From assembly GCF_008195825.1 (NCBI RefSeq), contig NZ_CP043329.1:2604001-2668000 (forward strand): DNA of 64,000 bases, written 5' to 3'. Origin of the DNA: Pedobacter aquae. Its GTDB lineage: Bacteria > Bacteroidota > Bacteroidia > Sphingobacteriales > Sphingobacteriaceae. How positions within the stretch are numbered: the stretch's first letter is position 1; the number at the start of each line of letters is the position of its first letter. Shown piece by piece: positions 1 to 64,000 of this stretch. Below the pieces are notes generated by a model. That model worked only from the letters and a program-made list of their open reading frames with translations. It had not been told where the DNA came from and did no database searches. The position numbers were made by a program, and so were the translations under genes.

Positions 1-3000
1 CCGTCTGGTAAAGGTGTAGAAGCAGAGTTTTCTATCCCTAAAGCATCTTGTGATTGTTGAGAGGTTTTAGAGTTACCTTCTGTACCATTAAAGTTTTCGT
101 ACCTTTTTAAGATACCTGCATTAGCTTGGTCTAAAGCCGGACCACGGTAATACATATAATCATCTGAAGATGGATCTGCATTGTAAAAACTAGCTGCTTG
201 CGAGTTTAGTTGCGCTGTAATCTGGTTAATTTGTGTTTGAAATTTAGCCTGTTCTGCAACATTATTTAATCCATCTATACCGATATCTTGTATTTGGCGA
301 GCATTAGGATCATTATCAAAGGCTTGTATAACGGGTTGTAATTTGGGTACTCTTCCCCAAACTGTTTCGTCGGTTTTTGTTGGGTCATTATCTGGTGCAA
401 TACCGTTTTCTAAGCTTCTACGCCCATCTTTTAAAATATCTTCTGAGATGTTTCCAATATTTAAATACAAATCTCCACCTTGAGAACCTGGCTTATAAAT
501 AAAGGGGTCTAAAACCCAAAACTCTATAAATTCTATATTTAGGGCTTCAAAATCATTGGTTTCTACTCTCCTAAACATCCCGCCCCAGCGTTGTCTCGGG
601 TTAGTTAATGTTCCATCAGGATTTAAACCTGTTGCTGTAAAATTGTAGGGACCACGTAGTGAAGGATAGTAAGCAACGTTAAAAGTTGGCAAAGTAAGTA
701 AAGTACCTGTGGCCACTTGCCTGAATGGGAAAACTTCGGTTTCTAAAACTTCTCTAACATAGTGGTTAGATAACTCGGTACGGTTACCCGCTATGTTTGG
801 GGGCGTTAAATTACTTCTGTTGTAAAAAATAGGGTCTATGGTGAAATAAGAAAGTTTTGCTCTATTAAACCCGTAAGATAAATCATTAGTTAATTGAGAT
901 TCTGGGAAGCGTTGCGGTGTACCGGATATTTGCCAATTTACCGGACTTTTTAAGTCTATGATAGATCTGCTTCCTTCAAAATCATCTATATAACTTGCGC
1001 CGCCTTCGCTACCAGCAAAATCTAAAGCTTTTGGATGCCCGGGGTCAAATTTTGCAAACTCGCCACTAAAAGTAAAACTAGACTCTTCTTTGGTTGATAA
1101 AAATGGAATTCTATCTACCAGTTTTGTTAAAAATCTGCTAGATGTATTGTAATTAACATCAAAACCATACATGGTATTAGAGATAGATTCTTCGCCAAAA
1201 TTAACTTTTTGTGTTAAAGGCGTTTCCTTCAAATTCATGATGGTAGCCCCGAGGTTTAGTTTTTCGTTGGCTTTATAATCAAACCGGGTTCCAAATAAAG
1301 AGCGTTGTTGAATACCAAATAATTCGTTACTTTCTAATTTTATTTTGATGGGTTGCCCCGAGTTTAATAAAGCCTGATTAAGAATTCTTACCCTTCCAAT
1401 ATTATAATCAACCGTATAATCTGCCCCTTCTGTTAAGCGTAAAGTTCCGGCCGTTACCGTAACCGAGCCTTCTGGCACATTGATGGCATTTAACTGAAAT
1501 TCTGAACTTACTTGAGATTGATAAGTTCCTTTAATGATATACCTGTTTAAAGCTGGGAAAAACTGTTGTGCTAATGCTTTGGTAGAATCGTAAAGAGGTT
1601 GGTAAACATATTTACTAATTAGCGCTTGCTCTGTTGTTTCATCAAACTGAGCTCTTAAATCTTTACCAAAAGGCTCTATCACAGGGAATATTATTTTTCC
1701 GTTTAGGGGATCTATGGTTTGACCTTCTAGAAAATCAAAGAAACCATCTGGCTGTCTGGCATTTTGTTGATTTAACCTATCAACACCCGTAACTTGTAAC
1801 CACAACTTGCTAGCTAAAGGCCGATTATTATCATCTAGTTTAGCCCCTTCTGTTATTAAGGGCTTTTCTATACCGCTTTCATCCAAACGGAAAATATTCA
1901 ACCTAAAATCGTTTCTACTGATTTGGTAAGCACCCAAAGCATAGATATTTTTCATCATTAAATCCCAAATGGGCAAATTGGTTTTAATGGTTTCGTTCTT
2001 TAAAAGCTTGGCATAAAGTACTTCAGGATTCTCTGGTGCCACCGGTCTATCTGTAGAAAACTCGCCCACCTGAAATTCTTCGCCATTTACGGTATAACGA
2101 TAAGCTACGGCTAAAACTTCATCAGCGTTAAGCGCATTATTTAAAGAAATATAACCCAAAAGTGGGTTTAAAGTAAACTCTCTTTCGGTAAGTTTTCTAG
2201 CATAAGTTAATTTATTGTAATTATCTGTACGACCAGAGCCTTGAAAAAAAGCGTCAATATCATTAGCGTTGGTTAACCTCGCATTAGCCGGAATTCTTTG
2301 CAATAAATTGTTTGATTGCGGCTGCGGGAAGTTCTGATCTGTAAAAGCTGATGGAAACCTATTACCGCCGCCAGTAAATTGGGTGGTGTTGTAAGGTGTA
2401 TTTTCTCCTAAATCTAGAAATGCTAATATATCTCTAGAATCTGTAGTGCTGTTGCTTCTGTTTGTTATCCAAACTTCTACACGGGTAATATTGATGCTTG
2501 AAGTTATCACAGGAAGCCTAGCCATGGCGTTGTTAAAATTATCTCTAAAATATTGCGCTAAGAAATAGTGCTTATTGGCTTCGTAATTATCTGAAGATAT
2601 CCGAAACTCGTTTTGTTGAGAACCATTAGTAATGGTGATTTCCTTGGCCTGAGATTTTTGTTGAGAGTATAAGCTGGTTACACCTAAGCGCCCAAATTGT
2701 AGCTGTGTTTTTACCCCAAATAAGGCTTGGCTACCCGATATTAAGGTTGTATTTAGCGGAAAATTAACCATACCAGCCTCAAGCTTTTGTATGATTTCGT
2801 CTTTCTTGCCTGTATATTCTAGTTTAAGCTGATTTTCAAAATCAAATTGAGCTTCGGTATTATAATTGGTGGTTATTTTTAACTTTTCACCAATATTACC
2901 AATCAAATTCATTTGAATTCTTTGGTCGAAATCAAAATTTCCTTGTTTTCTCTGTCTTTCGTTAAATAAAGGATTTTCATTTTTATTAATTCTTCCAGAG

Positions 3001-3479
3001 AAAGTTAAATCAGCCGTACCGCGTGGTTGAATATTGATGGTATTACCTCCAAATATTCTTTCAAAAGATTTACTTTTTACAGTTACAGATGGCATGAAGC
3101 CATTACTTTCATCGGGGATACCTGTAACAACCAAATTGTTCCAGTATTGTTGCTGTATTCTTTGCTGTTCTAGTTTCTGATACTCGCTAAAAGATAAAAA
3201 TTGTGGCGCTTTATAGTCTCTATCGCCTATTTTTTCTTTAATGATATATTTTTTGGTAAGCGGGTCATACACTACAGTACGTTTAATATTTTCCGGATTT
3301 TTGAGAAAAATCCCCCCACCCCCACCAAAAACAGGCGTAGTACGCGTGTCTTTAACCGGATATTTAATCTTCAAAGAATCATTACTAGTGTTATTTTGTG
3401 CTACAGCAGTACTAGCAATGAATAAATAAGCAACAATAATTAATAACCTGTTTAACAAACAGGAAAAATTAATTTTCAA
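1..3479 (-). CDS. sprA: SprA, type IX secretion outer-membrane translocon (N-terminal ~1160 residues; runs off the window)
   Basis: Giant outer-membrane beta-barrel that forms the type IX secretion translocon and is needed for gliding and surface protein export in Bacteroidota. The frame is open from 3479 to base 1 without a stop and reads as SprA: a signal-like N-terminus ending in TAVAQ, then a glycine stretch GGGGGIF followed by LKNPENIK, and many barrel-like alternating segments. Family members are about 2,400 residues, so roughly half is present. No ATG is available: the frame is closed by a TAA just upstream, and the best start is TTG at 3477-3479, giving MKINFSCLLN. It lies 25 bp downstream of ruvA in the same direction, a common Bacteroidota arrangement. 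Identity is firm; the start is less so. Confidence 0.92.
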   Translation of the reverse strand, partial: MKINFSCLLNRLLIIVAYLFIASTAVAQNNTSNDSLKIKYPVKDTRTTPVFGGGGGIFLKNPENIKRTVVYDPLTKKYIIKEKIGDRDYKAPQFLSFSEYQKLEQQRIQQQYWNNLVVTGIPDESNGFMPSVTVKSKSFERIFGGNTINIQPRGTADLTFSGRINKNENPLFNERQRKQGNFDFDQRIQMNLIGNIGEKLKITTNYNTEAQFDFENQLKLEYTGKKDEIIQKLEAGMVNFPLNTTLISGSQALFGVKTQLQFGRLGVTSLYSQQKSQAKEITITNGSQQNEFRISSDNYEANKHYFLAQYFRDNFNNAMARLPVITSSINITRVEVWITNRSNSTTDSRDILAFLDLGENTPYNTTQFTGGGNRFPSAFTDQNFPQPQSNNLLQRIPANARLTNANDIDAFFQGSGRTDNYNKLTYARKLTEREFTLNPLLGYISLNNALNADEVLAVAYRYTVNGEEFQVGEFSTDRPVAPENPEVLYAKLLKNETIKTNLPIWDLMMKNIYALGAYQISRNDFRLNIFRLDESGIEKPLITEGAKLDDNNRPLASKLWLQVTGVDRLNQQNARQPDGFFDFLEGQTIDPLNGKIIFPVIEPFGKDLRAQFDETTEQALISKYVYQPLYDSTKALAQQFFPALNRYIIKGTYQSQVSSEFQLNAINVPEGSVTVTAGTLRLTEGADYTVDYNIGRVRILNQALLNSGQPIKIKLESNELFGIQQRSLFGTRFDYKANEKLNLGATIMNLKETPLTQKVNFGEESISNTMYGFDVNYNTSSRFLTKLVDRIPFLSTKEESSFTFSGEFAKFDPGHPKALDFAGSEGGASYIDDFEGSRSIIDLKSPVNWQISGTPQRFPESQLTNDLSYGFNRAKLSYFTIDPIFYNRSNLTPPNIAGNRTELSNHYVREVLETEVFPFRQVATGTLLTLPTFNVAYYPSLRGPYNFTATGLNPDGTLTNPRQRWGGMFRRVETNDFEALNIEFIEFWVLDPFIYKPGSQGGDLYLNIGNISEDILKDGRRSLENGIAPDNDPTKTDETVWGRVPKLQPVIQAFDNDPNARQIQDIGIDGLNNVAEQAKFQTQINQITAQLNSQAASFYNADPSSDDYMYYRGPALDQANAGILKRYENFNGTEGNSKTSQQSQDALGIENSASTPLPD

Positions 3480-3504
3480 ACGTATTATGGTTTAGGATTA
3501 GCAA

Positions 3505-4089
3505 TTAAAGGTTTTTTAAAGCAATTTTTATAATCTCCTCTACAGAAAGTGCTTTTTCAGAGTTTTTTAATGCAAAATCTACTGCCTTTTCTGCGCTGTT
3601 TTTAACAAAACCCAACATCACTAAAGCACTTAACGCTTCTTCTTTTGCAGTATTGTTTAACGGTGCAGAAATTAATGTACCAGTACCATCTTTTTTCAGT
3701 TTATCCTGAAGTTCAATGATTAAGCGCTGAGCAGATTTTGGCCCAATACCTTTTATGCGTTTTATTTGATCAACATCTCCTTTGATAATGGCATCTTCTA
3801 TTTCTTGCGGAGAGATGGAAGAAAGCATCATTCTTCCTGTATTTGGCCCAATACCGTTTACCGATATCAAATGCAGGAATAATCTCTTTTCGCCTTCTTC
3901 TATAAACCCATAAAGTGTATGTGCGTCTTCTTTTACATGAAGCCAAACATACATCTTACATCTTTCTTCATCTTTTAATAAAGTGTAGGTATGTAAAGAA
4001 ATGTGGAGTTGGTAACCAACTCCACCAGCTTCAAGAATAACATAAGTAGGACATTTAAATGTTAACCTACCATCAATATAAGCGTACAT
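3505..4089 (-). CDS. ruvA: Holliday junction branch migration protein RuvA
   Basis: DNA-binding subunit of the RuvAB complex that moves Holliday junctions during recombination and repair. At 194 residues it has the normal length. The OB-fold N-terminal domain occupies about residues 1-62; two helix-hairpin-helix motifs follow, each centred on GIGP (79-82 and 114-117); the C-terminal RuvB-contacting domain is about 148-194 (ALSALVMLGF). The order maeB-ruvA-sprA with short gaps suggests co-transcription, although ruvB is not in the window. Confidence 0.96.
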   Translation of the reverse strand: MYAYIDGRLTFKCPTYVILEAGGVGYQLHISLHTYTLLKDEERCKMYVWLHVKEDAHTLYGFIEEGEKRLFLHLISVNGIGPNTGRMMLSSISPQEIEDAIIKGDVDQIKRIKGIGPKSAQRLIIELQDKLKKDGTGTLISAPLNNTAKEEALSALVMLGFVKNSAEKAVDFALKNSEKALSVEEIIKIALKNL

Positions 4090-4117
4090 GAATACTTAAT
4101 TTATTGCTCATGAAATA

Positions 4118-6406
4118 TTATTTTTTCTTAGAAACCTTTATGGCAGCTTTATCCTGTGCATCAACAACGGCTATAGTTACCATATTTACTATTTCTCTTA
4201 CTGAACTACCCAATTGTAATACATGAACTGGCTTATTCATGCCTAACAATATTGGGCCTACGGCTTCTGCACCGCCTAATTCTTGTAAAAGTTTATAAGC
4301 AATATTTCCGGATTCTAAGTTAGGAAAAACCAACGTATTTGCCGGCCCATCTTTAAGTTTAGAGAAAGAAAAATTATCTTTCATCAACTCAGGGTTTAAA
4401 GCAAAGTTAGCCTGCACCTCTCCGTCTACAACAATATCTGGAAATTGGTTGTGTAAAATCCTGACTGCTTCTCTTGTTTTTTGAGAAACTTCACCATCAT
4501 TAGATCCATAATTAGAGTAGGATAATAAAGCTATTCGTGGTGATATATTGAATTGTTGAACAGACCTGTTTACCAATAAAGTTATATCTACCAGTTCTTG
4601 TGCAGTAGGAGCTAAATTGATAGTGGTATCGGCAAAGAAAACTGGACCTCTTTTGGTCAACATCATGTACATACCAGCTACTTTATTAACTCCAGACTCT
4701 GTACCAATAATTTGTAAAGCTGGTTTTACGGTGGTTCCATAATCTCTGGTTAAACCAGAAATTAAAGCATCGGCATTACCAAACTCTACCATAGATGCGC
4801 CAAAGTAATTTCTGTCTCTCATCAATTTTCTGGCTTGATAAAGCGTTATCCCTCTTCTTTGGCGCTTACTGTATAAGAACTGGGCAAATTTCTCGCTCAA
4901 TTCTATTTCTTCAAGCGGGTCTATTACCTCTACACCCTCTAATTCTAAATCATTATCAGCAATAATTTTATTGATGATGGATTTATTACCAAGTAAAATT
5001 GGGATGGCTATACCATCATCCTTTACAATTTGTGCCGCTTTTAAGATTTTATAATTATCAGCCTCAGCAAAAACTACTCTTTGCGGGTTAGATTTAGCTT
5101 TGTTTGATAACGCTCTAACAATGGCATCATCCATTCCTAAACGCTTTTTCAATTCCTCAGCGTAAGCGTCCCAATCTTTTATGGTTGTACCTGCCACACC
5201 AGATGCTATAGCTGCTTTGGCAACCGCAGGTGCTACTGTGGTAATTAATCTAAAATCTATAGGTTTTGGGATGATATAATCTTTCCCGAATTTAAGATTT
5301 GTAGTGTTATAAGCTAAATTAACAGCCTCAGGAACAGACTCTTTTGCTAATTCAGCAATAGCTTTAACAGCTGCAATCTTCATCTCTTCATTAATGCTTC
5401 TAGCTCTTACATCTAAAGCACCTCTAAAAATATAAGGGAAACCCAAAACGTTATTTACTTGGTTAGGATAATCAGAACGGCCGGTGGCCATGATGATATC
5501 TTTGCGGGTTTTTACTGCAAGTTCATAAGCAATCTCAGGATTTGGATTAGCCATAGCAAAAACAATAGGATTAGGCGCCATTGTTTTCAGAACCTCAGCA
5601 CTTAAAATATCAGCAGAAGATAAGCCAATAAATACATCTGCATTTTTTACAGCATCTGCCAGGGTAGCAATATCTCTTTTGGTTGCAAATTCTGCTTTTG
5701 TGCCATCTAAATCTGGTCTATCTGCTCTAATAACACCAGTTCTATCTAGCATTACAATGTTTTCTTTTTGCGCACCTAAAGAAACATACAGTCTGGTACA
5801 AGAAATAGCCGCAGCACCAGCCCCGTTTATAACAATCTTAACATCTTTGATTTTCTTTTTTTGAAGTTCGCAAGCGTTAAGTAAAGCTGCCGCAGAGATG
5901 ATAGCTGTACCATGCTGGTCGTCATGCATCACAGGAATGTTCATTTCCTCTTTTAAGCGACGCTCAATCTCAAAGCATTCTGGTGCTTTAATATCTTCTA
6001 AGTTTATACCTCCAAACGTTGGCTCTAGTGCTTTAACAACATTCACAAATTCATCTACAGTTTTGGTGTTCAGCTCTAAATCAAAAACATCAATATCTGC
6101 AAAGATTTTAAACAAAATACCTTTACCCTCCATTACAGGCTTTCCGGCTTCAGGGCCAATATCGCCTAAACCTAATACTGCTGTACCATTACTTATAACG
6201 GCAACTAAATTGCCTTTGGCAGTATATTTATAAACATCTTCCGGATTAGCCGCTATCTTTAAACAAGGTTCTGCAACACCTGGCGAGTATGCTAATGTTA
6301 AATCTCTTTGTGAATTGGTTGGTTTTGTTGGGACAACTTGAATTTTCCCCGGTCTGCCTTGTGAATGATAATCCAAAGCATCCTGCTTTCTGGTAGTCTT
6401 ACTCAT
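4118..6406 (-). CDS. maeB: NADP-dependent malic enzyme with C-terminal phosphotransacetylase-like domain
   Basis: Oxidative decarboxylation of malate to pyruvate, giving NADPH. The 762 residues match the long bacterial MaeB type. The malic enzyme core begins near residue 40 with the signature YSPGVAEPC and has a Rossmann motif NGAGAAAIS near 194. From about residue 430 a phosphotransacetylase-like domain starts ([19 protein letters not shown]); in this family that domain is regulatory and binds acetyl-CoA rather than acting as Pta. Cytoplasmic. It sits between the MltD-like gene and ruvA. Confidence 0.95.
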
Positions 6407-6465
6407 TTCCTCTGTAATAAAAATTCTCTCTAATTGTAAGATTAATTGATTTATATGCTCCCTCT

Positions 6466-7860
6466 TTATAATGCCATAATTTTAAGCACCATCCCTACGG
6501 AAAGGCTCGCATTTTGGAGGTTATTTAATGTTTGTATGCTGCTAACTGTTGCCCCGTTAAATTTCTTTGCAATAGCGGTTAAGGTATCGCCAAGTTTAAC
6601 GGTATAGGTTAAATATTGTGGTTTAGGTTTTTCTTCGTTTACTTTGGTGATGATAATTTTTTGCCCTGGCACAAGGGTGAAACTTTTTAAATTGTTCCAA
6701 ACTTTAAGGTCTTGAGCTTCTAAACGATACTTATTAGCAATACTAGCTAAAGTTTCTCCTTTTGCTACAAGATGATAACCTTGCGACTGTGAGGCTGGCA
6801 TAATAACAGGATTTTCTGCTAATTCTGCAAGAGGTTTATCATTGTTCAAGATATCATATAAAGAAGCATAAGTTTTAAAACTCACTTTAGGGATGATTAA
6901 TCTTTTAGGCTTATCTTCACTTCCGTTGATGATATTTCGCTTATAAGCCGGGTTTAAAATCTGTAAATCTTTCTCCTCCATATCTAAAACCGCAGCTAAG
7001 TCATCAATACCAACAAATTTATTTACATAAATAGAGTCTATATTAATTTTAGCATCAGCGTCAGGTATTTTAATATCCTTATAGGTATGATAATAATTCA
7101 TGAGGTAAGTTACCGCAATAAATTTAGGGACATAATTTTGCGTTTCTACAGGCAAATAAGGTTGAATTTCCCAATAATTTCTTACTCCGCCAGCGCTTTG
7201 TATAGCTCTTTTAACGCAACCTGTACCACAATTATAAGCGGCTAAAGTAAGCAGCCAATCTCCCAACTCTTTATAAGCATCTTTTAAATAATTTGCAGCA
7301 GCATAGCTAGAGCTGATAGGGTCTTTACGCTCATCTAAATAGCTATCTATGGTTAAACCATAACCCTTTCCGGTGATGTAGGTAAATTGCCACAAACCCG
7401 TAGCGCCAGACCGCGATACAGCATGCGGATCTAAAGAAGATTCTATGATAGGTAAAAACTTAAACTCTTCTGGTATTTGTTTTATTTTTAGCGCTTTTTC
7501 AAAAATTGGAAAATAATAGTTCCCTAAACTTAGCATCTTGGAAACCATAAACTTTCTCTGTCCAAGAAAAATATCAATATAAGTTTGTACTTGCTGATTA
7601 TAGTCTAATGGAATTGGCGTTTTTATAGAATCTAGCCGATACTTATATAACAAATTAGCATTATATTTTAACAGCTCTAGTTGTAGAGGTAATTGGGTAG
7701 GTACAAAGCTAGAATCAGTTCTTACCAGATTTCTAATGGTTCTAGATTCTTTGGGGCTTAATAATGTTCTGCTGGTATCGGTTTTAATTAAATTCTGAGA
7801 TTTAACCTGTGCTATTTGCAAAAATAATATACACAGGATAAGACTTTTTATGCTTCTCAT
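6466..7860 (-). CDS. mltD: MltD-like membrane-bound/periplasmic lytic transglycosylase with two LysM domains
   Basis: Cleaves the glycan strands of peptidoglycan. It begins with a signal peptide (hydrophobic stretch about residues 4-20). The soluble lytic transglycosylase domain carries the catalytic glutamate E140 in LPIIESS, followed by GLWQFTY and later AAYNCGTG, the usual motifs. Two C-terminal LysM repeats bind peptidoglycan, one starting near residue 361 (YHLVAKGETL) and one near 416 (YTVKLGDTL). Length (464) and architecture fit MltD. The signal peptide has no obvious lipobox cysteine, so it may be soluble in the periplasm. Confidence 0.9.
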   Translation of the reverse strand: MRSIKSLILCILFLQIAQVKSQNLIKTDTSRTLLSPKESRTIRNLVRTDSSFVPTQLPLQLELLKYNANLLYKYRLDSIKTPIPLDYNQQVQTYIDIFLGQRKFMVSKMLSLGNYYFPIFEKALKIKQIPEEFKFLPIIESSLDPHAVSRSGATGLWQFTYITGKGYGLTIDSYLDERKDPISSSYAAANYLKDAYKELGDWLLTLAAYNCGTGCVKRAIQSAGGVRNYWEIQPYLPVETQNYVPKFIAVTYLMNYYHTYKDIKIPDADAKINIDSIYVNKFVGIDDLAAVLDMEEKDLQILNPAYKRNIINGSEDKPKRLIIPKVSFKTYASLYDILNNDKPLAELAENPVIMPASQSQGYHLVAKGETLASIANKYRLEAQDLKVWNNLKSFTLVPGQKIIITKVNEEKPKPQYLTYTVKLGDTLTAIAKKFNGATVSSIQTLNNLQNASLSVGMVLKIMAL

Positions 7861-7916
7861 TCTTTAAAATTTTCCGGCTACGGCCAATTAATTAAATAGG
7901 GTTAGCCACAAAATAA

Positions 7917-9365
7917 TTATTTTTTGTCTAGTTCAGAATAATATTTTGAAAAAGACAGCAAATCTGCCTCGCCAAAGCGCTTACCAATAATTTGCATGCC
8001 TAAAGGTAAACCATCTTTATTGATGCCTGATGGTAAAGAAATTGCAGGTAGTCCGGCTAAAGACGCTCCTACGGTAAAAATATCTGCTAAGTACATCACT
8101 ACAGGGTCTGTAGGTTGCTCGCCTATATTAAAAGCAGGAGTTGGTGTTGTTGGAGTTAAAATAAAATCGTAATCTTCTAAAATATGTTCGGTTTTTTCTT
8201 TGATAAGCCTGCGTATTTTTTGAGCTCTTGAATAATAAGCATCATAATAACCAGCACTTAAAACAAAAGTGCCTAACATAATTCTTCTTTTCACCTCATC
8301 TCCAAAACCTTCAGACCTAGAGAATTTATAAGTGCTAATTAAATCTGTTGATGAATCACTTCTGTAACCGAAATGTACACCATCATATCTAGCCAAATTA
8401 GAAGAAGCTTCTGCCGTTGTTAAGATGTAATAAGTTGCAACAACATAATCTAAATATTCGAAAGAAACAGGTTCAACAGTATGACCTTGGCTACGTAATA
8501 GTTGAATTTGAGCTTCTATGTTTTGCTTAATCTCTGGATCTAAACCTTCTGAGTGTAAAGTTTCCTCGATATAAGCTATTTTTCTTTTTGATGAATTGCT
8601 TAAAAGGGTAGAGTATGCAGGTACAGGCTCTATGGCAGAAGTACTATCGTAATTGTCTTTTCCGGCAATTACTTCTAACAATAAAGCCGCATCTTCAACA
8701 GAGCGGGTTATAGGCCCTACTTGATCAAAAGATGAAGCATAAGCTACAATACCATATCTTGACACTCTGGCATAAGTAGGTTTTAACCCAACTACACCAC
8801 AAAAAGCTGCTGGCTGTCTAATAGAGCCTCCGGTATCTGAACCTAACGAAGCCAAACATAAATGAGCTTGTACTGCTACGGCAGAACCACCCGATGAACC
8901 ACCAGAAACTTTTGTGGTATCAGCAAAATTCTTAACGGGGCCAAAGTAAGAAGTTTCATTAGAAGCACCCATGGCAAACTCATCGCAATTTAAGCGCCCA
9001 ATAATAATGGCGTCTTCTGCTAAAACACGTTCTACAACCGTTGAAGAATAGATAGCAACATAACCATCTAATATTTTAGATGATGCAGATAAGCGATGTC
9101 CTTTATAAGAGATATTATCTTTTAAACCGATAACCATACCCGCTAACTTGCCTGCTGTACCGTTATCAATCTTTTTTTGTATCTCTTTAGCTTGCGCTAG
9201 CGCTTCTTCTCCAAAAACTTCTAAATAAGCATTTAGATCAGCCAATTGCTGAATGCGGTCTAAATAAAAAGTAACCAAATCTTCCAGCTTTAATACGCCA
9301 GAGCGTATATCAGCCTGTATATCTTCTAATTTAGAATAGTTGTAAGTAGTTTCTGCTAGCATCAT
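7917..9365 (-). CDS. gatA: Asp-tRNA(Asn)/Glu-tRNA(Gln) amidotransferase subunit A
   Basis: Glutaminase/amidase subunit of the GatCAB complex, which converts misacylated Glu-tRNA(Gln) or Asp-tRNA(Asn) to the amide form. The amidase signature is intact: K82 in GLKDN, the cis-serine S157 in GGSSGGSA and the nucleophile S181 in TGGSIRQPA, at the spacing of known GatA proteins. Length 482 is normal. gatB and gatC are not adjacent, as is usual in this phylum. Two consecutive Met codons make the exact start uncertain by one residue. Confidence 0.96.
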   Translation of the reverse strand: MMLAETTYNYSKLEDIQADIRSGVLKLEDLVTFYLDRIQQLADLNAYLEVFGEEALAQAKEIQKKIDNGTAGKLAGMVIGLKDNISYKGHRLSASSKILDGYVAIYSSTVVERVLAEDAIIIGRLNCDEFAMGASNETSYFGPVKNFADTTKVSGGSSGGSAVAVQAHLCLASLGSDTGGSIRQPAAFCGVVGLKPTYARVSRYGIVAYASSFDQVGPITRSVEDAALLLEVIAGKDNYDSTSAIEPVPAYSTLLSNSSKRKIAYIEETLHSEGLDPEIKQNIEAQIQLLRSQGHTVEPVSFEYLDYVVATYYILTTAEASSNLARYDGVHFGYRSDSSTDLISTYKFSRSEGFGDEVKRRIMLGTFVLSAGYYDAYYSRAQKIRRLIKEKTEHILEDYDFILTPTTPTPAFNIGEQPTDPVVMYLADIFTVGASLAGLPAISLPSGINKDGLPLGMQIIGKRFGEADLLSFSKYYSELDKK

Positions 9366-9455
9366 TTAAAACAAAACCCTGGATCTTTTGAGTGTAAGAA
9401 TGGTTCAAAAGATTCAAGGTTACAAGAATCATAAATAATTTGGATATTAAGAAAA

Positions 9456-9617
9456 TTATTGTGGCTTTTCTTCCTTTTTCTCAACTCCGTTTTGTCCGTC
9501 TTTGAATTCTTTAACACCTTTCCCTAAGCCTCTCATCAATTCTGGAATTTTTTTACCTCCAAATAATAGTAACAAGGCTACTATTATAAGTATAATTTCT
9601 GGTGCACCTAGACCCAT
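9456..9617 (-). CDS. tatA: TatA/E-family twin-arginine translocase subunit (53 residues)
   Basis: A small gene, translated directly from the sequence: it starts [10 protein letters not shown] and ends EKKEEKPQ. One N-terminal transmembrane helix, then the conserved FGGKKIPEL hinge and amphipathic helix [13 protein letters not shown], then a short charged tail; this is the TatA/E plan, forming the protein-conducting part of the Tat system. It lies 26 bp downstream of a second, longer tatA gene and is clearly a paralogue of it. At 53 residues it is near the lower length limit of the family. Confidence 0.9.
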
Positions 9618-9643
9618 TTTCTTTATATTTTAATTGTGATTAA

Positions 9644-9946
9644 TTACGGTTTAATTGTTTGTTCTGTTTCTACTGAAGTAACTCCCTCTTCAGGTTGTTG
9701 GGTAGAAGGTCTTTGAGCCGCAGCTTCATCTCTTCTTAACTCTTCTTCAGCAGTTAATGTATTGATATTTCTGTGAATTTCTCTTTTAACGCCATCAGAA
9801 GCATCTTTAAACTCTCTTATTCCTTTTCCTAAACCTCTGGCAAGCTCTGGCAATTTTTTACCTCCAAATAAAAGTAATGCCACAAAAACTATCAACATAA
9901 TTTCTGGAGTACCCAAATTTAAGAATAATAAAACTCCGTAGTACAT
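9644..9946 (-). CDS. tatA: TatA/E-family twin-arginine translocase subunit (100 residues)
   Basis: Second TatA-type subunit. Transmembrane helix about residues 8-26 ([10 protein letters not shown] onward), hinge FGGKKLPEL, amphipathic helix with [11 protein letters not shown], and a longer acidic/polar C-terminal tail rich in E, Q and T. Paralogous to the 53-residue gene just downstream. Tandem TatA paralogues are common in Bacteroidota, where TatC is encoded elsewhere. The first few residues (MYYGVLL) are uncertain because several starts are possible. Confidence 0.92.
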
Positions 9947-10013
9947 GCTTTATTTTTAATAGTTCAAACGCAAATATAAAAAATTTATTCTTTAACGCCT
10001 TTTCTTAATGATG

Positions 10014-11273
10014 TTAATTAGCCAACCAAAGCGATGGATTTTGTGCTTGCATGCCCTTCCAAAGTTCGAAATGAATTTCAGAAACCCCCTCTTCATCTGC
10101 GCCAACAGTGCCTATGCTTTGTTTGGTACTCACCTTCTCGCCCGCACTAACACTTATGGTTTTTAAATTTTGATATACGGTAAAAAACTCTCCATGTCTA
10201 ATCATCACTACACCTTTACCTGCAATTTCTAATACCCTTGCAACTGTACCACCAAAAACCGCTCTTACAGAGGCATTTGCTCCTGTCCGTATATTCCAGC
10301 CATTATTTTCTGATGTTACGTTTCCTACAACATTTCTTTTACCGTAACCATCGGTAATAACACCATTGCTTACAGGCCATGGTAAACGGCCTCTATTACT
10401 TACAAAATCTGCTGATAACTTTGCTGCCTCTGGTGTTGCTGATAAAATAGACCCGCTACTTGATTTTGCAACTGGCGCCTCTTTACCTTCTGCTTTGGCT
10501 TTTGCGGCCGCGGCTCTGGCTTCATCTTCTGCTTTCTTTTTAGCAATTGCAATCTCTCTCTGGATAGCCTCTCTAATTGCTCTATCTAATTTAGCTGCAT
10601 CTCTTTGTTTTTGAGCTAAGTTTTGTTTTAACTTTTTCTCTTGAGAGGTTAATGTCTTCACCACCTTAGCTTGGTTGGCCTGCTCATTGCCCAACTTGTT
10701 TTTTTCTTTCTGTTGGTCTGTTAAGAGGTGATCTTTTTCTTGCTTATTCTTATTTAGAACAGCAATTTTTCCTCTTAAATTATTTTGAGTTTCCTCGATA
10801 TAATTGGCCTGCTTGATACGATACTCGCTAAACTGCTGCAAGTATTTCATCCTTTTATAAGCCTGGTTAAAATCATTTGCTGCAAAAATATACATCAACT
10901 TACTATATGCGCCTTGGTTTTTTTGGGCAAATCTTATCATGGCAGCATAATCTACTTTAAGCTGTTTTAACTGAGATTGAAGCGATTTAACTGTATTAAG
11001 ATTTTCATTGATTTGCCCGTCTAGTAATCTCACCTCAGAATTTATGGTTCTGATTTTCTCTTCACGTAATCTTATCTGCGCTCTTAAAGCATTTAATTGT
11101 TGTAGAGTAACTTTCTTACTAGAAGCTGTCTTTTTAAGCGTATTATTAATCATCTCAATATCTTTATTGAGCTGTGCTTTCCTACGCTCTAACTCTGCTC
11201 TGGTTTGGGCAAATAATTGGTTACTGCCAATGGCCAGCAAAAAGAATATGATAAGGGCTTTAAAGTACTTCAT
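10014..11273 (-). CDS. EnvC-like murein hydrolase activator (coiled coil plus degenerate M23/LytM domain)
   Basis: Likely activator of cell-wall amidases at division. Signal peptide about residues 1-22 (ending LFAQ), a long coiled coil about 24-270 rich in K, E and Q, then a LytM/M23 domain about 300-415. The metal site looks degenerate: the usual HxxxD region reads as TDGYGKRN and NNGWNIRTG, the usual HxH region is EIHFELW with only one His, and the middle motif is RHGEFFTVYQNL without the later His. Such loss is known for EnvC, which activates amidases rather than cutting peptidoglycan. It lies between a DUF4292 lipoprotein and tatA. Confidence 0.88.
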   Translation of the reverse strand: MKYFKALIIFFLLAIGSNQLFAQTRAELERRKAQLNKDIEMINNTLKKTASSKKVTLQQLNALRAQIRLREEKIRTINSEVRLLDGQINENLNTVKSLQSQLKQLKVDYAAMIRFAQKNQGAYSKLMYIFAANDFNQAYKRMKYLQQFSEYRIKQANYIEETQNNLRGKIAVLNKNKQEKDHLLTDQQKEKNKLGNEQANQAKVVKTLTSQEKKLKQNLAQKQRDAAKLDRAIREAIQREIAIAKKKAEDEARAAAAKAKAEGKEAPVAKSSSGSILSATPEAAKLSADFVSNRGRLPWPVSNGVITDGYGKRNVVGNVTSENNGWNIRTGANASVRAVFGGTVARVLEIAGKGVVMIRHGEFFTVYQNLKTISVSAGEKVSTKQSIGTVGADEEGVSEIHFELWKGMQAQNPSLWLAN

Positions 11274-11295
11274 TTTCGCAAAGGTATCTAAAAAA

Positions 11296-12078
11296 TTATT
11301 CTATCAAGGTGTATCTTTTAGGAATATTAAAGGGATAATCTTGTTGTACCTGAACCTGTACAGTTTGATAGTTAAGATTTAAACTCACTTTTTGATTTTC
11401 TATACTAGAACTTAAACTTATTTGGTAAGGAAAATCTTTCCCTGATAAAGGTCTATAATCTTGATAAGAAGCTTCTAATTTTTGTTCTGCCAAAGTATCT
11501 TTTAGCTCTAGCTTTAATAATTGTAAAACTTCATTAAACTGATGCTTAAAATGTAGATTCTCATAATTACCTGCTAAGTAAAAAAGCTTATTTTCTTCTG
11601 TAATTTTTGAACTTCCATTCACTAGCGCAAAGGGTAAGGTATTACCTATAAATAAAGCTTCTAATTCTTGATAAGAAATAGCAGAACTGGTATAACGATG
11701 AATAAAGTTAAAAGGCTTCAATACATATTCGCTATTGAGGCGATTGATTAATTTAACGCTATCTGGTGTTACATATAAACGAGCCACTTCTACCCCAGCA
11801 AATGCCGTTACCGATAACCAAATGATTTGTCCTTTTTTTATCCTGAGATTGAGGTTTAAATCCTGATTTTTACCCGCTATATCAATACTAGCTTTTGCTT
11901 TGGCAGCTAAAGTTTCGAAAGAAAATCCTTTCTTTTTGATATCAGATAAACTAAACTTCACCTTCTTTTCTACCGCAACTGTACCCGTATTTGAAACTAT
12001 TCTTTTTGTACTGCAAGCTGTTGTAAAAAACAAAGCTATTAGCATTAAGAAAATGTTATTCAAAATATTTGCCTTCAT
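11296..12078 (-). CDS. DUF4292-type lipoprotein
   Basis: Predicted lipoprotein with a signal peptide and a lipobox ending FFTTAC (C22). The mature part is beta-rich with motifs seen in the DUF4292 family (IWLSVTAFAGVEVARLYVTPDSV; LINRLNSEY). It resembles LolB/LolA-like lipid-binding folds in general character, but a lipoprotein-localisation role is only inference. The start overlaps the 3' end of the TPR gene by 23 bp, which suggests translational coupling with TPR and the EnvC-like gene. The family has no firmly established function. Confidence 0.82.
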   Translation of the reverse strand: MKANILNNIFLMLIALFFTTACSTKRIVSNTGTVAVEKKVKFSLSDIKKKGFSFETLAAKAKASIDIAGKNQDLNLNLRIKKGQIIWLSVTAFAGVEVARLYVTPDSVKLINRLNSEYVLKPFNFIHRYTSSAISYQELEALFIGNTLPFALVNGSSKITEENKLFYLAGNYENLHFKHQFNEVLQLLKLELKDTLAEQKLEASYQDYRPLSGKDFPYQISLSSSIENQKVSLNLNYQTVQVQVQQDYPFNIPKRYTLIE

Positions 12079-13794
12079 TAATCTTCTTTTGTAATAATAT
12101 ACTTTTCTCTCCTAATTGAAGCGCTTTTTTCCAATGTTCTAAAGCCCCGGCCTTATCTCCTAAGTGGAAAATAATATCTCCATAATGCTCTACAATGGTG
12201 GCGCTTTGGTTATCGCTTGCTTTTAAAGCTTTTTCTATCCAATCTTTAGCCTCTTTGTACTTCTTTTGCCTAAACAATATCCAAGCGTAAGTATCTAAAA
12301 AGAAGAATTGTCTTTTTCTAACTGGTTAGAACGATAAGACATACGCTCGGCTTTTTCAAGATTCTCATCTCTTAACGATAAATAATAAGCATAATTGTTG
12401 AGCGCATATACATTATCGGGCTCTAAAGCTAATGCTTTTTCATAAGCTGCAACAGATTCTTTAAATTTCTTTAAACTTTGATAAGCATCGCCTAAGCTAC
12501 TGTAAACCTGTACTTTTAAAGCATTATTAAGCTCGTAATTAAGTGCCGCATTTAAATAATTTACAGCCTTTTCACTTTGTTTTAACTGATTATAAGCTAA
12601 AGCCGTATAAACGTATAAAACAGCCTGATTGGGAAATAATGTTAATGCTTCCTCCCCATCTTTAACCACACCTGCCATATCATTAAGGGCAAGCTTTATC
12701 CTAATCAGTTGATCCCAAACCACATAAATTTGCTTGTTTAAAATTACCGCCTGCTGGTAAGCTAGTTTAGCTTTATCTAACTCGTTCTTTTGATACAAAA
12801 CATCGCCATAAACCGCAAAAGCTTTAGCTTCATTGCTATGTATTTCTGTTAAAGTTCTAGATAAAGTTTCGGCATACCTAACTGCTCTTAACTCTTGAAA
12901 AGCAGAAAAATAACTGATGATAATCTTTATCTTTTGGTCTATATCTAATTCTTGATGCGAAAAAGCAACTCTTAACTCGTTAAAAGCTTCTTCATTTTTA
13001 CCTATCGAGTTGTAAATATCAGCCAAAGCTAGATTGATATAAGCATTCTCTGGAGCTAAAACTTTTGCTTTTTTATACACCTCAAGCGCTTTATCTTTTT
13101 GTCTGTTATTAAAATATAAATCTCCTAGATAAATATAATTAACAACCTCTTCTGGGTTTTCATCAATTAGCTTTTGCAAATGAGTAGTAGCACCTTTAAA
13201 ATCTCCCTTACTAACAAAAATGCTTTGTTTGCCTTTAATAATTTCAGGATTTGAGCCGTATTGTTGTTCTAAAGCATCATAAATAGCTAAGGCCTCATCG
13301 TTTTTCTTTAAAATCATCAAGGTGTTAGCCTTATCTAGTTGATATTCTATTTTATCAGGAGCTGTTTTTACCAATTCTGTTAAGGCGTAATGGAGCAACT
13401 GATAATCCTTAAGTTCCTGATAAATATTGGAAGAAAGTAACCAGTACCACTCGTTTTGTGTTTCTACGGTGATAGCCTTTTGAATGAAATTTTTGGCTTG
13501 TTCAAAATCTTTGGCTCTGAAATAAATTTGAGCCAATTCATAAGCAGAAAAATGATGTAAAGGATCTATATCTAAAGCTCTTTTAAAAAAATCTGCTGCT
13601 AAACTGTAATTATCAGAAACTTTCTCTTTAAGACCAGAAAAATATAGGTTTTCTACCAAGCTGCTATCCTGCTGAGACAGCTGCTTACCGCTTAGAACGA
13701 TAAATTCTTGCTGTTTATTCTTGTTTTTTTGAGCATAACTCAACAGCCCTGCAAAGGTTAAAGCTAAAATTAAGATATGCTTCTTATTCATCAT
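12056..13794 (-). pseudogene. TPR-repeat protein interrupted by a one-base frameshift near 12296-12301
   Basis: Secreted or periplasmic tetratricopeptide protein. Residues 1-21 are a signal peptide; at least ten TPR units follow (for example PLHHFSAYELAQIYFRAKDF, PENAYINLALADIYNSIGK). The first frame stops at 12295 after LEKDNSSF. The other frame continues at once with LDTYAWILFRQKKYKEAK, a typical TPR ending that runs to 12056. The junction is a run of five A (plus strand); six would restore one frame of about 579 residues. Either a sequencing/assembly indel in a homopolymer or a real recent mutation; programmed -1 slippage is possible but less likely. Neighbours (dut upstream, DUF4292 downstream) are intact. 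Confidence 0.85.
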
Positions 13795-14229
13795 TTATTT
13801 TACTCCTGTATGCCCATAACCACCGGCACCTCTTTCTGTTTCGCTTAGTACATCAACTTCAACCCATTCTGCCTGCTCATGTGCCGCTATAACCATTTGT
13901 GCTATTCTATCGCCATGGTTAATGACAAAATCTTCGGTAGAAAGGTTTATAAGTAATATTTTAATTTCTCCTCTATAATCGGCATCAATAGTACCCGGAC
14001 TATTGACAATAGAGATACCAGATTTATATGCTAAACCACTTCTGGGTCTTATTTGCGCTTCATAACCCATAGGTAACTCTATAAACAAACCTGTTGAGAT
14101 AAGCTTTCTTTCTAAAGGTTTTAATGATTCTGGGCTTTCTAAATTTGCTCTTAAATCTAAACCTGCTGAAGCTACAGTTTCATAATGAGGTAAAGGGTTA
14201 TTAGATTTATTGATGATGTTAATCTTCAT
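13795..14229 (-). CDS. dut: dUTP diphosphatase
   Basis: Hydrolyses dUTP to dUMP and pyrophosphate, keeping uracil out of DNA. All five motifs of the trimeric dUTPase family can be seen in 144 residues: [42 protein letters not shown] and the C-terminal [10 protein letters not shown]. Its start overlaps the flippase gene stop by 4 bp (ATGA type), and it abuts the TPR gene, so these are probably one operon. Confidence 0.97.
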
Positions 14230-15707
14230 ATTTTAAAAATGCGTTTTAGAGTATCTTTCTCTGTATAAACAATGATGGAAGTGAAAAGTAATAATAAAAT
14301 ATTACCAGCTATGATATTTCGCTTAAATAATACAAAAGAAGCAAAAACAAATAGCACAGCTAAACCAATATACATCATATCCTTCCTCAATTTATAAGGT
14401 ATTGGATAATGTTTTTGCCCCCATATATAAGACAAAATCATCATTAACATATACACCGTTAAAGATATACATGCCGATGCCATATATCCCCATAAGGGAA
14501 TAAATATAAGATTAAGGATAATGGTACAAACTGCCCCAATACCAGATATGTATAAACCATATTTTGTTTGGTCTGATAGTTTATACCATACCGATAAGTT
14601 CATGTATATCCCTAAACTTAAATACCCTAATAATAAAACAGGCACAACATTTAAGCCTACCCAATAAGCCTCGCCAATAAAATATTTAAGTAATTCTATA
14701 TTGGCCACCAAACCTACAAAGATGATACTTAGCGCTATGATAAAATAACTCATGATAGTTGCATAAGTTTCTTTAGCATTGCTATTTTTTGCATGGTTAA
14801 AGAAAAAAGGCTCGGCACCAAGCCTAAAAGCATTGATGAAGATGCTTAAGAAAATAGCCAATTTACTACAAGCGCCATAAATACCTACTTGCTCTTCGCT
14901 AATAGCGGCTGGCAATAATTGACCTAAGAAAATTTTATCTAAATTCTCATTAATAATAAAAGAAAGGTTGGCTATAAGAATAGGAAAACTGTAGGTAAAC
15001 ATATCTAAAACCAACTTCTTATCGGGATTAAATTTTAGTTTTAGCAGCTCTGGCAGCAATAGTAAAAGCGTTAAACCGCTGGCTATTAAGTTAGAAATAA
15101 AAACATATCCTATCCATTCTGTCTGGTAAAACTGCGATAACTCGTTTGAAAATGGCAGCCGATGATGAATGATGAAGGGAATACCAAAGATGAAAAACAA
15201 ATTGAGCGAGATAAAACTTAAAATATTAACAAATTTGATGATAGCATAGCGTTTGGGCTTTCCTTCTGCCCTTACTCTGGCAAAAGGAATCACGGCTAAA
15301 GCATCTAGAAATAAAATGAAAATAAAGTATTGGATATATAGCTTATAATCTGCTAAAGAGCTTTGCTTACCTGCTTGTAGCCATTGCGCCAAAGGGTCAA
15401 GAAATAAGAAAGTTGTGCTTAGAAATAAAAGCCCTAACAACAAAACTACCAGAAATGTATTGCTATAAACTTTTTCCTTATCTCCCTCATTTTTATTGAT
15501 GAACCTAAAAAAGGTGGTTTCCATACCAAAGGCCATTACTGCATTGCAAATAGATGCATAAGCGTAAAGGGTGGTGAAAATACCATAAACAGCCGGTTTG
15601 TAAACCAGGGTATAAACCGGTGTAAGAAAGAAGTTAAGGATACGAGATGCTATGGTACTTAAACCATAAATTGCAGTTTGGCCAGCAAATTTTCTTAATA
15701 CAGACAA
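14226..15707 (-). CDS. Wzx/MATE-like oligosaccharide flippase family membrane protein
   Basis: A 493-residue polytopic membrane protein of the polysaccharide-biosynthesis (Wzx/MVF) superfamily, with about 12-14 hydrophobic segments and the typical N-terminal amphipathic start [20 protein letters not shown]. It would move lipid-linked glycans across the inner membrane. Unlike the Wzx in the capsule locus it sits among housekeeping genes (dut, TPR, acylphosphatase), so its substrate cannot be inferred from neighbours. It follows the acylphosphatase gene by 2 bp. Confidence 0.85.
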
Positions 15708-15709
15708 GC

Positions 15710-15985
15710 TTATCTTTTTAGAATCTCAAAATTAATGAAGTTTTTTAATTCTGCTTCTTTTACTTCTAAAGCGGTTACTTCTGCCTCATCAGGGCCGGTT
15801 TTGCACCATTCTAAAAAATCTTGCTCAAAAAAAGCATCAACTTCGGCTTCTATAAATACATCGCCATTAGGCAAATTCTTCACATTTCCTTTAACGCCCA
15901 GCTGGTCTGCCACGGCTTTTGTAGAGGCTCTAAAAAACACACCCTGTACTTTTCCTTTAACTGTAATTTGGAAAGCCTTCTTCAT
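15710..15985 (-). CDS. acyP: Acylphosphatase
   Basis: Small cytosolic enzyme that hydrolyses acyl phosphates such as acetyl phosphate or carbamoyl phosphate. 91 residues, with the signature VKGKVQGVFFRA carrying the catalytic R19 and then GNVKNLPNG with N37. Both key residues are present. It lies immediately upstream of the flippase gene. Confidence 0.95.
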   Translation of the reverse strand: MKKAFQITVKGKVQGVFFRASTKAVADQLGVKGNVKNLPNGDVFIEAEVDAFFEQDFLEWCKTGPDEAEVTALEVKEAELKNFINFEILKR

Positions 15986-16057
15986 AAAATTGATAAAAAC
16001 AAAAGAAACAACTATTTAAACAAAGCTAATTTGGCTGTTTACTCATGATTATCCAAA

Positions 16058-17221
16058 TTAAATAAGCTTTTTAACAGTAGATTTTTCTGTAAGGTGGTTA
16101 TTCTTGAAATTTGAGATGAGGTTTAAACCTGGTTTTTTTCCTACTGCAAGACTTCCTAGCTCTTTGTCTAAGTCTAAAAACTTTGCTCCGTTTATGGTAG
16201 CCCACTTTAATAAAGTTTCGAAAGAAAAATCTTCTCTATGCTGATGAATGATTTTCATTTCCTCTAAAATGCTTAACCCGTGGTTTGATGCTAAACTATC
16301 TGTACCTAAAGTTATAGGGTAATCGCTTTGCTTAAAGAAATCAAATGCAGGTAGTTTATGGTCGATATATAAATTTGCACCTGGACAGAAACACCAGAAA
16401 ATATTTTTGGTGAACCTTCTTAACATGTAAACATCTTTTAAGCTGGTATACACATTATGTACCAATAAAATGCGTTGCATCTCTGGCAATAAAGGAACAA
16501 TAGCTTGCATGGTATTTTTAGAAAGTGGCGAAAAATAATCTATATTGATACCTAAATCTTCATAAAACTTTACAAATTCACCGGTTTTGTAGCGATAGAA
16601 TTTATTCTCCTCATCACTTTCTTGGTTATGCAAACTGATAGGGTTTACCTTATGCTTACAATAATTATAAAGCTTTTTTAATAATGCCTTTGATAAAGTA
16701 TAAGGTGCATGAGGTGTTAAAGATACAGAAGTATCAAAAGCATTTGCTGTTGCAATAGCCTTTTCCATCACTTCATCTGCCTTTGCAGGGTCTAGCCCAA
16801 CCATTTCAACAAATGTATGGTAGTGTATAGGACTTTGTGTTTTTATTTTTGCAGTAATGTCTGTATTTGAAATATCGCCAACGGCAACTATTCCATTCTT
16901 CCACATTTCTTTGTCGGCAGCCTGTATAGCTTTCTGTACATCTTTACTTTCTTTACCTCTTATAGCAATTACATCTTTAAGAAAAGCAACTAAACCATTA
17001 CCCGGTTCAATTTTATCTTTAAGATGAGATAATTCTAGATGACAATGTGCATTAATGAAACCAGGAACTATAGCGCCATTAAAGTGTTCAATTTCTTTGT
17101 CCTTTTCATCAAACGAATCGTTTACGGCAAGAATTTTTCCTTCATTATCAGTTACAATTAAACCATTTTTTAATGGTTCTGACTCTAATGTAAAAATATA
17201 ATCTGCTGTAAACTTCCTCAT
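16058..17221 (-). CDS. Amidohydrolase-superfamily metal-dependent hydrolase
   Basis: A 387-residue deaminase/hydrolase of the amidohydrolase superfamily. Metal-binding HxH at H59/H61 (INAHCHLE), further motifs LTPHAPYTL and SLHNQESDEE in the middle, and the late aspartate in TLGTDSLASN. These resemble S-adenosylhomocysteine, guanine or aminofutalosine deaminases; the substrate cannot be fixed from the sequence. A role in the futalosine menaquinone route is possible but only a guess. Divergent from rlmN, with about 130 bp between the starts. Confidence 0.82.
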   Translation of the reverse strand: MRKFTADYIFTLESEPLKNGLIVTDNEGKILAVNDSFDEKDKEIEHFNGAIVPGFINAHCHLELSHLKDKIEPGNGLVAFLKDVIAIRGKESKDVQKAIQAADKEMWKNGIVAVGDISNTDITAKIKTQSPIHYHTFVEMVGLDPAKADEVMEKAIATANAFDTSVSLTPHAPYTLSKALLKKLYNYCKHKVNPISLHNQESDEENKFYRYKTGEFVKFYEDLGINIDYFSPLSKNTMQAIVPLLPEMQRILLVHNVYTSLKDVYMLRRFTKNIFWCFCPGANLYIDHKLPAFDFFKQSDYPITLGTDSLASNHGLSILEEMKIIHQHREDFSFETLLKWATINGAKFLDLDKELGSLAVGKKPGLNLISNFKNNHLTEKSTVKKLI

Positions 17222-17335
17222 TGCAAAATTTTGGATTTATCGTTAATTATTTGAATATATATTAAATTGATAATTGAACTTGAACAATCTTTATACCATA
17301 ATATGAATATTACCTAAGCTTGTAAATATAAATTG

Positions 17336-17343
17336 TAATTTTG
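17336..17343 (+). promoter_or_regulatory. Putative -7 box of the rlmN promoter (TAATTTTG)
   Basis: Exact match to the Bacteroidota TAnnTTTG -7 consensus, 9 bp before the rlmN ATG. No convincing TTTG -33 element lies at 19-21 bp, so this is a moderate call; the transcript would be almost leaderless. Confidence 0.4.
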
Positions 17344-17352
17344 CAACCATAA

Positions 17353-18408
17353 ATGGATACTCAAATAACTAAAACAGACATCAGGAGCTTATCTCTGGAA
17401 GATTTAAAAAAACGTTTTTTAGACCTTGGAGAAAAAGCTTTCAGAGCTAATCAAGTGTATGAATGGCTTTGGAAAAAATCTGCTTTTAGTTTTGATGAAA
17501 TGAGTAATCTCTCCAAACCACTTCGCGAAAAACTTAACGAGCTATTTGTAATTAATGCTGTTAAAGTTAATACCTCTCAGTTTAGTAGTGATAAAACCAT
17601 CAAAAACACATTTGTTTTACATGATAAACATTTGATAGAAGGTGTTTTAATTCCTACAACAGAAAGAATGACGGCTTGTGTATCCTCTCAAGTTGGCTGT
17701 AGTTTAACCTGTAAATTTTGTGCTACGGGTTATATGGAGAGAAAGCGAAATTTAAATGCCGATGAAATTTATGACCAAGTTGTTTTAATAGACCAACAAG
17801 CGAAAGAACATTATGGCATTCCACTGTCTAATATTGTTTACATGGGCATGGGCGAACCTTTATTAAATTACAGCAATGTTTTAAAATCTATAGATAGAAT
17901 TACAGCAGAAGATGGCTTAAACATGTCTTATAAAAGAATAACAGTTTCTACGGCTGGCATCGCTAAAATGATTAAAAAATTAGGTGATGATGATGTAAAA
18001 TTTAATTTAGCCTTGTCTTTACATGCTGCAAATGATAGCAAGAGGAATGAGATTATGCCTATTAACGAGCAAAACTCACTTGCTGCTTTAGCCGAGGCTC
18101 TTAAATATTATTTCGCTAAGACTAAAAATCCGGTTACTTACGAGTATATCATCTTTAATAATTTTAATGATGAATTAGAAGATGCTAAAGAACTTGCCCG
18201 TTTTTGTAAACATGTACCTTGTAAGGTAAATATTATAGAATATAACCCTATCGCTTTCGCTGATTTTACAAATGCAGCCGTTGATAAAACCGAGATATTT
18301 GCTAATTATTTAAAAAAGCAAGGCGTGATTACCAATATTAGAAGAAGTAGAGGTAAAGATATTGATGCTGCTTGTGGACAATTGGCTGTGAAAGAAGAAA
18401 ATAAATAA
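17353..18408 (+). CDS. rlmN: 23S rRNA (adenine2503-C2)/tRNA methyltransferase RlmN
   Basis: Radical SAM enzyme that methylates C2 of A2503 in 23S rRNA and A37 of some tRNAs. The iron-sulfur cluster motif CxxxCxxC is C116, C120 and C123 (CSLTCKFCATG). The C-terminal mechanistic cysteine is C341 in DAACGQLA, and an N-terminal helical RNA-binding domain (about 10-70) is present. 351 residues is the normal length. It is followed 14 bp later by the comF-like gene in the same direction. Confidence 0.96.
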   Translation: MDTQITKTDIRSLSLEDLKKRFLDLGEKAFRANQVYEWLWKKSAFSFDEMSNLSKPLREKLNELFVINAVKVNTSQFSSDKTIKNTFVLHDKHLIEGVLIPTTERMTACVSSQVGCSLTCKFCATGYMERKRNLNADEIYDQVVLIDQQAKEHYGIPLSNIVYMGMGEPLLNYSNVLKSIDRITAEDGLNMSYKRITVSTAGIAKMIKKLGDDDVKFNLALSLHAANDSKRNEIMPINEQNSLAALAEALKYYFAKTKNPVTYEYIIFNNFNDELEDAKELARFCKHVPCKVNIIEYNPIAFADFTNAAVDKTEIFANYLKKQGVITNIRRSRGKDIDAACGQLAVKEENK

Positions 18409-18421
18409 TTATTTTGAGGCC

Positions 18422-19117
18422 ATGAATCTGGCTAAACTCTACCTAAAAGATTTCTGGGGACTATTTTTTCCTAAGCTTTGCCATACTTGCGGTATCCCTT
18501 TATTGCATCAAGAATACTTGATTTGTACTACTTGCATTTACCAATTACCTTTTACAGATTACCATTTAGATGATGAAAATAAACTGGTAAAACAGTTTTG
18601 GGGAAAGGTTCATGTTAAATCTGCCGCAGCTTATCTTTTCTTCAGTAAAGAAGGGAAAGTACAAAACCTTATGCATCAATTAAAATACAACAATCATCCA
18701 GAAATTGGGGTTGAGCTTGGCAAAATGTATGGTAAAGTTTTAAAAAAACAACAGCGCTACCAAAGTATAGATGCCATTATACCTGTACCCTTGCACCCCA
18801 GTAAACAGCGTAAAAGAGGATATAACCAAAGCGAACAATTTGCCTTAGGTTTAAGTGAAAGTCTATCTATACCCGTATTAAACCATGTTTTAAAACGTGT
18901 TAAATCATCAGATAGCCAGATTTTCATGAAAAGAGAATCTAGGTTTTACAATATGCAAAGTGTATTTGAGGCTACTCAAAATGATAAACATCTTAAATCG
19001 GTATTATTGGTAGATGATACCATTACCACAGGTGCTACACTAGAAGCTTGCGTATTGGCATTGGAAAAAGCTGGCATACAAGATATTCATATCGCAGGAA
19101 TTGCATTTGCCAGCTAA
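18422..19117 (+). CDS. ComF-family phosphoribosyltransferase-like protein
   Basis: Contains an N-terminal zinc-ribbon-like pair of CxxC motifs (C20/C23 and C35/C38) and a C-terminal phosphoribosyltransferase fold with the PRPP loop VDDTITTGAT (197-206). ComF homologues are linked to DNA uptake in naturally competent bacteria, but the family is also widespread in species not known to be competent, so the role here is open. 231 residues is typical. It follows rlmN closely and precedes a lipoprotein gene by 27 bp, suggesting a three-gene transcript. Confidence 0.9.
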   Translation: MNLAKLYLKDFWGLFFPKLCHTCGIPLLHQEYLICTTCIYQLPFTDYHLDDENKLVKQFWGKVHVKSAAAYLFFSKEGKVQNLMHQLKYNNHPEIGVELGKMYGKVLKKQQRYQSIDAIIPVPLHPSKQRKRGYNQSEQFALGLSESLSIPVLNHVLKRVKSSDSQIFMKRESRFYNMQSVFEATQNDKHLKSVLLVDDTITTGATLEACVLALEKAGIQDIHIAGIAFAS

Positions 19118-19144
19118 TTATGGATATTTGTATCAAAAAATTGA

Positions 19145-20533
19145 ATGAAGAAGCTTTTATATTTCTTGTTAGCTATTATCTTATTTGCTACAGCTTGTAG
19201 CAAAACAGATTTATTAGAAACCAGCCCTAATGCAAGATTAAACTTCTCTACAGATTCTATTTTGTTTGATACCGTTTTTACTGAAAGGGGAACAACAACA
19301 CGTATCCTCAAAATTTTCAATTACAATGCTAACAGTATTCAAATTAATGAGCTAAAGTTGGCCAGAGGTAGTGCATCAGATTTTAGCATCAACATTAACG
19401 GATTAAATGCTAACCAAGCGCAAAATATCAGAATTAAAGGGAATGATTCTATTTATGTGTTTGTAAGGGCATCTATTAATCCAAATAACCAAGAAAATCC
19501 CTTTATTGTTGAAGACTCTATCATCTGTAATTTTAATGGTAATCGTGTTAAAATACCGCTCATAGCTTATGGGCAAAACGCTATTTATTTAAAAAATGTT
19601 GAGGTTAATACTCAGACTACCTTTACCAAGGGAAAACCTTATATTGTTTATAACCAGCTTAAAATAAATAAAAATGCTACTCTAAATATAGCCCCTGGGG
19701 CAAGAATATATTTTCATAAAGATGCCAAACTTCTGGTTCATGGTACGCTTACCGCTAACGGAACTTTACAAGACAGCATAACCTTTGCTAGCGATAGGTT
19801 AGAAAGAATTTATAGAGATGAACCCGGACAATGGGAAGGAATCCATATTTTTCCATCTTCTAGTCATAATATCATCAACTACAGTTGTATTAAAAATGCC
19901 ATTATTGGTCTTCAGGTTGATTCTTTAAGTAGAAATAGTAATCCTAAGGTACTAGTAAGTAATACTGTTATTAAAAACCATCAAGTTGCAGGGATATTAG
20001 CTTATCAAGCAGATATTACCGCGTATAATAATTTGTTTTTTAATTGTGGGCAATATCTTTTAGCGGCTATTAATGGTGGAAGGTATGAGTTTTATCAAAA
20101 TACTTTTGCGGGCTATAACTTTAGTTTAGCTCGTTCTACACCATCGGTTTATTTGGCAGACCATAGCTATAATTCTTCTACTGCCTTTAATTTTAATGCC
20201 TTATTTAAAAACAATATCATTTGGGGAGTATTAAGAGAAGAATTAGAAATTAGTCGTAGAGGTACTAATCAAATTTTTACGCAAAATTTTGAAGCTAATA
20301 TTATTAGGAGTAACAGACTAACATCAGATGTGAATATTAATAATGGTAATTTCCTGAATCAAGACCCTGCTTTTATAAACCCTAGAGAGGGGAATTATAA
20401 AACTGCTACCAATAGTGCAGCAAGAAGTAAAGGTGTTAATTTAACTAGTACAACTTATGGTTTAGCGCTTAATAAAGATTTAAAAGGTATTAAAAGAGTT
20501 TACCCTTCTACCTTGGGTTGCTATGAAGATTAA
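19145..20533 (+). CDS. Predicted surface/periplasmic lipoprotein with right-handed beta-helix region
   Basis: 462-residue lipoprotein: signal peptide with lipobox FATAC (C18). The first part (about 30-150) looks like an immunoglobulin-like beta domain (SILFDTVFTERGTTT), followed by parallel beta-helix-like stretches full of N, G and short hydrophobic turns (INYSCIKNAIIGL; VSNTVIKNHQVAGIL; YNNLFFNCGQYLL). No catalytic residues can be assigned. Similar proteins are common in Bacteroidota without known function. The strong terminator 70 bp downstream ends the rlmN-comF-lipoprotein unit. Confidence 0.8.
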   Translation: MKKLLYFLLAIILFATACSKTDLLETSPNARLNFSTDSILFDTVFTERGTTTRILKIFNYNANSIQINELKLARGSASDFSININGLNANQAQNIRIKGNDSIYVFVRASINPNNQENPFIVEDSIICNFNGNRVKIPLIAYGQNAIYLKNVEVNTQTTFTKGKPYIVYNQLKINKNATLNIAPGARIYFHKDAKLLVHGTLTANGTLQDSITFASDRLERIYRDEPGQWEGIHIFPSSSHNIINYSCIKNAIIGLQVDSLSRNSNPKVLVSNTVIKNHQVAGILAYQADITAYNNLFFNCGQYLLAAINGGRYEFYQNTFAGYNFSLARSTPSVYLADHSYNSSTAFNFNALFKNNIIWGVLREELEISRRGTNQIFTQNFEANIIRSNRLTSDVNINNGNFLNQDPAFINPREGNYKTATNSAARSKGVNLTSTTYGLALNKDLKGIKRVYPSTLGCYED

Positions 20534-20605
20534 AAAAATAAAAAAAATTGTAACCTTCCAGGAAATGTATAGTATAAGTATCTGAGAGCGTTAATTTAGA
20601 TTAAG

Positions 20606-20638
20606 AAAAGGCGGAGATCTGTAGCAGACTTCGCTTTT
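20606..20638 (+). terminator. Rho-independent terminator after the lipoprotein gene
   Basis: Arms AAAAGGCGGAG...TCTG and CAGA...CTTCGCTTTT pair over about 15 positions (two G-T pairs and one bulged A) around the loop TAG, and a T-rich tract follows. It lies between the convergent lipoprotein and response-regulator genes and may act in both directions. Confidence 0.75.
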
Positions 20639-20653
20639 TCCTTTTTAAATGCT

Positions 20654-21037
20654 TTACTTAACAAGTCTTAGTCTCTCAATTTTTTCCAGAAGCTCTTCTG
20701 TTTTAAATGGCTTAGATTGATAATCATTCATCCCATATTCATAAACCTCATCAATATCTGTAGGCATAATACAAGATGTTAAGGCGATGATAGGCAACTC
20801 TTTAAAGTATAAATCTTCTTGAGCTCTTATTTTTCGGGTAGCTTCTAAGCCACTTAAAATAGGCATATGCACATCCATCAAGACAATATCATAAACCTTA
20901 GTTAAAATCATATCATAAGCTTCTTGCCCGTTTGATGCAAAATCCATATCCAATTCAAATCTGGAAAGCATCTTTTTTATCAATAGCTTATTGATATCAT
21001 TATCATCTACAATTAATATTTTTTTTTGGTAGGTCAT
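20654..21037 (-). CDS. Single-domain response regulator (CheY-like receiver)
   Basis: 127-residue receiver domain with no output domain. The acidic pocket D11/D12, phospho-acceptor D55 (IVLMDVHMP), T87 and K109 (QSKPF) are all present, so it should be phosphorylated by a histidine kinase. The GLEATRKIR motif after the acceptor resembles receivers found at the C-terminus of hybrid kinases. No kinase lies next to it. Convergent with the beta-helix lipoprotein gene. Confidence 0.93.
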   Translation of the reverse strand: MTYQKKILIVDDNDINKLLIKKMLSRFELDMDFASNGQEAYDMILTKVYDIVLMDVHMPILSGLEATRKIRAQEDLYFKELPIIALTSCIMPTDIDEVYEYGMNDYQSKPFKTEELLEKIERLRLVK

Positions 21038-21079
21038 TTAATTATATGATGTCACTTAAAACATTAACTCCATTTAAAA

Positions 21080-21113
21080 AGCGTCCTTTCTTGGATAGGA
21101 AAGAAAGGACGCT
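21080..21113 (-). terminator. Rho-independent terminator of glyA
   Basis: Perfect 13-bp stem AGCGTCCTTTCTT / AAGAAAGGACGCT with an 8-base loop, just after the glyA stop codon, followed on the minus strand by a T tract. Confidence 0.85.
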
Positions 21114-21118
21114 ATATT

Positions 21119-22393
21119 TTAACCTTTGTATAAAGGAAATTTCTCCATCAAATCATTAACCTGATCAGCTATACTTTCTAAAATAGTTTCATCTTCATGA
21201 TTTTTAATCACTTCATCAATAAAACCAACAATAGTTTCCATGTGCTCTTCTTTTAAACCTCTAGTGGTAATAGCGGCAGTACCCACTCTTATACCTGATG
21301 TTACAAAAGGCGAACGTTTATCAAAAGGAACCATGTTTTTATTTACAGTAATATCTGCTGCACCTAAAGCCTCTTCGGCTACTTTACCAGTGATATTTTT
21401 ATTACTTAAATCAATAAGCATTAAATGATTATCTGTACCACCAGAAATAATTTTATAATCACGACTTACAAATGCTTTTGCCATAGCTTGTGCATTTTTC
21501 TTCACTTGTAATGCATAATCCATATATTCATCACTTAAAGCTTCGCCAAAAGCAATAGCTTTAGCTGCGATAACATGCTCTAAAGGACCACCTTGTGTAC
21601 CAGGGAAAACAGCTCCATCTAATAAAGAAGACATCATTCTGGTTTCTCCTTTAAGTGTTTTTATTCCGAATGGGTTTTCGAAATCTTTACCCATCATAAT
21701 TAAACCACCTCTTGGACCTCTTAAAGTTTTATGAGTAGTTGTAGTAACAATATGGCAATGTGGAAGTGGATCTTTTAACAAACCTCTGGCTATTAATCCA
21801 GATGGATGCGAAATATCTGCCAAAACTAAAGCACCAATTTTATCAGCTACAGCTCTAATAAATTCATAATCCCAATCTCTAGAATAAGCAGAAGCACCGC
21901 AAATAATTAATTTTGGTTTCTCTCTTAAAGCCACTTCTTCTAATTGTTTGTAATTGATAAGGCCAGTTTCTTCTTCTACACCGTAGAAAAATGGTTGGTA
22001 TATCTTACCAGAAAAATTCACCGGAGAACCATGAGTTAAGTGACCACCATGAGCTAAGTCAAATCCTAAAATTTTATCTCCCGGGTTTAAAACTGCTAAA
22101 AAAACAGCCGCATTTGCTTGTGCACCAGAGTGAGGCTGAACATTTGCCCATGCTGCGTTAAATAATTGCTTAGCTCTATCAATGGCAATATTTTCAATTT
22201 CATCAACAACTTCACAGCCACCATAATACCTTTTACCCGGTAAGCCTTCGGCATACTTGTTTGTTAAAACAGAGCCCGCAGCCATCATAACTTGCTCACT
22301 TACAAAGTTTTCAGAAGCAATTAGCTCTAGGCCCTGCTCTTGTCTTTGCTGCTCCTCGTTAATTAAATCAAAAATAATTTTGTCTTTTTTCAT
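21119..22393 (-). CDS. glyA: Serine hydroxymethyltransferase
   Basis: PLP enzyme that interconverts serine and glycine and charges tetrahydrofolate with a one-carbon unit. The PLP lysine is K222 in [14 protein letters not shown]; the N-terminal signature ELIASENF is at 23-30 and [14 protein letters not shown] follows at about 116-129. 424 residues, normal length. It stands alone between the response regulator and a divergent oxidoreductase gene and has its own strong terminator. Confidence 0.97.
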
Positions 22394-22529
22394 GAAATTA
22401 TAAATATTATTAGCTAATATTAGGGCAAATATTTAGAACGAAAATGTAGCCATTTTCATCAAAATTTAATCTACTCTATTAAAAGCCTAAATTATGCATT
22501 TTATACGATTTATTTGATAAAAACTATAC

Positions 22530-23552
22530 ATGAATAAATTGAGCTTCGTAATAGTTGGAGTAGGAAATATTGGCGCCAAATATTCAAGAATTATTCAGAC
22601 TCTTGAAGATGCAGATTTAGTTGCTGCTGTAGACCCTGATTTTGCCAGAAGAAAGAGATTAAAATCTTTAGTTCCCTTTTTCACTTCTCTTCAAGATTTT
22701 TTTAATGCAAAAATTCCTGCCGATGTAGTTTGTATTTGTACCCCTAATGGCTTGCATGCTAAACAAACCATCGATTGCTTAGAAGCTGGTTACCATGTTA
22801 TTTGTGAAAAACCTGTAGCCCTTACCGCTGATGATGTAAGAGATATGATGTTGGCAGAAGAAAAATCTGGCAAAAAAGTTTTTGCCGTTATGCAAAACAG
22901 GTATAGCCCGGTTTCTATTTGGCTTAAAAAATTAATAGACCATAACATGCTAGGTGATATTCTTTACATGCAAATTAACTGCTTTTGGAATAGGTGCCAG
23001 CAATATTATAATGATTCGCCATGGCGAGCAACAAAAAGCTTAGGCGGCGGCCCACTTTATACCCAATTTAGTCATTTTATTGATTTAATGATTTGGCTTT
23101 GCGGTGAACCCAAAGACATAAAAAGTCAATCTTATAAATTAAGAACAAATATTGATACTGAGTTTGACGATAGCGGCGCCATAAGTTTTGATTTACCAAA
23201 AGGAGGAAAAGGCAATTTTAATTATACCAATGCTGCATGGAATAGTAATATAGAAAGCAGTATCACCATCATTGGTACTAAAGGCAATGTAAAAGTTGGT
23301 GGGCAATATATGGAGAAACTCGATTTTGTGCAATTACAAGATCAATTTGATATCCCTGTTTTTGATAAACTTACACATGCTAACCAATATAATTACTATC
23401 AAGGCTCGGCAGATAAGCATGATGTTTTCATTAAGAAGGTAATTTCTTGCATACAAGAAGATAAAGAACCTGAAATTAGGTTAGTTGATGAATTACATGT
23501 GGTTCATTTTATAGAACAGGCTCTTCTTTGTTTACAATCCAAAAGTTATTAA
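22530..23552 (+). CDS. Gfo/Idh/MocA-family NAD(P)-dependent sugar oxidoreductase
   Basis: Rossmann domain with GVGNIG (10-15) and the family EKP motif (93-95) in CEKPVALT, then a C-terminal alpha/beta domain containing GGGPLYTQFSHFIDL. It resembles WlbA/WbpB-type UDP-GlcNAcA 3-dehydrogenases (CTPNGLHA, CEKP), which would link it to surface glycan synthesis, but that is inference; it is not beside other sugar genes. The 3' end overlaps the convergent scpA gene by 44 bp. Confidence 0.83.
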   Translation: MNKLSFVIVGVGNIGAKYSRIIQTLEDADLVAAVDPDFARRKRLKSLVPFFTSLQDFFNAKIPADVVCICTPNGLHAKQTIDCLEAGYHVICEKPVALTADDVRDMMLAEEKSGKKVFAVMQNRYSPVSIWLKKLIDHNMLGDILYMQINCFWNRCQQYYNDSPWRATKSLGGGPLYTQFSHFIDLMIWLCGEPKDIKSQSYKLRTNIDTEFDDSGAISFDLPKGGKGNFNYTNAAWNSNIESSITIIGTKGNVKVGGQYMEKLDFVQLQDQFDIPVFDKLTHANQYNYYQGSADKHDVFIKKVISCIQEDKEPEIRLVDELHVVHFIEQALLCLQSKSY

Positions 23553-24270
23553 AACCTAAGCCAACCTGTATCTGAATAAGCTGTTGTTGTAACATTTCTA
23601 AAACCGCTAGAAAATTATAAACAAATTGCACCTTGTCTTTTGATTGCTGAACAAGATTTTTAAAATCTAAGCGACTGTTAATTCTGAGCAGTTCGCCAAT
23701 CACAATCTTTTGTTCCTCTATGGTATACGGATACTGCACAACGGTATGCTTCACTTCTTCAGATTTTATTTGATAAGCCTGCATCAGTTTATGGTAAATC
23801 TTCAAAAGTTTATATAAGTCAAACGAGGCTAGTTCTTCTTCTGTAGATTGTGTTCCTTCTGTAAACCTTTTTAAATCCTCAGCAATATTACCTCTCTTCT
23901 CTTTAAAAAATCGTTCTTCTTCTAAAAGCTTAAACTCCTCTGTAACAGCTTTAAAACGTTTATACTCTAATAATTTCTGAATTAAATCTTGCTTTAAATC
24001 AACCTCATTACCATCTTCATCTAGTTCTACCCTAGGTAATAGCATTTTAGCTTTAATACGCATTAAAGTAGCCGCAACATAAATAAACTCACTAGCCAAC
24101 TCCATATTTAAAGCATTCATCTGGTGAATATAATTCAGAAAATCATCTGTAATTTTTGCTATCGGGATATTGTGTATATCAAGTTCATCACGCTCTATAA
24201 AAAACAGCAAAAGGTCAAACGGACCTTCAAACATGGGTAATTTTATAGCAAAGCTTTCTTGTGGGTTCAT
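23509..24270 (-). CDS. scpA: Segregation and condensation protein A
   Basis: Kleisin subunit that bridges SMC heads with ScpB in chromosome condensation. The N-terminal FEGPFDLLLFFIERDELDI and the helical region PIAKITDDFLNYI are typical, and the C-terminal winged-helix region follows. 253 residues is in range. It is convergent with the oxidoreductase, with coding overlap at the 3' ends. scpB is not in the window. Confidence 0.93.
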   Translation of the reverse strand: MNPQESFAIKLPMFEGPFDLLLFFIERDELDIHNIPIAKITDDFLNYIHQMNALNMELASEFIYVAATLMRIKAKMLLPRVELDEDGNEVDLKQDLIQKLLEYKRFKAVTEEFKLLEEERFFKEKRGNIAEDLKRFTEGTQSTEEELASFDLYKLLKIYHKLMQAYQIKSEEVKHTVVQYPYTIEEQKIVIGELLRINSRLDFKNLVQQSKDKVQFVYNFLAVLEMLQQQLIQIQVGLGFNNFWIVNKEEPVL

Positions 24271-24405
24271 TTAATAGCTCAAATATAACCAACCACTTTC
24301 AATTTACAACAATAGGCTAAGCTTACTTATCCATTAAAAAATATACCTTTCTTAAAAACAAATCAATCTTGTAAATTGTCATGATATTTAATAGAATTAT
24401 TCTTT

Positions 24406-24413
24406 TAAATTTG
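24406..24413 (+). promoter_or_regulatory. Putative -7 box of the dxs promoter (TAAATTTG)
   Basis: Exact TAnnTTTG match, 26 bp before the dxs ATG, a normal distance in Bacteroidota. A TTG at 24376-24378 is somewhat far (27 bp) to serve as a -33 element. Confidence 0.45.
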
Positions 24414-24439
24414 TAAATTAATTACTCCTAAACGTAAAA

Positions 24440-26371
24440 ATGGAAGTACAGGCGGGCCACCTATTATCACAAATAAATATACCCTCTGATTTAAAGAAAT
24501 TTAAAGAAGAAGATTTAACGGAGATTTGTAAAGAACTACGTCAATATATTATTGATATTGTATCTGTTAATGGAGGGCATTTTGCTTCCAGCTTAGGAGT
24601 TGTGGAGTTAACTGTTGCTTTACATTATGTGATGAATACACCTTATGACCAATTGGTTTGGGATGTAGGTCATCAGGCATACGGACATAAAATATTAACC
24701 GGAAGAAGAGAAGTATTTCATACCAATAGAATATATAAAGGTATTAGCGGTTTCCCAAAAAGGTCAGAAAGTGAGTATGATACTTTTGGTGTAGGCCATT
24801 CATCTACCTCTATATCAGCAGCGTTGGGTATGGCAGTTGCTTCACATTATAAAGGAGAAAAAGACCGTCAACATGTAGCTGTTATAGGAGATGGCTCTAT
24901 GACTGCCGGTATGGCATTTGAAGCTTTAAACCATGCAGGAATAGAAAATTCTAACGTTTTAGTTATTTTAAACGATAATTGCATGTCTATAGACCCTAAC
25001 GTTGGGGCCTTAAAAGATTACCTTACCGATATTACCACCAGTAAAACTTATAATAAATTTAGGGATGATGTTTCTGCCGTTTTAAGCAAAATATCAGAAC
25101 TAGGCCCCAATGCACATGAAATAGTAAAAAAGATTGAGAAAAGCATTAAGGGTACCTTATTAAAGAAAAGCAATTTATTTGAAGCTTTAAATTTTAGATA
25201 CTTTGGCCCTATTGACGGTCATGATGTAGTTCATTTAGCTAAAGTTTTAAAAGACTTAAGAGACATACCAGGGCCTAAATTATTACATTGTGTAACCGTA
25301 AAAGGTAAAGGCTACGCTTTGGCAGAGAAAGACCAAACTAAATGGCACTCTCCAGGCTTATTTAACAAGATTACAGGAGAAATCAAAAAAACCGCTCCTT
25401 CTAAACCACAAGGACCAAAATATCAGGATGTTTTTGGGCATACCATGGTAGAGTTAGCAGAAATGAATGATAAAGTGATGGGGATTACCCCTGCCATGCC
25501 GTCTGGTTGCTCTTTAAATATCATGATGAAAGCCATGCCTCATAGGGCTTTTGATGTGGGTATTGCCGAGCAGCATGCTGTAACTTTTGCGGCTGGTTTG
25601 GCAACACAAGGCTTAATTCCTTTCTGTAATATTTACTCGAGTTTTATGCAAAGGGCTTATGACCAAGTGGTACATGATGTTGCCTTGCAAAAGCTTCCAG
25701 TAGTTTTTTGTTTAGATAGAGCAGGTATAGCTGGCGCTGATGGACCAACGCATCATGGGGCTTATGATATTGCCTATTTTAGGTGTATTCCAAATATGAT
25801 TGTTTCTGCCCCTATGAATGAGGAAGAGCTCAGAAACCTGATGTACACTGCTCAATTAAAAAATCATGGTGGACCATTTTCTATTCGCTACCCACGTGGT
25901 AATGGTGTTATGCCAGAATGGAAGAGACCACTGAAAGAAATTGAAATAGGAAAAGGAAGAAAAATTACCGCTGGAGAAGATGTTGCTATTTTAACCATTG
26001 GTCATATTGGCAATGAGGCTGCTAAAGCCTGTCTAGAACTCAATGCTGAAGGTTATTATCCTGCACATTACGATATGCGCTTTGCAAAACCTATTGATGA
26101 AGAGCTTTTACATGAAGTTTTCAAAAACTTTAAAAATGTAATTACCGTGGAGGATGGCTGTATACAAGGCGGAATGGGAAGTGCTGTGCTAGAGTTTATG
26201 GCAGACCATCAATACCAAGCTGTTGTAAAACGCCTAGGCATACCAGATGCTATTATAGAACACGGTGAGCAAGCAGAACTTTGGAACGAGTGTGGCTATG
26301 ATGCTTTTGCTATTTTAAAAACGGTAAAGGAAATGGTAAAAGCTAAACCTACTGAGCGGTTGGTGGGGTAA
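24440..26371 (+). CDS. dxs: 1-deoxy-D-xylulose-5-phosphate synthase
   Basis: First enzyme of the MEP isoprenoid pathway: condenses pyruvate with glyceraldehyde 3-phosphate using thiamine diphosphate. Residues GGH (45-47), HQAYGHK (78-84), the TPP motif GDGSMTAG (150-157) to NDN (178-180), and the pyrimidine-binding domain DRAGIAGADGPTHHG are all present. 643 residues, normal length. It starts about 170 bp upstream-divergent from scpA and ends convergently 15 bp from a glycosyltransferase gene. Confidence 0.97.
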   Translation: MEVQAGHLLSQINIPSDLKKFKEEDLTEICKELRQYIIDIVSVNGGHFASSLGVVELTVALHYVMNTPYDQLVWDVGHQAYGHKILTGRREVFHTNRIYKGISGFPKRSESEYDTFGVGHSSTSISAALGMAVASHYKGEKDRQHVAVIGDGSMTAGMAFEALNHAGIENSNVLVILNDNCMSIDPNVGALKDYLTDITTSKTYNKFRDDVSAVLSKISELGPNAHEIVKKIEKSIKGTLLKKSNLFEALNFRYFGPIDGHDVVHLAKVLKDLRDIPGPKLLHCVTVKGKGYALAEKDQTKWHSPGLFNKITGEIKKTAPSKPQGPKYQDVFGHTMVELAEMNDKVMGITPAMPSGCSLNIMMKAMPHRAFDVGIAEQHAVTFAAGLATQGLIPFCNIYSSFMQRAYDQVVHDVALQKLPVVFCLDRAGIAGADGPTHHGAYDIAYFRCIPNMIVSAPMNEEELRNLMYTAQLKNHGGPFSIRYPRGNGVMPEWKRPLKEIEIGKGRKITAGEDVAILTIGHIGNEAAKACLELNAEGYYPAHYDMRFAKPIDEELLHEVFKNFKNVITVEDGCIQGGMGSAVLEFMADHQYQAVVKRLGIPDAIIEHGEQAELWNECGYDAFAILKTVKEMVKAKPTERLVG

Positions 26372-26390
26372 AAGTTTTTACTCTACTAAC
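26359..26390. terminator. Hairpin spanning the stop codons of two convergent genes
   Basis: A 15-bp stem (GTTGGTGGGGTAAAA with TTTTACTCTACTAAC, three G-T pairs on the plus strand) with a 2-base loop covers both the dxs stop and the glycosyltransferase stop. No long T run follows, so its strength as an intrinsic terminator is uncertain. Confidence 0.4.
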
Positions 26391-27651
26391 AAGCCATCAT
26401 CTTTAGTAGTAAATTGGCTTGGTACTCCCTAGAGTTTTTATTTAGAAAATCTTCTGATTGTAGAATACGTTCTGGATTTTGATTTAGAAATTTCTGATAC
26501 AATTTATTTAAAACATCAACATTCTCCTTAACGTTACTACAAACATATCCTGCCTGATTATTTAAAATACTCTTCTCAATATCTCCTTCATCACTCACAG
26601 GCAAAAGAATAGGTTTTCTAAAAAACAAATAATCACTTTGCTTTGAAGTTATAATACCACTTTTATCTCCATATCTAAGATGTAGAAATACAGAGGCATT
26701 GTTAAAATACGTTTTCAACTCGTCTCTTCTTAATCTTGGGGTTATTTCTGTAAAATCATCTAAGTCAAACTCTTTTAACTTCTTTCTAAGCTTCTCATTA
26801 TAGAACGACCCAAAAAACTGAAGCTTTATCTTCTTGGTATTACAATTATTTAAAAATAGTTGCATTGCTTTAAAAAAAGTATCATCTATCAATTGATCAT
26901 CATAAACGGTTCCGGCATACACAATATTGAAATTTTCAGGTATTTCTAGGCTTAAATCTTCATTACTATAATTAAAGCCATTAGAAATAACATGAATTTT
27001 ACTTTGAAACTCTTGAGGATAATAACTTTTTAAAGTTTCAGATACAGTACTAACAAATTTTGCTTTACTAAGGTATAGGTATTCTAATTTTCTGTTAAGT
27101 TTTAATTTTAATAAATATATGAGTTTAAACGAGCCTAATACTTTATAGCCATAAGTCCAAGGGTCTCTATAATCTAAAATAAGTTGGTAATTTAACCGCT
27201 TGGCGAGGTAATCAGCGTAAGAAAAAATCCCGAAAGGTCCACCAGAAACAATGATAAAACCTTTCTTTAGCTGCTTTAAGTTTTGAGGTATGGTCTTATA
27301 ACCCGGATGATTAATATCTCTCCTAAAATAAATTTGATATAAAATATGTAGGGTTTTAGCAATTAATAAGTGATTCTTCCTAAACAAGAAAAATATTAAG
27401 GTTTGTAAAGGATTTAATTGAGGCTTTATAACATGCAAATTTGAGCTAATACTTGAATCTAATTGATCCACATTATTGGTCTCATGTCCCATCCATGTTT
27501 TTTCTTTCCAAGGATAATCAAACTCATAAATATGAACATTTTCATATCCGGATATAAATGCTTTAGCAAAACTCTTATACCGTTCTGCCGAAGTTGTATT
27601 ATCGCGGATATGAGCCGTAATAAATATGATCTCTGTATCGTTATTTTTCAC
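26386..27651 (-). CDS. Glycosyltransferase, GT4-like
   Basis: 421-residue protein with a GT-B shape: an N-terminal acceptor half containing HIRDNTTSAERYKSFAKAF, and a C-terminal donor half with VYAGTVYDDQLIDDTFFKA and a late YGDKSGIITSKQSDYLF region in the position of the family EX7E motif. Probably adds a sugar to the capsule or O-antigen repeat. Last gene of the minus-strand polysaccharide locus, 18 bp after the Wzi-like gene. The donor sugar cannot be told. Confidence 0.75.
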   Translation of the reverse strand: MKNNDTEIIFITAHIRDNTTSAERYKSFAKAFISGYENVHIYEFDYPWKEKTWMGHETNNVDQLDSSISSNLHVIKPQLNPLQTLIFFLFRKNHLLIAKTLHILYQIYFRRDINHPGYKTIPQNLKQLKKGFIIVSGGPFGIFSYADYLAKRLNYQLILDYRDPWTYGYKVLGSFKLIYLLKLKLNRKLEYLYLSKAKFVSTVSETLKSYYPQEFQSKIHVISNGFNYSNEDLSLEIPENFNIVYAGTVYDDQLIDDTFFKAMQLFLNNCNTKKIKLQFFGSFYNEKLRKKLKEFDLDDFTEITPRLRRDELKTYFNNASVFLHLRYGDKSGIITSKQSDYLFFRKPILLPVSDEGDIEKSILNNQAGYVCSNVKENVDVLNKLYQKFLNQNPERILQSEDFLNKNSREYQANLLLKMMAC

Positions 27652-27669
27652 AAAATCAATTTAACCTCA

Positions 27670-29286
27670 TTAAAAATCATCATAAAAATTTCTAAATGAG
27701 CTCCTTATTCCTAAAGTAAATATGCCTGTATTACTATTTATTAACTGATTTTTTTCAGTTCTTAGAATCCCCCCAAGTTCTAGTCTTAAGTTACTCTTAG
27801 GATTTATCAAATAAGATACATTAGCTTTAGCAAAATAAAAGTCTGTAGGTACTCCATTACCCACTTTACTGCCATAATCTAAAGTTCTGGTATTATATGA
27901 AAGAAAAATGTTTTTACCAAAATTCTGATTTACAGGATCTAAACCATAGAAAGCATAAGTAAGTTGTCCGTTAAAATCAAATCTATGAAGACTGTAATTG
28001 ATTATCCCAACAAATTCTCTAAAATTTGCTCCAAAGGGATGGGCTAAGGGTTGATTATAATGAGTATAACTAGATAATCTATCAAAATGTGCATAAGTAT
28101 AAGGTCTCGCAGTATTAAATTCTCCCAAATAATTTAACCGCTTTACCCCAAATAAATTACTACCTCTAAACCCTAGTTGTAAGGCCCATTTATTTGCCCA
28201 ATAACCATTTCTCGCGAAAAATTCTTTAGCCGTGAATTCATCAATCATAAATTGCCCGTAGATAGCGGTGTTTGCTAAAACTTCATACTTAAGATTTAAT
28301 CCTAATCGCATTTTATCTGGGGAGGTAGAGTTAGCCCCCTCAATTGGTCTGAGAAAAACAAATGGATGTACATAGTTAAAATCAAAACCACGTTTACCCT
28401 CGGGTTCAGCATCAGCCCAGGTAATGGCTTGAAAAAGTCCTAATGAAAATCTTTTAGAAACATTCCAATCTAAATATTGGAAAGCTCCCCATTTTCCTCT
28501 ATCCCCTAATCTCCTATCGCTAGTAAGGCGTGGTGCGCCAGGGTCTAGCATATAAGCGTAAATGGTTTGATAGGTAACATTACCCAAACTTGCTCTCAAT
28601 CTAAAGAAAGAATAGTTAGCCGCTACATCAGATAATAAGATTGAACGGTAACCATCACCAATAAAATTTTTATCATATCCTAAAGCGAAGTTTAGGTATT
28701 TATTAGGCGTATAAGATAATAATGCAGTAGTATAGGCCCAATCCTTTATATCATTAGCCAGTTTACCATTTACTTGTCCGGGTATTATACGGTTTTCATT
28801 TATAAATTGCTCTTGATAAGCTGGGAAAATCCCTTGATTTTCGTATCCGCTGGTATAAAAAGAAAATTTACTTCCAACAGTAACTCCTATTTGATAGCCC
28901 CTAGTATTTAACCATATATTTTTTGCTGATTGCTCATCATAACCTAAAACCAAATCTGGTAAGAAATCAGCAAAAAAGGTAAACTCATTCTTTTTCACCT
29001 GTATAAGATGCTCTTGAAACAATTTACGATAAGCCCAGCTTCTCTTCATGGTATCAAATCCTATGTTATAAAAAGAATCAACAGCATTTTTTATAAGTGT
29101 ATTATCGGCAAGAAATGGTTTAATAGAGCTATGCATCTTGGTAGATGGATGATAAACCTCTTGATTAAATTTTTGATAAAATTGATGTGAGAATTGCAAA
29201 TTTTGATTAAAAGTTTGCCCATGCAGTAGCTCTACCTGAAAAAGTAGAATAGTAATAAACGAGGTAATAAATATTTTCTTGATCAT
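27670..29286 (-). CDS. Wzi-family capsule assembly outer-membrane protein
   Basis: 538 residues with an N-terminal signal peptide (ending LLHGQTF) and a beta-barrel-like pattern of alternating aromatic and polar residues. The segment ALGYDKNFIGDGYRSILLSD and RLRASLGNVTYQ is typical of Wzi-type proteins, which anchor or organise capsule at the cell surface; Flavobacterium RemB is related. The C-terminus ends in an aromatic residue (YDDF), as outer-membrane barrels often do. Position at the end of the export locus agrees. Confidence 0.83.
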   Translation of the reverse strand: MIKKIFITSFITILLFQVELLHGQTFNQNLQFSHQFYQKFNQEVYHPSTKMHSSIKPFLADNTLIKNAVDSFYNIGFDTMKRSWAYRKLFQEHLIQVKKNEFTFFADFLPDLVLGYDEQSAKNIWLNTRGYQIGVTVGSKFSFYTSGYENQGIFPAYQEQFINENRIIPGQVNGKLANDIKDWAYTTALLSYTPNKYLNFALGYDKNFIGDGYRSILLSDVAANYSFFRLRASLGNVTYQTIYAYMLDPGAPRLTSDRRLGDRGKWGAFQYLDWNVSKRFSLGLFQAITWADAEPEGKRGFDFNYVHPFVFLRPIEGANSTSPDKMRLGLNLKYEVLANTAIYGQFMIDEFTAKEFFARNGYWANKWALQLGFRGSNLFGVKRLNYLGEFNTARPYTYAHFDRLSSYTHYNQPLAHPFGANFREFVGIINYSLHRFDFNGQLTYAFYGLDPVNQNFGKNIFLSYNTRTLDYGSKVGNGVPTDFYFAKANVSYLINPKSNLRLELGGILRTEKNQLINSNTGIFTLGIRSSFRNFYDDF

Positions 29287-29293
29287 AAAGTGC

Positions 29294-30193
29294 TCAATTC
29301 CTTCTAGATGTTAATTTTAATTGTACTCCCCTAGCAACTATGAGTAAACTAGCCGGTATTAGCAGATAAAATATTTCTCGAATAAAAAATGTATCCTTCA
29401 AAACATTTCTCCTATCCTTTCTTAAAACATGAAAGAAGTAAATCATAGCCTGATACTTATTATTTTTTCTGTTATAAGCCATAACCAATCTTTTTTCTAA
29501 TTCAATAATTGCTTTTCTTATCCCATCGTCCTGACTATCTTCCATTTTTAATTTATTTATCATAGCATGTGCAACACTTGTCACAGACTCTTGGATGTTA
29601 AAAAAGGAAGAGTTATCATCATGTCGATAAATATTTAAAATATTTTTTTGGGTTGATACAACTTTTTCAAATCTGCAAATTTTAAGTAATAGCTCCCAAT
29701 CTTCTGCATATTCTAAAGAGCAATTAAAACCTCCAGAAGCTTCAATTAGACTTTTTCTAATCATATTATTACCCATATTCAATATCATCATCTGAATTTG
29801 TTCAATAAATATATTCCTCAAATGTATATCAAACTTTCTTTTATAGATTTCAAAATACTGACCATTCTTAATTTGATACAACCTATAACCTCCACTAAAG
29901 ATATTTATTACTGGATATTCTAATGATAGTTTCACCAATGCATCAATTGCATCTAGTTCTAAATAATCATCAGAATCTAAGAAAAGAATAAACTCTCCTT
30001 CAGCATGAATTAAACCCTGATTTCTAGCAAATGATCTTCCTTTGTTTTCTTGAAAAATATACTTGAAATTATTTAATTGCAAAAAAGGCTGAATTACAGC
30101 AAGAGTATCATCAGTAGAGCCATCATCAACTAACACAATTTCAACATTCTTATAGGCTTGATTAAGGACACTGTTGATAGCATTTGACACCAA
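29294..30193 (-). CDS. Family 2 glycosyltransferase with no canonical start before its first conserved strand
   Basis: GT-A glycosyltransferase: the nucleotide-sugar motif VLVDDGSTDDT and the DXD-like FLDSDDYLEL are present, and later GGFNCSLEYAEDWELLLK. In the same frame upstream to 30238 the sequence reads KYKVSVIIPTYNRSH, which is the expected N-terminal strand of this family. Yet between that strand and the in-frame TAG inside the previous gene there is no ATG, GTG or TTG; the first are TTG/GTG at 30193/30190. So the given start cuts off part of the fold. A rare start codon, a lost start or a sequence error are all possible. Follows the CapD-like gene. Confidence 0.75.
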   Translation of the reverse strand: MVSNAINSVLNQAYKNVEIVLVDDGSTDDTLAVIQPFLQLNNFKYIFQENKGRSFARNQGLIHAEGEFILFLDSDDYLELDAIDALVKLSLEYPVINIFSGGYRLYQIKNGQYFEIYKRKFDIHLRNIFIEQIQMMILNMGNNMIRKSLIEASGGFNCSLEYAEDWELLLKICRFEKVVSTQKNILNIYRHDDNSSFFNIQESVTSVAHAMINKLKMEDSQDDGIRKAIIELEKRLVMAYNRKNNKYQAMIYFFHVLRKDRRNVLKDTFFIREIFYLLIPASLLIVARGVQLKLTSRRN

Positions 30194-30299
30194 ATGGCTT
30201 CTATTATAAGTTGGTATTATTACACTAACTTTATACTTAGAACTTTGATAAGAATAATGTCCTGAATTGATATGATTGAGGTTTTGTTGATTGAATACT

Positions 30300-32240
30300 T
30301 TAAACGCTGATGACTTGTTTTTGATCTAGCTCCTCAAAGATAGAGTTGTTACTTTTAAACTCAGGAACTATATCCTTCATTTTTCTAACTACTTCTTTAT
30401 CCTGATAATTGCAAGCTATCTCAATAAGTTCTTGAATATCTTGATTAACTTTTTCAAATGCCCTAGGAATTACCTTGGCTATCATGATTTTTTCATGATG
30501 TGTAGGGATGGTATTTTCTAAATCATTTAAAAGTTCTTCATAAAGCTTTTCCCCTGGCCTTAACCCGGTAAACTCAATATGAATATCTTGGTTAGGCACT
30601 AAGCCAGAAAGTTTAATCATCTTCTTAGCAAGCTCTACAATTTTGACAGATTTACCCATATCAAAAATGTAAATCTCCCCACCATTACCCATAGAACCTG
30701 CTTCTAATACTAAACGACAAGCCTCTGGGATAGTCATGAAATAACGGGTAATATCTGGATGTGTTACCGTAACAGGTCCGCCCTTTTGAATTTGAGCTCT
30801 AAATCTCGGAATTACAGAACCGTTTGAACCCAAAACATTACCAAATCTGGTGGTAATAAATTTAGTGTTTGATTTTTTTGTATTTAAATAGCTATGTCCG
30901 TTTTCAAAAACAGGCGACTCGTAATTTAAAGCTGTATAGAAGGCTTGTACATAGATTTCTGCAATACGCTTAGATGCCCCCATCACATTGGTAGGGTTAA
31001 CCGCTTTATCTGTAGAAACCATCACAAACTTAATAACATCATGTTTGACAGATAAATCTGCAATATTTTTTGTCCCGCCAACATTGGTACAAATAGCCTC
31101 GGCAGGATTATCCTCCATCATAGGAACATGTTTGTAAGCCGCAGCGTGGTAAACATAATGAGGTTTGAAAGTCTCAAACAAATTATCCATACGTTGCTTA
31201 TTTTTCACATCGCCTATATAGGCAATAAAATTACTACACATGTTATTGTCTTGTAATTCTAATTGTAAATCATGCAAAGCTGTTTCTGCAATATCATTTA
31301 AGATGATTAATTGAGGATTAAACTTGGCGACTTGTCTTACAATCTCACTTCCAATAGAGCCCGCAGCACCCGTTACCAAAACTCTTTTCCCTGTTAATTG
31401 AGAGCTCAAAACGTCTTCTTCAATGGTTATGGGCGCTCTTTCCAGTAAATCTTCAATTTTAACATTTTTAATCTGATTAACTTTAATCGTTCCCTTTACC
31501 CATTCTCTGGTAGGCGGTACATTTAGTACTTTTACATTGTGATCTAAACATAAATCAACAATTTTGTTTTTCCTATCGGATGATATTCTGTGTGTAGAGA
31601 AAATTAAATCATCAATATTTTCAGCTTCAATGATGCCCTCTAAATCATCTGCATGGTATATTTTAACATTATCTACAACCTTACCTCTTTTACGTGGATC
31701 ATCATCTACGAAAGCAATCACACTCATATTAACCGTAGGGTCTGTATCTAATGTTCTTTTGGTTGCAACCCCTGTTTCTCCAGCACCATAAATAATCACC
31801 CGTCTTTTATCAAGACGCATATTTTTGATATACAAGAAGAAGTATTTGACCAAAACGCGGTAAGTGATTAATAAAACGAAGCTGCAAAGCCCTGTAATTA
31901 CAACAATCACATTAGAGATGATAGGAGGCCTATCGAATGATTGTAGGAAAAGATTACAAAAAATAAAAAACGCATTACTGATGGTAATACTAAACAAAAT
32001 TCTAAAAGAATCTTGAGCGCTGGTATATCTTACAATACCTGCATAGGTTTTTACATTGAAAAAAACCACACAATTGATGCCTAAAAATATGAGCGTATTT
32101 CTGCTCAATTCAGAAATATCTATTTGTGAAGCTTCAAAATTATACCTGAGGAGATAGGCTAGAATAAGCGCAAATCCACAGAAAAAAAGATCAATACAAA
32201 ATATTATCCATCTCGGAACGATATTGATTTTTTTAAACAT
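30300..32240 (-). CDS. CapD/WbpM-like membrane-bound nucleotide-sugar 4,6-dehydratase
   Basis: 646 residues. Four transmembrane segments occupy about 10-135, then a first Rossmann motif GAGETG (152-157) and a second domain with GAAGSIG (291-297). The active-site signature is TDK (410-412) with MGASK, so the usual YxxxK tyrosine is Met (M420, K424), as known for the WbpM/PglF group that makes UDP-4-keto-6-deoxy sugars from UDP-GlcNAc. Sits at the distal end of the polysaccharide locus after the WecA-like gene and probably supplies the sugar for the initiating transferase. Confidence 0.9.
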   Translation of the reverse strand: MFKKINIVPRWIIFCIDLFFCGFALILAYLLRYNFEASQIDISELSRNTLIFLGINCVVFFNVKTYAGIVRYTSAQDSFRILFSITISNAFFIFCNLFLQSFDRPPIISNVIVVITGLCSFVLLITYRVLVKYFFLYIKNMRLDKRRVIIYGAGETGVATKRTLDTDPTVNMSVIAFVDDDPRKRGKVVDNVKIYHADDLEGIIEAENIDDLIFSTHRISSDRKNKIVDLCLDHNVKVLNVPPTREWVKGTIKVNQIKNVKIEDLLERAPITIEEDVLSSQLTGKRVLVTGAAGSIGSEIVRQVAKFNPQLIILNDIAETALHDLQLELQDNNMCSNFIAYIGDVKNKQRMDNLFETFKPHYVYHAAAYKHVPMMEDNPAEAICTNVGGTKNIADLSVKHDVIKFVMVSTDKAVNPTNVMGASKRIAEIYVQAFYTALNYESPVFENGHSYLNTKKSNTKFITTRFGNVLGSNGSVIPRFRAQIQKGGPVTVTHPDITRYFMTIPEACRLVLEAGSMGNGGEIYIFDMGKSVKIVELAKKMIKLSGLVPNQDIHIEFTGLRPGEKLYEELLNDLENTIPTHHEKIMIAKVIPRAFEKVNQDIQELIEIACNYQDKEVVRKMKDIVPEFKSNNSIFEELDQKQVISV

Positions 32241-32262
32241 ATTTAATTTCTATTTAAAAAGT

Positions 32263-32270
32263 CAAATATA
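32263..32270 (-). promoter_or_regulatory. Putative -7 box for the CapD-like gene (TATATTTG on the minus strand)
   Basis: Exact TAnnTTTG match 22 bp before the ATG. No clear -33 TTG at the right distance, so an internal promoter is likely but not certain. Confidence 0.4.
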
Positions 32271-32304
32271 CTATTTGTTTTTATTTAGTGGGAATTTAAA
32301 TCCG

Positions 32305-33294
32305 CTAAGCATAGTTCCTAAACAAGCGCTCTTTTCCTTCCAGTTTTAATCTTATAAGGATGTAAGTTAAGATAATTACCACAAATAAACCATATATCAA
32401 AATTGCATTTGCATACAGTATTACTAAATTTAGTGCCAATTGTACCAAACCATAAACAAAAGCTATAAAAACATGTGAAATCTTTTTCTCGTTAGCTAAG
32501 AATTGGTAGAAATGGGATCGATGAGCTTCAAAAATATTTTCTTTTCTTAACACTCTACAAAATATAGTTGCAACAGCATCTAAGCCATAAATACCTAATA
32601 ACAGTATCCATCTAAAATCTTGAGTTAGATAAATGAGTTGCGCTATAAAAAAGCATATAAATAAGGCCATACTGATACTTCCAACATCGCCTGCAAAGGC
32701 TTTAGCTTTCTTCCTTAAATTAAAATAACCAAAAACGAGAAGTGAGGCTCCTGTTACTACAATTATCTGTGTATCCAGAATAGCTATATCTTTTACTTCC
32801 TGTATTAGGTAAAAGCTCCCTACGGCAACTATCGAATAAATAACGGTTATCCCATTTATGCCATCCATAAAATTATAGGCGTTGATGATCCCTATGATGA
32901 TAATGAATGCTAAAAGTATCGATATGAAAGTTTGGGGTTCTGATAGGAAGGAGGAACTTATATCTTGATTAAACATGATTTGATAAATCACCAATAAAAC
33001 AGCTAGAAAATGTATACTTATTCTTATTTTATTATTTAAGGTGATGATATCGTCTAGAAAGCTTATCAAAGCGATAGCACATACAGCTAAGGTTAAATAC
33101 CACTGTGTAGCTTGATAATTTAATAAAGCCGTAATGATTGCTAGAGGAAAAATAATCCCTCCGCCTCTTAAAGTTATCTGACTATGAGAACTACGTTGAT
33201 TAGGTTTATCAATGATATTATAACGATCTGCTATTTTAAAATAAAGTAATTCTATCAGAAATAGGCAAATGATGGATATGACAAAGGTTAACAT
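32305..33294 (-). CDS. WecA/MraY-family undecaprenyl-phosphate sugar-1-phosphate transferase
   Basis: Initiating transferase that puts the first sugar phosphate on undecaprenyl phosphate. 329 residues, about ten transmembrane segments, with the family aspartates D81/D82 (SFLDDIITL), NFMDGINGIT (141-150), the later GDVGS (202-206) and the cytoplasmic HRSHFYQFL motif (258-266). It should work with the NDP-sugar epimerase at 37759-38649, as such pairs usually lie together in Bacteroidota capsule loci; here an accessory island separates them. Confidence 0.9.
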   Translation of the reverse strand: MLTFVISIICLFLIELLYFKIADRYNIIDKPNQRSSHSQITLRGGGIIFPLAIITALLNYQATQWYLTLAVCAIALISFLDDIITLNNKIRISIHFLAVLLVIYQIMFNQDISSSFLSEPQTFISILLAFIIIIGIINAYNFMDGINGITVIYSIVAVGSFYLIQEVKDIAILDTQIIVVTGASLLVFGYFNLRKKAKAFAGDVGSISMALFICFFIAQLIYLTQDFRWILLLGIYGLDAVATIFCRVLRKENIFEAHRSHFYQFLANEKKISHVFIAFVYGLVQLALNLVILYANAILIYGLFVVIILTYILIRLKLEGKERLFRNYA

Positions 33295-33344
33295 ATTTGC
33301 AAAGATGCTAAATTGCTTTCAATTTGAATATGAGCAAATGAATT

Positions 33345-34562
33345 TCAATATAGGAAGCCAAATAACCACAGTGGAATTTTTTGCGCAAAACCATATTCAA
33401 TATCATCTGAAACTATATAAGCACCCTCTAAGCCAGCAACCTGCTTAAAGCCTTTATCTCTTCCTCCTATCTCAAAAGTATATTGATTATTAACTTTAAA
33501 ATCGCCTTTGTCTGTATAATTAAGCTCGTGTAAAAAAGCTACTTGATTAATGAAAAATGTTTCTCGCAAATTTCCTTTATTTACATTTTGGGGGCTTATA
33601 GCAAAGCTTAGGTTTGTATTTTCCAGATATACCTTAGAAGGTTTTTGTAATAGACTTACACCTTTTGTATCTCTAAAAAGATTTTTTGTTAAATTAATCT
33701 CATCTAGATAGTGGAAATAACTCAGTAACGTTGCCCTATTAATGCCAATCCTTTCACTTAATTTACTCACATTGGGGATAAAAGGTACTGATTCGGCGAT
33801 AATCATTAATAATTGCTTAATTTTTGCAATATAAGATATATCCACACCTCTTAACAAAGGCAATTCTATTTCCAAAATCATATTGATGACTTCTCCTAAT
33901 CGGGAACTATATAAATTAGGTTGTTCCTGATAAAAAGGATAATATCCTTGCTTTATATAATCATCAAAGTATTGGAAAGGTTTAATTTGGTTATTAATCA
34001 TACTCGCTTCTTGAATATGATTTTCTAGAATCCTTTCAAGCGTAAGCTTTTCAAATTTTATACCTGTTTCTAAAGCAATATACTCTCTAAACGAAAAACC
34101 CTGCATCTGGTATACAACCGCTCTTCTGCTTAAATCTGCTCTAGCATTTAAGATTTCAAGTAAGGATGAACCCGTAAAAACCACTTTAAGTTGGGGATAA
34201 TCATCGTAAATATTCTTTAGCTCTTGTGCCCATCCTTTATATTTATGAACTTCATCTAGAAATAAATATGCACCCCCTTTTCTAACAAAATCATTCACTA
34301 AATCAGATAAAAGATGGTTATTAAACCATATATCGTCTAAGCTTATATATAAAGTTTGAGATAATTTATCTGATAGGTTTAACTTTATATACTGTAGTAA
34401 AAGAGTTGTTTTACCAATTCCTCTTGCTCCTTTTATACCTATTAATCTGGCGTTCCAATCAATATCATCCATCATAGAACGTGTATATGAAAGACTGGTA
34501 TACTTTAGCTTTTGCTGATATTTTTCAAATAAAAATTCCATTTTGTTTACTACGATGAACAA
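33345..34562 (-). CDS. AAA-family ATPase with DUF4143-like C-terminus
   Basis: Walker A GARGIGKT (45-52) and Walker B AYLFLDEVH (98-106), followed by a typical GSSLLEI sensor segment and a winged-helix plus DUF4143-like C-terminus (residues about 270-405). Such AAA_14 proteins are common in accessory regions and have no settled function. The start may be at Met-8 (MEFLFEKYQQ) rather than the first Met. It lies at the left edge of the repeat-rich island inside the polysaccharide locus and has no link to sugar metabolism. Confidence 0.82.
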   Translation of the reverse strand: MFIVVNKMEFLFEKYQQKLKYTSLSYTRSMMDDIDWNARLIGIKGARGIGKTTLLLQYIKLNLSDKLSQTLYISLDDIWFNNHLLSDLVNDFVRKGGAYLFLDEVHKYKGWAQELKNIYDDYPQLKVVFTGSSLLEILNARADLSRRAVVYQMQGFSFREYIALETGIKFEKLTLERILENHIQEASMINNQIKPFQYFDDYIKQGYYPFYQEQPNLYSSRLGEVINMILEIELPLLRGVDISYIAKIKQLLMIIAESVPFIPNVSKLSERIGINRATLLSYFHYLDEINLTKNLFRDTKGVSLLQKPSKVYLENTNLSFAISPQNVNKGNLRETFFINQVAFLHELNYTDKGDFKVNNQYTFEIGGRDKGFKQVAGLEGAYIVSDDIEYGFAQKIPLWLFGFLY

Positions 34563-34640
34563 AAATACAAAATATTGTTTATTTTATATGAACAATATGA
34601 GGAATTATTATAGTCTTTGTTCGCTTAAGCAGATTTTTTT

Positions 34641-35057
34641 AACCGCAGAGGGCGCAGTGTTCACAGAGATTTAACTGGTTTTATTACCTAGCTGGATGTT
34701 GTTTAGTGCACTATGTTGTCATCTCGAACGTAGTGATTTATCTCTTCTTGCAGGTTACCGTAGAGAAGCTTCGTTCACCGCAGTGACAAAAACCATGAAT
34801 GGAGTCGAAGGGATTGTCACCCTGAGCGGAGTCGAAGGGATTGTCACCCTGAGCGGAGTCGAAGGGATTGTCACCCTGAGCGGAGTCGAAGGGATTGTCA
34901 CCCTGAGCGGAGTCGAAGGGATTGTCACCCTGAGCGGAGTCGAAGGGTGGTGTATGACGACTAAAATGCTTCGACTCCGCTCAGCATGACACAAAAGCCA
35001 AGAGTTCTTAACATAGTGTGGCGATTGTATCGCCTTGATTATCTAAAGTGTTTTTTT
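34641..35057 (+). repeat. Composite repeat, copy 1 (417 bp, five 27-bp units)
   Basis: Parts in order: an AACCGCAGAGGGCGCAG segment; a long imperfect hairpin opening with TTGTCAT and closing with GTGACAAAAA; a tandem array of 27-bp units at 34813-34947; a final palindrome around ATGCTTCGACTCCGCTCAG; and a GGCGATTGTATCGCC hairpin. Without the array the unit is 282 bp. Open frames on both strands are by-products of the 27-bp period. Confidence 0.9.
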
Positions 35058-35393
35058 AACCGCAGACGGCGCAGTGTTCTCAGAGATTTAACTGGTTTTA
35101 TTACCTAGCTGGATGTTGTTTAGTGCACTATGTTGTCATAGCGAACGTAGTGACGCTATCTCTTCTTTTAGGTTATCCTAGAGAAGCTTCGTTCACCGCA
35201 GTGACAAAAACCATGAATGGAGTCGAAGGGATTGTCACCCTGAGCGGAGCCGAAGGGATTGTCACCCTGAGCGGAGTCGAAGGGTGGTGTATGACGACTA
35301 AAATGCTTCGACTCCGCTCAGCATGACACAAATCAACGAGTTCTTAACGTAGGGTGGCGATTGTATCGCCTTGATTATCTAAAGTGTTTTTTT
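35058..35393 (+). repeat. Composite repeat, copy 2 (336 bp, two 27-bp units)
   Basis: Same order of parts as copy 1, with the 27-bp array at 35231-35284. Core length without the array is again 282 bp. It adjoins copy 1 directly. Confidence 0.9.
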
Positions 35394-35421
35394 AACCGCA
35401 GACGGCGCAGTGTTCAAAGAG
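35394..35421 (+). repeat. Composite repeat, copy 3, left fragment
   Basis: Starts like the other copies (AACCGCAGACGGCGCAG) and breaks off after TGTTCA. The vapC stop codon begins at 35422, so the toxin-antitoxin module begins exactly at this break. Confidence 0.8.
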
Positions 35422-35808
35422 TTACCATATCACCTCTAAGGGATATTTTTTAAGCTGTTCATCTTTAGAGATTAAAACAAAATTATAACTTATAGCTGTC
35501 GAAATGATTAACCGATCAAATGGGTCTCTGTGAATGAATGGTAAATCTTTAAGTATATCCAATTCGCTCATAAGGATAGGTAAAATTTCAATATCGCTTT
35601 TTACACAAGCTTCATGGAGTTCCTGTAAACTATAAGATAAATTAAGTTTCCCTAGCGACTGTTTAATGGCAATTTCCCAAAAACTTGCTATACTGACATA
35701 AAGACTCTGATTAGCGTCTGTAAGAATCTTAATGGAATTACTAGACAAAGAAGAATGATTATCTTGCATCCAAAGTAAGGTATGCGTATCTAATAAAAAC
35801 CCTTTCAC
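35422..35808 (-). CDS. vapC: VapC-like PIN-domain toxin
   Basis: 128-residue PIN-domain ribonuclease with the acidic residues D7 (LLDTHTLLW), E45 (SFWEIAIK), D95/D98 (HRDPFDRL) and D116 (SKDEQL). This is the PIN group usually paired with DUF2281 antitoxins. It starts at the last base of the antitoxin gene, so the pair is translationally coupled. It sits inside copy 3 of the composite repeat. Intact by length and motifs. Confidence 0.92.
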   Translation of the reverse strand: MKGFLLDTHTLLWMQDNHSSLSSNSIKILTDANQSLYVSIASFWEIAIKQSLGKLNLSYSLQELHEACVKSDIEILPILMSELDILKDLPFIHRDPFDRLIISTAISYNFVLISKDEQLKKYPLEVIW

Positions 35809-36017
35809 TACATATAACTTTTAAAATCCTCAAGGGGATCGTCAAATGAGTCACTCATCTTCATTCTACCTTTTAATAAACCTAAAGGTCTTTTCTTGGA
35901 TGAAATGGAAGTTTTTTTTACTTTTTTTTCTAAAATAAAATCAATAAAATCAACAACTTCTTGTTGGTAGTTTTCGGGGATAAGCCTAATTTTTTCCAAT
36001 ATTTCAGTCGTACTCAT
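35808..36017 (-). CDS. DUF2281-family antitoxin of the PIN toxin
   Basis: 69 residues: an N-terminal helix with IPENYQQEVVDFIDFILE, typical of DUF2281 antitoxins, then a basic linker (KKVKKTSISSKKRP) and an acidic tail (DSFDDPLEDFKSYM) likely to plug the toxin. It overlaps the downstream PIN toxin by one base. About 190 bp of AT-rich sequence upstream carries no gene and presumably holds the promoter. Confidence 0.88.
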   Translation of the reverse strand: MSTTEILEKIRLIPENYQQEVVDFIDFILEKKVKKTSISSKKRPLGLLKGRMKMSDSFDDPLEDFKSYM

Positions 36018-36208
36018 TGATATCCTTAATTATTTAAATAAAAGTAATAAAATATTACATAAAAGCTATGGAAAAATATATCACTATTTTAATCTAAACG
36101 TGAGGTTCTATAATAAATTATTAAGTTATTTAGAGAAATTCCGCATTTAGATAAGTTCGTTTAGCATGAAACAGGATACTACTTTGTTTCACTTCTTGAG
36201 CTCGTTTG

Positions 36209-36270
36209 CAACGAGTTCTTAACATAGGGTGGCGATTGTATCGCCTTGATTATCTAAAGTGTTTTTTTTT
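36209..36270 (+). repeat. Composite repeat, copy 3, right fragment
   Basis: From AACGAGTTCTTAACATAGGG to the GGCGATTGTATCGCC hairpin and TTGATTATCTAAAG, the last segment of the unit. Together with the left fragment it brackets the vapBC module; the middle of the unit is missing. Confidence 0.8.
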
Positions 36271-36582
36271 AACCGCAGAGGGCGCAGTGTTCACAGAGAT
36301 TTAACTGGTTTTATTACCGGGCTGGATGTTGGTTAGTGCACTATGTTGTCATAGCGAACGTAGTGACGCTATCTCTTCTTTTAGGTTATCCTAGAGAAGC
36401 TTCGTTCCCCACAGTGACAAAACCATGAATGGAGTCGAAGGGATTGTCACCCTGAGCGGAGTCGAAGGGTGGTGTATGACGACTAAAATGCTTCGACTCT
36501 GCTCAGCATGACACAAATAAACGAGTTCTTAACATAGGGTGGCGATGTTGTATCGTATTGATTATCTAAAGTGTTTTTTTTT
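36271..36582 (+). repeat. Composite repeat, copy 4 (312 bp, one 27-bp unit)
   Basis: All parts present, with a single 27-bp unit at 36443-36469. The final GGCGAT hairpin has an extra insertion (GGCGATGTTGTATCG) and is imperfect. Confidence 0.9.
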
Positions 36583-37031
36583 AACCGCAGAGGACGCAGT
36601 GTTCACAGAGATTTAACTGGTTTTATTACCTAGCTGGATGTTGTTTACTGCACTATTTTGTCTTAGCGAACGTAGTGACGCTATCTCTTCTTTTAGGTTA
36701 TCCTAGAGAAGCTTCGTTCACCGCAGTGACAAAAACCATTAATGGAGTCGAAGGGATTGTCACCCTGAGCGGAGTCGAAGGGATTGTCACCCTGAGCGGA
36801 GTCGAAGGGATTGTCACCCTGAGCGGAGTCGAAGGGATTGTCACCCTGAGCGGAGTCGAAGGGATTGTCACCCTGAGCGGAGTCGAAGGGATTGTCACCC
36901 TGAGCGGAGTCGAAGGGTGGTGTATGACGACTAAAATGCTTCGACTCCGCTCAGCATGACACAAAAGCCAAGAGTGCTTAACATGGAGTGGCGATGGTAT
37001 CGCCTTGATTATTAAACGCAGATTTTTTTTT
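36583..37031 (+). repeat. Composite repeat, copy 5 (449 bp, six 27-bp units)
   Basis: The longest array of the cluster, six units at 36756-36917, all identical or nearly so. Core about 287 bp. Near identity of units suggests recent expansion or ongoing homogenisation. Confidence 0.9.
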
Positions 37032-37391
37032 AACCGCAGAGGACGAAGTGTTCATAGAGATTTAACTGGTTTTATTACCTAGCTGGATGTTGTTTACTGC
37101 ACTATGTTGTCATAGCGAACGTAGTGACGCTATCTCTTCTTTTAGGTTATCCTAGAGAAGCTTCGTTCACCGCAGTGACAAAAACCATTAATGGAGTCGA
37201 AGGGATTGTCACCCTGAGCGGAGTCGAAGGGATTGTCACCCTGAGCGGAGTCGAAGGGATTGTCACCCTGAGCGGAGTCGAAGGGTGGTGTATGACGACT
37301 AAAATGCTTCGACTCCGCATGCACAAATCAACGAGTTCTTGACGTAGTGTGGCGATTGTATCGCCTTGATTATCTAAAGTGTTTTTTTTTA
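37032..37391 (+). repeat. Composite repeat, copy 6 (360 bp, three 27-bp units)
   Basis: Array at 37205-37285. The final palindrome is shortened (ATGCTTCGACTCCGC then ATGCACAAATC), so its 3' arm is mostly lost in this copy. Confidence 0.9.
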
Positions 37392-37473
37392 AACCGCAGA
37401 GGGCGCAGTGTTCACAGAGATTTAACTGGCTTTATTACCTAGCTGGATGTTGTCTAGCGCACTATATTGTCAT
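37392..37473 (+). repeat. Composite repeat, copy 7 (left 82 bp only)
   Basis: Runs from AACCGCAGAGGGCGCAG to ATATTGTCAT and then leaves the repeat. The break comes right after the opening arm of the long hairpin. Confidence 0.85.
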
Positions 37474-37758
37474 AACCAATGAAATAAAGCTATCCTCACA
37501 GCTAAGTTTGCCATTGCAAAAGTATTATGCAAATTTTAAGTACTACTTTAATATATCATGTAAATTTAAAGTCTAAATTTCGGTTTAGTACTTATTATTA
37601 TAGCTAATGCTACTAGCTATCCTCTAAATAAAACTGAAAGACCTTGCATACGCATTAAGATAAAGGGGAAACAAAGTCACTCCCAACCCTGTATGTAGGC
37701 TGTGTGTAGCCTGTGTGTAGGCTGCGCCACGGCAATAGGTAAAATTTACAGTAATTCT
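37474..37758. other. Gene-free spacer with an 11-bp triple repeat at 37694-37726
   Basis: No coding sequence can be supported. It contains three tandem 11-bp units (TGTAGGCTGTG, TGTAGCCTGTG, TGTAGGCTGCG) shortly before the epimerase stop. Otherwise AT-rich with no recognised motif. Confidence 0.6.
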
Positions 37759-38649
37759 TTATTGTTTAAAAGAAAGAATAGTTTTTCTTAGCCCTTCGCG
37801 AGCGCTTACTGGGAGTTCTTTACCTAAAGCATTTTTAATCTTGTTATTAGAAACTACATAACTTTCCGTAAGCTTGTTTAATCTTTCAGAATTTAAAGGC
37901 AACCTCAAAACACCCCCTATCTGCGCTAGCACTTTAATTAATGTAACGGGAACTGACCACAACCTTGGCTTTAAGTTTAAGCTTAAAGCTATTTCTGCTA
38001 CAAGCTCTTTAGTTGCTAAGCTCTTATCATCTGCTAAGTTATAAACCCCTGAAGGTATCTCTCTTTCTAGTAATTCTTTTATCACAAAACAAAAATTCTC
38101 TATGCTTAGAAAAGAACGTTTATTCTCAAAAGCAGCTAAAGGATATGGAATTCCTTTACTCACAAATTTATAAAGCAAGTTTAAATTCCCCTTATTACCC
38201 GGACCATGAATCATACAGGGTCTTAAAATATAATAAGATTTTCCTTCTGGCAATGGTTGGCTTTTGATATATTCCTCTGCCATTAACTTGGATTTTCCAT
38301 AATGAGTTTGAGGGTCAGGCTTAATCTCCTCCGTTAATATATCATTCACTGAATCTGCGGCGGCTTTTACCGAACTGATATAAATAAACTTACGAGCATC
38401 TGATTTTAAAAAAGCATCGTAAAGCTGCTTGGTTAGTTCAAAATTTGCATTATAATAATCTTGGGGTTGAGAAGCGTTTTTCAAATCATGAGCTTTACCG
38501 GCTAGGTGGATGATGGCTTCTTTATCGTTTAAATATATTTCTTGATTAGGGACGTATCTTAATGATAGTTTATAAATCTCGTACTCAGCAAGATATGGAA
38601 TAAGATTCTGTCCGGTGAAACCGGAGGTGCCGGTGATGGTTAGTTTCAT
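37759..38649 (-). CDS. NAD-dependent nucleotide-sugar epimerase/dehydratase
   Basis: Extended SDR protein of 296 residues: nucleotide motif GTSGFTG (7-13), IHLAGKAHD, ISSVKAA and the catalytic Y117xxxK121 (HYGKSKLMAEEY). Probably a UDP-GlcNAc/GalNAc 4-epimerase-type enzyme that feeds the WecA-like transferase of the same locus; the exact substrate is not settled. A fragment of a close paralogue is at 41178-41357, where the glycosyltransferase run ends, so this gene probably descends from a duplication during formation of the island. Confidence 0.87.
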   Translation of the reverse strand: MKLTITGTSGFTGQNLIPYLAEYEIYKLSLRYVPNQEIYLNDKEAIIHLAGKAHDLKNASQPQDYYNANFELTKQLYDAFLKSDARKFIYISSVKAAADSVNDILTEEIKPDPQTHYGKSKLMAEEYIKSQPLPEGKSYYILRPCMIHGPGNKGNLNLLYKFVSKGIPYPLAAFENKRSFLSIENFCFVIKELLEREIPSGVYNLADDKSLATKELVAEIALSLNLKPRLWSVPVTLIKVLAQIGGVLRLPLNSERLNKLTESYVVSNNKIKNALGKELPVSAREGLRKTILSFKQ

Positions 38650-38663
38650 GATATTAGAGCAAA

Positions 38664-39764
38664 TTAATTTTTTATAACATTCTCACTAAGATATTTTCTC
38701 GCTCGTTCTGTAAGTTTATATTTTTGTAAGCGGCTATTGGGCTTTTCTGGAATGGTTTGAACAATTAAGCCTAATGAAATGGCTGGGTGAATATAGTTAT
38801 CTCTAAAGGTAGCTCTATGCTTAATTCCTAATCTGGCTCGCATTTCGCTGGAAGATAATTCTCCTTGAGCTAGTAATTTCAACAGTTGAATGACTGGGTC
38901 GGCGACTGGGTCGGTGACTGGGTCGGTGAAGGCTAAGTAATGTGCAGAAATTGGTACTGTAACTTCAAATACTGTTAATTTAGAAAAATCGAAAAGCGCT
39001 GAGCCATTGCCATTTTCTAATAATTCCTCTTTTACCCGGGTAACGCCCCTGCTAAATCTTAAGGATAAAGGAGCAAGGAATAAAGACACCTTACTATTAA
39101 CATAGCCTAAAATCTTTAAGGCTTCCGCGATAACTGGATTACGATAATCATTTACATTGGGAAAATTTTCGGGGCGAGCATTACCATACAAATTCCCAGG
39201 ATTCATTAACTCTATACGATTTGAATATTCATAAAAGCGAATTGGAGTATTTGATTCATAATCACGATGCATGATTGCGTTCATCATTAATTCTCGGATT
39301 GCACAAAAAGAATAATTTTTAACGGTTTCTTCTCTTAGAACCGTAACAGGTACTGGATGCCTCTTTATAAGAGAAGTTTCTATAAAAGTATCTAATTTTA
39401 AAAGAACTGAGAACAAATCTCCAGAGAATTTAAGCTCATTATTTATTTCAGAGCCTAGTGTTAGTCCTTTAAAACTTACATATTGAACATAAGCCCCAAA
39501 AAGAAAAAACTCGGGGCTCTTACCAAATAATAGTACACCTGCATGAGTTGGACAATTGTATCTAACATCAAAAAAACGTAATGAGGCTAATTTTTGAACG
39601 ATGGTTCTATTATCTGCTTTTAGGCTTTCTGAACTTGCCACATTAGGGGATTTCGGAGCGCAAAACCTTCTACCAAGCACAAATGTTGATAGAGCTACTT
39701 CACTTGAATTAACCACGTTAGCCTCCATTGCGGCAAACGGCTGTGGCTGTTGTGTGTTCGGCAT
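38664..39764 (-). CDS. AlbA_2/Schlafen-like ATP-binding protein with an atypical N-terminus
   Basis: 366 residues. The middle shows a GHKL-type ATPase region (AIRELMMNAIMHRDY; FYEYSNRIELMNPGNLYG) and the C-terminus a winged helix (ELSSSEMRARLGIKHR). The usual N-terminal AlbA_2 domain of about 120 residues is absent; instead about 50 residues beginning MPNTQQPQPFAAMEAN have no likeness to it and come from more GC-rich DNA. It also has a small DPVTDPVADPV repeat. Probably a truncated gene given a new start; whether it works is unclear. Possible regulator or defence-type protein. Confidence 0.7.
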   Translation of the reverse strand: MPNTQQPQPFAAMEANVVNSSEVALSTFVLGRRFCAPKSPNVASSESLKADNRTIVQKLASLRFFDVRYNCPTHAGVLLFGKSPEFFLFGAYVQYVSFKGLTLGSEINNELKFSGDLFSVLLKLDTFIETSLIKRHPVPVTVLREETVKNYSFCAIRELMMNAIMHRDYESNTPIRFYEYSNRIELMNPGNLYGNARPENFPNVNDYRNPVIAEALKILGYVNSKVSLFLAPLSLRFSRGVTRVKEELLENGNGSALFDFSKLTVFEVTVPISAHYLAFTDPVTDPVADPVIQLLKLLAQGELSSSEMRARLGIKHRATFRDNYIHPAISLGLIVQTIPEKPNSRLQKYKLTERARKYLSENVIKN

Positions 39765-39769
39765 ACTTT

Positions 39770-40093
39770 TTAGTACGCTAACTTTTTGTTATTCAGTTCC
39801 ACATTAAAGTTCACTTTCGCACCCAAAGCTTCAAAAACTTTCATAATAGTTTCAAATCTTGCATTTTTTACACTGTTTTCAATTTTTGAAATTTGAGCTT
39901 TTTGAACACCTACAAGTTCGCCTAATTCTTTTTGGGTCATATTTCGTTCTTGTCGAGCTTGTTTTATCGCTTGTCCTAACAAGTCAATTCTCAACTCATT
40001 TTCAAATGCTTCTCGCTTTTCTGTTCCACGCTTTCCAATGTGTTTGTCAATCATTGTTTCAAGCGAAACGGTTTTAAATTTATTGGTCGCCAT
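39770..40093 (-). CDS. higA: HigA-like helix-turn-helix antitoxin
   Basis: 107 residues with a Cro/C1-type HTH at about 52-77 (MTQKELGELVGVQKAQISKIE), a typical HigA-like antitoxin and autorepressor. It begins one base after the toxin gene, in the toxin-first order usual for higBA. The basic N-terminal 40 residues probably contact the toxin. Confidence 0.9.
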   Translation of the reverse strand: MATNKFKTVSLETMIDKHIGKRGTEKREAFENELRIDLLGQAIKQARQERNMTQKELGELVGVQKAQISKIENSVKNARFETIMKVFEALGAKVNFNVELNNKKLAY

Positions 40094-40094
40094 A

Positions 40095-40442
40095 TTATTT
40101 ATTTTTTGCTTTGTATTCTAAATATTGTTTTCTAATTTCTTCCGCCTTTTTAATTTCATTTGTTGGGGTTTTCTGTGTTTTCTTTAAAATTCCGTGTGTA
40201 GCCACCACCAAAGTTTCTTTACCATTTGATTTGACCCAAAATGAAAAAAGTCGGAATGCTTTTCCATTGTACAAAGTCCTAAATTCCCAAATGAAGTCAT
40301 TGAGCTTTTTGAATAATTCATTATCGTTTACAAATTGAGCTTTTTTGATATTGTAATAAATTTTTTCTCTAGATTTATGATCAAGATTTTCTAAAAACTC
40401 TATTGCTTCTGGTAGTAACTCAATGTCAAAATTTGGCTTCAT
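40095..40442 (-). CDS. higB: HigB-like (RelE/ParE superfamily, Gp49 type) toxin
   Basis: 115 residues of the phage-derived Gp49-like HigB group: IWEFRTLYNGKAFRLFSFW followed by the diagnostic HGILKKTQKTPTNEI and a C-terminal arginine/lysine-rich helix. Ribosome-dependent mRNA cleavage is the known activity of the family. Encoded first in a two-gene operon with the HTH antitoxin and preceded by a well-formed promoter. Confidence 0.92.
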   Translation of the reverse strand: MKPNFDIELLPEAIEFLENLDHKSREKIYYNIKKAQFVNDNELFKKLNDFIWEFRTLYNGKAFRLFSFWVKSNGKETLVVATHGILKKTQKTPTNEIKKAEEIRKQYLEYKAKNK

Positions 40443-40455
40443 TCATAGTTTTTGT

Positions 40456-40486
40456 CAAAGATAAATATTTCCTTATTGGGAAACAA
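40456..40486 (-). promoter_or_regulatory. Promoter of the higBA-type operon
   Basis: On the minus strand: TTG at 40486-40484, a 20-bp spacer, then TATCTTTG (40463-40456), an exact match to the Bacteroidota TTTG/TAnnTTTG promoter. It lies 13 bp before the toxin ATG, so the leader is only about 7 bases. Best-formed promoter found in the window. Confidence 0.6.
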
Positions 40487-40492
40487 TCATTT

Positions 40493-40659
40493 TCAGTAAA
40501 TTCGATTTGTCAAGTAGATTGGAAGCTGGTAAATTTGAAATAATAAATCGCAGATGATGGAAGTATCGGATTTTCCCAAGGTGATGATGTCTTGCTTTTT
40601 AGAGTTGAAAAAATTGACCTTCCTAAGAACCCTGTTGATCCCGTCAATATGATATCCAT
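40493..40659 (-). pseudogene. 5' fragment of a second NAD-dependent epimerase, frameshifted
   Basis: Begins MDIILTGSTGFLGRSIF, the nucleotide-binding start of an extended SDR. The reading then shifts at a run of five A: the other frame continues KQDIITLGKSDTSIICDLL before a stop. One more A would join the frames. About 55 residues remain of an expected 300. Its ATG overlaps the stop of the gene fragment at 40659-41072 (TAATG). Different subfamily from the epimerase at 37759. Confidence 0.75.
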
Positions 40660-41072
40660 TATTTTATCTTTTCTAAATATTTTATAGCCCTAGCGGTTAG
40701 CTTATATTTTTGTAAGCGGCTATTGGGCTTTTCTGGAATGGTTTGAACAATTAAGCCTAATGAAATGGCTGGATGGATATAGTTATCTCTAAAGTTAGCT
40801 CTATGCTTGATTCCTAATCTGGCTCGCATTTCGCTGGAAGATAATTCTCCTTGAGCTAGTAATTTCAACAGTTGAATGACTAGGTCGGTAAAGGCTAAAT
40901 AATGCGAAGAAATAGGTACCTTAACTTCAAAAACAGTTACTTTAGAAAAATCATTTGCAAAGGCACAAATAGCAATAGCGAACTTTTGTGTATTATTTGT
41001 AGAAACAGTACGCTCTACCCTATCTGATTCAAGATCTAGCAAAAGTTCTCTTAACTGTATTTTAGTTATCAA
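40659..41072 (-). pseudogene. Internally deleted AlbA_2/Schlafen-like gene
   Basis: 137 residues. Residues 1-42 are the start of an AlbA_2 domain (LLLDLESDRVERT; KFAIAICAFANDF) and residues 43-137 are nearly identical to the C-terminus of the gene at 38664-39764 (KVTVFEVKVPIS onward to the winged helix). The whole middle, including the ATP-binding part, is missing but the frame is kept. The joint falls at FANDFSK, where the paralogue reads FDFSK, so the deletion may have used microhomology. A functional small protein cannot be excluded. Confidence 0.8.
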
Positions 41073-41177
41073 AATATTTACTTTTTACTCAAATATAAGA
41101 ATGCTTATGTATAATCTATTGCTATTCTGGAAATAGTAGCTGTACTTAAAATAGCGTTATAAACAGAATAAACTGCT

Positions 41178-41357
41178 TTAAACGTTTTTTAAATCATACG
41201 CTTTAGCAGCTAGGTGGATGGTGGCTTCTGTACTATCTAAATATATTTCTTGATTGGGAACATCTCTTAAAGATAGTTTACAAATCTCGTAATCAGCAAG
41301 GTATGGAATAAGATTTTGACCATTTAAGCCGAAGGTACCGGTAATGGTTAGTTTCAT
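41178..41357 (-). pseudogene. 5' fragment of a paralogue of the locus epimerase
   Basis: 59 codons starting MKLTITGTFGLNGQNLIPYL, very close to the start of the epimerase at 37759-38649, with stop after DLKNV. The start overlaps the stop of the preceding glycosyltransferase by 4 bp (ATGA), the normal arrangement for a coupled operon gene. This shows where the epimerase originally followed the glycosyltransferases and where the island began. Confidence 0.85.
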
Positions 41358-42193
41358 GATTTAAACTGCTCTAAAGTACTTTTATTCATTTCCTTTCTCT
41401 CCTTATCATTAAACCATCCCCACTTATTGAAATAGGTAAACATAGACTTTAAAAATATTTTAAACAACTTAAAACTTTTATTTGCTCCACCCTCATAACC
41501 ATGATAAACACAAACTTCAGGAAAATAAACTGTCTTATATTTTTGATGCATTCGTCTTGATAAATCAAAATCCTCAAAATACATGAAAAAATTTTCGTCA
41601 TACATTCCTACTTCCTTAATAGCATCCAATCTTAGTAAAGTGAAACATCCTGAAAGTATTGGAACGTTTAGTATTTGATCTTTGGAAAAATCTCTTAATT
41701 CATATTTATTGATGAATTTTTGATGATTGAGGTCTATCTTTTTTAATTTTCGTCTAAAAATCCAAGCAGGATGAGGTAATAATTTTGGTAGATGCTGAAT
41801 AGTCCCATCTTCATTTAAAACTTTAGGCATCAACATTCCAACATCTGGATTCTGCTCCATGTAGTTAATCATTGGAGTAAAAACGTCTTCTTCAATAATA
41901 ATATCTGGATTGATAATAAAATGGTATTTTGAACCAGCATCGATTGCCTTTTTTATGGCGATGTTGTGAGCGGCACCGAAGCCAGGATTTGAGGGGTTGT
42001 GGATGTATATTAATTCTATTTTTCTTGAACAATTTAATGTCGAATCTCCCAATATTTCAATCTTAGAGTTATCAATTAGAAAGAGTTTCATATTCGAACT
42101 ATATAAACTAGCTAATAGTTTCATCAGCTGTCCAATCGTATGCTTGAATAAGACAATACTTCCTGAGATTTTCATTATATTAGTTTTGTTCAT
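41354..42193 (-). CDS. Family 2 glycosyltransferase (WbbL/rhamnosyltransferase-like)
   Basis: 279 residues of the GT-A fold, resembling rhamnosyltransferases: ISGSIVLFKH start strand, IHNPSNPGFGAAHN, FIINPDIIIEEDVF in the DXD position, LSGCFTLLRLDAI and MYFEDFDLSRRM. Met-7 (MKISG, 42175) is an alternative start that would avoid the 14-bp overlap with the preceding gene. Last intact gene of the main glycosyltransferase run, before the accessory island. Confidence 0.85.
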   Translation of the reverse strand: MNKTNIMKISGSIVLFKHTIGQLMKLLASLYSSNMKLFLIDNSKIEILGDSTLNCSRKIELIYIHNPSNPGFGAAHNIAIKKAIDAGSKYHFIINPDIIIEEDVFTPMINYMEQNPDVGMLMPKVLNEDGTIQHLPKLLPHPAWIFRRKLKKIDLNHQKFINKYELRDFSKDQILNVPILSGCFTLLRLDAIKEVGMYDENFFMYFEDFDLSRRMHQKYKTVYFPEVCVYHGYEGGANKSFKLFKIFLKSMFTYFNKWGWFNDKERKEMNKSTLEQFKS

Positions 42194-43328
42194 TTAGCGT
42201 ATTAATTATAAGATCAAAAATGCTATCTGCGGTTTTCCGCCATTCATACATAAGTTTAAGCTTTTTCAAATGGGAGGAATACTTTTCTTGATCTATATCA
42301 CCGTTAATGAATAACGTGATTTTTTCCAAAATATCCATCAAATTGTAAGGGTCAACATAGATTACAGAGTCCCCATAAATTTCAGGCATGCAAGAGGTAT
42401 TAGCTACAAAAGAAATTTTTTTATAGAATGATGCTTCTATCGGAGGGAATCCAAATCCTTCAAGTAAACTGATATAAATATTAGCAATACTATACTCATA
42501 TAAACTCGACAATTCGTCATTGCTTACATACGGCATAAGTATTATATTGGTTAATAATTTTTCTTGAATTGCCTTTTCAACGGCAACTCTATAACTTCCA
42601 TTGCACCCTACAATTACAAATTTATAACCACTTCCTTTAAGAGAGTTTGCCACTTCTAGCAACATCATAATATTCTTATGTGGATAATTAGCTCCAACTG
42701 TTAGAAAATACTTCTCAGTCTTGAGATTAAAACCAAATACTTCACTTGATTTATTTACCTGTTGTGATTGACGGTTATAAAAATGATCTGCGCCATTATA
42801 TATCGTTGAGATTTGATTGTCACTAATATTATATTTTGTTAAGACTTCGTGTCGTGTAAAATTGGAAATAGCTATTACTTTAGATTTTTTTATAATTTTG
42901 GGTACCAAATACTTGAAATAAAAATATTGCATTTTGTTCTGTCTTGGGTAATTAAGGCAAATAAGATCATGAATTGTAATCACCTGCTGCGATGTTCCAG
43001 CAAAAAAACCGTGAGTAGAGGGGCTATAAACAACATCATATCCAAGAGCAATTTTTTTAAGTACTAACCAGTTCCAGAGAATCCTATGCAACGAACGCTT
43101 CTTGCAAAAAATTTTTTCAAGAATTGCAGGAAGTCTAATATATTCAACATTTATTTGCGGAATAAATTCTAAATGCTCAACATCATAGCTATAGATGGTA
43201 AAATCGATTTTATCAGTTTGAAAGTGATTGATTAATTTTTTCAATACTTCTATTGTGTACACGCTTACACCATTTAACTGCTTGCTTAGGATGGAGGCAT
43301 TAACAAGAACTCTTCCTACTTTTTTCAT
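42180..43328 (-). CDS. Family 4 glycosyltransferase
   Basis: GT-B enzyme of 382 residues: GVSVYTIEVLKKL near the start, TIHDLICLNYP, AISNFTRHEV, the donor-domain start YFLTVGANYPHKN and the EX7E-type region SLLEGFGFPPIEASFYKK. This resembles mannosyl/fucosyl-type transferases that build the repeat unit. Donor not identifiable. Overlaps the following gene slightly and follows the previous one by 11 bp, so it is part of one operon. Confidence 0.88.
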   Translation of the reverse strand: MKKVGRVLVNASILSKQLNGVSVYTIEVLKKLINHFQTDKIDFTIYSYDVEHLEFIPQINVEYIRLPAILEKIFCKKRSLHRILWNWLVLKKIALGYDVVYSPSTHGFFAGTSQQVITIHDLICLNYPRQNKMQYFYFKYLVPKIIKKSKVIAISNFTRHEVLTKYNISDNQISTIYNGADHFYNRQSQQVNKSSEVFGFNLKTEKYFLTVGANYPHKNIMMLLEVANSLKGSGYKFVIVGCNGSYRVAVEKAIQEKLLTNIILMPYVSNDELSSLYEYSIANIYISLLEGFGFPPIEASFYKKISFVANTSCMPEIYGDSVIYVDPYNLMDILEKITLFINGDIDQEKYSSHLKKLKLMYEWRKTADSIFDLIINTLNEQN

Positions 43329-43339
43329 CTGATCGACTT

Positions 43340-44335
43340 TTAATTTAAATTGTGACTCAATTCCATATAAACCAGTTCGTAGAGATGTGCAATTCTGTTA
43401 ATATTAAATCTCTCAGCATTTGATTTACCAGCCTCTATCAAATCAAATCTATATTTATGATCAGATGTAATTTTGATTAACCCTTTAAGAATCGATTCTT
43501 TATCTCTTGGATCAACAAAACATGCAGCGTCTCCGGCAACTTCAGGCATAGGCTCAATATCAGAAGTTAGGACGCAACGCCCTATTGCATTGCCTTCAAT
43601 TATTGGCATACCAAAACCTTCATATATAGAGCAAAAACTGACAATATCACAAGCCTGATATTCCGAAATAAGTTCAATATCAGAGAGGCCTTCTTTGATA
43701 AGATAACTAATACCATAATCCTTCATTCGTAATTCCTGTTCAAGTGCCACACTTCCAATAATAATTAATGTGCAATTAAAATCCCTAATTACCTCTATAA
43801 TATTATCTAAATTCTTGTTCCATCCAGTTCCCACTTGCAATATAGCCGGACAGGAGATGTTGAAACTTTTCGGACTATACTTAAACGATGGATCCACAGG
43901 ATTATGAATCATACGCACTTTATTGCTATCTACTAATTTAACTACTTGATTATAAGTATGATGTGATATACATACCACCTTTTCCGCCAGAAAAAAAGGA
44001 ATCGTAAACCACAACAATTTTATTAACTTCTTTTTAAATATATTGGTTTCGCAATCTAACATACTTAAATCATGAACGGTTAGTACAGTCCGGCACCCAA
44101 TCAAGCCCAACATACAGTAATGTATATCTCCCGTAATGTGATTGATACCTTTTCTATTACGATTTTTAAATACAAAAATTATGTTTCTAATTAAGCTTAA
44201 AACATCAGCCCTTCGAGCAGGGACAACATATTCATTCACATTATTTCTATTAGATACCTCGGTTACTAATGTTCGGAAAACTTTTCCAATGCTGTAACCT
44301 GCTTTAGGACTACGGTAAAAGTAACTAATATTCAT
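43340..44335 (-). CDS. Family 4 glycosyltransferase
   Basis: 331 residues, GT-B. Motifs HITGDIHYCML, LTVHDLSMLD, VCISHHTYNQVV, the donor-domain start ILQVGTGWNKN and FCSIYEGFGMPIIEGNAIGR for the EX7E region, then EVAGDAACFVDP. Similar in plan to the neighbouring 382-residue enzyme, so the two are probably distant paralogues adding successive sugars. Confidence 0.88.
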   Translation of the reverse strand: MNISYFYRSPKAGYSIGKVFRTLVTEVSNRNNVNEYVVPARRADVLSLIRNIIFVFKNRNRKGINHITGDIHYCMLGLIGCRTVLTVHDLSMLDCETNIFKKKLIKLLWFTIPFFLAEKVVCISHHTYNQVVKLVDSNKVRMIHNPVDPSFKYSPKSFNISCPAILQVGTGWNKNLDNIIEVIRDFNCTLIIIGSVALEQELRMKDYGISYLIKEGLSDIELISEYQACDIVSFCSIYEGFGMPIIEGNAIGRCVLTSDIEPMPEVAGDAACFVDPRDKESILKGLIKITSDHKYRFDLIEAGKSNAERFNINRIAHLYELVYMELSHNLN

Positions 44336-44348
44336 ATTTATATTAAAG

Positions 44349-45455
44349 TCATCTTAAATCTCTAGTATATTCTGAGTTAATAAACAATCCTTTGTATGGT
44401 ATAAAAAGATCTGGATATTGAGCAATTGATTGAAAGAAATATAAAATGCTTAGAAAGAAAATCAGCAACATTACAATAATCTTATCATTATGGCTTTTAA
44501 ACAATAAAAACTGACTTACAATGAGTATTGGCTCAAACATATTAAAATATAGACTACCCCTACTCACTAATATCGTTAGGGAACTAGAGAATAGAAAGTA
44601 AAGTAGTATGCCTAAGATATAGGTATTAAGAATAAGATTATAGTACGGCATTTTCAAGGTCAATATCTTTCTTGCATAAATAAATATTATGACAAAAACT
44701 ATACGCTTAATCAATCCTATTGTGCTTACACTATATTCCTTTGCATTTTCTATACCACCTTCTAAATAAAACATTACTTTATCACCAACGCCCCCAAAAC
44801 TACTTAATACTTTAAATGCATCATAAGGTAGAGATGTTCTTCCAAGTAAGAAAGCACCGAAAATTAAACCCATTAACAAATATTTATTCCACGAAGTGTT
44901 TAGAAAATAAATCGGGATGCATATAATTGCTGTTGTGTGAAATGCGGTAGCAAAGAGAATACAACCAAAAAAACGATAGATGTCTCTATTAATAATAAAC
45001 TTTATTGAGTATAAAACAAAAGAAATGGCTAAAAGTTGCCGATGGGAGCCCATAACACCCATAGTAAATGCATAGAATAAAAGTATAGATGGAAATATAT
45101 ATGGTGAAAGCTTTTTAATCCCTTTAAAAATAAAGGCATAATAAATTAGTGAATGTACTATTAACAATAAAGTATATTTATTAGTAAATAGTTTAACTAG
45201 CCAACAAAGGATGCTATATCCAAATTCCATCCCCGTGTTCAATGGAGAAGTACTTTCGATAGTATCAATACTTTCAAAATGGACTAGATAGGGTATCCAA
45301 TCGGTACCTGTTTCCCATCTTAATCCGATCTGAAAAGAAATTAGAAGATATGTTAATATCAGAAAGGTCATCTTCAAGCTTTTAGAAAGTTGATAATAAA
45401 CTTCTAAAATCGAAAAGCTCAACAATGTGAAATATGTAAACAGATAAATACCCAA
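44349..45455 (-). CDS. wzy: EpsG/Wzy-like polysaccharide polymerase
   Basis: 368 residues with about ten to twelve hydrophobic segments. Features of the EpsG family: the early loop GLRWETGTDWIPYL, FEFGYSILCWLVK-type second loop (MEFGYSILCW) and SHRQLLAISFVLYSIKF. It is the only multi-span protein of this locus besides Wzx and the transferases, so it is the likely polymerase that joins lipid-linked repeat units in the periplasm. Confidence 0.8.
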   Translation of the reverse strand: MGIYLFTYFTLLSFSILEVYYQLSKSLKMTFLILTYLLISFQIGLRWETGTDWIPYLVHFESIDTIESTSPLNTGMEFGYSILCWLVKLFTNKYTLLLIVHSLIYYAFIFKGIKKLSPYIFPSILLFYAFTMGVMGSHRQLLAISFVLYSIKFIINRDIYRFFGCILFATAFHTTAIICIPIYFLNTSWNKYLLMGLIFGAFLLGRTSLPYDAFKVLSSFGGVGDKVMFYLEGGIENAKEYSVSTIGLIKRIVFVIIFIYARKILTLKMPYYNLILNTYILGILLYFLFSSSLTILVSRGSLYFNMFEPILIVSQFLLFKSHNDKIIVMLLIFFLSILYFFQSIAQYPDLFIPYKGLFINSEYTRDLR

Positions 45456-45509
45456 AGCCTGTATATATAAAATAGTTAGTGGAAAATAGTAAAAAGCTAA
45501 GCCATTTAT

Positions 45510-46505
45510 TTAACATTTATAAACTATATCTAACATTTGCTTTACCCTAACATCATAGGTATGATTTAATAAAAAATGTTCACGCTGTAAGGTTGCCATC
45601 TCATATCTAAGCGCTGGCTTATTTATGTAATAATTTATATGCTCGATAGCTTGATCTATACATCCAAAAGTAAAACAAGATGAATCAATCGCAGAATATT
45701 CATTAATAGTAGGTTTCCAATCACAAATTTGAAAGCCACCAGCGCCAGCTATCTCAAAGAATTTACAATTTACTGAGTCTATTTCAGCATAATGAAAATT
45801 GTTAAAAACAATCTTTGCCCCTACCAATACTTCGCTCTTTCTATCACCAGTTATCCATTCATTTTTAAAAAACTCTTTTAGTTCTTGGTCCTTAGTCTGA
45901 TTATCTCCAAAAATTGTCGGCCTAAGACCAACTGAAATCAGCTTTTTTAACAGTCTTGCTCGATAAGGATATATGGATCCAAACGCTAAAACGTCAATAT
46001 TAATATCACGCTCTAAGTCAGTTCTGCTCTTCTTAGGCATCTTATGTACACGTTGATTAAATGCCTCCGGCAAGTAATGAGCATTTAACGATGCTTTTTT
46101 TTTCATAAAATCAACAATATAAGGATCTTTAGTAAAAAAAAAATCGTAAGGTGAATAAAATATCTGTTGCTTTTCAAATGTAGTTAGAGCATCCGGGTTT
46201 AACTGAACAATAGGGATTCCATTAAGTGCTGCTTTAATTTTTTGAATGGTAACAATCGGAATAAATCGATATGTTCCAATAACTAAATCAGGTTCATAGC
46301 TGATTATCTTTTTTGCCAAATTATTAAAAAGATACTCTACATAGTGGGGTATGAATTTTGAAAACCAATAGTTATATAGGTATTTAATATCGATTTGATC
46401 GGACATGTCTACGTGGTATACATGATGGCCTAGATGTTTTAAGGCGTCTGCAGTGTGATATTCAATTGTATCAAATCCCTTATTTCCGATTAACGCAACT
46501 TTCAT
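45510..46505 (-). CDS. CgeB-like glycosyltransferase
   Basis: 331 residues, GT-B. Contains HTADALKHLGHHVYHVD near the start, LVIGTYRFIP, FTKDPYIVDFMKKK, ALNAHYLPEAFNQ-like segments and, in the donor half, FFEIAGAGGFQICDWKP. These are typical of the CgeB/spore-maturation-like group of glycosyltransferases common in surface polysaccharide loci. The first codon overlaps the stop of the upstream gene by 4 bp. Confidence 0.8.
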   Translation of the reverse strand: MKVALIGNKGFDTIEYHTADALKHLGHHVYHVDMSDQIDIKYLYNYWFSKFIPHYVEYLFNNLAKKIISYEPDLVIGTYRFIPIVTIQKIKAALNGIPIVQLNPDALTTFEKQQIFYSPYDFFFTKDPYIVDFMKKKASLNAHYLPEAFNQRVHKMPKKSRTDLERDINIDVLAFGSIYPYRARLLKKLISVGLRPTIFGDNQTKDQELKEFFKNEWITGDRKSEVLVGAKIVFNNFHYAEIDSVNCKFFEIAGAGGFQICDWKPTINEYSAIDSSCFTFGCIDQAIEHINYYINKPALRYEMATLQREHFLLNHTYDVRVKQMLDIVYKC

Positions 46506-47377
46506 TTTTTCTTTGGTTGAAGATTAAATTTCAAATAAGTAATAAAGTCTTTAAAAGTGTAGGAAGATTTAAAAAGTAATAAAAATGAATCAAGCACTCC
46601 GATTAATTTAAGAAGATAATATTCCCAAAACGGCCGATTTTTATAATAATATTTATATGCACTTTCTTGTACCATAATCATCTTCCGGATAGAGTTATAT
46701 GAAGATTTACCTTCTAAGTGTATAATTCTAGGACCTTCTATTATTTCTATAGCATAACCAAGCTGAGCTACCCTCAATTGCAGGTCTGACTCCTCAAAAT
46801 ACATAAAGAACCGTTCGTCAAAACCATTAACCTCTTTAAAAATCTGATGAGGCATAAATATATCCGCTCCTAATATATAGTCTATCTTATCACAGAATAT
46901 TTTTTCGATGTCTTTATCGAAGAATTTAAACCTTAAAGCATAAAACCTACTTTTTAAAAGGTGACTAATTTTGGGAAACTGACCTCCATTTCCATTAATT
47001 TTATAGTCTTCTCCCAAAAGATTGCATCCAATACATCCTAGCTTTCGGTAAACATTTTGACGGAAATAGTTTAAAAAAAATTTAATCACGTTATTAAGTA
47101 ATAAAGTATCAGAATTTAAAAAAAATAAATAATCACCCTTAGCGAATTTAGCAGCCAAATTGTTTGCCTTTCCGAATCCCAAATTTTTTTCTGATTCAAT
47201 CAATTGGACCTGTGGAAAATTCGTCTTAATTTCCTCTTGTGATCCATCATAAGACCCATTATCAACCACTATAATTTCGTAGACAACATCAGTTGTATGT
47301 TCAACAATAGATCTTATGCAATTTGATACAAAATCTTTTGTATTAAAGTTTACTATAATTATTGAACATTCCATCAA
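46502..47377 (-). CDS. Family 2 glycosyltransferase
   Basis: 291 residues, GT-A: IIIVNFNTKDF, VVDNGSYDGS, NLGFGKANNLA, FLNSDTLLL (DXD position), YILGADIFMP and MYFEESDLQLR. Almost the same plan as the next gene upstream (47374-48273), so the two look like tandem duplicates that have diverged. Overlaps both neighbours by 4 bp, showing tight translational coupling. Confidence 0.9.
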   Translation of the reverse strand: MMECSIIIVNFNTKDFVSNCIRSIVEHTTDVVYEIIVVDNGSYDGSQEEIKTNFPQVQLIESEKNLGFGKANNLAAKFAKGDYLFFLNSDTLLLNNVIKFFLNYFRQNVYRKLGCIGCNLLGEDYKINGNGGQFPKISHLLKSRFYALRFKFFDKDIEKIFCDKIDYILGADIFMPHQIFKEVNGFDERFFMYFEESDLQLRVAQLGYAIEIIEGPRIIHLEGKSSYNSIRKMIMVQESAYKYYYKNRPFWEYYLLKLIGVLDSFLLLFKSSYTFKDFITYLKFNLQPKKK

Positions 47378-48273
47378 TATGACTTAATGTTTTTGATTAT
47401 GAAATCCAGGTTTTCTTTAAAAGTATAATTTTTGTTGAATATACGTGTAATATTTAACAACATGTCTACAACAACATATAATTTGTAATTTTTTCGTTCA
47501 TTTTTTCTAAAATAATAATTGCGGCTTACTTGATTAATTACTCTCTTAAACTGTGAAAATTTAATTCTACTCGTACTTCCTCCTTCCAAATGTATAATAG
47601 AAGTCTTAGTTGTAATAAAACACTTATAACCCAATTTTCTTATCCTTATCTGCATGTCCGATTCTTCATAGTACATAAAATAAGTAGGATCGAAACCACC
47701 AACAGATTTATACAAGTGTTTACGCATAAACATATCCGCACCTATTACATAATCAATTTCAAAAAACGGTAAAGTAAAATCATAAGAATCACGCTCCTCA
47801 TATTTCATTTTTAGCATCTTTTCAGCAATTAAATAATAATACTCTTTAAGATCATTTACAATACTTGGAAATCCCCCTCCAGAATTCATAGTTTGCCCTG
47901 ATTCATCTACTAACTTGCAACCTAATACCCCCAATGATAAAGCATGCTCATTAGCAGTAAAAAAATCGTAAAGAATTTTAATAGTATTTTCTGTCAATAG
48001 AGTATCTGAATTCAATAAAAAAACAAACTCGCCATTTGCATTTTCTACACCTATGTTGTTAGCCCTACCAAATCCTATATTTTGCCTTAATTGAATGCAG
48101 TTTACCTCTGGAAATAATAATTTTAACATTTCCCAAGATTCATCCTTAGAATTATTGTCTACGACAATAACTTCAAAAGAAGTAAATTTTGTTGTACTAT
48201 ATATGGAAGAAAGACATTGCTGTAGCAATTCTTTAGTATTATAATTTACGATTATTATCGAGATTTGTATCAT
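47374..48273 (-). CDS. Family 2 glycosyltransferase
   Basis: 299 residues, GT-A: IIIVNYNTKELL, VVDNNSKDES, NIGFGRANNIG, LLNSDTLLTENT, YVIGADMFMR and MYYEESDMQIRIRK. Clearly related to the downstream gene, as shown by shared order and motifs. Rhamnosyltransferase-like, donor unproven. Ends with a basic C-terminal tail of the kind that contacts the membrane. Confidence 0.9.
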   Translation of the reverse strand: MIQISIIIVNYNTKELLQQCLSSIYSTTKFTSFEVIVVDNNSKDESWEMLKLLFPEVNCIQLRQNIGFGRANNIGVENANGEFVFLLNSDTLLTENTIKILYDFFTANEHALSLGVLGCKLVDESGQTMNSGGGFPSIVNDLKEYYYLIAEKMLKMKYEERDSYDFTLPFFEIDYVIGADMFMRKHLYKSVGGFDPTYFMYYEESDMQIRIRKLGYKCFITTKTSIIHLEGGSTSRIKFSQFKRVINQVSRNYYFRKNERKNYKLYVVVDMLLNITRIFNKNYTFKENLDFIIKNIKSY

Positions 48274-48336
48274 TTAACATGGCACCAAGTAAGTAAAATA
48301 TCATAATTACGCAGAGTAAACTACTTTTTAAGTTTA

Positions 48337-49206
48337 CTAATTTAAATTCAAAGGTAATTTAAGGAAGAGATAGTATAAATTAATTTTAATAAAATTAAAA
48401 AATCCTAACTTTATAATATAATCAGATCTATAAATTAAATCTATACTTTTTATAAATTTAACTTGATTAGAATGTAAATAAAGAACTAAAAACTTCAGAT
48501 TCTCGTATTCTATCTTACTATTTGTCTTTAGACCAGTTGGGTTCAAAGGAAGGATGTTACTATATTTTTTATTAACCTTAAAAATATCAGTAAGCCAATT
48601 TACATCAGGATTACCCTCAGAAAGATGCTCTACAAGAATATTATGAGATACTACGACTTTATACTTTTGACCTATTGATAAAGAAATATCTAAATCATAA
48701 CCATGATAGCCCTTTAACATTTCACTATCAAAGGGATGACTTTCTATAATAGTTTTTCTAGTAGCCATAAAAAATCCATCTATAACTGCAACCTCTGTTG
48801 TAGCCTTTATGTTGATATGGTGGAAGCGTTTTGCTATATTTTTATGGTCAGACTGTATGAAATTATAAGCTAAGTATTCATCACTTACCGTGTGCCAACC
48901 ACTTGCAATATAACTTTTAACTTTGCATCCGGCTAATCCTACTAATCCTACCTTACAATCATCGTTAAAAAGACAGAGTAAGTCTTCTCCCCAGTTATTG
49001 CTCCTAAATAACAAATCTTCATGACAAAAAAGTAAGATCTCATATTTTGCCTTTGAAACTCCTTGATTGTAAGCTTCGCAAATCCCCATCAACTTAGGGT
49101 TGTATATCTTGACAATCTCATATGCAACCCCTATTGTTTCCTCAATGCAATTCTGAAACTGATGAAAAAGCTCTTCCTTACAAGAGGAAACTATAATACT
49201 AATCAT
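48337..49206 (-). CDS. Glycosyltransferase-like protein, GT2 type
   Basis: 289 residues with a GT-A start ISIIVSSCKEELF, IYNPKLMGICEAYNQG, LLFCHEDLLF in the DXD position and GYHGYDLDISL. This is the group annotated as glycosyltransferases with a short acceptor domain. The start overlaps the Wzx gene stop by 8 bp. A candidate for the enzyme that adds the nonulosonic acid, because of its place next to wzx, but nothing in its sequence shows that. Confidence 0.72.
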   Translation of the reverse strand: MISIIVSSCKEELFHQFQNCIEETIGVAYEIVKIYNPKLMGICEAYNQGVSKAKYEILLFCHEDLLFRSNNWGEDLLCLFNDDCKVGLVGLAGCKVKSYIASGWHTVSDEYLAYNFIQSDHKNIAKRFHHINIKATTEVAVIDGFFMATRKTIIESHPFDSEMLKGYHGYDLDISLSIGQKYKVVVSHNILVEHLSEGNPDVNWLTDIFKVNKKYSNILPLNPTGLKTNSKIEYENLKFLVLYLHSNQVKFIKSIDLIYRSDYIIKLGFFNFIKINLYYLFLKLPLNLN

Positions 49207-50485
49207 TTTTTAATTTATCTATAATCTTAACTGAACTCACATACATACTCGCAAATAGATAGAATTCTGTTATTAGTACTGAACAGGCAACTCCGTACAC
49301 GCCAAATATCTTAATAAGTGGATAGAGGAGCACAGAATTGATTATTGCTGCAATAATCATGTTATATAAAAAAGATTTGTCATGATTTAAATTCAACAAG
49401 GTTTGCGTTCCATATAAATTGTTCAGAAAGACAAATAAAGGAATTGAGCACATTATCCTAATTAGGATAGGTATTTCAGATAAGCCCGAACCGAACAATA
49501 AAGATGATATTAAATCCGAAAGAATAAAAATAATAATAATGATTACTGCATAAATCATGGAACCATAAAGGGCAACTTTTCTAACATTAGCATAGGCAAC
49601 TTTATAGTTAGTTTTGAATAATCTACTGAAATAAGGAAATAGAGCAGATACGATAGGAATCTGAACAGCAGACATAACTTTAATAATTTTATCAGCAGAA
49701 GAAAAAACTCCCACCGCAGCATTACCCAGTACAACTCCCAAGATCAAAACATTCATGTTAGAAAAAAAAGTAATTTTTATTTGAGATAAGAAAATATATT
49801 TCCCCCTCTTGTATTGTGCCACCACATACTTTAGCTTTGGCTTTTCTATTTTTATCCTGTGTATTCTTATCACATAAACAATGGACAAGATTGAAGAAAC
49901 GGAAGCACCAATTAGTGTAAACGTTGGAACCATCCAAAAATCGCTTCTCTCTTTTACGAAAATAAAAATCATTAATGTAAAAAACAATTTTGTTATTATA
50001 TTGCTAAATGTTACAAATTTTAATTGTTGAATTCCCTGAAAATACCATGTCGGAGATATATTTAAGCAAGCTATTGTTCCAAATGTAATTAAATATATAT
50101 AGCTGTGTTCTGCAACTGATGGTATTATTGCCACAAGTAATAACAATACTAAGAAGGATATTCCAAGGAGATAATTTTTAGCGGTAAATACAACATTGAA
50201 AATTTGCTGAATCTTTGCTTTATTGCCAATATGTTGTGAGATTTCTTTTGTAGCAGTAAGGCTGAATCCATAATTAATGAAAATGCCAAAGTAACCGATT
50301 ACTGCGTTCACAAAAGCTAACAAGCCCACATTTTCAACACCTATCACTCTAATAAGATATGGTACGGTTAGCAATGGCAAGAGCATATCTAAGCCCTGAA
50401 TTATGGATAACGAAAGAAAATTTTTTATTAATTGCCTTACACCTTTTCCTTTTGTAAGAGTAAGTATCGTGTCTCTGATGCTCAT
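49199..50485 (-). CDS. wzx: Wzx-like O-antigen/capsule flippase
   Basis: 428 residues, about twelve transmembrane segments, of the polysaccharide-biosynthesis (Wzx/RfbX) family: FLSLSIIQGLDMLLPLLTVPYLIRVIGVENVGL near the start is typical. It flips the undecaprenyl-linked repeat unit to the periplasm, where the EpsG/Wzy-like protein joins units. It belongs to the locus, unlike the second flippase-like gene at 14226. Confidence 0.9.
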   Translation of the reverse strand: MSIRDTILTLTKGKGVRQLIKNFLSLSIIQGLDMLLPLLTVPYLIRVIGVENVGLLAFVNAVIGYFGIFINYGFSLTATKEISQHIGNKAKIQQIFNVVFTAKNYLLGISFLVLLLLVAIIPSVAEHSYIYLITFGTIACLNISPTWYFQGIQQLKFVTFSNIITKLFFTLMIFIFVKERSDFWMVPTFTLIGASVSSILSIVYVIRIHRIKIEKPKLKYVVAQYKRGKYIFLSQIKITFFSNMNVLILGVVLGNAAVGVFSSADKIIKVMSAVQIPIVSALFPYFSRLFKTNYKVAYANVRKVALYGSMIYAVIIIIIFILSDLISSLLFGSGLSEIPILIRIMCSIPLFVFLNNLYGTQTLLNLNHDKSFLYNMIIAAIINSVLLYPLIKIFGVYGVACSVLITEFYLFASMYVSSVKIIDKLKND

Positions 50486-50603
50486 TACATGTTCAAAAAA
50501 TAAATTGTGCTTTATGCTCTCTATATAAAAGAATTCTAAAAGTTAGATTTTGTTAATTTAATGCAATGAGTAGATTGGTATTAAAATATCCGATTCCTTA
50601 ACT

Positions 50604-51755
50604 TCAATTTGAGGTAACATCAGAAAATTTTTCCAGGAGCAACTTAACATAATTATCCCAAGTATAATTCTTTACTTTTTCTTGTGCATTTAAACAATGA
50701 TTACGATAGTTTGGTGAGTTGATTTCATCTTCCAATAAATGTTGCAGGTGCAATACCTCAAATTCATTACAATACCGCCCAAAAGAAATTTCCTCCCCAA
50801 ATTCGGTGGTAAATTCTTCGTACGGAGCAATAATGATAGGTGTGTAAAAATACATTGCTTCAATTGTAGAAGAATATCCTCCCCAAACAGGAGTTGGATT
50901 TACAAAAACCTTTGCATTGATTAGCAAATCATAGTAACGTCTATTATCATTTTCCAAATTCTTGTCAAGATATCCAAATGCTTCAACTCCATCTGGAAGT
51001 TCGCCCAACTCTTCACCTCTTATACCTATAATTTTAACTTTAAGCATTGGATAATCAATTTTCAAATTCACATAAGCTGTTATCAAAAGTTTAGCCCCAG
51101 CAATATAGTTAGTGCTCCCTATGAATAATAGATCAAACGATTTTTCTTTAATCTTGAGAATTGCAGCCTCATCCAATTCCTTTTCATAAAGACTGTTGAT
51201 AACATTCTGATTAAGATGAAAAATATTCGGATTTTTATACATTTTCTTCATTATATCCGCAGATTTCGGAAATAATGAGATTACTAAATCGGCATGTTCA
51301 ATTACTCTCATCTGCCTCCGAATAGCTTGCTGCTCAAAATAATATGGTTTACGTCCTAGTCTATCATTGATACCAATACTTAAATCCCAATCACACAATA
51401 AAATGTTAGGTCGGGCAGAATATTTATTATAGAAACTGAAATTTGTAAAGATGTTTAAGTCAGCATTTGGATATTTCTTATTATATCTCCAGATCTTTAT
51501 AAAGGTAAGAATATAGTTAATATAAGTTCTCTCGTAAAGATAAACATTGTCATTTTTTAATAAAAGTGTCAGCTTGTAAATAACACGATTATAAAATGAT
51601 TGCAAGTAACGATTGGGATTGATATTAATCCTATTTATCTTATATCCTTGTTTTTCTAAGGTTTTTGTAAGCATATAAGGAACATTAGACCATGTTCTAA
51701 CAAGAGTGGAATCACCGAAAGTAAAGACACTTATTTCCTTAATTTTTTTTTTCAT
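50604..51755 (-). CDS. Glycosyltransferase, GT4-like
   Basis: 383 residues, GT-B type. The N-terminal half has NVPYMLTKTLEKQGY and LCDWDLSIGI; the C-terminal half begins DLLFIGSTNYIAGAKLL and contains NPTPVWGGYSSTIEAMYFYTP, in the position of the EX7E loop. Donor unknown. First glycosyltransferase after the chain-length protein; about 120 bp of AT-rich sequence lies before wzx and about 175 bp before it, with no gene seen in either. Confidence 0.75.
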   Translation of the reverse strand: MKKKIKEISVFTFGDSTLVRTWSNVPYMLTKTLEKQGYKINRININPNRYLQSFYNRVIYKLTLLLKNDNVYLYERTYINYILTFIKIWRYNKKYPNADLNIFTNFSFYNKYSARPNILLCDWDLSIGINDRLGRKPYYFEQQAIRRQMRVIEHADLVISLFPKSADIMKKMYKNPNIFHLNQNVINSLYEKELDEAAILKIKEKSFDLLFIGSTNYIAGAKLLITAYVNLKIDYPMLKVKIIGIRGEELGELPDGVEAFGYLDKNLENDNRRYYDLLINAKVFVNPTPVWGGYSSTIEAMYFYTPIIIAPYEEFTTEFGEEISFGRYCNEFEVLHLQHLLEDEINSPNYRNHCLNAQEKVKNYTWDNYVKLLLEKFSDVTSN

Positions 51756-51931
51756 CTGTAATTATCTTCTTACATATTAATGATTAAAATTAAGCTTCAT
51801 ATGATTTAAGGAGATATGCTTAATAATATTTAGAAAAGTTAAAATAAATATAAATTCATCAATACTAATCGCTTTAAACTAAATCTCATTATAGAAACGA
51901 ACAATAAGACATGCATATATAAATCAATATA

Positions 51932-53005
51932 TTAGTTAGACATTATTCTTTTTAAAATGCCCTTTACTAAAAGAAAAATTATAGCTATAAAACCAAATGA
52001 AATCCCCCCAAAAACAATTCCTTTAGCCTTTCCTATTTTATCCATCTTCAAAGGCAATACCGGCTCATCAATCACCTGAATCAAAGGCTTATCTTGCCTT
52101 AATGTGATTTTTGATAATTCTAAATTTTTAACTAACTCCTCATAAACAGCCCCAGCTGCCTGTACATCCATTTGCTTTTTTTGTGAACCTACTCTTAATT
52201 TTTGAAAAGCAGGATTGGTGTTTGGATTAGCGTCTATTTCAGCAGCAACACCACCAATACTATTATTCAATACCCTTCTTACACTATCCGTTTGATACTG
52301 TAGAATAGCTACATTTTCTATAGATTTTTTAGTCTTCGTTTCTACATAAAACTGATTTACCTTGGCTACGATATTGTCTGCAAAAGATTTGGCAAACAAT
52401 TCATCTTTAGAGACTACATCAACTTTGATGATAGAAAGTTTTTTATCAGGCTTGCTTACACTTAAAACGCCATTATTGATATTCTCAACAATCTTTCCCA
52501 TCAGGGAATCTCTTAGTCGATTGTAGCCTTTTAGATCAGCAGAAAAATTTAAATTAGCTAATTCAGGCTTTTCTTTCCAAGACTCTCTTAACTTATTGAA
52601 TTCAATGTAACGATCAATTAATAATTGTTGTTTACCCTCAAAAGTGTCTTGGCTCAGTAAAGTCTCTTGTATCATTTTCCGAGACTTATATAATTCTAAG
52701 ATATTCTCCCCTTTAAATATACCTCCACCACCTCCACCTAAGTCAATACCCACCATAGAGGCTATACCTGCGTAAGCACCCAAGCCGCCACCGCTTTCTC
52801 CTTCTTCCAATACAAAAGTTGTGGTAGCCGTATATACAGGCTTTTTCATATAAGCATAAGCTAAACCTAAAGCTCCACCTAATATACCCGCTATTAAAAT
52901 GGTTTTCCATTTTGATAATAGGTATAGGTACCATTCTTTTAATTTAAGAATGAGTTCTTTGAGGGAGATTTCGTCTTCTGCTGTATTGATTTTTTCTTCT
53001 GCCAT
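51932..53005 (-). CDS. wzz: Wzz/GNVR-type chain-length determinant protein
   Basis: 357 residues with two transmembrane segments (about 33-53 and 328-350) enclosing a periplasmic helical domain, and the family start KPVYTATTTFVLEEG. The short proline-rich stretch before the second helix (PVLPLKMDKIGKAKG) is typical. It sets polysaccharide chain length with the polymerase. There is no fused or adjacent tyrosine kinase domain, unlike many Bacteroidota Wzc proteins. It lies 125 bp after the CMP-transferase gene, behind a putative promoter. Confidence 0.9.
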   Translation of the reverse strand: MAEEKINTAEDEISLKELILKLKEWYLYLLSKWKTILIAGILGGALGLAYAYMKKPVYTATTTFVLEEGESGGGLGAYAGIASMVGIDLGGGGGGIFKGENILELYKSRKMIQETLLSQDTFEGKQQLLIDRYIEFNKLRESWKEKPELANLNFSADLKGYNRLRDSLMGKIVENINNGVLSVSKPDKKLSIIKVDVVSKDELFAKSFADNIVAKVNQFYVETKTKKSIENVAILQYQTDSVRRVLNNSIGGVAAEIDANPNTNPAFQKLRVGSQKKQMDVQAAGAVYEELVKNLELSKITLRQDKPLIQVIDEPVLPLKMDKIGKAKGIVFGGISFGFIAIIFLLVKGILKRIMSN

Positions 53006-53090
53006 AAGGCCGGGCGTATTTTTAAGATTTTAATGCTGGTGTTTTTCTTGTTAAATGAATCTATTTTTTTGATAGCTGTTTTGTGATGGG

Positions 53091-53098
53091 CAAAGGTA
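53091..53098 (-). promoter_or_regulatory. Putative -7 box upstream of wzz (TACCTTTG on the minus strand)
   Basis: Exact TAnnTTTG match in the gap between the CMP-transferase gene and wzz. No good -33 TTG is present at 19-21 bp. If real, the export and glycosyltransferase genes can be expressed apart from the sugar pathway. Confidence 0.4.
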
Positions 53099-53129
53099 AT
53101 TATATTTTAAGTTGAAAGAAATAGTTTGG

Positions 53130-53831
53130 TTAATTATTAGCAAACTTATTGTTTATAGCTGCAAAATACTCGGCTAAAACCCAATCTGCTTCGGTATCTA
53201 TATCTATGCTACGCTCTATAGGCATGAGTATTTTTTTTATCTGCTTAAAAGCGCTTATCTCCTTTTCTTCCAATGCTTTAACGCTTATCAGGTACATAGC
53301 GCCATTATAAGCATATACTTTAGGACAATCTTGTCGGCGTTTAAAATGACCTTCTTTACTTTTGGTTAAGAAGCCTTCGGTATTTTCCTCAAATAAGGTA
53401 AAATATGGGTTTTCTTTAGCTTCTTTTACGCTAACGACCATATCGCAATGCTCATCAAACTGTGCTATTAATTTATTAAAATCTGCTATCTGCCTAAAAG
53501 GCGAGGTGGGTTGTAGTAATAAAACAGCATCAAAAATTTTGTTTTGCGCTTTGTAATAAGCCAAAGCATGCATGATGACCTCATAGCTACTTGCGGTATC
53601 TGTAGCTAAGTGTTCTGGTCTTTTAAATGGCGGTTGAACACCCAATTTCTTGGCTATATGTATCACCTCATCATCATTGGTAGAAATACATATTTCATCA
53701 TGAGGATTGGCTGTTGCTAAAGCAAATTCAATGGTGTATTGTACCAAAGGCTTGCCTTGTAATAGTTTGGTGTTTTTACCGGGTAAGCCTTTAGAGCCTG
53801 CCCTGGCTGGTATCAAATATAAAATCCTCAT
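53130..53831 (-). CDS. legF: CMP-nonulosonate (legionaminate-type) cytidylyltransferase
   Basis: Activates the nine-carbon sugar acid with CTP. 233 residues, with the nucleotide-binding start PARAGSKGLPGKN (8-20) and QPTSPFR, as in NeuA/LegF/PseF enzymes. The neighbours (NeuC/LegG type epimerase, synthase and a CBS-nucleotidyltransferase) point to legionaminate rather than pseudaminate. Last gene of the seven-gene sugar block, 1 bp after the preceding gene. Confidence 0.88.
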   Translation of the reverse strand: MRILYLIPARAGSKGLPGKNTKLLQGKPLVQYTIEFALATANPHDEICISTNDDEVIHIAKKLGVQPPFKRPEHLATDTASSYEVIMHALAYYKAQNKIFDAVLLLQPTSPFRQIADFNKLIAQFDEHCDMVVSVKEAKENPYFTLFEENTEGFLTKSKEGHFKRRQDCPKVYAYNGAMYLISVKALEEKEISAFKQIKKILMPIERSIDIDTEADWVLAEYFAAINNKFANN

Positions 53832-53832
53832 A

Positions 53833-54885
53833 TTAGTTTAAATTTAAATATTTGATATCTTCTTGTGCTTTCTTAAAATCTTCGTGTTTACCAATATCTA
53901 ACCAATAACCTAAAATCGGGAAACTGATTACTTTTTTATTTAACATCAATAAACGCTCTATTAAATCGGTGATGTTATAAAATTCGCCATCAGGAATTAA
54001 ATTGATCAATTCCTTTTTAATTAAATAGATGCCTGCATTGGAATAGTAGGTGTATCGAGGTTTTTCTTTAAGCGAGTTTACCTGAGCTTCTGCGTTCACT
54101 TCTATAACGCCGTAAGGTACATCTACGTGGTAAGAGGTAGAAGCTATAGCCATATCTGCCCCTTGTTTTAAAAAGGCTTGATAAAACTCGGTAAAATTGA
54201 TATTAGTCAACAAATCGGAGTTCATGATCAACAGCGTATCACTTTGATAATCTTGGGTTAATTTTACCGATGCGATGGTGCCTAAAAACTCTTTCTCTAC
54301 TAAGTATTTAATATCAAGTCCTCTTTCTTTTCCATCTTTAAAATAGGCTTGTATTTGCTCGCCTAGGTAATTGATACTGATGTGGATATGTGTAACGCCG
54401 CTTTTGGCTAAACGGTCTATGTTATATTCTATAATAGGCTTATCGCCGATGCGCAATAAAGGTTTTGGAGTTGTTTTGGTTAGGGGTAATAAACGCTGTC
54501 CTTTGCCACCCGCCATGATAATAGCATGTACAGGTAGTTTGGGTTGATATTTATTAACCTCGATAATTTCTATAATTTGATGCTGTTGATTTACTATCGG
54601 AACAAAAGTAATGTTGATGTTGCGAAGTTCTTCTATATCTTTTACATCAAAATTCTGATAAAGGTATTTACAGTTCTGACGCATGACCGCTGTAATCAAT
54701 GTAGCTAAGGTTTCGCCTCTGAGTAATGCTCTCCGAATATCTCCTTCTGTTACTGAGCCTAATAACTTACGTTCCTGACTCACAACAAATAAAACATTAG
54801 CTATAAGCCCCTGTTTATCAATAATTAACAAGGCATCCCTAATGGTGATGGTATCATTTACGGTATGTTTTTCTAGGTTATACAT
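53833..54885 (-). CDS. ptmE: CBS-domain sugar nucleotidyltransferase (PtmE-like)
   Basis: 350 residues: two CBS motifs (about 1-115) joined to a nucleotidyltransferase domain starting IIMAGGKGQRLLPLT (122-136) with KPLLRIGDKPIIEYN. In Campylobacter the PtmE enzyme with this layout makes GDP-glucosamine for the GDP-based legionaminic acid route, so the same role is inferred. The start overlaps the epimerase gene by 8 bp. Another guanylyl- or uridylyltransferase role cannot be excluded. Confidence 0.83.
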   Translation of the reverse strand: MYNLEKHTVNDTITIRDALLIIDKQGLIANVLFVVSQERKLLGSVTEGDIRRALLRGETLATLITAVMRQNCKYLYQNFDVKDIEELRNINITFVPIVNQQHQIIEIIEVNKYQPKLPVHAIIMAGGKGQRLLPLTKTTPKPLLRIGDKPIIEYNIDRLAKSGVTHIHISINYLGEQIQAYFKDGKERGLDIKYLVEKEFLGTIASVKLTQDYQSDTLLIMNSDLLTNINFTEFYQAFLKQGADMAIASTSYHVDVPYGVIEVNAEAQVNSLKEKPRYTYYSNAGIYLIKKELINLIPDGEFYNITDLIERLLMLNKKVISFPILGYWLDIGKHEDFKKAQEDIKYLNLN

Positions 54886-56029
54886 GGTGGAGGTTGTAAA
54901 AAGGTTTTGGTAAAAGATGCGCTAAAGAAGTTTCTGCTATAATTTTCACGATTTTCTCTGCTGTATGTCCATCCCCGTAAGGGTTTATGTTATTGAAATT
55001 TTCTTTTGATAGTTTGATGTTGTTTATCGCAACGACTATTTCTGATGTGGAAGCATTTACATTTATTACACTACTGGCTTGTACTCTACCTTTTTGCCTA
55101 TCCCCAATATTGATACTGGGTTTATGAAAAGATGGTGCCTCTATGATACCGCTTGAGCTATTGCCTATAACTGCGGTACAATATTTCATAGCTGATAAAT
55201 ACCTTAACTGCCCCATAGAAGTAAAAGCAATGGCTTTTTGGGGATTTTTTGACACGTAATCATCAATCATTTGGTTGATGGTACGACCATGGGTATCTGC
55301 ATTAGCTTTTGTAAATATAAACAAACTATCTGCTTGTGTATCCAATGCCTTTAAAAGTTCTTGAAATTGTGCCTCTACCCCTATTTTAGCATGAGTTTCT
55401 GGATGGAAGGTGATGAGGTAATTGTACTCTAAAAATTTTACTTGAAGTTGCTCTTGTAGCGCTGCCAAGCTTAGTAAATTTAAGTTTTTGATATTATCTA
55501 AACCTATAGCTCCTACATGGTGCACATGTTGAGGATTTTCTCCTAACTGTATCACCCTCTGCCTGTAAGCTTCTGTTGACGTAAAATGTAGGCTGCTCAT
55601 TTTGGTGATGGCGTGTCTGATAGCATCATCATAAGCACCTTCTGTAAGCTCGCCGCCATGTAAATGTGCTATTGGAATTTTAAAGATTAATGCTGCCGAT
55701 GCCACAGCCAACATCTCGTACCTATCTCCTAAAATTACCAATACATCTGGTTTTAAACGCTCCAATACATCGGCAAAACCTATCAGCGCTAAGCCCATAG
55801 ATTTGGTGATGCCTACTGCACTATCAGAAGACAATAGCATTTCTACTTTTTCTATCTGTTGGTAACCGTCCTGAATAATTTGTTGGTAGGTTAAACCAAA
55901 TTCTGGAGAAAGATGTGCGCCTGTTACACATAGCTGTAATTGAAAGCGTTCATCCTGAGCAAAGCTATCTATGAGTGGTTTTAACAAACCATATTCGGCC
56001 CGGGTACCTGTTACTATACAAACTTTCAT
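54878..56029 (-). CDS. legG: Hydrolysing NDP-sugar 2-epimerase (LegG/NeuC type)
   Basis: 383 residues of the WecB/NeuC fold. Start motif TGTRAEYGLLKPL, then ILGDRYEMLA, HLHGGELTEGAYDDAIRHA and GNSSSGIIEAP, with the catalytic acids of this family. Such enzymes release 2,4-diacetamido-2,4,6-trideoxy-mannose (or ManNAc) from the nucleotide sugar. In this setting, after a 4,6-dehydratase, aminotransferase and acetyltransferase, the LegG role fits better than NeuC. Confidence 0.87.
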   Translation of the reverse strand: MKVCIVTGTRAEYGLLKPLIDSFAQDERFQLQLCVTGAHLSPEFGLTYQQIIQDGYQQIEKVEMLLSSDSAVGITKSMGLALIGFADVLERLKPDVLVILGDRYEMLAVASAALIFKIPIAHLHGGELTEGAYDDAIRHAITKMSSLHFTSTEAYRQRVIQLGENPQHVHHVGAIGLDNIKNLNLLSLAALQEQLQVKFLEYNYLITFHPETHAKIGVEAQFQELLKALDTQADSLFIFTKANADTHGRTINQMIDDYVSKNPQKAIAFTSMGQLRYLSAMKYCTAVIGNSSSGIIEAPSFHKPSINIGDRQKGRVQASSVINVNASTSEIVVAINNIKLSKENFNNINPYGDGHTAEKIVKIIAETSLAHLLPKPFYNLHHV

Positions 56030-57033
56030 ACGATTAAATCATCTTCATTAAAATCCTGGGTAGCAATTGTCCCCATGATACTATCCCAAAGCATAGGAGA
56101 CAAGCCAGTACCTGGTCTTTTGGTAGTTATATTATCTTCTGTAAGCGGTGTGCCTGCCTTTATGGGTTTTTTAGCCGTGATGCTTTTTCTGGCTATAGCT
56201 ATATTTTTTAATTCTGATGCTGTTGGCTCTTTGATACCGTTTCCGGACAAAGCAAGCTCTATATTTCTAATGGCTTTTACCATAGCACCCAATTCTTCGG
56301 GGTTTAAAGATGCTTTATGGTCTGGTCCTTCCATATTTTTATCTAAGGTGAAATGTTTTTCTATAACACAAGCACCGAGTGCCACAGCTGCAATGGGGAT
56401 TTCTATTCCTGTTGTATGGTCTGAGTAGCCTACCTGAACATCAAATTCTTGTGCTATAGTTTGCATCGCTTTAAGGTTAACTTCTTGCATAGGTGTAGGA
56501 TACTCTGTAGTGCAATGTAACACAATGATATCTTTTAAGGGAATTCCTTCCTTTAAAAACACTGCTATCGCAGCTTTAATTTCTGCTAAAGTTGCCATCC
56601 CGGTTGATAGGATAACTTTTTTAAATAGATGGGCAGCCTTTCTTAAATAAGGTAAATTGGTAAGCTCGCCAGAAGGAATTTTAACCAAATCTAAACCAAT
56701 ATCTGCTAGATATTGTAGCGACCCTAAATCAAAAGCGGTTGAGAAAAAATGAATACCTTTTTGCTTACAATATTGAATTAGGCTTTGATGATCTTGTTCA
56801 GACAGCTCTAGTTTCTTGAGCATTTCTAACTGCGTTTCATGCTCATTTTGAGTGTTTACTATTTGATAATCAGCTTTTTTAGCTTGTTTCGCTACTAAAG
56901 CCTCGGCTTTAAAAGTTTGAAATTTCACATAATCTACCCCAGCTGCTACTGCAACATCTACTAAGCTTTTGGCTAAGGTAATATCTCCATTATGGTTTAC
57001 ACCAGCTTCTGCAATAATGATGGTTTTAGCCAT
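56026..57033 (-). CDS. legI: N-acetylneuraminate/legionaminate synthase
   Basis: Condenses phosphoenolpyruvate with the six-carbon diacetamido sugar to make the nonulosonic acid. 335 residues: a TIM barrel starting EAGVNHNGD and KFQTFK, with STGMATLAEI, LHCTTEYPTP and EKHFTLDKNMEGPDH, then a C-terminal SAF (antifreeze-like) domain about 279-335 (ITAKKPIKAGTPLTEDNI). It overlaps both neighbours by 4-8 bp. Confidence 0.93.
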   Translation of the reverse strand: MAKTIIIAEAGVNHNGDITLAKSLVDVAVAAGVDYVKFQTFKAEALVAKQAKKADYQIVNTQNEHETQLEMLKKLELSEQDHQSLIQYCKQKGIHFFSTAFDLGSLQYLADIGLDLVKIPSGELTNLPYLRKAAHLFKKVILSTGMATLAEIKAAIAVFLKEGIPLKDIIVLHCTTEYPTPMQEVNLKAMQTIAQEFDVQVGYSDHTTGIEIPIAAVALGACVIEKHFTLDKNMEGPDHKASLNPEELGAMVKAIRNIELALSGNGIKEPTASELKNIAIARKSITAKKPIKAGTPLTEDNITTKRPGTGLSPMLWDSIMGTIATQDFNEDDLIV

Positions 57034-57664
57034 GCTTCATTCGTTTTGATGGGTTTCCTACAAAAATACCCGGTTCATCTATGTTTTGCAATAGCACTGC
57101 ACCTGCCCCAATAATGGTAGAGGCGGCTATGCTTATCCCATTACGGATAATGGCTCCGCTACCTATAAATACTTCATCTGCTATGTTTACATCGCCATTG
57201 ATAACAGCTTGGGTAGAAATATGACAATGATGACCGATATTAACATCATGTTCTATATTACAGCCCGTATTTAAGATACAATTTTCTCCAATTTGTACAC
57301 CTGCATTTACTTTTACATGGTGCATGAGGATGGTGCCTTGGGCGATACTGGCATACTTAGAAACAATAGCGTGAGGTGAAATAATGGTGGCTATAGGCGC
57401 ATCCAAACTTTTTAATTTCTGATAAAGGCTTTTTCTTGCAGCAAAACTTTTAATTTGCCCTAGGGTGATCAAGAAATGATACTCTTGCTTGGTTAAACTT
57501 GGCAAATCATCATCCGTACCGATGATAGGATAGCCCAAAAGGGTTTCGCCAACTTTATGTTGAAGATCTAAAATACCTTTAATTTGATATTGATCTTGTG
57601 CTTCTATAACCTCTATGCAAGATTTGCAATGACCGCCAGCGCCTATGAGTATTAAAGTCTTCAT
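57026..57664 (-). CDS. NeuD/LegH-like sugar acetyltransferase
   Basis: 212 residues. N-terminal Rossmann-like sugar-binding part (LILIGAGGHCKSCIEVI), then a left-handed beta-helix of hexapeptide repeats (VQIGENCILNTGCNIEHDVNIG) with catalytic His in the H-D-V-N-I-G-H-H area. This NeuD/PglD group acetylates the 4-amino group of UDP-sugars; in the pathway it is the LegH step. Overlaps the synthase by 8 bp. Confidence 0.85.
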   Translation of the reverse strand: MKTLILIGAGGHCKSCIEVIEAQDQYQIKGILDLQHKVGETLLGYPIIGTDDDLPSLTKQEYHFLITLGQIKSFAARKSLYQKLKSLDAPIATIISPHAIVSKYASIAQGTILMHHVKVNAGVQIGENCILNTGCNIEHDVNIGHHCHISTQAVINGDVNIADEVFIGSGAIIRNGISIAASTIIGAGAVLLQNIDEPGIFVGNPSKRMKHG

Positions 57665-57667
57665 TAT

Positions 57668-58819
57668 TTATGTTCTTACACTACTAGGGATATTTACTAA
57701 ACGGTCTGCAATATACTCACTATTGCTAAGGTGGGCTTTTTGAGCTGTATTAAACATAGGTAAACGGTGCATCAGTTCCCAAACAGGTCTCGACATTACC
57801 CCGTGATTATTTGCATATTTTAAAAAGGCTTCTCTTTCTGCTACATCTTTCCATAAAATTGCATTTAACCAATAATTTGATTGTGCCTCTGGTAGTTCTT
57901 CTACAAAAGGTATAGCTAAATCTTGGAAAAAGTTTTTGTATGATGATGCTAAGGCTCTTTTATTCTCAACAAAAGCTTTCAACTGCTCTAATTGGGCACA
58001 AGCTAATGCCGCATTTAAATTAGGCATACGGTAGTTGTAACCAATTTCATCATGTAAAAAGGCCCATGGATGTGCCTGTTTAGCTTGGGTACTCAGATGT
58101 TTAGCCCTTTTAGCCAAAGCCTCATCATTGGTAATTAATGCGCCACCACCTCCACAGGTTACTGTTTTATTGCCATTGAAACTAAAAGTACCTATTTTAC
58201 CAAAAGTTCCGGTGTGTTGATTTTTATAATAACTACCAAGAGATTCGGCAGCATCTTCTACAAGACTGATGTTCCACTGCTTACATATTTCTGCTATTTC
58301 ATCTATACGGCAAGGTAAACCAAAAGTGTGCATAGGTACGCAAGCTTTTATACGCTTTTGGCTTTGCTTGTTATAGGTAAAACCATCAGCTCTTTTTTCT
58401 CCATATTGATGAAGAAATAGGTTTAATGAACTTGGCGACATGCCTAAGGTATCTAAATCAACATCTATAAATACAGGTTTAGCTTTGATATAACTTATGG
58501 CATTGCAGGTAGCTATGAAAGTTAGACTTTGTGACAATACTTCATCTTCCTCTTGCACATCAGCTAATAATAGGGCTAAATGTAGTGCATTAGTACCATT
58601 TACGATGGCAATAGCATGTTTAGCCCCTGTAATTTCGCACATCATCTCCTCAAACTTATTAACATACGCACCCACTGAAGAAACAAAAGTTGAAGATATA
58701 GCATCTAAAACATAAGCTTTCTCATTCCCAATAAATCTTGGCTCGTGAAGCGGAATGAAATCCTGCTGAGGAAATTGTTGTTTGATGAATTTTACGACTG
58801 TTTGGAAGTTCTCTTGCAT
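57668..58819 (-). CDS. legC: PLP-dependent NDP-4-keto-sugar aminotransferase (LegC type)
   Basis: 383 residues of the DegT/DnrJ/EryC1 family. PLP lysine K218 in FSFNGNKTVTCGGGG, VNGTNALHLAL for phosphate binding and EDAAESLGS. It transfers an amino group to C4 of the keto sugar made by the neighbouring dehydratase. LegC is distinguished from PseC only by context and by the enzymes around it. Confidence 0.87.
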   Translation of the reverse strand: MQENFQTVVKFIKQQFPQQDFIPLHEPRFIGNEKAYVLDAISSTFVSSVGAYVNKFEEMMCEITGAKHAIAIVNGTNALHLALLLADVQEEDEVLSQSLTFIATCNAISYIKAKPVFIDVDLDTLGMSPSSLNLFLHQYGEKRADGFTYNKQSQKRIKACVPMHTFGLPCRIDEIAEICKQWNISLVEDAAESLGSYYKNQHTGTFGKIGTFSFNGNKTVTCGGGGALITNDEALAKRAKHLSTQAKQAHPWAFLHDEIGYNYRMPNLNAALACAQLEQLKAFVENKRALASSYKNFFQDLAIPFVEELPEAQSNYWLNAILWKDVAEREAFLKYANNHGVMSRPVWELMHRLPMFNTAQKAHLSNSEYIADRLVNIPSSVRT

Positions 58820-58824
58820 AAATA

Positions 58825-60012
58825 CTACATTTTAGCGTCTAAATATCTTCCTGTTTCTTTATGTCCGAATTCCGGAATCATCTCATGAAATAGCCTTACT
58901 ATATCTTCTTTAGACCAATAGCCTTGTCCTTTGAGCTTTAAGATTTGTTGTGAGAAATAGTTGAGCTGAACATCATCGTAAGATAAATTATTTTTAATGA
59001 CTCCGAGATTGTGGAATCTTTCCATATCTAGCATTTCTTCCTTAGTATAGAACTCTTCAAAATCCTTTTCTCCTGTAGTATCACTGCTAGAAAATAAACA
59101 AGGCCATTTTTTCTCTTGTATTAAGGTATCAATGCTATCCCTTGCTTCTTCTTCTGTTTGACAAATATGAGGCTCTAAACCTAAATTTCTTAGGTATCTA
59201 ACAGCAATATCAGAAAAAGTAATTAAGTGTAGATGTTCGCTTAGCTTAGGAAAAAATATATCTCTATTTTCACCTAATAAACAAGACATCAGGCATAATT
59301 CTCCAGACTCTTTTGGGACAACAAAATATCGTTTGATGTCATTTGGAGCCGCTATAGGTTGTTTCTTTTGAATACGCTGGTTAAACCCATGAAGCAAAGA
59401 ACCATCTGAAAAAGCCACATTAGCAAAGCGAGCAGTAGATATCTTTATTTCTGCACTTCTACGCATTAAAAACATTTCCATAATTCTTTTAGAAGCTCCC
59501 ATCATATTGGCAGGATTTGCTGCCTTATCTGTTGAAACGCAGAAGTACTTCTTAATACCTTTTTTTATACATTGTTGTAGAGTTTTTTCGGTATTAAAAA
59601 TATTTACCTGTATCATACGCATTAAAGTGTATGGGTCTTTCTCGCTCCTCACATGTTTTAATGCCGATAAATTAAGAACATAATCATAATCACCATCGGC
59701 TTCAAAAAATGCATCATATTCTATAGTTCCAATATCAAGCGCAAAAGTTTGAAAATCACCGGATATATAACCGTAGGAACTTCTGATGTCTCTTACTAAT
59801 TCAACCATGTTGTTTTCACTGATATCAACAACATGTAGCTTTAGCGGGTTTCTTTTGAATATTTCTTTCGTAACAGCTTGCCCAATAGAGCCAGCACCAC
59901 CAATCACTAAAAATTTAGATTGGTTCACTAGCTCAACTAATTCTTGATTATAGTGAGTTATATCCTGATTAAATAATTCTTCTCTTCGGCCAATTAATTC
60001 TAAAATATCCAT
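58825..60012 (-). CDS. legB: NDP-N-acetylglucosamine 4,6-dehydratase (LegB type)
   Basis: First step of the pathway. 395 residues with GGAGSIG (38-44), NLSALKHVRSEKDP, and the active-site TDK (161-163) plus MGASK, in which M171 takes the place of the usual tyrosine (MxxxK, K175) as in other inverting or WbpM-like dehydratases. The C-terminal half is longer than in PseB. It uses UDP- or GDP-GlcNAc; the PtmE-like gene nearby suggests GDP. Starts the sugar block after a terminator 3' of wza. Confidence 0.86.
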   Translation of the reverse strand: MDILELIGRREELFNQDITHYNQELVELVNQSKFLVIGGAGSIGQAVTKEIFKRNPLKLHVVDISENNMVELVRDIRSSYGYISGDFQTFALDIGTIEYDAFFEADGDYDYVLNLSALKHVRSEKDPYTLMRMIQVNIFNTEKTLQQCIKKGIKKYFCVSTDKAANPANMMGASKRIMEMFLMRRSAEIKISTARFANVAFSDGSLLHGFNQRIQKKQPIAAPNDIKRYFVVPKESGELCLMSCLLGENRDIFFPKLSEHLHLITFSDIAVRYLRNLGLEPHICQTEEEARDSIDTLIQEKKWPCLFSSSDTTGEKDFEEFYTKEEMLDMERFHNLGVIKNNLSYDDVQLNYFSQQILKLKGQGYWSKEDIVRLFHEMIPEFGHKETGRYLDAKM

Positions 60013-60158
60013 CTATATGAAGTAATCATTACATAATTTCAAAACTTTAAAGATTATAGTTTGAAACAACCATTAAAACTAATGTTTTTATATACAAATT
60101 TTGATAATGATTTAAAATAACAAAATTAGGGTTCTAATGAAAATAATATTATATGAAA

Positions 60159-60190
60159 AAGCAGTGTTCTATTAGAAGAAAACACTGCTT
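60159..60190 (-). terminator. Intrinsic terminator downstream of the wza-type gene
   Basis: Perfect 10-bp stem AAGCAGTGTT / AACACTGCTT with a 12-base loop, followed on the minus strand by TTTTTC. It separates the wza transcript from the sugar block, which therefore needs its own promoter between 60013 and 60158; I could not find a clear one. Confidence 0.75.
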
Positions 60191-60242
60191 AGTATGTTAT
60201 ATAAACAATTAACTAGATTGAAATTAGGTTAAAAAAGCGACA

Positions 60243-62747
60243 TTACTTCAATAAATTCATTACACCTAACATAATGGCACCAAAAGACGCTAAACCTGAT
60301 ATCAAGCCAACGGTTTCTGCTGGTGTTAACTTACGTTTTTCTTCTGCTTTTGGCACAAAAATCTCTGCTCCTGTTTTCACTAATGGATAATTATTAAATA
60401 ATAAAAATCTTTTGGTACTTCTTACAGAGCCATTGGCATAAATGATATAAGAACCTTTTCTTAATGCTTTTTGTGAAAAACCGCCTGCATTATTTACATA
60501 TTGCTTAAAGCCTCTTGATTTAGTGTAAACCACGGTATTTGGTGATAATACCTCGCCACTTACTTTAACAGTTTGTAGTTCTTTAGGTATAGAAATAATA
60601 TCGCCTTCTTCTAAGAACAAATCATCTCTTTTTCCTGGCTTATCTAAAATGGTTTCCAGATTAATGCCTACAAAATTATTTCTAGCTACTTTATTTTCTA
60701 TTTCTACAGCAGTGCTATCTTTAGCTTCTTTTTGTACTTTTTTAAATTGCAATAATTTTTGGTCTTCTTTTTCTTTGTCTAATTGGGTATCCATTCTCCC
60801 TTCTCTTTTCAAAGAAGCGCCTTCTGCATAGGCTAATTCAGTTAAACCACCCGCTCTGGTAATTAAATCAGAAATACGTTCGTCTTTACGGGTAATGCTA
60901 TAGATACCAGGATATAAAACTTCTCCCTCAATACGTACTTGTTTTTGTACTTCATAGCCTGGTAAAGAACGTACCGTAATGATATCAAAAGGTTTTAAAA
61001 TGAATTTGGCAGCTACTAAACTCAGATTTTTATTCACCTCTACCTGAAATACCTCTGCTGTTCTGGCTGATGCTGAAGCTGCTGCTTCGCCACTATTGAC
61101 TACCCTTCTGGAAATTTCTATTCTTTGCGGACTAGCAGATTCTTTAAAGCCTCCAGCTTGAATGATTAAATCCTCTAAGCTCATATTCTCTGCATAAGCA
61201 AAAGAACCTGGTCTTCTAATTTCTCCATCTATACTTACTGCATATTCTTCTCTTAGCTCAAAAATGGAAGATATGTTAATAACATCTTCTCTTTTAAGCG
61301 TAATATCTGCAGCTTTACCATTCATGACCTTTCCTAAATCAAATGACAATAATTGGGTCTGATTATTGGGTAATAATCTGGTGATGTATGCCCTATTCAT
61401 GAACGCATCTTCTTTTAACCCTTCTGCTTTTTCTACCAATTGTTTTAAGGTTAAACCTGATGTTAGTTCGTATTCTCCTGGTCTAAAAACTGCTCCAACA
61501 ATAGATACTCTGTTTTCAAAACGGTCTAATATCTCATTTACGAAATATTTATCTCCGCTTTCTGGTTGGTAAGCAGAAAAAGCATCGGCAACAATATCTG
61601 CTATTTTACGCTCTGTGGCTGTATTTTTTAATACTTTGATTCTGGCTTGATAAGCTCTTTCTGTAAAGCCGCCTGCAAAGTTTAATAAGTCTTTTAAATC
61701 TTCGCCATTTTTCATCTCGAAAATAGCTGGACGTTTAACTTCTCCTACAATTTCTACCCTTTTCTGATAAGTAGGTACGCGAATGATATCCTGATCTTGC
61801 AAGCGGATATTGTTTTTTAAATCTCCTCTTAACAAGAAATCGTAAACATCTAATGTGCCTACTTTTTTTCCGTTTCTAATAATTTCAATATTTCTGAAAG
61901 AGCCATTATCCGTTGGACCGCCAGATGAATATAAAGCATTAAAAACTGTTGCTAGAGATGGTAAGGTATAAGTTCCCGGTTTGGTAACTTCACCTGTTAG
62001 GATAACTTTAATGCTTCTGATATTACCAATAGCAACGCTAAGTTTGGTATTACCCGTTTGTAACCCGCTATAGATAGGCGAAAGTTTGTTTCTTATTCTT
62101 GAAGTAGCGGCTTCTACCGTTAAGCCACCAACTTGTACTATACCTGCATAGGGAATATTGATCGTACCTTCTGGACTTACCGTTAATTGATAGCTAACTT
62201 CAGAATAGCCATAAATATCAATCAATAATTGGTCGGCTGTACCAATCACATAATTTAAAGGCGTAGCTAATCTTAAATTAGGCTCAAAAGTGGTTGCTGC
62301 ATTAGAAAATAACTCTTTACCAAATATTTTAGATTTTAAAGCTTGTAAAGCAGCATCTGCCTCGGTTTCTGTTTTTTTATCGTCTGAATTAGAAATGTCT
62401 TCTACTTCGCCTTCAAAACTTCTGCTTCTGCTACCATCTTTTCCTTTTACAGTAGCATCTGTAGTGCCCGTTGCTGAGCTTTTGCTGTTTACAGCATTTA
62501 CTCTTGCTCTTAGTTTTTGGATTTCTGATGGTTGCATGCCTCGGGCAGCAGCCATTTGCTCTAATTGTGCTTCTGATAATCCGGATGACTCTAATTGCTT
62601 GATAATTTGCTTGATTTGTTCATCTGTTAGCTCATCTACACGAACATTAGAAAAATTCTGTTGTGTGATGCTTTGTGCTAAAGATGGCAGAGCGTTAAAT
62701 GATAGAATAAGGAAAATGAAGTATATATATATCTTCTTGATATTCAT
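60243..62747 (-). CDS. wza: Wza-type polysaccharide export protein with multiple SLBB domains
   Basis: 834 residues from the chosen ATG. Signal peptide (MNIKKIYIYFIF... ending SLAQ), a low-complexity region with a DGSRSRSFEGE-like stretch, a poly-export domain starting about residue 155 (TPLNYVIGTADQLLIDIYG), six or so SLBB repeats (for example KVILTGEVTKPGTYTLP, VEIVGEVKRPAIFEM, VSGEVLSPNTVVY) and a C-terminal transmembrane segment. It forms the outer-membrane channel for the polysaccharide. An upstream in-frame start (62783) would lie within the promoter, so Met at 62747 is preferred. Confidence 0.9.
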   Translation of the reverse strand: MNIKKIYIYFIFLILSFNALPSLAQSITQQNFSNVRVDELTDEQIKQIIKQLESSGLSEAQLEQMAAARGMQPSEIQKLRARVNAVNSKSSATGTTDATVKGKDGSRSRSFEGEVEDISNSDDKKTETEADAALQALKSKIFGKELFSNAATTFEPNLRLATPLNYVIGTADQLLIDIYGYSEVSYQLTVSPEGTINIPYAGIVQVGGLTVEAATSRIRNKLSPIYSGLQTGNTKLSVAIGNIRSIKVILTGEVTKPGTYTLPSLATVFNALYSSGGPTDNGSFRNIEIIRNGKKVGTLDVYDFLLRGDLKNNIRLQDQDIIRVPTYQKRVEIVGEVKRPAIFEMKNGEDLKDLLNFAGGFTERAYQARIKVLKNTATERKIADIVADAFSAYQPESGDKYFVNEILDRFENRVSIVGAVFRPGEYELTSGLTLKQLVEKAEGLKEDAFMNRAYITRLLPNNQTQLLSFDLGKVMNGKAADITLKREDVINISSIFELREEYAVSIDGEIRRPGSFAYAENMSLEDLIIQAGGFKESASPQRIEISRRVVNSGEAAASASARTAEVFQVEVNKNLSLVAAKFILKPFDIITVRSLPGYEVQKQVRIEGEVLYPGIYSITRKDERISDLITRAGGLTELAYAEGASLKREGRMDTQLDKEKEDQKLLQFKKVQKEAKDSTAVEIENKVARNNFVGINLETILDKPGKRDDLFLEEGDIISIPKELQTVKVSGEVLSPNTVVYTKSRGFKQYVNNAGGFSQKALRKGSYIIYANGSVRSTKRFLLFNNYPLVKTGAEIFVPKAEEKRKLTPAETVGLISGLASFGAIMLGVMNLLK

Positions 62748-62771
62748 GTTTAATTTTTCTTTTAAGCTTTG

Positions 62772-62779
62772 CAAAATTA
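62772..62779 (-). promoter_or_regulatory. Putative -7 box of the wza-type gene (TAATTTTG on the minus strand)
   Basis: Exact TAnnTTTG match, 24 bp before the chosen ATG, at the same distance as other boxes in the window. No clear TTG -33 element. Supports the start at 62747. Confidence 0.5.
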
Positions 62780-62842
62780 TCAATTTGTTTATATTATTTT
62801 CTATTTGTTTTTTCCTTCGCCTGCTTGCCTCCGACAGGTAGG

Positions 62843-62876
62843 CGCTCAGGGTGACAGTATTTTGTCATGCTGAGCG
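62843..62876 (+). terminator. Hairpin of facing repeat units (14-bp arms, one mismatch)
   Basis: CGCTCAGGGTGACA pairs with TGTCATGCTGAGCG around GTATTT, with one G-G mismatch and one G-T pair; GAGTCGAAG and a T run follow. Terminator-like shape on the plus strand. Confidence 0.5.
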
Positions 62877-62995
62877 GAGTCGAAGCATTTTTTTGAGTAC
62901 CCTTCGACTCCGCTCAGGGTGACATTCCCTTCGACTCCGCTCAGGGTGACATCCCCTTCGACTCCGCTCAGGGTGACATTCCCTTTGACTCCCCA

Positions 62996-63047
62996 CTTCG
63001 ACTCCGCTCAGTGTGACAGTATTTTGTCATGCTGAGCGGAGTCGAAG
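62996..63047 (+). terminator. Hairpin of facing repeat units followed by a T run
   Basis: A 23-bp stem, all Watson-Crick except two G-T pairs, with 6-base loop GTATTT and then CATTTTTT. Arms are a CAC/GTG unit and an inverted TGC/GCA unit. Matches an intrinsic terminator on the plus strand; it would act on transcripts towards the GIY-YIG gene's 3' side. Confidence 0.6.
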
Positions 63048-63162
63048 CATTTTTTGATTCCCCTTTGACTCCGCTCAGGGTGACATTCCCTTTGACTCCG
63101 CTCAGGGCGACATAACTCAAGGATACATGATTAAAGGCTTTATACCATAATCTTTTATTTAA

Positions 63163-63477
63163 TCATTTATTGAAATTATTAGCGCTACTTTGATTTTTAC
63201 AAACCGCTAGCTCCTTCAATTTCATCCAATTATTTTCTATAATCGCTTCTTTCTTTTTTCTAGTCCAGCCTTTTATTTGCTTCTCAAAAGCAATTGCCTG
63301 ATTTATTTCTGTAAAATCTTCACAGAAAACTAACTTAACTGGTCTTTTATTATATGTATAAGCATTTTTATCTTCTCCCGATTGATGCTCTTCTACTCTT
63401 CTTTCTATATTATTTGTTACACCCGTATAATATGAATGATCTCTACATTTTAGTATATAAACGTAATAGTATTTCAT
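63163..63477 (-). CDS. Single-domain GIY-YIG nuclease
   Basis: 104 residues, almost all one UvrC-like GIY-YIG domain: YVYILK (5-10), YYTGV (16-20), R27 in ERRVEEH and the late acidic residue E65 in AFEKQIKGW. The WTRKKKEAIIEN helix is typical of this URI-type group, common in Bacteroidota and of unknown function. The gene lies between two palindromic repeat clusters: 50 bp after its stop the IIa cluster ends, and the IIb cluster begins only 23 bp before its ATG. A role in repeat movement is a hypothesis. Confidence 0.9.
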   Translation of the reverse strand: MKYYYVYILKCRDHSYYTGVTNNIERRVEEHQSGEDKNAYTYNKRPVKLVFCEDFTEINQAIAFEKQIKGWTRKKKEAIIENNWMKLKELAVCKNQSSANNFNK

Positions 63478-63526
63478 ATTAGTTATTTCATTTTAAAACT
63501 TATCCTTCGACTCCGCTCAGGATGAC

Positions 63527-63622
63527 ATTCCCTTCGACTCCCTGCCTACCGGACAGGCAGGCGCTCAGGATGACATTCCCTTCGACTCCCTGCCTACCGG
63601 ACAGGCAGGCGCTCAGGATGAC
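63527..63622 (+). repeat. Two tandem 48-bp units (27-bp unit plus 21-bp insertion)
   Basis: Each unit equals the 27-bp repeat with CTGCCTACCGGACAGGCAGG and one more C placed between CTTCGACTCC and GCTCAGG. The inserted piece has complementary ends (CCTGCC/GGCAGG). Confidence 0.9.
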
Positions 63623-63653
63623 ATTCCCTTCGACTCCCCACTTCGACTCCCCA

Positions 63654-63705
63654 CTTCGACTCCGCTCAGTGTGACAGTACTTTGTCATGCTGAGCGGAGT
63701 CGAAG
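63654..63705 (+). terminator. Hairpin of facing repeat units followed by a T run
   Basis: Same 23-bp stem as at 62996, with loop GTACTT and then CATTTTTTTG. The loop differs by one base, the arms do not. Confidence 0.6.
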
Positions 63706-63743
63706 CATTTTTTTGATTCCCCTTCGACTCCGCTCAGGGTGAC

Positions 63744-63887
63744 ATTCCCTTCGACTCCCTGCCTACCGGACAGGCAGGCGCTCAGGATGACATTCCCTTC
63801 GACTCCCTGCCTACCGGACAGGCAGGCGCTCAGGATGACATTCCCTTTGACTCCCTGCCTACCGGACAGGCAGGCGCTCAGGATGAC
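63744..63887 (+). repeat. Three tandem 48-bp units
   Basis: Same 48-bp unit as at 63527, three in a row; the third has CTTTGACT in place of CTTCGACT. Sequences are otherwise identical, implying recent amplification. Confidence 0.9.
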
Positions 63888-63905
63888 ATTCCCTTCGACT
63901 CCCCA

Positions 63906-63957
63906 CTTCGACTCCGCTCAGTGTGACAGTATTTTGTCATGCTGAGCGGAGTCGAAG
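63906..63957 (+). terminator. Hairpin of facing repeat units followed by a T run
   Basis: Third full copy of the 23-bp stem with loop GTATTT and CATTTTTTTG after it. Confidence 0.6.
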
Positions 63958-64000
63958 CATTTTTTTGATTCCCCTTGACTCCGCTCAGTGTGACAGTATT

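Follow-up and report, generated by a model that had tools for sequence, protein, structure and literature searches.

Short palindromic repeats are very common in bacterial genomes, and the locus described here raises the question of whether a small nuclease gene and the palindromes around it belong together as enzyme and target. The window is a 64,000-nucleotide stretch at positions 2604001-2668000 of the single-contig genome of Pedobacter aquae (G000:C1; 3,854,044 bp). Near its end a single-domain GIY-YIG nuclease gene lies between two arrays of one palindrome, an arrangement that an earlier note on this DNA had proposed as a possible repeat-mobilising system. The best reading is a homing-type nuclease with hairpin-forming repeats as targets, analogous to REP/RAYT systems and built on an unrelated enzyme. 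We put the probability at roughly 0.7 that gene and palindrome form a nuclease-target pair, in which the single-domain GIY-YIG protein would recognise a 5'-tagged hairpin ((C/T)GTCA plus stem-loop) and the gene lives between copies of this target.

Table 1. Nuclease gene and palindromic repeats in the window (window positions unless marked otherwise)
Feature	Position	Strand	Details
GIY-YIG nuclease gene, single-domain, 104 aa	63163-63477	-	PF01541 E 7.7e-18; conserved Tyr, YTG, Arg, Glu positions present
Left palindrome array	62815-63117		TGTCA-tagged R1 arms, both orientations; one nested palindrome variant
Right palindrome array	63502-64000, on to genome ~2668063 past the window end		nested CTGCCTACCGGACAGGCAGG copies
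Inverted pair of R1 arms, REPIN-like doublet	62996-63047	+	folds as 23-bp hairpin
Further clusters of this palindrome, far from the gene and with no GIY-YIG gene of their own	34632-37494		other repeat family interleaved; PIN/DUF2281 pair enclosed

The palindromes that flank the gene on both sides are of the CTTCGACTCCGCTCAG type and occur in either orientation. The placement of an intact gene between two arrays of one palindrome agrees with what the earlier note had described (Table 1), and the gaps it had given as 50 and 23 bp measure about 49 bp on the left and about 25 bp on the right. The window contains 36 sites of the 15-base core TTCGACTCCGCTCAG with up to 2 mismatches, whereas 100 shuffles average 0.03, which rules out a chance origin of these copies. 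The amplification of the same palindrome at 34.6-37.5 kb, noted earlier as free of any nuclease, is also real; among the listed open reading frames of at least 60 aa in these clusters, none is GIY-YIG-like. A PIN-domain frame with its DUF2281 partner, a toxin-antitoxin-like pair, lies between two of the clusters (35422-36017), and a further repeat family (GGCGATTGTATCGCCTTGATTATC...) is interleaved with them at 34994-37416. A second palindrome of the CTGCCTACCGGACAGGCAGG type is nested centrally in several motif copies, five times on the right (about 63540-63880) and once on the left as a variant (62824-62843).

The window protein matches the GIY-YIG domain (PF01541) and no transposase family. 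Only three solved structures are matched, the UPF0213 proteins 1zg2 and 1ywl and, weakly, the structure-specific nuclease subunit SLX1. NCBIfam has no name for either of the two palindrome-class proteins tested, and Rfam gives only three matches, all to a microRNA family and far below the gathering score. The source genome contains 14 GIY-YIG matches, and 12 of these are short open frames of 81-133 aa. All 12 sit in repeats: one, the window gene, among palindromes, eight in an array of tRNA-Val-like pieces, and three next to tRNA genes (one tRNA-Arg, two tRNA-Ser).

The gene and the palindrome are linked well beyond this locus. Our sample comprises 105 regions around short-frame GIY-YIG matches, taken from the matches listed for 60 related genomes; 104 of the 105 regions matched the profile, and the one without a match (L133) was left out. 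In these counts single-domain means an open frame of less than 300 aa, the listed single-domain matches G048:C123, G050:C1, G014:C1, G058:C3, G001:C12, G007:C61 and G056:C2 are outside the sample, and related genomes are treated as independent in the statistics. Motif density, with 1 mismatch allowed, is 46 times higher within 500 bp of the gene than beyond 1.5 kb (77 sites in 107,160 bp near and 18 in 1,156,640 bp far), and the flanked loci number ten, in ten genomes. A protein-selected set was obtained by a GTDB genome scan with eight clade proteins, and the best 80 of 458 confirmed relatives include Pedobacter, Flavobacterium, Chryseobacterium, Algoriphagus, Dyadobacter, Mucilaginibacter, Sphingobacterium, one Marinimicrobia and others. 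The core, with at most 1 mismatch, lies within 500 bp of the gene in 71 of these best 80 loci, which contain 259 sites in 79.0 kb near the gene and 0 in 370.7 kb beyond 1.5 kb. Five of the 80 (L158, L159, L160, L169 and L215) are already in our own sample; without them, 66 of 75 loci are flanked, with 226 sites in 74.0 kb near and 0 in 345.7 kb beyond 1.5 kb. Of the 80 loci, 79 have a degenerate form of the motif near the gene, with 306 such sites close by and 7 far away, and the last locus has an exact site. The variant TTCGACAGGCTCAG, or a similar one, occurs at four loci of Mucilaginibacter and at three others. The enrichment of repeats near such genes, a check proposed in the earlier note, is thus found in both sets.

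The two flanks of a GIY gene also resemble each other. They share a 12-mer across the gene for 73 of 92 (79%) non-tandem GIY genes versus 48 of 683 (7%) control open reading frames from the same regions, and at least six 12-mers for 62 of 92 (67%) versus 11 of 683 (1.6%). A BLAST comparison of the flanks of 112 genes detects a repeat in 92, the best match being direct in 84 and inverted in 8. ParE genes served as a control; among 30 of them, 8 share a 12-mer and 4 share at least six, so this is not a property of any small accessory gene.

The linkage is specific within genomes. Where a genome has at least 5 motif copies, the motif lies within 300 bp of 10 of 14 GIY genes of the right clade versus 1 of 40 other GIY genes (Fisher 4e-7), and the sole flanked gene among the 40 lies 467 bp from a clade member (L091). 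This region belongs to P. cryophilus (G008), where a palindrome-type GIY gene and a tRNA-Arg-type GIY gene are that distance apart (L091:7549-8458); G008 and G003 are placed in the same genus as the source genome. Among the matches listed, at least 5 exact copies are present in 10 of 10 genomes with a flanked gene versus 8 of 50 others (Fisher 6e-7). Other GIY genes carry other palindromes or tRNA pieces. Thresholds divide 110 GIY proteins into 45 of a tRNA class, 37 of a palindrome class and 28 of neither, although two of the 28 (L065 and L066) do have the motif nearby. Between genera, protein identity covaries with the 9-mers of the near flanks in the palindrome class (rho 0.31) and in the tRNA class (rho 0.28; 0 of 500 permutations each), and far flanks show no such correlation with protein identity between genera. 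The comparison with REP/RAYT, already drawn in the earlier note, is an apt one.

A tree built on 78 columns, with 50 of its 107 inner branches open, places all 37 palindrome genes on one side of a branch together with 21 genes of neither class and 3 tRNA genes (SH-aLRT 88), and the tRNA versus palindrome state needs 3 changes. Several genera contribute to each of the Val-tac, Ala-ggc, Met-cat and Arg-cct groups, whose genes mostly cluster by tRNA type, with Arg-cct in two places in the tree. Leu-taa is nested beside Ala-ggc, and the Leu-taa, Arg-acg and Ser genes come from the source genus only.

The palindrome is constrained as a hairpin structure, as seen from covariation in its stem. The 246 distinct arms from 79 loci follow the pattern TGTCA-NN-CTGAGC-loop-GTCGAAG-N'N'. 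Pairing at the two variable stem positions is maintained in 235 and 205 of these arms, respectively, while shuffled means are 90 and shuffled maxima 113 and 112, and both positions show several Watson-Crick types. Positions further out on the arm pair within the shuffle range in the same 246 arms. The tag reads TGTC in 222 arms and CGTCA in 5, and an unpaired (C/T)GTC-type tag next to a stem-loop, a feature of CGTC-tagged REPs, is present here. A single R1 arm of the window has a 5-bp stem and a 12-nt loop; as single-stranded DNA it folds weakly (-2.2 kcal/mol, 5 bp), no better than shuffles. An inverted R1 pair folds strongly (23 bp, z -11.6). Inverted pairs occur among the arms of the window, where same-strand tandem copies are also common, and around the relatives as well, head-to-head and tail-to-tail pairs being pooled in both cases. 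REPIN-like paired arms with a short spacer are visible in the flanks of relatives, for example L206. Among the tetranucleotides that precede hairpins next to 27 further palindrome-class genes, GTCA, CGTC and TGTC show some of the highest enrichments (19-22 fold; 5, 9 and 12 loci), and GAGA and CGAG are equally high on fewer counts.

The copies dispersed through the source genome bear on a different account, in which the palindromes are moved by other machinery, such as DDE transposon ends or RAYT-like enzymes, while the GIY-YIG gene travels along as a passenger with a preference for repeat-rich intergenic DNA. Of the 101 motif sites in the genome, the two clusters account for all but 64, and at least 39 of the 64 lie in about 22 elements of about 125 bp with GAGGCTGTCTCAAA-type ends, some of them degenerate. 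The same type of ends bounds a 1.8-kb element that codes for a 511-aa DDE transposase (genome 259426-261230; L302) and that we take to be IS1182-like. Since these sites lie in IS-derived miniature elements, the nuclease need not have spread them. The elements carry a palindrome pair, and several are located at terminator-like hairpins. When 23 sites were compared with 400 kb of G013, both flanks were found together for two, 436100 (element missing) and 1150571 (spacing as in a filled site), and for another two the flanks were found in part or lay apart. At two orthologous sites G013 lacks the inner palindromes, and at a third the spacing is that of a filled site; these differences show movement of the miniature element, not GIY-driven movement. 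Insertion of the R1 pair into the loops of local hairpins was also considered. Site 420678 fits, as G013 has a bare hairpin with the same stem there, but at 436100 G013 has a different hairpin, and such insertion is therefore not claimed.

The passenger account also draws on palindromes that persist without a matching nuclease. The earlier note had expected the repeats to be enriched near this GIY-YIG subfamily, which holds, and not to be abundant in genomes lacking it; on this second point, among the matches listed, 8 of the 50 genomes without a motif-flanked GIY gene keep 8 to 54 exact motif copies, and in the genome with 54 (G053) the only listed GIY-YIG match resembles UvrC by eye. A passenger, however, would be expected to show no specificity, yet the motif accompanies the clade genes and hardly any others, other GIY genes have palindromes or tRNA pieces of their own, near flanks covary with the protein between genera, and ParE genes share flanks far less often. 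Spread by a DDE transposon could cover the dispersed copies here, not the clade-specific linkage elsewhere, and because this linkage would stay unexplained we dropped it as a full account. The passenger account as a whole is unlikely.

Nucleases related to the window protein appear to behave correspondingly at tRNA genes. A tRNA gene lies within 600 bp of 41 of 120 GIY genes, mostly on the same strand, and 47 tRNA genes are located within 500 bp of GIY genes versus 15 in the far zone. Many tRNA-class loci are bordered by a complete tRNA gene on one side and by a fragment of it on the other, and many of the breakpoints are near the anticodon arm, at positions of about 26-45. In a search of 198 genomes of the phylum with tRNA-class proteins, 128 matched; for the best 27 loci from genomes new to the sample, a tRNA gene is found within 300 bp in 24, all on the strand of the gene. 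The array in the source genome consists of seven tandem copies of a 358-bp unit of tRNA-Val-like piece and GIY gene, plus an eighth past an inserted element (2472620-2476509; L015:6615-10507). In the tRNA-like copies of this array the anticodon arm is replaced by TCCCGAT...ATCGGGA.

The tag leads to a described class of repeats. The passages of Di Nocera et al. 2013 (PMC3733652) used here distinguish GTAG-tagged REPs, tied to RAYT enzymes, from CGTC-tagged REPs (also TGTC and CCTC), which include Neisseria dRS3 and Rickettsia RPE-4/RPE-6, have 8-9 bp stems and 4-5 nt loops, and form mostly head-to-head (inverted) dimers. The same passages state that CGTC-tagged REPs 'apparently lack a dedicated transposase' and leave open whether, and by what, this superfamily is mobilised. 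The word GIY does not occur in the text of PMC3733652. Because no dedicated transposase is given there, CGTC REPs were looked for beside relatives of the window protein elsewhere. A tblastn search of a plasmid collection with one palindrome-class protein matched 32 records. The analysis covers 19 of these, three of them close Sphingobium strains; the other 13, which are close copies or strains of the 19, include six Rhizobium with the same identity as two REP-less Rhizobium records.

Strict tagged hairpins, defined by an 8-nt stem and a loop of 3-16, lie within 500 bp of the gene in 12 of the 19 records: Neisseria gonorrhoeae, Azospirillum lipoferum, Neorhizobium, three Shinella, Aeromonas caviae, Rhizobium CIAT894, Photobacterium and three Sphingobium. 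There are 41 hairpins near the gene (2.16 per kb) versus 16 far from it (0.14 per kb), and 12 of these 16 are in the Photobacterium record. The N. gonorrhoeae record has 11 copies, apparently of the type equated with dRS3 in the passages of PMC3733652. The gene has one hairpin on each side, the two being inverted, in Neorhizobium, one Shinella, Aeromonas and Sphingobium. Variant tagged hairpins are present on both sides in five more records (Novosphingobium, two Sinorhizobium, Planktothrix and Spirosoma), and the two Rhizobium records among the 19 have the nuclease with neither REPs nor variant tagged hairpins nearby. Of all 256 tetranucleotides, GTCA (43) and CGTC (41) are those that stand before the largest numbers of near hairpins. 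The repeats beside the proteobacterial relatives fit the published CGTC REPs.

These data make the GIY-YIG nuclease the best candidate for the enzyme of CGTC-tagged REPs, to which none has been assigned so far. We also lean slightly towards a broader view, in which the entire superfamily of CGTC-type REPs, from Bacteroidota and Cyanobacteriota to Neisseria and the alphaproteobacteria, would have single-domain GIY-YIG proteins as its dedicated enzymes, and these proteins would form, together with the tRNA-anticodon-arm enzymes, one hairpin-homing class consisting of little beyond a gene of about 300 bp and its target. In the literature covered by our search (titles and abstract openings, with most subscription papers outside it), GIY-YIG was not found linked with REPs, CGTC repeats, dRS3, RPE-4 or chromosomal tRNA fragments, and 'GIY' is absent from the retrieved passages of PMC8266576 and PMC6006769.

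The arrangement around the gene also speaks to the idea that the palindromes are regulatory parts of it (operator, terminator or mRNA hairpin), with copies elsewhere in similar roles. Several Chryseobacterium loci have one arm 12-18 bp upstream of the match start, and the location of several dispersed elements at terminator-like hairpins would suit such roles too. Repeat number, distance and order, however, vary widely among loci, and the arrays of the window are expanded on both sides. The repeats tend to be inverted about the gene, the nearest upstream one having one orientation in 51 of 70 cases and the nearest downstream one the other orientation in 28 of 42, and CGTC REPs take the same place in other phyla. 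We regard a regulatory role as highly improbable.

The gene-plus-repeat unit is present in some close relatives and missing in others. In A. lipoferum 4B a REP-GIY-REP unit lies between sufB and sufC; in 11 other Azospirillum records the two sides align as two separate pieces, and the stretch is shorter by about 500-600 bp. The 3 of 11 junctions inspected have short spacers and no REP, one of them with an unrelated hairpin. In seven Sphingobium records fnrL and a response regulator enclose the gene sequence (with no CDS annotated there in TomTYG73), and five records are shorter. In the 4 of 5 junctions inspected, TomTYG64 and TomTYG74 have at this place one REP-like palindrome that corresponds to the outer halves of the two gene-flanking REPs, with small differences in TomTYG74; TomTYG72 has another hairpin and TomTYG65 a short spacer. 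The Sphingobium gene thus lies inside what is a single REP in its relatives, an arrangement that homing into a REP, or a reversal of homing, would leave; the event could be a loss instead of an insertion. The filled and empty sites that the earlier note had suggested looking for are therefore found in Azospirillum and Sphingobium, but not at the window itself, where the unit keeps its neighbours across three species (G000, G013 and G003) and thus seems to be mostly inherited.

For the nuclease-target pair, the following course may be proposed. The protein would nick or cut the hairpin sequence, or DNA nearby. Host repair would then copy gene and repeats into another copy of the repeat, which is homing, or alternatively unequal repair would expand gene and repeats as tandem arrays. 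To our knowledge, GIY-YIG enzymes do not rejoin strands, so spread would rely on host repair. As far as is known they are hydrolytic, and for this reason we do not call the protein a transposase; in function the pair may correspond to REP/RAYT, with a hydrolytic nuclease where those systems use a tyrosine transposase. Least probable of all is that the protein serves the host in genome maintenance by removing or resolving hairpins, with selection keeping it near the worst of them, a role to which the matched UPF0213 structures (1zg2, 1ywl) and, weakly, SLX1 would point, but which leaves unexplained the clade-by-repeat matching, the tRNA class with its repeated tRNA pieces, the tandem gene arrays, and presence and absence between close relatives.

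The proposed pair has several known systems for comparison. The UPF0213 and other single-domain GIY-YIG proteins (PDB 1zg2, 1ywl) are sequence relatives of similar size, deposited as hypothetical proteins, and we know of no repeat linkage for them. A homing endonuclease gene lies inside a target that is intact in gene-less relatives; here, two Sphingobium relatives have one REP at the site, and the change may have gone in either direction. Homing endonucleases cut in a sequence- or structure-specific manner; here such cleavage is a prediction, and the conserved residues are in place. SegB, in the passages of PMC13096335 used here, is a homing endonuclease of the GIY-YIG type from phage T6; in phages, segB genes are found close to tRNA genes, a 718-bp unit of tRNA-Tyr and a shortened segB is amplified in tandem, and the authors consider that cleavage likely initiates this amplification. 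The likeness is a GIY-YIG enzyme at tRNA genes and a tandem tRNA-nuclease unit that resembles our 358-bp array. Unlike SegB, the genes described here are chromosomal and single-domain, their partner is often a palindrome instead of a tRNA gene, and their cleavage is only inferred.

The CGTC REPs described in the passages of PMC3733652 share their tag type with the window repeats (TGTC), and the palindromes of the proteobacterial relatives match that description. The published stems of 8-9 bp and loops of 4-5 nt differ from the 5-bp stem and 12-nt loop of the window R1, which shares the tag and not these lengths and is therefore called CGTC-like. In the passages of the 2013 survey used here (PMC3733652), CGTC is one of two tagged-REP superfamilies and the one without an enzyme. 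A nuclease gene bordered by such repeats in several phyla makes the question of their mobilisation testable with one protein and one oligonucleotide, and is itself a strong candidate for the enzyme that this widespread class of bacterial repeats has lacked. Should the tRNA group operate likewise, short palindromes, tRNA gene fragments and tandem nuclease arrays would share a single mechanism.

The closest parallel is with REP/RAYT systems, or REPtrons. In both, a small nuclease gene is flanked by a tagged palindrome that is present elsewhere in the genome, and in both the repeat type follows the enzyme. The REP/RAYT enzyme is an HUH tyrosine transposase (IS200/IS605 group, TnpA-REP) and its tag is GTAG, whereas here the enzyme has a GIY-YIG domain and the tag is (C/T)GTC. 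Because enzyme and tag differ, the system is not a RAYT; by analogy, we rate the pair as one that probably works like a REPtron.
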